Shown here: one piece after another, positions 1 through 20,515 of the stretch
Layout: each line of letters starts with the position of its first letter
Position numbering within the stretch: the first letter of the stretch is position 1
DNA from: a virus
DNA length: 20,515 bases
Direction: 5' to 3' (one strand)
Virus record (IMG/VR): IMGVR_UViG_3300032093_001038
Coordinates: 1-20,515 of that record
Program-made: the position numbers and the translations under genes
The notes under the pieces: model-generated
Databases searched by the model: none
What the model was told of the DNA's origin: nothing
Seen by the model: only the letters and a program-made list of their open reading frames with translations

Positions 1-76
1 CCTTGGCATCCTTGCGCTTACGAGCAAAGTAATCGACAACCTTGTGCGCCCTGAGTAATAGCTCCTCTTTACTCAA
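1..76 (-). CDS. Partial small gene, hypothetical
   Basis: An open frame enters from the left edge on the minus strand and continues out of the window. It would start at a TTG (76-74) and read MSKEELLLRAHKVVDYFARK onward, a charged and probably helical N-terminus. The start overlaps the stop codon of the upstream gene by 8 nt, as is usual in this operon. There is no ATG in the visible part, so the start is uncertain. No function is recognised. Confidence 0.4.
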   Translation of the reverse strand, partial: MSKEELLLRAHKVVDYFARKRKDAK

Positions 77-431
77 CGATAATCGTCTTTGATTGAAAGT
101 CGAATGTAACCCACTCAACTACTATCTCCTTCAGATCAGATAGGTTAATATCAACCCTAACCTTCCATCCATCCTTAGAGTTAATCAGCATCTCCTCAGT
201 CTCTATCTTAGTCATTTCATCATCGCTTACAATGTAGTTCACTAGCTCTACATTAGCTTTGACTGACTCGACAGATACATAGCCACCGACTATCCCATAA
301 GGCTTCACGTCTAAGTGTATAGACCACTGGACCTCAGCTACGAATGGGTTATAGTCATACTCATTGTGGTAGGATGATATTCCTACTAATACGGTCTTAT
401 TGACCTTCGTTAAAAACCTCATTGATTCCAT
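69..431 (-). CDS. Hypothetical protein, 120 aa
   Basis: A minus-strand gene for a soluble protein with alternating hydrophobic residues, suggesting beta structure. There is no signal peptide or membrane segment. I do not recognise the family. Two ATGs are possible: 431 (MESMRF) and 422 (MRFLTK). Both lie inside the 3' end of the upstream HTH gene, so the genes overlap by 26-35 nt and are probably translationally coupled. It is likely driven by the promoter in front of the HTH gene. Confidence 0.7.
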   Translation of the reverse strand: MESMRFLTKVNKTVLVGISSYHNEYDYNPFVAEVQWSIHLDVKPYGIVGGYVSVESVKANVELVNYIVSDDEMTKIETEEMLINSKDGWKVRVDINLSDLKEIVVEWVTFDFQSKTIIVE

Positions 432-603
432 CTCGTATGTTTTTGAAATAAGTTTCTAGTGCTTGAATCTCACTATCCTTCCAGTTGCCTTGAATGATCC
501 TCCTCTGCATCTTGCTACGATCAATTCCGCAGGCACGAGACACGTCAGCTAGATTAAATAATTCAATGTTGGCAACAATAAAATCTACAATTCCTTTACT
601 CAT
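397..603 (-). CDS. Small helix-turn-helix DNA-binding protein, putative regulator
   Basis: A 68-aa protein if started at the ATG at 603. A GTG at 624 would add 7 residues but lies inside the -7 promoter box, so 603 is preferred. The stretch FNLADVSRACGIDRSKMQRR reads as a helix-turn-helix: a first helix, a turn at CGIDR, then a recognition helix with basic and polar residues. A second helix (DSEIQALETYFKNI) follows. This is the size and shape of a small phage Cro- or repressor-like regulator. Two 20-bp palindromes lie just upstream (692-711 and 732-751), which suggests autoregulation. That link is inferred from position. It probably shares its transcript with the downstream gene. Confidence 0.7.
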   Translation of the reverse strand: MSKGIVDFIVANIELFNLADVSRACGIDRSKMQRRIIQGNWKDSEIQALETYFKNIRDGINEVFNEGQ

Positions 604-623
604 ATCTATGTTTTTATCAGTCA

Positions 624-655
624 CAAAGGTACTAATAAGAAATTACTCTTACAAA
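624..655 (-). promoter_or_regulatory. Bacteroidetes-type promoter for the HTH gene
   Basis: On the minus strand this reads TTTG (655-652), 20 bp, then TACCTTTG (631-624), an exact match to the Bacteroidetes primary sigma pattern TTTG/TAnnTTTG. Transcription should begin near 617, leaving about 14 nt before the ATG at 603. The spacer contains the 13-mer GTAAGAGTAATTT, which recurs near 3459-3471. Confidence 0.75.
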
Positions 656-691
656 TATTTTATAACATTTTTTATTAACAAATTTAATAAA

Positions 692-711
692 TTATACCCG
701 AATGCGTATAA
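692..711. promoter_or_regulatory. 20-bp palindrome, operator candidate copy 1
   Basis: TTATACCCGAATGCGTATAA has perfect 6-bp arms (TTATAC/GTATAA) around an 8-bp centre. It lies about 40 bp upstream of the -33 box of the HTH promoter. The same arms recur exactly 40 bp further on, which suggests cooperative protein binding to two sites. Confidence 0.6.
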
Positions 712-731
712 TTCTAACGATTCTTATTAAA

Positions 732-751
732 TTATACCCTATCGCGTATAA
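732..751. promoter_or_regulatory. 20-bp palindrome, operator candidate copy 2
   Basis: TTATACCCTATCGCGTATAA has the same arms as the copy at 692-711 and a different 4-base core. It ends just before the stop codon of the gene at 754-1056. The 40-bp start-to-start spacing is close to four helical turns, placing both sites on the same face of the DNA. Confidence 0.6.
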
Positions 752-753
752 AT

Positions 754-1056
754 TTATTTCTTAGTGGACTTACCATCCTTGCCTTGCCTAGCCCTATTTT
801 TCGAAGCCGCCTCACGAACTAGCTTACCAGACTTAGTGTGGGACATATCCTTCCCATCCTTATTGCCGTATGTATTAGCATCCTTGTTGGCTTTATTTAG
901 ACCTGCACGATACTTCTTCCTTTCATCAGTGGAGTGGTACTTCTTATTGTACTCGTTCTTCTTCTCCCTTGCCTCAGTGTTTGACTGAAAGTATTTAGCT
1001 GACTTAGACTTACCAGCTTTAGATCCAGCTAAGGTGTTGCGTGTTGAATTTGCCAT
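754..1056 (-). CDS. Conserved basic phage protein (DGKD..HT type), 100 aa
   Basis: Starts at the ATG at 1056 (MANSTRNTL); the TTG 6 nt upstream is less likely. The protein is strongly basic. Its C-terminal half contains YGNKDGKDMSHTKSGKL followed by ASKNRARQG. This arrangement of a basic helix, DGxDxSHT and SKNRxR is, from my recollection, common in small proteins of many tailed phages, including crAss-like ones, with no firm function. The K/R content would suit DNA or RNA binding, or a minor virion role. The promoter near 624 lies downstream of it, so it must be read from upstream. Confidence 0.75.
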   Translation of the reverse strand: MANSTRNTLAGSKAGKSKSAKYFQSNTEAREKKNEYNKKYHSTDERKKYRAGLNKANKDANTYGNKDGKDMSHTKSGKLVREAASKNRARQGKDGKSTKK

Positions 1057-1082
1057 ATACAAATTTAATTATTTTTAATCAA

Positions 1083-1598
1083 TCAGAATGTCTTATTTTT
1101 ACTTTCTTTCTCATTATGCTCCTTCAATTCACTCAATGTAAGGTTGATTAGCTGATTAAGCCTAGCTTTAATCTCAAATATCTCGCTCATCTTGGCCCTA
1201 ATTTCGAACGGTATTGCCGTAGGGGTAGTGTTCTTGTTAATGAACAGCTCCAGTGCATAGTTAAACTGATAACGATAAAGGTCATTGGTCATATACAAAG
1301 CCTCATGGGTCTTGTTCCCAAGGTGGATCATTGAGGCATGAGTCCTTCCGCTAAACCTTCTCCCTAGCTCCTTAGTCCCGATGTTTGTGAATATCCTGAC
1401 CATATAAACGGCAGCCGACCTTGGCTTGACATAGCACTGAGTTCTTTTTACAGATAGTATATCATCCTTAGTGATAAACCTAGATGGATGCCTTTTAGAT
1501 ATTTTTTGATTTGCTACCGACCCATCAGGTATAGTCTCATTGAATGACTGCACTACGCAGTCTAAAATCTGCTCATAAATCTGTTCTTGGTTGTTCAT
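1083..1598 (-). CDS. DnaA domain IV-like DNA-binding protein (first copy)
   Basis: A 171-aa protein. Residues about 48-100 match the C-terminal DNA-binding domain of DnaA: a helix with RSAAVYMVRIF, then TNIGTKELGRRFSGRTHASM and IHLGNK. This corresponds to the DnaA pattern of a helix, 'IG..FGGRDHTTVIHA', and a basic residue. The AAA+ ATPase domain is absent, so it could bind DnaA-box-like sites without acting as a full initiator. The C-terminal 60 residues are probably helical and unrecognised. An ACTAGT-centred site (1630-1645) lies upstream, as it does for the second DnaA-like gene at 7165-7698. Possible roles are origin binding, copying host DnaA specificity, or regulation. Confidence 0.75.
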   Translation of the reverse strand: MNNQEQIYEQILDCVVQSFNETIPDGSVANQKISKRHPSRFITKDDILSVKRTQCYVKPRSAAVYMVRIFTNIGTKELGRRFSGRTHASMIHLGNKTHEALYMTNDLYRYQFNYALELFINKNTTPTAIPFEIRAKMSEIFEIKARLNQLINLTLSELKEHNEKESKNKTF

Positions 1599-1629
1599 GC
1601 GATTATGTTTTTTATTTCGTATTACGATA

Positions 1630-1645
1630 GTATTACTAGTGTATT
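1630..1645. promoter_or_regulatory. ACTAGT-centred site upstream of the first DnaA-like gene
   Basis: GTATTACTAGTGTATT lies 32-47 bp upstream of the ATG at 1598. The same 16 bases occur at 7701-7716, directly upstream of the second DnaA-like gene. Related sites cluster inside the replication organizer gene (10078-10190). Operator function is inferred. Confidence 0.5.
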
Positions 1646-1682
1646 CTTTTGATTAGCTTGAAACTTATTAAGGTAATAAAGT

Positions 1683-1715
1683 GGAATGGGTTGATAATCA
1701 ATACCTTCCCATCCC
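1683..1715 (-). terminator. Strong hairpin downstream of the small-gene operon
   Basis: On the minus strand GGGAUGGG (1715-1708) pairs with CCCAUUCC (1690-1683) over 8 bp including one G-U. An inner stem UUGAU/AUCAA pairs around a single base. It sits 42 nt after the stop of the 50-aa gene at 1757-1909. The following sequence is T-rich but has no clean U tract, so it may be a weak terminator or an RNA-stabilising hairpin. Confidence 0.5.
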
Positions 1716-1756
1716 ATCCTTATTTTAAACCTAAACAAACAACTAACAATAGATAA

Positions 1757-1909
1757 CTAACTATCTTGGAATGTTTTAAGCATTTTTTTGTAGTCCTTAT
1801 TTACCTTAACCTTCTTGTTAGCCTCGTTTCTAACATAGATCACCCAATCTTGCCACGACATTTGTTCTGTCGGATAGCTGGAACTTAATACGCAAATGTA
1901 CTTATTCAT
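1757..1909 (-). CDS. Hypothetical small protein, 50 aa
   Basis: A short gene read directly from the sequence: MNKYICVLSSSYPTEQMSWQ, then a basic C-terminus (NKKVKVNKDYKKMLKTFQDS). Its ATG lies within the last codons of the upstream 56-aa gene (8-nt overlap), which supports it as a real coupled gene. It is followed by the hairpin at 1683-1715, so it appears to be the last gene of this operon segment. The family is not recognised. Confidence 0.6.
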   Translation of the reverse strand: MNKYICVLSSSYPTEQMSWQDWVIYVRNEANKKVKVNKDYKKMLKTFQDS

Positions 1910-2072
1910 AGTTTATAAAAATTAGTTTATTCTTAATTATTGCATCGTATCCGTACTCAGCCTTCCCCCAATTCATAGTGTGGCACATACAGTCCCCGAT
2001 GCTTTTCTTTTCTTTGGAACATGGCCTGTCACATGAATGGAAGGCGCAAAAGTTAATAGGGCAGTCCTTCAT
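1902..2072 (-). CDS. Cysteine-rich small protein, 56 aa
   Basis: Begins MKDCPINFCAFHSCDRPCSK and contains six cysteines (4, 9, 14, 18, 28 and 30) plus histidines at 12 and 31. The spacing suggests metal binding, most likely zinc, although no known finger pattern is matched exactly. It overlaps the end of the upstream gene by 20 nt and the start of the downstream gene by 8 nt, as genes do throughout this operon. It could be a small regulator or a host-takeover protein. Confidence 0.65.
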   Translation of the reverse strand: MKDCPINFCAFHSCDRPCSKEKKSIGDCMCHTMNWGKAEYGYDAIIKNKLIFINYE

Positions 2073-2298
2073 CTTCTCTCATTTTTAGTTTGGAGTCAAC
2101 TATTACTTCTGGTCTGGAGTGCATGACCTTTTTACCAATCGTATCTAAGACATTCAGCTCAGACTCGTAATACTCTGCCAACATAAGCTTATCAGACCTT
2201 TTGAAGTAATCTGACTTAGATTGAAGGTTTTCAGTTTGGTTGTAGATGAGGCGAAATAATACCTTTACTTCGTCCTCGTTTAAATTAATAGTCCTCAT
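2053..2298 (-). CDS. Hypothetical helical protein, 81 aa
   Basis: Starts MRTINLNEDEVKVLFRLIYN. The sequence is strongly helical, with a heptad-like run between about residues 8 and 58. There is no membrane segment or signal peptide. It overlaps the preceding gene by 14 nt and the following one by 20 nt. The family is not recognised. Confidence 0.7.
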   Translation of the reverse strand: MRTINLNEDEVKVLFRLIYNQTENLQSKSDYFKRSDKLMLAEYYESELNVLDTIGKKVMHSRPEVIVDSKLKMREDEGLPY

Positions 2299-2470
2299 CT
2301 CGTAAGTTGAAAAAAATGAAACAAGCGATTGATAAGCAAGCTACTATACACAAGATAGTCAACCACTCTATTAGTTCCTTAGCTGAAGATGGGATAATTG
2401 CAACGATAATAAAAATCGTAGCGATAAAGACGATCAAGGATCGTTCTTTGTACTTTTTGTAGTCGATCAT
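2285..2470 (-). CDS. Small membrane protein, two transmembrane segments, 61 aa
   Basis: A charged N-terminus (MIDYKKYKERS) is followed by two hydrophobic segments: LIVFIATIFIIVAIIPS at about residues 12-28 and LTILCIVACLSIACFIFF at about 37-54. A charged C-terminus (NLRDEDY) follows. It is the third of three consecutive small membrane proteins. The size and topology would suit a holin or antiholin, but no endolysin is visible, so a host-takeover or exclusion role is equally possible. Its ATG overlaps the upstream stop as ATGA, so the two genes are coupled. Confidence 0.7.
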   Translation of the reverse strand: MIDYKKYKERSLIVFIATIFIIVAIIPSSAKELIEWLTILCIVACLSIACFIFFNLRDEDY

Positions 2471-2607
2471 TTGTTTTGTTTTATTAGTTTGTAAATGAAA
2501 ATTAAAATTAAAGCTGTCAGCAGAAAGGATGATAGTAAATCAATCCCCAGCAGTTCCGATACAATCCACCCTAGGAAAATAATCGGCATAAGGTTCTGAG
2601 CTACCAT
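2467..2607 (-). CDS. Small membrane protein, 46 aa
   Basis: Read directly from the sequence: MVAQNLMPIIFLGWIVSELL, then GIDLLSSFLLTALILIFIYK and a short basic tail. It has two hydrophobic helices separated by GID. It overlaps the upstream 42-aa gene by 7 nt, and its stop overlaps the next start (ATGA). The coupling and the neighbouring membrane proteins support a real gene. The function is unknown. Confidence 0.6.
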   Translation of the reverse strand: MVAQNLMPIIFLGWIVSELLGIDLLSSFLLTALILIFIYKLIKQNK

Positions 2608-2729
2608 CTCCTTCTCTTGTTTAGTTCAATGCACATTCTGGTGTAGTAATAAGCCAACGATATAGACATCGAGGTGATGAGCAGTGGCATCATCGCCACC
2701 GCCCTCATAGTTATCCATAAATTCCTCAT
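2601..2729 (-). CDS. Small membrane protein, 42 aa
   Basis: Begins MRNLWITMRAVAMMPLLITS and continues MSISLAYYYTRM, ending in a basic tail (NKRRRW). It is a single hydrophobic segment with positive residues on both sides. Its ATG overlaps the stop of the upstream gene as ATGA. It is the first of three consecutive small membrane proteins. No family is recognised. Confidence 0.6.
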   Translation of the reverse strand: MRNLWITMRAVAMMPLLITSMSISLAYYYTRMCIELNKRRRW

Positions 2730-2959
2730 ATAAAGTCAATGTCATTGCAAGTGAACGCATCCAGCTCCATCCCATTATCATCTATCAATGCCACGCGATA
2801 TTCCGCATACTCCTCATTGTACAGTGACTTCCACTTATTAAACCTTCTGTTATATACCCTCCCTTCATTTTCAGTGACAATACACTCATTCGGGCCTTCA
2901 ATGTCTATGCTGTGAGTCCCCTCACGCTCAGACCACCTTTTGATTTCTATGCTATACAT
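2726..2959 (-). CDS. Hypothetical protein, 77 aa
   Basis: Starts MYSIEIKRWSEREGTHSIDI. It is an acidic, soluble and probably beta-rich protein, ending DAFTCNDIDFI. It overlaps the upstream gene by 8 nt and the downstream membrane-protein gene by 4 nt. The family is not recognised. Confidence 0.7.
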   Translation of the reverse strand: MYSIEIKRWSEREGTHSIDIEGPNECIVTENEGRVYNRRFNKWKSLYNEEYAEYRVALIDDNGMELDAFTCNDIDFI

Positions 2960-3200
2960 TTTTGAATAAAATTGATGTGATTAAACCTATTGCCTTCTCG
3001 TAATGAGTCGATGCCGTAGCATACTGATCGTTGATATATATACCAAAAGTGTGTCCCTTCGGTAGCTTGATTGTCTTAATGTATCCGTAGCTTTCTCCGT
3101 AGCTGTTACTGAACGTAGCTATTAAAGTCTCAGCAGGGTAATGCTCAGCCGACTTCCCACTAGGGCTGCATGGCTGGATGATGTTCACCTCTATACTCAT
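2952..3200 (-). CDS. Hypothetical protein, 82 aa
   Basis: Starts MSIEVNIIQPCSPSGKSAEH. The middle is glycine- and tyrosine-rich (SYGESYGYIKTI) and probably beta-stranded. No signal peptide or membrane segment is seen. It overlaps the upstream gene by 4 nt, indicating coupled translation. The family is not recognised. Confidence 0.7.
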   Translation of the reverse strand: MSIEVNIIQPCSPSGKSAEHYPAETLIATFSNSYGESYGYIKTIKLPKGHTFGIYINDQYATASTHYEKAIGLITSILFKNV

Positions 3201-3421
3201 AGCTTTGACGTGATAAGATTGTATTCATGTTGACTTATCTCAACCCACTCATTCCACCCATCGTATTTACTGAGCAGAATGTTGGGGTGTTCGCTGGATG
3301 AATCAAAGCTAACTAAGTCCCCATTACCACCTTTGATTAAGTAAGCAATGATATTTGCATCACCGCTGATTGAATAAACATCGCAGACCTCTGTCCCGAA
3401 TAAGAAAAATGTTTTTTCCAT
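3197..3421 (-). CDS. Hypothetical protein, 74 aa
   Basis: Starts MEKTFFLFGTEVCDVYSISG. A small soluble protein. Its ATG is preceded by AAAAACAAAACACA, a leader type seen before several genes in this block, instead of a Shine-Dalgarno sequence. A promoter candidate (3447-3454) lies about 26 nt upstream, so this is probably the first gene of the run of overlapping genes down to 1757. Confidence 0.7.
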   Translation of the reverse strand: MEKTFFLFGTEVCDVYSISGDANIIAYLIKGGNGDLVSFDSSSEHPNILLSKYDGWNEWVEISQHEYNLITSKL

Positions 3422-3446
3422 TGTGTTTTGTTTTTGATTTGTTCGA

Positions 3447-3471
3447 CAAATTTATATTAAATTACTCTTAC
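3447..3471 (-). promoter_or_regulatory. Candidate promoter for the 3421-1757 operon
   Basis: The minus strand reads TAAATTTG (3454-3447), matching TAnnTTTG. Five bases upstream is the 13-mer GTAAGAGTAATTT (3471-3459), also present in the HTH gene promoter. No clear TTTG is found at the -33 position, so the promoter may be weak or activator-dependent. Confidence 0.5.
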
Positions 3472-3483
3472 TTTCACTATTAG

Positions 3484-3681
3484 TTAATAACAATGTAGCT
3501 GTTCATATATCTTTTCCTCTATTTTATCCACAAGGCCGCCAGCCTCACATATATTCCATATGTCCACCGATGATCCTGATGGGTAGATTTCATAGCACTG
3601 GATCTCATGCTTACCGTGGTACACATCGTGATGATATGTTACATCCAACATCACATCGCAAAATTCTATTGTTCCTTTCAT
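3484..3681 (-). CDS. Hypothetical phage protein, 65 aa
   Basis: Starts MKGTIEFCDVMLDVTYHHDV. A histidine-rich centre (YHHDVYHGKHEIQCYEIYP) is followed by VDIWNI and a C-terminal helix (LVDKIEEKIYEQLHCY). The layout of a beta-sheet front, a 'VDI' element and an acidic helix resembles a type of small protein seen in many phages, but I cannot name a function. Its start lies within the end of the upstream gene (ATGA-type overlap of 4 nt). Confidence 0.7.
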   Translation of the reverse strand: MKGTIEFCDVMLDVTYHHDVYHGKHEIQCYEIYPSGSSVDIWNICEAGGLVDKIEEKIYEQLHCY

Positions 3682-3875
3682 TGTTCTGCTATTAAGATAA
3701 ATTCGTAGTACATATCGTAAAGGTCATTGAACAGGTCTTGAATATCGTCAGCGTATCTCGTGTCTCCGTTATCATCCACGACATATATGCTACGCCCTGA
3801 GCTGTGAAATCTACTGATTTCAATGTGGGCCAGCTCTGAGGCCAGCTCCACATGATTTACTGTGATGTTACTCAT
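3678..3875 (-). CDS. Hypothetical protein, 65 aa
   Basis: Starts MSNITVNHVELASELAHIEI and ends in an acidic helical segment (DIQDLFNDLYDMYYEFILIA). No membrane segment is seen. The ATG is preceded by AATAAACCAAACACA, the A-rich leader used repeatedly in this block. It overlaps the downstream gene by 4 nt. The family is not recognised. Confidence 0.7.
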   Translation of the reverse strand: MSNITVNHVELASELAHIEISRFHSSGRSIYVVDDNGDTRYADDIQDLFNDLYDMYYEFILIAEQ

Positions 3876-3928
3876 TGTGTTTGGTTTATTAGTTTATGCG
3901 TTACGGATGCGCATCCCCCTTGTTTTGT

Positions 3929-4108
3929 TTATTGTTCGTATTGTATTGTTACTTCCTTAAACTTATCTGCATCCACCCACTTCCCATCAACCTCTACGCT
4001 GTCGATGTACATCTCAGGGTTCATTGCACTTCCGTGGTTCACCACCTTGTAGTCAGTGACTACTTTTACATCACCACTCAAGGTGATTGCTACTAACTTT
4101 CCGTTCAT
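3929..4108 (-). CDS. Hypothetical protein, 59 aa
   Basis: A small gene read directly: MNGKLVAITLSGDVKVVTDY, then EMYIDSVEVDGKWVDADKFK and a stop. The alternating pattern suggests a small beta-sheet protein. It sits in line between two genes of the same strand and fills an otherwise empty 180-nt interval. Plus-strand frames in the same place have no plausible starts or context. The family is not recognised. Confidence 0.65.
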   Translation of the reverse strand: MNGKLVAITLSGDVKVVTDYKVVNHGSAMNPEMYIDSVEVDGKWVDADKFKEVTIQYEQ

Positions 4109-4113
4109 TGTAT

Positions 4114-4347
4114 TTATTTATTTAATTTAATTTTAACCCCTGACCATAGCATATCGAACTCAGGCCTCTCTTTGCTTTCTACCACCTCCAGATTGTGCAT
4201 CCTTGCGTACTTTCTGATATGCTTGCTTGTTGTCTGTGAGTACTTGCCGTTCTCGATTAACTTGTTGCCGTCTATCGTAGCAACGTGAGTAACGAATGAG
4301 AAGAACTTATTCCCATCCACGAACATATTATGCCCTACTTTTTCCAT
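4114..4347 (-). CDS. Conserved small phage protein (TTSKH type), 77 aa
   Basis: Starts MEKVGHNMFVDGNKFFSFVT. It contains YFSF-THVA-like and GKYSQTTSKHIRK elements. A pattern of an aromatic strand, then GKxSxTTSKH, is familiar to me from small proteins in phages, with no assigned function. The leader ends ACACAATG. The 3' end is only 5 nt from the next gene. Confidence 0.7.
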   Translation of the reverse strand: MEKVGHNMFVDGNKFFSFVTHVATIDGNKLIENGKYSQTTSKHIRKYARMHNLEVVESKERPEFDMLWSGVKIKLNK

Positions 4348-4371
4348 TGTGTTTATTTATTTATTGGTTTA

Positions 4372-4782
4372 TTACTTTTTAGTGAATACTGCCTCTCCGT
4401 TACTGAATGTCCCTACTCGCTCGTACATATTGTAACCGCTTGATATTTTGTCCCAATTCTTATCTATCCAAGACTCAATCTCCTCCACATTTCCATCATC
4501 GTAGCAAGAATTATCAACCCTTATAGAAAGTGAACATAGGCCGCGATACTCACTGATAGCTATCTCTGTTCCGTAGCCTTGTAGTATTATGTGATCCTCT
4601 CTATCGTCCCACTTATCTGCTGTACTGAAATCAGGGAAATCAGATATGATCCCTTGCTGAATATTCTCTATCACAAAATCAGCCTCATCGTATATCTCAT
4701 TTCCATACTCATCTTCATACATAGGCCACTCGAAATACGATACCCTTTGTGCATTGCTTAAATAACTAACTGAACGTCCCAT
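4372..4782 (-). CDS. Conserved phage protein (MGRSVSY family), 136 aa
   Basis: Begins MGRSVSYLSNAQRVSYFEWP and has an acidic centre (DEADFVIENIQQGI), then FPDFSTADKWDDREDHIIL and ISEYRGLCSLSI. A start of MGRSVSY, an FP...W..RE...IL segment and a later SEYxGL is a recognisable pattern of hypothetical proteins in many phages. The function is unknown. It is a soluble cytoplasmic protein. It sits in the middle of the early-type small-gene block. Confidence 0.75.
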   Translation of the reverse strand: MGRSVSYLSNAQRVSYFEWPMYEDEYGNEIYDEADFVIENIQQGIISDFPDFSTADKWDDREDHIILQGYGTEIAISEYRGLCSLSIRVDNSCYDDGNVEEIESWIDKNWDKISSGYNMYERVGTFSNGEAVFTKK

Positions 4783-4807
4783 AGTTTTTTGTTTTTTATG
4801 TTTATAA

Positions 4808-5089
4808 TTATTGGTTTATTACATACTTAATTCCCTTACTGATAGCCGACCTTGTGGACTTACTGAGGTATCCTCCAATGCCTTCCTTTTGCAGACTGAA
4901 TGCTAAGATTGTACCTGTGACCGAACCGAATTTAATCGAAGCCGTCTGAGCAAATTCATACACGGTCTTACCTTGCTTCACTAGGTCATAGACCTGCTGT
5001 CCATTGTCAAATGCAGAGGACTTTGGAAAGTCCCACTGACCTGTCTCGATAGCCGTTACATAGGCTTTTAGAATGTCTCTGTGTTTCAT
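4808..5089 (-). CDS. Hypothetical protein, 93 aa
   Basis: The ATG at 5089 (MKHRDILKAYVTAIETGQWD) is preferred over the one 24 nt upstream because it is preceded by the leader AAAACACAATG shared with neighbouring genes. The protein is mostly helical with a serine-rich C-terminus ending KYVINQ. Its last codons (AACCAATAA) are part of a recurring intergenic leader motif. The family is not recognised. Confidence 0.65.
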   Translation of the reverse strand: MKHRDILKAYVTAIETGQWDFPKSSAFDNGQQVYDLVKQGKTVYEFAQTASIKFGSVTGTILAFSLQKEGIGGYLSKSTRSAISKGIKYVINQ

Positions 5090-5102
5090 TGTGTTTTGTT
5101 TT

Positions 5103-5252
5103 TTATAGTTCATAAATTGTATCGAATATCCACTTACGAGTGCGGCACATATAGTTTATGTAATTATCTTCGTGCGCATCATCAACAAATTCTTTTTTGA
5201 TCAGAACTGACTTCCAGTTTTTTGATTTGAATACTACTAATCTTTTTTGCAT
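5103..5252 (-). CDS. Hypothetical basic small protein, 49 aa, downstream of a hammerhead ribozyme
   Basis: Read directly: MQKRLVVFKSKNWKSVLIKK, EFVDDAHEDNYINYMCRTRK and WIFDTIYEL. Its ATG (5252) lies 18 nt after the predicted cleavage site of the hammerhead at 5265-5326. Cleavage would leave a 5'-hydroxyl mRNA starting UUAACCAAUAAUAAAGUUAUG, minus its final base beyond 20. The same leader pattern precedes the gene at 5720-5905 after the other hammerhead. The paired arrangement supports this short frame as a real gene. The function is unknown. Confidence 0.6.
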   Translation of the reverse strand: MQKRLVVFKSKNWKSVLIKKEFVDDAHEDNYINYMCRTRKWIFDTIYEL

Positions 5253-5264
5253 AACTTTATTATT

Positions 5265-5326
5265 GGTTAAGACATACAGGCTGTTACACCTGTACGTTTC
5301 GTCTATTCAAGACTCATCAGTTAACC
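5265..5326 (-). ncRNA. Type I hammerhead ribozyme 2
   Basis: On the minus-strand RNA, in 5'-3' order: GGUUAA (5326-5321, stem I); CUGAUGA (5320-5314, core); GUCU-UGAAU-AGAC (5313-5301, stem-loop II); GAAA (5300-5297, core, whose last A pairs with U 5272); CGUACAGG (5296-5289) pairing with CCUGUAUG (5280-5273) through an 8-nt loop (stem III, one G-U); then U-C (5272-5271) and UUAACC (5270-5265, stem I). All conserved core positions are present and the cleavage triplet is GUC, so cutting is expected between 5271 and 5270. The ends lie in stem I, making it type I. The stop codon of the upstream gene is inside the core. This is motif recognition; activity was not tested. Confidence 0.9.
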
Positions 5327-5706
5327 TTTGCGCTAGGTTCTGTGATAAAATACTTCTCATCAAATTCGTAGCGCTCACCTTTGTAGTCAGGGTTGAATAT
5401 CAAGTCCTGCTTGCGTGTTTTGATTCCATTGCTGTCTGTACTTTCAACCCTTACCGGAATGCATTCCTGTGTGTATATTATTGTCAGCTCACTAACCTCT
5501 GACTTCCACCACAGAAACGATTGAAGGTCTGTGCTGATCTTCACAACCAATGTAGGTTCAGGGTTTTTTACATACTCCCCAAGGCCTACAAAGGTCTCGA
5601 TGATAGCTCCGCGGCTTGCGTAGAACTCGTTAAAATTGTCAGCTATTTCCTGAGCTGTGAAAGGGTTGTTATTCAACCCAATGTTTAAAGTTACTAGTGT
5701 GTTCAT
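5317..5706 (-). CDS. Hypothetical protein between two hammerheads, 129 aa
   Basis: Starts MNTLVTLNIGLNNNPFTAQE. The centre is beta-rich (TLVVKISTDLQSFLWWKSE, SELTIIYTQECIPVRVES). No membrane segment or known catalytic motif is seen. It ends AKVN followed by UGA UGA, and both stops lie in the CUGAUGA core of hammerhead 2. With the gene at 5720-5905 it forms the dicistronic segment between the two predicted cleavage sites. An ACTAGT (5693-5698) occurs in its first codons. The family is not recognised. Confidence 0.7.
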   Translation of the reverse strand: MNTLVTLNIGLNNNPFTAQEIADNFNEFYASRGAIIETFVGLGEYVKNPEPTLVVKISTDLQSFLWWKSEVSELTIIYTQECIPVRVESTDSNGIKTRKQDLIFNPDYKGERYEFDEKYFITEPSAKVN

Positions 5707-5719
5707 ATTACTTTGTTTT

Positions 5720-5905
5720 TTATTGGTTTATTATGTCTGTGATGCGCTGTGTGATGCTAGCTAGCATGAGCTGACCTTGCTCATTTAGGCTGTCGATTCC
5801 GTCCTCACCTTGTGACCAATCTGTAGTCCAAATTAGGCCGCGCCTTGACTCCTGTGTATCTAGCAGAAAGCTCATCGCTAGATTGTGAATTTGCTCTTGT
5901 GTCAT
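5720..5905 (-). CDS. Hypothetical small protein after hammerhead 1, 61 aa
   Basis: Starts MTQEQIHNLAMSFLLDTQES and ends LASITQRITDIINQ. It is a helical, soluble and slightly acidic protein. Its ATG is 23 nt downstream of the predicted cleavage site of hammerhead 1, so the processed mRNA would begin UUAACCAAUUU followed by an A-run and GUUAUG. It is the first gene of the 658-nt segment bounded by the two ribozymes. The family is not recognised. Confidence 0.65.
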   Translation of the reverse strand: MTQEQIHNLAMSFLLDTQESRRGLIWTTDWSQGEDGIDSLNEQGQLMLASITQRITDIINQ

Positions 5906-5922
5906 AACTTTTTTTTTAAATT

Positions 5923-5976
5923 GGTTAATACGACAGCGTTCTGTCGTTTCGAGTAACTAACTCTCATCAGTTAACC
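5923..5976 (-). ncRNA. Type I hammerhead ribozyme 1
   Basis: On the minus-strand RNA, in 5'-3' order: GGUUAA (5976-5971, stem I); CUGAUGA (5970-5964, core); GAGU-UAGUU-ACUC (5963-5951, stem-loop II); GAAA (5950-5947, core); CGACAG-AACG-CUGUCG (5946-5931, perfect 6-bp stem III); U-A (5930-5929); UUAACC (5928-5923, stem I). The last A of GAAA pairs with U 5930. The cleavage triplet is GUA, an allowed NUH, with cutting expected between 5929 and 5928. Stem I is identical to that of hammerhead 2 while stems II and III differ. It lies at the 3' end of the structured RNA (5977-6440) and 17 nt before the ATG at 5905. Confidence 0.9.
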
Positions 5977-6440
5977 TGCTTTGTTATTTAACGCCTAGAC
6001 ATAACTCTAGGTCTGCTACTTCGTTTCGTTGTCAGTGAAACTTTTCACTTACTTTCAGGGCGCTGTACTCATTCGCTAGTACATTGCTGTACATTACCGC
6101 GTATAGTCCCAAGACTCGCCCTATCTTCTCCCCTTCTATTTGAAGGGCTCAGGTCAGTTTAAGTGTGAATGTCTAACGTCATTCAGTTAACCACTTGCGG
6201 CATTTTTACCGCATTTGCGAGCTGACTCTCGTGCGCCTCTTACGAATCGGTACTCTTGCCTTTATCCACTGAAGTCGACATCTCTGCCGCAGCTTTGTAC
6301 CTGCGCCTTATCCTATTTTATTTTTATACCGATACTTAGGAGCAATAAATCGGTAGGTGGTTTTTGAGAGGAACTTGCATATCTCATGTGAGTAATCTCG
6401 TGGGTAACTACACCTGACTCCACTTTTTTCTGTCCGTTGA
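5977..6440 (-). ncRNA. Large structured non-coding RNA ending in a hammerhead
   Basis: About 460 nt with no credible coding frame, richer in G+C than its flanks. On the minus strand it folds locally many times: UACCGAU/AUCGGUA (6355-6327); CGCAG/CUGCG near 6300; CGAG/CUCG near 6225; UGCGGUA-AAAA-UGCCGCA near 6200; UGAAUG/CAUUCA near 6175; CCCUUC-AAAUA-GAAGGG near 6140; an enclosing AGGGCG/CGCCCU pair (6123-6118 with 6064-6059) containing AGUC-UUGG-GACU and GUACA-GCAA-UGUAC with a GNRA loop; AGUGAA/UUCACU near 6040; and CCUAGA/UCUAGG near 6005. The minus strand is favoured by its purine-rich loops, the upstream promoter box and hammerhead 1 at its 3' end. The class is not recognised. Large phage RNAs such as ROOL or GOLLD are possibilities I cannot test here. 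Confidence 0.7.
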
Positions 6441-6445
6441 CACGG

Positions 6446-6453
6446 CAAAGATA
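6446..6453 (-). promoter_or_regulatory. -7 promoter box for the structured RNA
   Basis: The minus strand reads TATCTTTG (6453-6446), an exact TAnnTTTG match. The same eight bases form the -7 box of the plus-strand promoter at 10602-10609. No good TTTG is present 20 bp upstream; a TTG lies only 14 bp away. Transcription would start near 6439, at the 5' edge of the structured region. Confidence 0.6.
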
Positions 6454-6479
6454 CATATAAACTCATCCAATAATCCTAA

Positions 6480-6600
6480 TAAAAAAATGTTAAAATTTAT
6501 AACTAATTGAAAATCAATAAGATAAAAGCGAAAATATTTGTTGTGTTTTATGGATCAAAGGTAAATTTAGGGTAAAATGAGAGATCGGTGGGTTAGTACT
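6480..6600. other. AT-rich stretch beside the palindrome array
   Basis: About 120 bp of very A+T-rich sequence with A and T runs (for example AATAAAAAAATGTTAAAATT) between the RNA promoter and the palindrome array. No coding frame is credible. Easily melted DNA next to repeated protein-binding sites would suit the unwinding element of a replication origin; this is inference. Confidence 0.35.
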
Positions 6601-6991
6601 TTGTTGTACTATATTACAACTTTTGAAAGCTGAGGTTACTTTTTGGCTAAAGGAAACAGGCGTGCGCGCCCATACGCGTGCGTATAGGCAAAAATCCGTT
6701 AACTTTTACGATTGTTGATAACTTTTTTTTCGGGGTGTTTTTTGTCCTGCTTTTGTTGTACTTTAATACAACGGATCCTCATTAGTTTTGTTGTACTTTA
6801 AGACAACATTTAAGCTGATCAATTTTGTACTTTAATACAACTTTTAGCACATTGCTTTGTTGTTATATATTACAACATTGTGACCTTTGTTTGTTGTCAT
6901 ATAACACAACGTACATATGTAGTACACTAGTATATTTTTGTTGTGCTTTAATACAACTTTTGATGATGCTCGCGTTGTGTTATAATACAAC
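6601..6991. repeat. Array of eight 20-bp palindromes, origin or operator candidate
   Basis: The consensus is TTGTTGTACTTTAATACAAC, with inverted arms GTTGTA and TACAAC. Copies begin at 6601, 6753, 6788, 6822, 6857, 6891, 6938 and 6972. Spacings are 152, 35, 34, 35, 34, 47 and 34 bp. The spacers share no sequence. A half-site also occurs at 6538-6550, and another in the leader of the primase gene (9455-9468). The region is non-coding; one long frame across it is a by-product of the repeats. It lies between the terminator of a DnaA domain IV-like gene and the promoter of the structured RNA. Iterons of a replication origin or an operator array are the main options. Confidence 0.75.
6672..6685. 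repeat. GC-rich inverted repeat inside the array region
   Basis: ATACGCGTGCGTAT has perfect 6-bp arms (ATACGC/GCGTAT) separated by GT. It fills the long gap between the first and second palindromes of the array and differs from them in sequence. It shares GCGTAT with the operator-like palindromes at 692-751. The role is unknown. Confidence 0.4.
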
Positions 6992-7113
6992 GGAATGCTA
7001 GGGTACTCGGTCCGCAAAAATCGGGTTCGGTCGATTGCGTGCGTGCGCATATAGTATATTGACCCTCCCCACACTATGTTCAGCTCATTTTCAGTTTTAA
7101 CCCCCTTAAAAGC

Positions 7114-7134
7114 AAAAAGGGGTATTACCCCCTT
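7114..7134 (-). terminator. Rho-independent terminator after the second DnaA-like gene
   Basis: On the minus strand AAGGGG (7134-7129) pairs with CCCCUU (7122-7117) around a 6-nt loop, followed by a T-rich tract (7118-7114 and beyond). It begins 31 nt past the stop codon at 7165, so it should end the replication operon and isolate the palindrome array from it. Confidence 0.7.
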
Positions 7135-7164
7135 CATAAGTCCTTACCCTTCAAATTTGATAGG

Positions 7165-7698
7165 TTAGAATCTATTCTTAGCCATCTTATCGTTAAGGTA
7201 TTTAACCACCTCATTAATTTTGTTTGTATAGAAGTCTGTGACCTCATCTAGTCCTTCGACTTTGATAGCTTGGGCTATTTTCCCTATACGTTGTCTGTAT
7301 TCTTTGCTAGAGAACATGAATCCGTTAGTTTTACGAATATGGTACACTATTGAGGATGCGTCCATTCCGATAAACTCTGCTATGAGTGGGTAGTTTTTGG
7401 GCATAGCTCCGTCACATAGGTATATCCACGCTCGTTTGGCTTCTATTTCGTTAGTTAGCCTAACACCGGACATTACTTGAGATGCGGTGGTTCCGTATTC
7501 GTCACAACAGGCATCTAGTATGATCCTCATGAACTCTTGTGGGTTATCCTTCCACGATTGGATGGGGACATCTCTTTCGAGGTAGTCTTTAGCTTCTGGG
7601 AATAGTGATTCATCCATCTGGACTATTAGCCTAAGGAATGTTCTTTTTTGGTGAGGCTTCACATATTCTAGGAGCCTCTTTATTCTAGTGTTATTCAT
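7165..7698 (-). CDS. DnaA domain IV-like DNA-binding protein (second copy)
   Basis: A 177-aa protein. Residues about 60-123 resemble DnaA domain IV: YGTTASQVMSGVRLTNEIEA, then KRAWIYLCDGAMPKNYPLIA, then a helix-turn-helix ending FIGMDASSIVYHIRKT. This last part aligns with the DnaA 'IG..FGRDHSTVIHA..K' signature, although GRDH is replaced by GMDAS, so base contacts would differ. There is no ATPase domain. The flanking parts are helical. It is the last gene of the replication operon, next to the palindrome array, which makes it a candidate binder of those repeats. An ACTAGT site overlaps its upstream region. Confidence 0.7.
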   Translation of the reverse strand: MNNTRIKRLLEYVKPHQKRTFLRLIVQMDESLFPEAKDYLERDVPIQSWKDNPQEFMRIILDACCDEYGTTASQVMSGVRLTNEIEAKRAWIYLCDGAMPKNYPLIAEFIGMDASSIVYHIRKTNGFMFSSKEYRQRIGKIAQAIKVEGLDEVTDFYTNKINEVVKYLNDKMAKNRF

Positions 7699-7700
7699 GT

Positions 7701-7716
7701 GTATTACTAGTGTATT
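7701..7716. promoter_or_regulatory. ACTAGT-centred site upstream of the second DnaA-like gene
   Basis: GTATTACTAGTGTATT fills most of the 17-bp gap between the primase-helicase stop and the ATG at 7698. It matches 16 of 16 bases with the site at 1630-1645 upstream of the other DnaA-like gene. A related partial site (TCTAGTGTTATTCAT) follows at about 7684-7698, inside the first codons. Confidence 0.5.
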
Positions 7717-9452
7717 TAGAATGGTGCTTCTTCTTGTTTAGTTTCTTTGTTACCTAGATAATTCTTAACGCTCCCATCTCCGGGTTTATAGAACCTCCCT
7801 GATGATATGTCGTATTGTAGCATAAGGCTTCCTTGCCTTCCCCAGTGCTTGAACTTAACCTTCTGCACGAACACTTCGGGGGTTGATGTTCCGTCCTCGT
7901 GGAAATGTCTGTACACGCTAATTCCGTTATGGGACTTGTTATAGAAGTGCGCAGACCCTGCCATGTCGTATATTGTGGGAACCATGTAGGCTCCTGTCTG
8001 CTTATCTCTCTGCATCTTTGTTGGGTGAGCGACTACAAAGATATGCACTCCGTACTTTTGAGCAAAATTTATTATCACATCAAGTTGTTTGGAGATATAC
8101 ACAGTTTCATTAGATGAGTAATCATGCTCAAGCTTATTCCAAGCGTCAATGACTAGTCCGTTAATTCCGTATCTCTTAACGAGTTGAGTGGCGTGTTCTA
8201 CTATGCTCTCTACGCTGTTATCTTCTTTTGGGACAATGTGAACGAAGTTATCTCTGTAGTAATCCATAGCTTGAACTACTTGAAAGTCCTCTACTGAATT
8301 GAATGACTCCCCTAGTAGTTTAGCAGCTATCTTAGAGAAGTGCAGTTGAATGGGGTAGTTCTCAGGGGAGAATATCCCGAACCTCCAGTTGTGCATAACA
8401 GACAGGTCAACCATTATTTGATCTAGGAACTCTGACTTTCCGTGGTTAGGGATTCCAGTTACTACGGTTAGATACCCTGGCTCAAAGGTCAGTAGCTCGT
8501 TGAATGAGTTTATGCTTATTCCGCATCCGGGTTTTAGCCCCTCTCTCTTTAGTCTCCAAATATCATCAGCTAAATCATCAACGGTTATGATCCCCTCGAT
8601 TGGGTATGGCTCAGCCTTGGTTATGGTGTCATTAATGCTTAGTTTATCAGTCATTAACAGCTCATTTGCATCTTTATGACTGAAATACGCTACTTTTCTG
8701 CATCTATATTTACCTAATCTGCGAGCAAGTTCCTCTTGAAGTATCCTCCCCGGCTCATCATCGTCAGTTGCTAAGTAGATTGTCTCTACTTTTTCAAATA
8801 GGTCTATGCAGTTGTCGAGGTATTGTAGCCTTTGCTGAGAGGACTTTGTTGCTCCGTTGGGGACAGATATGACTGACTCAAATCCCATCTCCATATACGA
8901 TAGAGCATCCATCTCCCCCTCTGTTATGATTACATAGTCCATCCCCACCATAGAGTCAAGGTTATAGAATATAAGCTCGGCATCCTTGTATAGCTTGAAT
9001 GACTTCTTTGGTCCACGGTACTTGACATTTATCAGCTCTCCGTCACGGAAGTAGTTAAACTCTATTGTCTTAGCCTCCTTCTCAAGCTGAGGGAAGAATG
9101 TACGACCTTGCGATATTTTAGCCTTGTTCACAGTCCTTTGGGATATTCCTCTATCGGTAAAGAACTTTAGCACATCATCTTCAAGCTCTGTTATGTTTCT
9201 CCACTCAGGGCGAACATAAGACTGCTCGGTAAGTGTTGACTTTACATAGGGTCCCTCTAGCTTCCTCCCGAACTTAGCTCCGCAGTGGAGGCAGTGTCCT
9301 ACACCTTTGGCGGCATCCCAACTAAAGGGTTTGGCGTTTTGCTTCTTTCTGTCCTTTGAGCATTCTGGGCATGGCATTGAATTTTCTCCGCTACGCTTAA
9401 CGTCAATGATGTACTCTCGTTTTGTTTGTATGTTTACTATTCTTTCTGACAT
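7716..9452 (-). CDS. Phage primase-helicase (T7 gp4-like)
   Basis: A 578-aa bifunctional replication protein started at the ATG at 9452; a TTG 24 nt upstream is less likely. Domains in order: a zinc-binding primase finger with CPEC (C28, C31) and CLHC (C54, C57); a TOPRIM primase core with TEGEMDAL (about 177-184, catalytic E178) and LATDDDEPG (about 228-235); and a RecA/DnaB-type helicase with Walker A GIPNHGKSE (about 333-341), Walker B-like LVIDAW and the later VVAHPTKM motif. It should prime and unwind at the phage fork. The leader carries half of the array palindrome. Neighbours are replication genes. The order and length fit the T7 gp4 and Twinkle-like family. Confidence 0.93.
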   Translation of the reverse strand: MSERIVNIQTKREYIIDVKRSGENSMPCPECSKDRKKQNAKPFSWDAAKGVGHCLHCGAKFGRKLEGPYVKSTLTEQSYVRPEWRNITELEDDVLKFFTDRGISQRTVNKAKISQGRTFFPQLEKEAKTIEFNYFRDGELINVKYRGPKKSFKLYKDAELIFYNLDSMVGMDYVIITEGEMDALSYMEMGFESVISVPNGATKSSQQRLQYLDNCIDLFEKVETIYLATDDDEPGRILQEELARRLGKYRCRKVAYFSHKDANELLMTDKLSINDTITKAEPYPIEGIITVDDLADDIWRLKREGLKPGCGISINSFNELLTFEPGYLTVVTGIPNHGKSEFLDQIMVDLSVMHNWRFGIFSPENYPIQLHFSKIAAKLLGESFNSVEDFQVVQAMDYYRDNFVHIVPKEDNSVESIVEHATQLVKRYGINGLVIDAWNKLEHDYSSNETVYISKQLDVIINFAQKYGVHIFVVAHPTKMQRDKQTGAYMVPTIYDMAGSAHFYNKSHNGISVYRHFHEDGTSTPEVFVQKVKFKHWGRQGSLMLQYDISSGRFYKPGDGSVKNYLGNKETKQEEAPF

Positions 9453-9462
9453 TTTTGTTGTG

Positions 9463-9666
9463 TTATAATTTATCAATCTCTTGTTTTACTTCTAGGAAAT
9501 GCTTGTATATCGAATCATCAGCATAAAAAGCCACTCTCAAAATTTCGTGAACTGCAATCAATGAACATTGCTTAGCCCTATCTTTACAATCCTCTTGCCC
9601 CATCTTCCATTGAACTTGAGGGTAAAAAGATTCATACAATGAAATAGCTTTTTCTTTCGCGGTCAT
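9463..9666 (-). CDS. Conserved small protein, 67 aa
   Basis: Starts MTAKEKAISLYESFYPQVQW at the ATG at 9666. It then has DCKDRAKQCSLIAVHEILRV and ends FLEVKQEIDKL. A pattern of a helix, 'AKxCxLIAVxEIL', and 'W/F-EVKxEIxxL' is, from my recollection, found in many small proteins of Bacteroidetes phages and prophages, often beside replication genes, with unknown function. It lies 4 nt from the organizer gene and 10 nt before the primase-helicase start. Confidence 0.75.
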   Translation of the reverse strand: MTAKEKAISLYESFYPQVQWKMGQEDCKDRAKQCSLIAVHEILRVAFYADDSIYKHFLEVKQEIDKL

Positions 9667-9670
9667 AACA

Positions 9671-10480
9671 TTAAGATTTAAAACCAATAGGGGCTGATTT
9701 ATACTCCCAACGACCATTAATCACCTCTCGCTTCATTAGAGGGCTATTATGGAACTCTTTTATGTACCCTGGTATATTGACATCATTTTCATTAGAAAGT
9801 TGAATTTTACCCCCTTTCTGTGCGTTTTTGAGCCATCCTGCTAGTAGTTTCTGTTTCCAATTCAGAACTTGATCCCCTTTTGCGTCTTTCCAATCGGCAA
9901 CCGCGTAGTACTCCCAAGCGTTCCTCCCAAGCTGCTGATCAAATCCCTTCGAAACGACAAACTCGATAACTTCTTCAACTGTTGGGGGAATGAAAGTTTT
10001 TCTTTTTCTTTTTGAATTTTCTTTTTCTGAATTATTACTAGATTCTAAACTAATATTTCTATTTTCATTTTCATTTTCCATATGTATTACACTAGTATCT
10101 CCATATGTATTACTAGTGTTATTCATATGTAATTCACTAGTATCATTTTGGTTACTAGTGTTATTCACTTGTACTACACTAGTATCCCAACGCTTTTTAA
10201 TGTTGTTTCTGCGAGATTCACTAAATCGCTTTCTTTTTTCAATCTCAGTTTCTAAACGAACATTGTAATAAAAGCCATTTTCGTCTATTTGAAATTTTTC
10301 AAGAACAGCTTCATCTAAATCTCCGCAAATTTGCATTACGCGATCTTCAGATAATCGTCCATGTTGATGTTGGGCGCAGATAAGTCTAATGTACTTCCCT
10401 ACTTGATTGTGTGTAAGGAACGCTGTCCCTACATAGAAGTCCTGTGAATAGAACAGGAAGGCTGGGTCTTTTTGTGCCAT
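9671..10480 (-). CDS. Phage replication organizer protein (DUF1376-like N-terminus) with internal repeats
   Basis: 269 aa. Residues 1-95 (MAQKDPAFLFYSQDFYVGTA, then LTHNQVGKYIRLICAQHQHG) match the winged-helix N-terminus of phage replisome organizers of the DUF1376 kind. Residues about 99-135 are a low-complexity linker with repeated DTS and NTSN units. Residues about 165-235 (PPTVEEVIEFVVSKGFDQQL, NAWEYYAVADWKDAKGDQVL, NWKQKLLAGWL) match the C-terminal segment common to such proteins, thought to contact helicase or loader. It is the first gene of the replication operon, with its own promoter (10510-10541). The linker DNA has five ACTAGT sites, recalling the iterons in lambda gene O. Confidence 0.8.
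   Translation of the reverse strand: MAQKDPAFLFYSQDFYVGTAFLTHNQVGKYIRLICAQHQHGRLSEDRVMQICGDLDEAVLEKFQIDENGFYYNVRLETEIEKRKRFSESRRNNIKKRWDTSVVQVNNTSNQNDTSELHMNNTSNTYGDTSVIHMENENENRNISLESSNNSEKENSKRKRKTFIPPTVEEVIEFVVSKGFDQQLGRNAWEYYAVADWKDAKGDQVLNWKQKLLAGWLKNAQKGGKIQLSNENDVNIPGYIKEFHNSPLMKREVINGRWEYKSAPIGFKS
10078..10190. repeat. Five clustered ACTAGT repeats inside the organizer gene
   Basis: ACTAGT begins at 10091, 10112, 10136, 10154 and 10178, about two helical turns apart, with a 42-bp super-period across the last four. Most copies sit in a longer unit like CATATGTATTACACTAGTAT. Four further ACTAGT hexamers occur elsewhere in the window (1635, 5693, 6926 and 7706). These lie in or beside minus-strand gene starts or the palindrome array. 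The unit encodes the repeated DTS/NTSN linker. Origin iterons or regulator sites are inferred. Confidence 0.65.
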
Positions 10481-10509
10481 AATTTTACTTTTGTTTTTTG
10501 TTTCGGATA

Positions 10510-10541
10510 CAAATGTAATACACTTGTATCAATCTGACAAA
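10510..10541 (-). promoter_or_regulatory. Promoter of the replication operon with an internal operator-like site
   Basis: The minus strand reads TTTG (10541-10538), 20 bp, then TACATTTG (10517-10510), a full match to the Bacteroidetes pattern. The spacer contains ATACAAGTGTAT, close to the ACTAGT-site consensus (ATACACTAGTAT). A protein bound to the ACTAGT sites could therefore repress here. Confidence 0.75.
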
Positions 10542-10576
10542 ATTATTTTATTAACAATAAAAAATGTTCAAAACTT

Positions 10577-10609
10577 TTTGTTAAATCAGATTATTTATAT
10601 ATATCTTTG
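10577..10609 (+). promoter_or_regulatory. Promoter of the rightward gene block
   Basis: TTTG (10577-10580), 21 bp, then TATCTTTG (10602-10609), matching the Bacteroidetes promoter pattern exactly. Transcription should start near 10616, about 33 nt before the ATG at 10649. It is divergent from the promoter at 10510-10541, with about 36 bp between the two -33 boxes. The same -7 box precedes the structured RNA. Confidence 0.75.
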
Positions 10610-10648
10610 CGACTTAAATATTTATTTTAAAAAATAATTCAAATCACA

Positions 10649-10948
10649 ATGATGAAGCCAAGACCTGAGCGTTTAAAAGCTAGAGCTGAAAAGAAAATGA
10701 CTAAGGCTCAAACCCTTTATGGGAAAGCTGAAAAAATTATGAAAGCAGGATCCCCAAGAGATCCGATTCCTGAAAATAGAAGGGGTTATGGTGTTATGAG
10801 TAGCCCTCCTACTGCTAAAGATTTAGCTTTAAATAAAGCTAATGATTTATATAGAAGATCAGCGCAAAAAGAAAAAAGAGCAAAGACTTTAATGGCTAAA
10901 TCAAAAGCTTTGACTGCAAAAAAGTCAAATAATCAGAAAAATAAATAA
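10649..10948 (+). CDS. Very basic small protein, 99 aa
   Basis: Starts MMKPRPERLKARAEKKMTKA. It is rich in K, R and A, with an N-terminal helix, a GSPRDPIPENRRGYG turn region and a second basic helix (YRRSAQKEKRAKTLMAKSKA). The lysine content suggests nucleic-acid binding or a packaged virion protein. It is the first gene after the rightward promoter and is followed after 1 nt by another basic protein. The family is not recognised. Confidence 0.7.
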   Translation: MMKPRPERLKARAEKKMTKAQTLYGKAEKIMKAGSPRDPIPENRRGYGVMSSPPTAKDLALNKANDLYRRSAQKEKRAKTLMAKSKALTAKKSNNQKNK

Positions 10949-10949
10949 A

Positions 10950-11489
10950 ATGGCAATGAATGGACCAGGCCCAATTAAAAGTGCTTTATCTACGATAAAA
11001 TCAAATGCTAAATCTCGTAAGCTAGAAAAAGATAGATCTAAAGAAAAGGGTTATAAGTATGACAGAAACATTGTTCATAATTTAGAGACAGGTAGCCCTC
11101 AAATGCTTAAAGGTAGTGTTCGAGCTTCTATTGCTTCGGGTGCTGCTGAAAAGAAAAAACAAATTCAATCTAAGGTATCTAATGTTAAAAGTAAAGTTGC
11201 TGAGATTAAAAAAGCTTCTGAGGCTAGACAGGCTACCAAAGCAAATGCAAATAGAGAATGGAGTGGGAGAGATAGTTTTTCAGGGAAGGGATCTCGTCAA
11301 AATAAAGAAATCATTAGCGTCAATAAAAAGAAAGGTGGATTTGATCAAATGGGAAGCAAAAATCAAGATAAATACAAATCTAACAAGAAAGGAATTATTT
11401 CTAAAATAATGGATAATTCTAAAAGACGTAAGCAAGTTTCAAAGGGATCTAGTCCTAATGTCAAAAAGAAGGGTATGTTTAGAGATTAG
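10950..11489 (+). CDS. Very basic protein, 179 aa
   Basis: Starts MAMNGPGPIKSALSTIKSNA. It is lysine- and serine-rich throughout, with low complexity (KKKQIQSKVSNVKSKVAEIK) and a C-terminus of KRRKQVSKGSSPNVKKKG. It is probably largely disordered. It follows a similar basic protein by 1 nt. A DNA-condensing or virion-core role is possible but is inference from composition only. A plus-strand frame overlapping it (11116-11409) is a by-product of the A-rich codons. Confidence 0.7.
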   Translation: MAMNGPGPIKSALSTIKSNAKSRKLEKDRSKEKGYKYDRNIVHNLETGSPQMLKGSVRASIASGAAEKKKQIQSKVSNVKSKVAEIKKASEARQATKANANREWSGRDSFSGKGSRQNKEIISVNKKKGGFDQMGSKNQDKYKSNKKGIISKIMDNSKRRKQVSKGSSPNVKKKGMFRD

Positions 11490-11517
11490 TAAATTTATAA
11501 AAACAAAAATAGGTAAA

Positions 11518-11886
11518 ATGAGTAATTATTCAATGACAGGAGTAGTAGAGTCAATCACTCCAATTCAAGAAAGAGGTAGCTTCACATGGAGAAACCTAAT
11601 GTTAAAAACAGCTAAGGAAGTAAAGGGTGAGACCTATTACGACTATTATGAGTTTCAAGTATCTGGGAAGAACTTAGATACTCTTAGTGAATCGTCTGTG
11701 GGATGTAACGCTGAAATCTTCTTTAACATCCGTAGCCGTGAGTACAATGGTAAGTATTACACTAACCTTGCTATGTGGAAAATGACCTACGAGCCAAGAG
11801 CAGAAGTTAGTAAATCAAACAAAGAAATGGTTAATAAAGCAACATCACCTGCTCCTGTAGCGGCTGATGATGATTTGCCATTCTAA
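11518..11886 (+). CDS. Single-stranded DNA-binding protein-like (DUF3127-type OB fold)
   Basis: 122 aa from the ATG at 11518 (MSNYSMTGVVESITPIQERG). The OB-fold-like pattern is clear: a first strand, then FTWRNLMLKT, YYEFQVSGKN, CNAEIFFNIRSREYNGKYYT and LAMWKM. It resembles Bacteroidetes DUF3127 proteins with 'SREYNGRWYTD..AWK'. The acidic tail ends DDDLPF, the classic SSB C-terminal peptide that recruits replication partners. It should coat single-stranded DNA during phage replication. The start is preceded by a leader nearly identical to that at 20348-20370. It lies in the rightward block although its job is replication. Confidence 0.85.
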   Translation: MSNYSMTGVVESITPIQERGSFTWRNLMLKTAKEVKGETYYDYYEFQVSGKNLDTLSESSVGCNAEIFFNIRSREYNGKYYTNLAMWKMTYEPRAEVSKSNKEMVNKATSPAPVAADDDLPF

Positions 11887-11932
11887 GGTAAAACTTCTAA
11901 TCCTTAATATAAATTAATTCCCTTGCTTTGAC

Positions 11933-11940
11933 TACATTTG
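11933..11940 (+). promoter_or_regulatory. Possible -7 promoter box
   Basis: TACATTTG matches TAnnTTTG and lies 14 bp before the ATG at 11955. No TTTG is found about 20 bp upstream. Chance occurrence is quite possible in this A+T-rich DNA. Confidence 0.35.
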
Positions 11941-11954
11941 GAAAAAATACCAAT

Positions 11955-12257
11955 ATGAAATCTGTCAGGCAAGGGGATTTTTATTTAATTGGGCAAGTCC
12001 TAAAGTGTAAAGTTTTAGTAGCAATACCTGATGAGATTACAGGCCGTGAAGATTATATGTGGGCAGACACTTATGTTCCGATGGATGTCATTTGTTATTT
12101 TAGCCTGAATATAAATGATGATGGAGATATGAATAGATCTCAAGTCGTTATAACGCTAACAAGCGGTTCAGACTTAGTTTGTAGAGGTGCTATCGAGGAT
12201 ATTGTTTATTTATACAATAGCTACTTGAGTAGTCACAATATTTTTAAATATAACTAG
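11955..12257 (+). CDS. Hypothetical protein, 100 aa
   Basis: The ATG at 11955 (MKSVRQGDFYLIGQVLKCKV) is preferred; a TTG at 11928 overlaps the -7-like box. The protein is soluble and beta-rich, with acidic loops (NINDDGDMNRSQ). The stop codon abuts the start of the phosphoesterase gene, so the two are probably co-translated. The family is not recognised. Confidence 0.65.
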   Translation: MKSVRQGDFYLIGQVLKCKVLVAIPDEITGREDYMWADTYVPMDVICYFSLNINDDGDMNRSQVVITLTSGSDLVCRGAIEDIVYLYNSYLSSHNIFKYN

Positions 12258-14120
12258 ATGAAAAAAGAACAGACAGTCAAATACAATCGTAATATAATAA
12301 TTACAGATTGTTTAATTAGTCAAAAGTTCCTGTTAATATCAGACATACACTTCGATAACCCTAAATGCCAAAGATCGGTTTTAAAGAGGCACTTGGATTT
12401 AGCTTTAGAGAACAATATGAAAATCGCTATCAATGGTGATTTTTTCTGTTTAATGCAGGGTAAATACGATCCAAGAAGGTCAAAGAAAGACATCATGCCT
12501 CAGCATAATGGGAACACTTATTTGGATTTGGTAATACAAGAGGCGGTTGATTGGTGGGCGCCTTACGCTAAGAATCTAATATTCATTGGTTATGGTAATC
12601 ATGAATGTTACCGTCCTGATACTGAAGTGTTTACAAAATACGGCTGGAAAAAAATAACAGAAATAACGACTGAAGATTTAGTTGCTACATTTGATTCAAA
12701 TAATGTTTATTACGAGAATCCAAATGCTGTTGTTTCTAAAAAAGCGGATGCTTTATACACCATTGAAGGAGCTTATACTAAACAGGTAGTTTCATCCAAA
12801 CACGCTGTCATGTTTAATAACATGGATAAGATTAACGCAGAGGATTTAATGGCGTTGTCTGAATCCCAAAGAATAACGGAAGCTGATTTACCTCATGGAA
12901 GGGTTAGATTGCAAGATGATGTTGAGCAAATACCTAATTGGATTGAGTTGATTACTGCTGTGGTTATGGACGCTACTATTGTTAATAACGCTAAGTATCA
13001 AGAAAATTCTAAAAAGATTCGTATTCAGTTTAAGCTCTCAAAGGATAGAAAAATTAAATATATTAAAGAGTTATTGGAGGCTAACGGAATACAATATACA
13101 TTTACAGAGTGTAAAAAAAGTGGATTGAATAAATTGCAACCTTACTACATTCGTATTTATGGAGATGATGCTAGAAGAATATTTGATTCTTTAGGTGGTG
13201 TTAAAAAATTACCTAGTTATTATAAAGATTGTAATAAGAGTGGATTTTTAGCTATGATGAATGCTATTGGTAATACTGACGCTAATGTGACAGGATCTAG
13301 TATGCTTTGGACATCTACTGATAAAGATAATGTTGATACTATTCAAGCGGCTTGTATAAACAATGGATGGAATTGTAAATACACTGAGCGAGATGGTCTT
13401 AGTGCATTTAAGAATGGTAAAAAGCAATATAAGGTTTTAATTTCAGAAGAATTAAAAAAGCCGAAGAAATTATCTATAACAAAAGAAGATTATGATGGTG
13501 ATGTTTATTGCTTAAATATGCCTTCTGGATGTTTTATTACTAGAATAGATGGTAAGGTAGCTTATTCAGGAAATACGGCCATCATTAAAAACGCTGAAAC
13601 AGACCCACTTCAAAGGTTTGTTGATTTGCTTAATCATACTACAGGATCTAGTGTTGTAACTGGAGGATACGGAGGTTGGTGGGTAATTAGACCAATGAGA
13701 AATAGTAAGGTAGAATATTTAAGTGCATTTAAAATTAAATACTTTCATGGATCTGGTGGTGGTGGGGAAGTAACTAAGGGTGTAATTCAAAATAATCGTA
13801 TATCAGTAAGAACAGAAGGGGCTGATTGCACTTGGCAGGGACACGTTCATGAGCTTTATCATGTTATTGACTCTAAGGAGACTTTGAGATTTCACTCAAA
13901 AGAAGGGTACACTGTTGAACATAAATATCTTCATCATATAAGAACAGCTTGCTATAAAGAGGAATATGAGGATGGATTTGGAGGTTATCATATTGAGAAA
14001 GGGCGTCCCCCAAAACCAATCGGAGGGTACATTTTGTCATTTGAATATGATAATAAGTCATATAAAGGAGAAAGGGATCGAGGTTTGATACCACACTTTA
14101 CGCAAGTTAGGGACAAATAA
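12258..14120 (+). CDS. Calcineurin-like phosphoesterase interrupted by an intein
   Basis: 620 aa as encoded; 297 aa after predicted protein splicing. The extein carries the metal-binding motifs of the calcineurin-like family: SDIH (D29, H31), NGDF (D61), GNHE (113-116), FHG (H497) and GHVH (H529, H531). Residues 117-439 are an intein inserted directly after GNHE. Without it the sequence reads GNHE-TAIIKNAETDPLQRF, the arrangement expected in phage phosphoesterases. The enzyme probably hydrolyses phosphodiesters of nucleic acids or nucleotides; the substrate is unknown. It likely has no complete active site until the intein is removed, since GNHE would be split from the downstream motifs. Confidence 0.88.
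   Translation: MKKEQTVKYNRNIIITDCLISQKFLLISDIHFDNPKCQRSVLKRHLDLALENNMKIAINGDFFCLMQGKYDPRRSKKDIMPQHNGNTYLDLVIQEAVDWWAPYAKNLIFIGYGNHECYRPDTEVFTKYGWKKITEITTEDLVATFDSNNVYYENPNAVVSKKADALYTIEGAYTKQVVSSKHAVMFNNMDKINAEDLMALSESQRITEADLPHGRVRLQDDVEQIPNWIELITAVVMDATIVNNAKYQENSKKIRIQFKLSKDRKIKYIKELLEANGIQYTFTECKKSGLNKLQPYYIRIYGDDARRIFDSLGGVKKLPSYYKDCNKSGFLAMMNAIGNTDANVTGSSMLWTSTDKDNVDTIQAACINNGWNCKYTERDGLSAFKNGKKQYKVLISEELKKPKKLSITKEDYDGDVYCLNMPSGCFITRIDGKVAYSGNTAIIKNAETDPLQRFVDLLNHTTGSSVVTGGYGGWWVIRPMRNSKVEYLSAFKIKYFHGSGGGGEVTKGVIQNNRISVRTEGADCTWQGHVHELYHVIDSKETLRFHSKEGYTVEHKYLHHIRTACYKEEYEDGFGGYHIEKGRPPKPIGGYILSFEYDNKSYKGERDRGLIPHFTQVRDK
12606..13574 (+). mobile_element. Intein with degenerate LAGLIDADG endonuclease
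   Basis: Residues 117-439 of the phosphoesterase, 323 aa. Block A starts at C117 (CYRPDTEVFTKYGWKKITEI). Block B is TKQVVSSKHAVMF with H182. Block F is DVYCLNMPSGCFITRIDG (415-432). Block G is VAYSGN followed by T440, so splicing would use Cys1, Asn323 and Thr+1. The usual penultimate His is Gly438, which some inteins tolerate. Between the splicing blocks are two LAGLIDADG-like helices: ELITAVVMDATI (acid D238) and FLAMMNAIGNTDANV (acid D341). In both, the final glycine is replaced. The homing endonuclease may be degenerate. Codon use looks like that of the host gene. Confidence 0.85.
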
Positions 14121-14121
14121 A

Positions 14122-14150
14122 AAGAGGGATACCGTTGTACCCCTCCTCTT
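14122..14150 (+). terminator. Hairpin after the phosphoesterase gene
   Basis: The stop codon is followed at once by a hairpin: AAGAG outer arm with CTCTT, and GGGATAC-CGTT-GTACCCC inside with one mismatch. What follows is A-rich, with no U tract. It may be a weak terminator or an mRNA-stabilising element between gene blocks. Confidence 0.45.
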
Positions 14151-14265
14151 AGAAACAAAAAACAAAAACAAAGATAGGTGCTACAAATTTAGGTCGATAA
14201 AAAGCCTTTAGCTTAAATAGTTATGAGGTTTTTTTAGTTTAAAGATAGGTTGTAAATTTTAGATT
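14151..14265 (+). repeat. Intergenic region with a direct repeat upstream of the GroES-like gene
   Basis: AAAGATAGGT occurs at 14170-14179 and 14241-14250, 71 bp apart. Each is followed by a similar stretch (GCTACAAATTTA and TGTAAATTTTA). ATAGGT also occurs in the leaders of the SSB-like gene and the gene at 20372, so this may be a translation or promoter signal. No TAnnTTTG box is seen here. Confidence 0.45.
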
Positions 14266-14976
14266 ATGCAGATAACAAAAGAAGAAGCAATTAGGTTAAA
14301 GCCGGCTCGTGGTAGAGTACTTGTAGAAGTACCAAATATCATGTCCGAGCAAGTAGAATTGAATGGTGCTATTATTAACATAAGGGCCATTAGTGACGAG
14401 GCTAGAGTGGATATGGGTTCAAGATCCGGTATAGTTCATAGCGTATCTGATTATGCTGATGTGCCTGCCCTTTGTTATTGTTGGGATGGGCCGGTAGAGA
14501 TTCAAAAAGGTGACGAGGTTTATTTCTCTCATGACGCAATAGCTAAAGCAGCTACCGTGCAGAATGATGAGAACTACTACTATACATTTGAGGATGATGG
14601 GAAACAAAGATGCTTACTTGTAGTCCCTTATAAAGAGATAATTATGTGCATCAGAGGAGAGGAAGTATTCTCATTGAACGATTATGTTATTGTATCAAAG
14701 GTAATGAAGCCTAAGCCGTCATTTTTAATCATGCCTGATGAATATGAGGAGAATGTGTATGTTATTGAACACGCTCCAAGTGGGGATATTGTATATGACT
14801 GGAGAGAAGGGTATTTTAAATCAAATTGGAAGGCTCAGCCTGTTAAGAACAATATGAAGATAAAGACTAAGAATAATAAGCCTGTGAAACTTGAGTATAA
14901 GTACAAGCAGAGTTTGGAGAAGGAGCTTTATTATTTTCAAACGCATCAAATAATAGCTGAAGTAGATGGAGAGTAA
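14266..14976 (+). CDS. GroES-like co-chaperonin domain protein, putative
   Basis: 236 aa starting MQITKEEAIRLKPARGRVLV. The first 130 residues resemble a GroES fold: RGRVLVEVP corresponds to the first strand, SGIVHSVSD to the turn strand, IQKGDEVYFSHD to the 'GD.V.F' strand, and LLVVPYKEIIMCI to the closing strand. Residues 135 onward (FSLNDYVIVSKV, then FLIMPDEYEENVYVIEHAPS) may repeat part of this pattern. Phages such as T4 (gp31) carry GroES substitutes needed to fold capsid protein, and the neighbouring terminase and portal would suit this. The resemblance is by pattern only; a tail or decoration protein with a similar beta-barrel is possible. Confidence 0.5.
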   Translation: MQITKEEAIRLKPARGRVLVEVPNIMSEQVELNGAIINIRAISDEARVDMGSRSGIVHSVSDYADVPALCYCWDGPVEIQKGDEVYFSHDAIAKAATVQNDENYYYTFEDDGKQRCLLVVPYKEIIMCIRGEEVFSLNDYVIVSKVMKPKPSFLIMPDEYEENVYVIEHAPSGDIVYDWREGYFKSNWKAQPVKNNMKIKTKNNKPVKLEYKYKQSLEKELYYFQTHQIIAEVDGE

Positions 14977-15637
14977 GGCATTTGTAAAGATGAAGTATCG
15001 GATTGATAAGATTCCGATGTCAGAGCAAGTTTTGTTTAAGTTTCAAGACTTATCTCAGTTTGCTGATGTGTTTGCTAGTTCAGTTGGATTACCTGAAAGA
15101 CTAACTCCTGACTTTGTTCTTAGGTACATTATTTTAATGTATAGTCCAGGTAGTCCTGGTATTGAAGCTTACCCAATGCTCTCCAAAAGAAAAGGGTGGG
15201 CATTAAAAGAACTTGGGGTTGAACCTAATCAACAAGGGGAGTTCCCTACTGAATACAATGAGCTGTTATTGAATAAGAACGCTAATTGCAGGGCTAAGAT
15301 AGTTTTATTCTTGAGATTACAACAACCTGAAGATTGGGCTATTATGATGAGGACTGAGGAGATGTTGTACGACATCTTAGCTCTTGATATGCCGGAAGAT
15401 CCTGTAGATCAAAAGAGTCACATCAGCAATATCGAGTCTTTGAGAAAGCAGCTATCAGACGCTAGGGAAAGGTTCATGCAAGGGGAAATATCCAAAGCTC
15501 TTGAGCATGAGATTACTAAGTTCTTGGCTCAAGATAACTTAGGTATACGCCCAGAGGAGTATATGATGTTTGCTCCCCCATCCGTTTCTCCACATAAAGC
15601 TAAGTCTAACCAAATGTTCCCGGAAGTTGGCAACTAA
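14966..15637 (+). CDS. Protein of unknown function upstream of the large terminase
   Basis: 223 aa starting MESKAFVKMKYRIDKIPMSE. It is largely helical, with a likely coiled coil at about residues 155-195 (HISNIESLRKQLSDARERFM). It overlaps the end of the preceding gene by 11 nt and the terminase start by about 11 nt. Position just before the large terminase and helical nature suggest a small terminase subunit, but no helix-turn-helix is recognised and the length is unusual, so this is only a guess. The C-terminus (EVGN) carries the overlapping terminase start. Confidence 0.6.
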   Translation: MESKAFVKMKYRIDKIPMSEQVLFKFQDLSQFADVFASSVGLPERLTPDFVLRYIILMYSPGSPGIEAYPMLSKRKGWALKELGVEPNQQGEFPTEYNELLLNKNANCRAKIVLFLRLQQPEDWAIMMRTEEMLYDILALDMPEDPVDQKSHISNIESLRKQLSDARERFMQGEISKALEHEITKFLAQDNLGIRPEEYMMFAPPSVSPHKAKSNQMFPEVGN

Positions 15638-18005
15638 CTCTAAATATCACGACATATATCAAAGAGAGGATACGGTTGTTAAATATCACAACGATGATCC
15701 GCTTCTTAAAACTATTGAGATAAAACTACCGACTGTTGAGAGTTTCTACGGTATGCCATGGGATGATGCTGTGAAGTTGATTGATGGATATGGACTACAC
15801 CCTAAGAATCAGAAGTTTAAGCACATACAAGTGCCGGAGAAGTTGAAGTCAATACAGGACATCATCCGCAAGAAGAATAGGATGAAGAAGCGTGAGGTGG
15901 TTAGCCAGATTGATATTTATGATGAATTAGAAAACAACCGATTAGAATATAAGGATGAGATTGAGTGGATACAGGTTCAGATAAAGAGAAGGTATCAAGG
16001 ATATTGGTTTTTTAATAATGGTAAGCCGACATATATAGACGGTTGGCAATATGTGTACTTAAACTATTGGGATATACAAAATGAAACTAGACTTGATAGC
16101 CTACCGTGGTATCGTGATCTTGATCGCAGGATTTTTCTGTTTGCTCGTCATTGCTATACTACTACTGAAGCTGTGTATAAATACCGCGTCACTTATCGCT
16201 CTCAGGGCGAGATTAAGACGAAATATTTTCAGAGGGTAAAGAACGCTGAGGAGTATGCCTCTCAATTTCCTGCTGCTTACATAGACGAAGGGGCTTATGA
16301 GGTTGATATGGGGTATAGAACTTGCTATGGGTATATCTTCCCTAAGCGTAGGCGTATTGGGGCAACATCGCAAGCCGCCTGTATATTGTATTGCATTACA
16401 ACTGAACATAAACAGCAAAAGGGTGGGATACAGAGCATAACCGAGACTCAAGCTCGTAATGACGTTTACATAGATAAGATTGTAAAGCCATGGCGTAAGC
16501 TCCCATTCTTTTTCAAGCCGTCACATGATGGAACTGACTTCCCAAAAGAAAAGCTTTCGTTTTCATACCCGGCCTCAAGATCACAAGGGGCTACTCACGT
16601 TAGGGCATCCTCTCACGATGGTTGGATTGAAGCTCGTGCATCATCAGAGAGAGCATTTGACGGACAGAAGCTGCACGCTTATTTAGATGATGAGGGTGGT
16701 AAGCACGGAGATAGCGGAGTATCTATTCCTCGTAGATGGCAAGATGTTGTTCGCAAATGTCTATCTCAAGGTTTGCGTATTAACGGACTTGGGATGTTTA
16801 CATCAACTTTAGGGGAGTTTGAGGCAGGTGGAGGTAAGGAATTTTTTGACTTAATTAAATCTTCATATTATGACGAAAGAAACGAAAACGGATTTACCAC
16901 GTCTGGTTTGTTCACACTTTTCATCCCTGCATATGACGGCTACGATGAGTGTGTGGACGAGTACGGACTCTCAATCATTGAGGACCCGGAAGAACCTATT
17001 CGAAACCTTGAAGGTAATCTCGTAACTCGTGGGGCTAAAACTATCCTAATGAATACTAGGAAGGATTTGGAGGAGAAAGGGCTTGATTTGCGACTTAATG
17101 GTGAAATTCGAGATAACCCATGGACATTGCAAGAAGCTGCGTCTAAAGCGTCTAAAAACAGCAACTTTGATTTGAGTATATTGCGTACTAGAATCAATCA
17201 GTTGAAGTTTGACAGGATATTTAGAACTAGAACAGTTAGATTAGATTGGAAGGGAGGCTTCGGAAGTGACGTGATGGTTACTGACGATCCTGATGGTAAA
17301 TACGTTGTATCGTTTATCCCTCAAATTGACGCGAGGAATAAAAAGTTATATAATGCAGATACTAAGACATGGTTTCCGTCCCCAGATGTGTCTAATAGAT
17401 ATATATTGGGTTGTGACCCTTTTAAATTTGGAAATCGAGATGTTAAAGGTCGTAGAAAGTCTAATGGAGGTGGTGCGTTATTCTATAAGCATGACCCTTC
17501 GGTGGATCAGGCAGATAAGCCGATAGATCAGTGGATGTCAAATAAGTTCATTGTGACTTATAACATTCGCGTAGATGATGGGAATACATATTGTGAAGAT
17601 ATGTTAAAACTCGCCATCTTGTTTGGTGCGCACGTTTATCCGGAGCGTAACGTACCTATTGTGATTGAAAAGTTTAGGGAGTGGGGATATGAAGGGTATT
17701 TATTATCTGACATTGATCCAAACGGAAAGATAGCCACTGCTCCAGGTCGATACACAGGGGAAGCTGATAAAGAACAGATATTCACTGAGTACATGAACTA
17801 CATTAAGTTATTTGGTAGGGGAGAGAACCACTTGGAGCTTCTTGAGGAGTGTCTTGAGATTAATGACCCAACCGAAATGACTAACTATGACTTGTTTGCA
17901 GCAGGGGGTATGGCATTGCTTGGGGCTAAAAGTGCGCTCCCAAAGTACCTACAAGATTCTAATAATGTTCGGGTAATGAATGACTTGTTAGAATTTTTTG
18001 ATTAA
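15627..18005 (+). CDS. terL: Phage terminase large subunit
   Basis: About 792 aa if started at TTG 15627 (MATNSKYHDIYQREDTVVKY), which overlaps the upstream stop. A TTG at 15570 would give 811 aa and the first ATG (15753) would give about 750 aa. The ATPase domain has PKRRRIGATSQAAC at Walker A (about 239-252), where the usual GK[ST] is GAT, and YLDDEG as Walker B (about 352-357). The C-terminal nuclease is marked by YILGCDPFKFG (D597), an RNase H-like acidic site. The protein cuts and pumps genomic DNA into the prohead through the portal encoded next. The length, Walker A and portal neighbour fit Bacteroidetes phage terminases. The start is uncertain. Confidence 0.88.
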   Translation: MATNSKYHDIYQREDTVVKYHNDDPLLKTIEIKLPTVESFYGMPWDDAVKLIDGYGLHPKNQKFKHIQVPEKLKSIQDIIRKKNRMKKREVVSQIDIYDELENNRLEYKDEIEWIQVQIKRRYQGYWFFNNGKPTYIDGWQYVYLNYWDIQNETRLDSLPWYRDLDRRIFLFARHCYTTTEAVYKYRVTYRSQGEIKTKYFQRVKNAEEYASQFPAAYIDEGAYEVDMGYRTCYGYIFPKRRRIGATSQAACILYCITTEHKQQKGGIQSITETQARNDVYIDKIVKPWRKLPFFFKPSHDGTDFPKEKLSFSYPASRSQGATHVRASSHDGWIEARASSERAFDGQKLHAYLDDEGGKHGDSGVSIPRRWQDVVRKCLSQGLRINGLGMFTSTLGEFEAGGGKEFFDLIKSSYYDERNENGFTTSGLFTLFIPAYDGYDECVDEYGLSIIEDPEEPIRNLEGNLVTRGAKTILMNTRKDLEEKGLDLRLNGEIRDNPWTLQEAASKASKNSNFDLSILRTRINQLKFDRIFRTRTVRLDWKGGFGSDVMVTDDPDGKYVVSFIPQIDARNKKLYNADTKTWFPSPDVSNRYILGCDPFKFGNRDVKGRRKSNGGGALFYKHDPSVDQADKPIDQWMSNKFIVTYNIRVDDGNTYCEDMLKLAILFGAHVYPERNVPIVIEKFREWGYEGYLLSDIDPNGKIATAPGRYTGEADKEQIFTEYMNYIKLFGRGENHLELLEECLEINDPTEMTNYDLFAAGGMALLGAKSALPKYLQDSNNVRVMNDLLEFFD

Positions 18006-18006
18006 A

Positions 18007-18039
18007 TTGTGTCAATGATAATCATGTTTTCTATATTTG
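18007..18039 (+). promoter_or_regulatory. Promoter-like element before the portal gene
   Basis: TTG (18007-18009), 22 bp, then TATATTTG (18032-18039), in the intergenic gap after the terminase stop. Transcription would start near 18045, almost at the ATG at 18047, so the mRNA would be leaderless or start at a later Met. This is either a real promoter or a chance match. Confidence 0.45.
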
Positions 18040-18046
18040 CATTTGA

Positions 18047-20356
18047 ATGTTGAAGTTTTCTACGATAATTGGGTTCCCTTCGGACAAAGTTCCGCAGGAA
18101 CTAAAAGAGCAGAGGGGTTATATGACTCAGGTAGCCCAAGCTATCTATTCTCGTTGGTATAATGGTAGAACTTTATATGGTCACACCGCTACTGGATGGT
18201 TCCAGATGATGTGTGACTATTCAGAGGGAAGGCAGAGTTCAGCCCCATACCGCGATTGGTTTGTGGGTATTACAAATGATAAAAATGCAACTGAAAGAAA
18301 TTTTACTCAATACGCTAGGAAGGCTTATGCTAACGTCAACTATGAAATCGTTAGTCCAGCTCCTAAATTTGTTTCCACTATAAAATCTTTACTAAGCGCT
18401 TCTGACTTCAAGGTTAATTGTCAGTCCTTGAGTCCAACATCAACATTCGAGAAGCAAAAGAAGAAGTGGAGAATGTATTATGAGGAGAAGGTTCTAAACC
18501 CAATGAGGGAGCAAGTTGGTATCCCAAAGATTACTCTACCATGGGTTCCTCAAGATGAGACTGAGCTTGAGATGTACGAGAAGTATCATGGATTTAAGCT
18601 ACCGCTTGAATCAGGTATGGAGGACATTGCGGCTCACACATTCAATATTAGCGATTGGGATAAGATTAGACTTAGAACAATCGAAAAACTCGTTGAAACA
18701 AATTTCGCTGTTGGTCAAGTATATGCAGACAAGGATGGTGTTACTCGCATGAGATACATCAATCCTGCATCATTTGTAACAGCTTATTTAGATGAGGATG
18801 AAGAAGGGGAGCCAGCATTTGCAGGCCATATTCAAAGAGTTCAGATTAAGGACATCAAGGATAAATTATTGGAGCTTGGTGCTTCAATTAAAGATGTTGA
18901 AAATTTGGCTAGAATATACTACGAAACTCAAGGTTACAGCGATAAGGATTTTAACTTTAATAGAAAGGATCCAGTAACAGGTCGCTACCTTTGGGAAGAT
19001 TTCGTTGTAGAGGTATTACACTTTGAATACAAAGCAAACGATTACGAATACTATACTAAGCGTCAAACTAAAGACGGTAAGGTGGTTTATACAGAGGAGG
19101 AGTTTGGTGTCATTAAGAAGCCATACGCAGACGGAAGGGAGAGAAAGACGGATGTAACTTGTGTGCAGAATGTATATGAGGGTAAGTTCATTTTGGGATC
19201 TGAGTTTATTTACGACTACGGATTGCAGAAGAACATTATGCGCGACACTAGAGGTAACGCTGTATTGTCTTACTTCTTTGAGAGAATCCCCGGAAAGTCT
19301 ATCACAGAAAGATGGAAGCCGCATTTGGACTCATTGATGCTTACTTGGATTAAGTTGCAAGCTGCTAAATGGTCAGCCGCCCCTAAAGGTCTTTTGATTG
19401 ATATTGGGTTATTGGCTAACATGGATATGGGATTTGGTTCTATGTCCCCACTAGAGCTTGTTCGCATTAGAAGGCAGACAGGTAATCAGTTCGTTAACTC
19501 TAAGACTGATGTATTAAATAAGGGTGGTGGATATAGTTCTATTCAAGAGCTTCCCGGAGGTATCGGGCCACAATTAGAGGAGTGGCTTACTTGTTGGCAA
19601 GATGATATGAATAGGATTATGGACTTGGCAGGGATTACCCCAACCATGGCCGCTATGCCTACTTCATCTAACGAGAAAGGTTTAGGGATTAGTGAGCTAG
19701 AAGTTGATGCTACTAACCACGCCCTTTACCCACTTAAAAAGGCTTTGATGAGATTAAAGGAGAAGGCCGCTAAAAAGGCAATCCTTAAAACTCGTACTAA
19801 TATGCGTTTTGATAAATCTGTTCATGAGTATTACTATCATCTTCTAGGTGATGAGAAAACAAATGCCTTGGACGCTTTCGAAGATTTGACATTAGAGCAA
19901 ATTGGAATTAAGTTAGTATCTACCCCGACTAGAACTCGTAAGCAGCAAATTTTGAATGCCGCCTTACAATCAATGCAGGTTGGTAAAAGTGGTCAGACAG
20001 GTATCAGTATGTCCGACTATCTGTTTATTGAGAAGATGCTTGAGGAAGATAATGATGAATTTGCAGCGTGGTATATGACTATTGCCGAGGAAAGAGATCG
20101 TAAGAAGAAGATGGAGGAGGCTCAAATTCAAATGCAACAGAACGCTCAATTACAACAACAATCTGCTGCTCAAGCTGCTCAAGCTAAGGAACAAGCTCAA
20201 GCTGCTCTTGCAGAGATTAAGAATAGTACAATACTTACTGAATATCAACAAAAGGCTCTGCTTGAGGAGTTGAAGCACAATCACAGAATGGCTGAGCTTG
20301 CACAAGAGGGTACACTTGAGAAGCAGAAAGATGTGGAAATATCAGGAAATTTATAA
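18047..20356 (+). CDS. Phage portal protein
   Basis: 769 aa starting MLKFSTIIGFPSDKVPQELK. It forms the dodecameric ring at the capsid vertex through which DNA enters and leaves. The N-terminal half has the wing and stem features common in large portals of Bacteroidetes phages (YARKAYANVNYEIVSPAPKF; DWDKIRLRTIEKLVETNFAV). The middle has PAPKGLLIDIGLLANMDMGF-type loops (here AAPKGLLIDIG). The C-terminal part is a long helix (LYPLKKALMRLKEKAAKKAI) followed by an alanine- and glutamine-rich coiled coil (about 675-745). Its position just after terL supports the call. The low-complexity Q/A tail may be a crown or barrel extension. Homology by name is inferred. Confidence 0.85.
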   Translation: MLKFSTIIGFPSDKVPQELKEQRGYMTQVAQAIYSRWYNGRTLYGHTATGWFQMMCDYSEGRQSSAPYRDWFVGITNDKNATERNFTQYARKAYANVNYEIVSPAPKFVSTIKSLLSASDFKVNCQSLSPTSTFEKQKKKWRMYYEEKVLNPMREQVGIPKITLPWVPQDETELEMYEKYHGFKLPLESGMEDIAAHTFNISDWDKIRLRTIEKLVETNFAVGQVYADKDGVTRMRYINPASFVTAYLDEDEEGEPAFAGHIQRVQIKDIKDKLLELGASIKDVENLARIYYETQGYSDKDFNFNRKDPVTGRYLWEDFVVEVLHFEYKANDYEYYTKRQTKDGKVVYTEEEFGVIKKPYADGRERKTDVTCVQNVYEGKFILGSEFIYDYGLQKNIMRDTRGNAVLSYFFERIPGKSITERWKPHLDSLMLTWIKLQAAKWSAAPKGLLIDIGLLANMDMGFGSMSPLELVRIRRQTGNQFVNSKTDVLNKGGGYSSIQELPGGIGPQLEEWLTCWQDDMNRIMDLAGITPTMAAMPTSSNEKGLGISELEVDATNHALYPLKKALMRLKEKAAKKAILKTRTNMRFDKSVHEYYYHLLGDEKTNALDAFEDLTLEQIGIKLVSTPTRTRKQQILNAALQSMQVGKSGQTGISMSDYLFIEKMLEEDNDEFAAWYMTIAEERDRKKKMEEAQIQMQQNAQLQQQSAAQAAQAKEQAQAALAEIKNSTILTEYQQKALLEELKHNHRMAELAQEGTLEKQKDVEISGNL

Positions 20357-20370
20357 AAACAAAATAGGTA
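20348..20370 (+). promoter_or_regulatory. Conserved leader repeat before the last gene
   Basis: The segment is nearly identical to 11491-11515, differing by one base in an A-run: AAATTTATAAAAACAAAA, then TAGGTA. Both copies end 1-2 nt before an ATG. The second overlaps the last codons of the portal gene. It is either a translation signal or a phage late promoter. Confidence 0.55.
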
Positions 20371-20371
20371 T

Positions 20372-20515
20372 ATGGAAAATGAATTGATTATCCCTGCTGA
20401 TTTGCAGGCACGAGCAATGGTTGATGGATGGAGTCAACAACAATTACATGATGAAGCTATGAAGTTGGAGATTAATAACGCTCCTGCTCCTGTTTCTGAT
20501 CCGGTAATTGATACA
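20372..20515 (+). CDS. Partial gene downstream of the portal
   Basis: Starts MENELIIPADLQARAMVDGW and runs out of the window, with 48 codons visible. The visible part is polar and acidic and ends with a proline-rich stretch (NNAPAPVSDPVID). In many phages a scaffold, protease or capsid-related gene follows the portal; this cannot be told here. The start is supported by the conserved leader immediately upstream. Confidence 0.65.
   Translation, partial: MENELIIPADLQARAMVDGWSQQQLHDEAMKLEINNAPAPVSDPVIDT

Follow-up and report, generated by a model that had tools for sequence, protein, structure and literature searches.

The closest described systems are the clustered prophage hammerheads of Perreault et al. 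(2011), which occur on either side of single genes or small groups of genes and for which the authors proposed a role in trimming long transcripts to the length of an operon or a gene (PMC3088659). For some of these tandem or clustered phage-type ribozymes, cleavage has been shown both in vitro and in E. coli. In the haloviruses HF1/HF2, the hammerhead HHphage lies 13 nt before an early gene start and its cut falls at the mapped mRNA 5′ end, the 5′ end of the HF2 early transcript mapping ≤3 nt from the cut (PMC3088659). The processing of polycistronic RNA by clustered phage hammerheads is already known; a 2017 review described the role of prokaryotic hammerheads as still an open question (PMC6155905). 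Retrozymes offer a further comparison, since they also consist of a segment (600–1000 nt) bracketed by two hammerheads, but they are LTR elements of plants, use type III ribozymes and yield a noncoding circular RNA.

The window analyzed in the present study is a complete stretch of 20,515 bases, a virus record that encodes a terminase, a portal and a primase/helicase. It carries two hammerheads on one strand with flanking phage genes, the arrangement (≥2, one strand, flanking phage genes) by which clustered hammerheads are recognized. Like the clusters of Perreault et al., the loci described here place several hammerheads around single genes or short gene blocks. Unlike those clusters, they are built from a uniform compact type I ribozyme (6-bp stem I, UNANU-type loop II) at fixed spacing from stop and start codons, with up to nine per array. 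As far as the literature and Rfam show, the strict codon geometry, the compact uniform form and arrays holding as many as nine ribozymes within 5.8 kb are new, as is the lack of any match to the family at Rfam thresholds. HHphage differs in being single and salt-adapted, with core insertions, and in belonging to an archaeal virus. Unlike retrozymes, the window pair is type I and protein-coding, without LTRs.

Two type I hammerheads of a compact phage family

The features of the window that bear on the argument are, in the order of transcription:

6446 to 6453, minus strand: TATCTTTG, candidate −7 box
5985 to 6310, minus strand: structured noncoding leader, directly upstream of HH1
5923 to 5976, minus strand: HH1, type I hammerhead (core pattern, three-stem descriptor, covariance model)
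5271 to 5928, minus strand: predicted excised RNA of 658 nt with two ORFs (cut-site arithmetic)
5720 to 5905, minus strand: 61-aa ORF, ATG 23 nt past cut 1
5317 to 5706, minus strand: 129-aa ORF, weak phrog_11722 match, function unknown
5265 to 5326, minus strand: HH2, type I hammerhead (core pattern, three-stem descriptor, covariance model, fold)
5103 to 5252, minus strand: 49-aa ORF, ATG 18 nt past cut 2

HH1 joins the core CUGAUGA...GAAA to stems I (GGUUAA/UUAACC), II (GAGU/ACUC) and III (CGACAG/CUGUCG), with a GUA triplet and a predicted cut at 5929|5928. HH2 has the same 6-bp stem I, a GUCU/AGAC stem II, a 9-bp stem III and a GUC triplet, with a predicted cut at 5271|5270. Both follow the hammerhead core rule (CUGANGA...GAAA with A15.1-U16.1 and H17) and are assigned to type I because all three stems are present and stem I is open. 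Two complete minus-strand hammerheads of this type had been read from the letters in the original prediction, and its coordinates and type proved exact on recheck, as did the cuts (5929/5928 and 5271/5270) and the 658-nt excised length; the 61-aa and 129-aa genes that it placed inside the segment correspond to ORFs at 5905-5720 and 5706-5317. Hammerhead chemistry leaves 5′-OH and 2′,3′-cyclic phosphate ends. The predicted RNA would start with a 5′-OH at UUAACCAAU... and finish with HH2 stems II and III and a terminal GUC. The search of its encoded proteins returned no informative family, the 61-aa ORF having no match in Pfam or PHROG.

A core-plus-triplet pattern finds only two sites in the window, at 5970 and 5320 (minus strand), and 0 in 100 shuffles. 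Our own descriptor, which requires the hammerhead core plus three stems, gave 0 matches in block-shuffled sequence, and its matches across 837 kb (the window and related loci) all belong to one compact phage hammerhead family. In phages that share the primase/helicase, it recovers four relatives in locus L009, three in L011 and one each in L023, L086 and L087, the last two ahead of ORFs related to the 129-aa ORF at 41% identity.

The covariance-model check proposed in the original prediction fails with Rfam at default settings, even though the two ribozymes are genuine. Rfam returned no match across the whole window at E≤1 or at gathering thresholds, and zero matches at gathering in ten array-bearing related loci holding about forty hammerheads. 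When 5230-6020 was scanned alone (791 bases), RAGATH-1-hammerhead (RF03152) appeared at 26.0 and 22.4 bits, neither ribozyme reaching the gathering score of 56.3 bits. This best Rfam match shares the core and the open stem I, but HH2 aligns to model positions 22-77 only, without the 5′ hairpin, and the 5′ hairpin of the model aligns to HH1 with several broken pairs. The whole-window miss is a sensitivity failure, not evidence of absence. A covariance model built from 54 relatives scores the window copies, both within its training set, at 63.8 and 65.6 bits, against 21 bits for the best non-family match in 507 kb (its E-values are rough). A common phage ribozyme is missed by current Rfam models.

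HH1 and HH2 are members of this large compact family, whose hallmarks are a stem I of exactly 6 bp and a UNANU-type loop II. Two independent scans of IMG/VR, both giving prevalence as a lower bound, were specified by the 5′ half only (first) or by the core and loop II only (second). The first yielded at least 140 distinct seeds, at least 123 of them completing a full hammerhead; among the matches listed, U16.1 is found in 122/123 and C or A at position 17 in 123/123. The second yielded at least 113 seeds and at least 110 complete hammerheads, with U16.1 in 110/110 of the matches listed and position 17 occupied by C (105) or A (5). Neither position is set by the patterns, and over both scans the matches listed carry U16.1 in 232/233 and C/A at position 17 in 233/233. 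The second scan is an unbiased sample. Among the matches listed, all 110 have a stem I of exactly 6 bp, built on 44 distinct 5′ strands, and stem I is flanked by A on both sides in 110/110.

In the 54-sequence alignment, 98.6% of cells are paired (vs 71% when shuffled and 21–43% when slid), and 13 of the 15 pairs changed on both sides. Because of this covariation within a family of fixed geometry, the reading of HH1 and HH2 as self-cleaving hammerheads able to release a dicistronic RNA is well supported at the sequence level; we infer their catalysis and cutting in vivo. It is highly improbable that they are inactive relics or motifs kept for a DNA-level reason. One degenerate copy, its stem II broken, does exist in Flavobacterium phage elemoF. 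Compensatory changes that preserve RNA pairing are nevertheless unexpected for relics or DNA sites, as is a cleavage-site nucleotide that is never G or U among the matches listed.

Gene junctions and the probable processing of the operon

The family is tied to codon boundaries. With crude ORF calls, an ORF of ≥30 codons begins ≤150 nt from the cut in 149 of 158 distinct members, its ATG lying 16–29 nt past the cut in 129 of these 149 (median 22). The upstream stop falls within stem I or the core in 62/139, as the TAA of GGTTAA or the TGA of CTGATGA, and most of the others directly adjoin the ribozyme; in the window, the UGA stop of the 129-aa ORF (5319-5317) lies within the HH2 core CUGAUGA. 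In a wider set (n=301), an ORF starts 16–32 nt past the cut in 57% of cases vs 4.4% for random nearby placements, and the ribozyme lies inside an ORF in 1.7% vs 51%. The family also occurs in Pelagibacter phage HTVC019P and its relatives, in which no ATG lies close to the cut; the stop/start geometry is therefore not universal.

In arrays, hammerheads occupy most gene junctions; L160 has five of them, and L209, over 5.8 kb, has nine. Neighbors are separated by a median of 619 nt, and the window's pair by 650, in a gene block with ribozymes at just 2 of its many junctions. The view that such a tandem pair is an unusual arrangement finds no support: clustered prophage hammerheads were published in 2011 (PMC3088659), and IMG/VR holds many arrays. 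The excised segment makes better sense as one stretch of a punctuated operon than as an object in its own right. An apparent ortholog of the 129-aa ORF in L009 (12295-12663) also has a hammerhead after it, though the next gene differs, so ribozyme positions persist while adjoining genes change.

We favor, with a probability of about 0.75, the reading in which HH1 and HH2 are catalytically active type I hammerheads acting as operon punctuation, because co-transcriptional self-cleavage explains the geometry best. RNA polymerase would transcribe the minus-strand gene block from a promoter upstream, and each ribozyme would fold on emerging from the polymerase and cut in cis, constitutively. The HH1 cut would detach the structured noncoding leader from the 61-aa and 129-aa genes, and HH2 would part this gene pair from the 49-aa gene and onward. 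Each upstream product would end in the stem II and III hairpins of the ribozyme with a 2′,3′-cyclic phosphate, and each downstream mRNA would begin with a 5′-OH and a short A-rich leader (23 and 18 nt here) before its ATG. The likely benefit would be mRNAs with defined ends, their stability and dosage uncoupled from the remaining operon. A 5′-OH escapes 5′-phosphate-dependent decay, and a 3′ hairpin withstands 3′ exonucleases; from such general knowledge of RNA decay, we infer that cutting would protect the ends and stabilize the products. The leaders past the cut in L161 form a predicted short hairpin whose stem is apparently compensated between copies (AGUC...GACU, AGUG...CACU), which fits end protection. 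With its repeated stop-to-start placement and its occurrence in cultivable phages, the family makes operon punctuation testable.

The folding of the two ribozymes bears on whether cutting is constitutive. The minimum-energy fold of HH2 contains the three hammerhead stems. That of HH1, whose loop II (UAGUU) is off the UNANU consensus, is a non-hammerhead structure (−16.4 vs −13.4 kcal/mol for the hammerhead fold), in which a competing hairpin pairs UUAACU with AGUUA. Because its rival structure is favored by 3 kcal/mol, HH1 may cut slowly or be regulated. Ribosomes ending the 129-aa ORF would cover the HH2 core, which may restrict HH2 cleavage to a fraction of the transcripts. A regulated switch, in which the gene downstream would have its translation set by cleavage or by the alternative HH1 fold, could draw on the presence of the same hairpin in L009 and on the overlap of HH2 with the upstream stop, by which translation could gate folding. 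It is unlikely, since predicted start-codon accessibility barely shifts on cleavage (mean unpaired 0.644 to 0.675, 229 cases) and neither loop II nor stem III holds a conserved sensor domain family-wide. Unmasking of the start codon by cleavage was ruled out, the effect being too small.

Because HH1 and HH2 of the window share one stem I sequence, the two ends of the excised RNA could pair within HH2. Once both sites were cut, UUAACC at the 5′ end of the 658-nt RNA would pair with the GGUUAA of HH2, and this ribozyme would then ligate the ends to give a dicistronic circle, much as retrozymes do. The cross-pair is perfect in the window, and 62% of neighboring ribozyme pairs are cross-compatible vs 22% of pairs between contigs, the figure for neighbors being still 73% among those with divergent stems II and III (n=34). 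However, GGUUAA is conserved across the phages of the window's group, so that stem I identity within one phage is expected, and many arrays (L088, L096, L302, L314) contain mutually incompatible stems I. Perreault et al. sought circular or spliced products of clustered hammerheads and found none (PMC3088659). Rejoinable ends conserved in relatives would mark a retrozyme-like pair; the ends are compatible in the window and often incompatible in arrays. Such a circularizing pair is improbable, and circularization as a general role was ruled out because stem I varies within many arrays.

The upstream leader and tRNA-like elements at related junctions

The structured leader ahead of HH1 (window 5985-6310 on the minus strand; L009:11340-11601) has hairpins compensated relative to L009, the motif CGAGTCTTGGGACTATAYGCGG and a possible GUCAG/CUGAC pseudoknot. 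It matches no Rfam family, and ARAGORN called neither tRNAs nor tmRNAs in this region, whether in the window or in its relatives. L009 holds an HH1 ortholog at the same place, behind the same leader, and the two ribozymes differ only in stem III, by compensatory changes (GACAG/CTGTC to GCTAG/CTAGC). Farther upstream, the box at 6446..6453 fits the TAnnTTTG of Bacteroidota promoters, aligns with TAGGTTTG in L009 and is a possible transcript start; TAnnTTTG occurs 31 times in the window over both strands, which makes it weak promoter evidence. Several imperfect repeats of the type GTTGTATTAAAGTACAAC lie upstream of the leader (6740-6990, minus strand) and are possibly operators or origin iterons.

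The motif CGAGTCTTGGGACTATAYGCGG is found as well in L226, L227 and L229. There a tRNA-like structure, not a hammerhead, comes after the leader (L227:5939(-), L229:12305(-), L226:12547(-)); it consists of a T arm and a 7-bp acceptor and ends 21–24 nt before an ATG; ARAGORN called no tRNA in these structures. Minimal tRNA-like elements of acceptor plus T arm, AAACAGG CATGGTGCAAG...GGGTTCGANTCCC...CCTGTTT, lie in the gap that separates a stop codon from the following ATG, and their acceptor pairs covary between phages:

L227:5546, minus strand: minimal tRNA-like element
L229:11825, minus strand: minimal tRNA-like element
L286:7837, plus strand: minimal tRNA-like element
L339:723, minus strand: minimal tRNA-like element
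L342:641, minus strand: minimal tRNA-like element

Tentatively, gene junctions may be marked by interchangeable RNA-processing signals, hammerheads or, in sister phages, tRNA-like minihelices presumably cut by the host RNases P and Z. Either cut would leave an mRNA 5′ end ∼20–25 nt before the ATG. If this is true, these phages would, as a general strategy of gene expression, divide their messages by cuts of their own or of the host's making, much as tRNAs punctuate transcripts in mitochondria.

Distribution of the family

BLASTN of window 5000-7200 against isolate phages gave no match. The nearest isolates by primase (34–40% identity) include Flavobacterium and Cellulophaga phages and, together with the TAnnTTTG box upstream of the leader, suggest the probable host and early timing. 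Degenerate family copies occur in Flavobacterium elemo phages. A few Bacteroidota genomes have model matches (5/400 in the Mucilaginibacter family) and the bacterial matches inspected are not in arrays; the family is therefore mainly a phage feature. A whole-record search of selected contigs added one match, in the L161 record beyond the analyzed stretch.

Elsewhere in the window, a 620-aa metallophosphoesterase-like ORF (12258-14120, plus strand) contains an apparent intein with a LAGLIDADG-type domain, its Pfam matches being weak and below cut-off. Type III hammerheads, some near an ATG, were observed in related contigs (L331:19138(-), L333:972(+), L108:6103(+), L117:12641(+), L154:747(+)) and in Flavobacterium elemoA and Pelagibacter HTVC019P. 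The contig L209 (JAAGZR010000219.1) is binned as an Aliivibrio MAG; given its nine hammerheads and a short-stretch match to Flavobacterium phage elemo DNA, it is probably a mis-binned phage contig.
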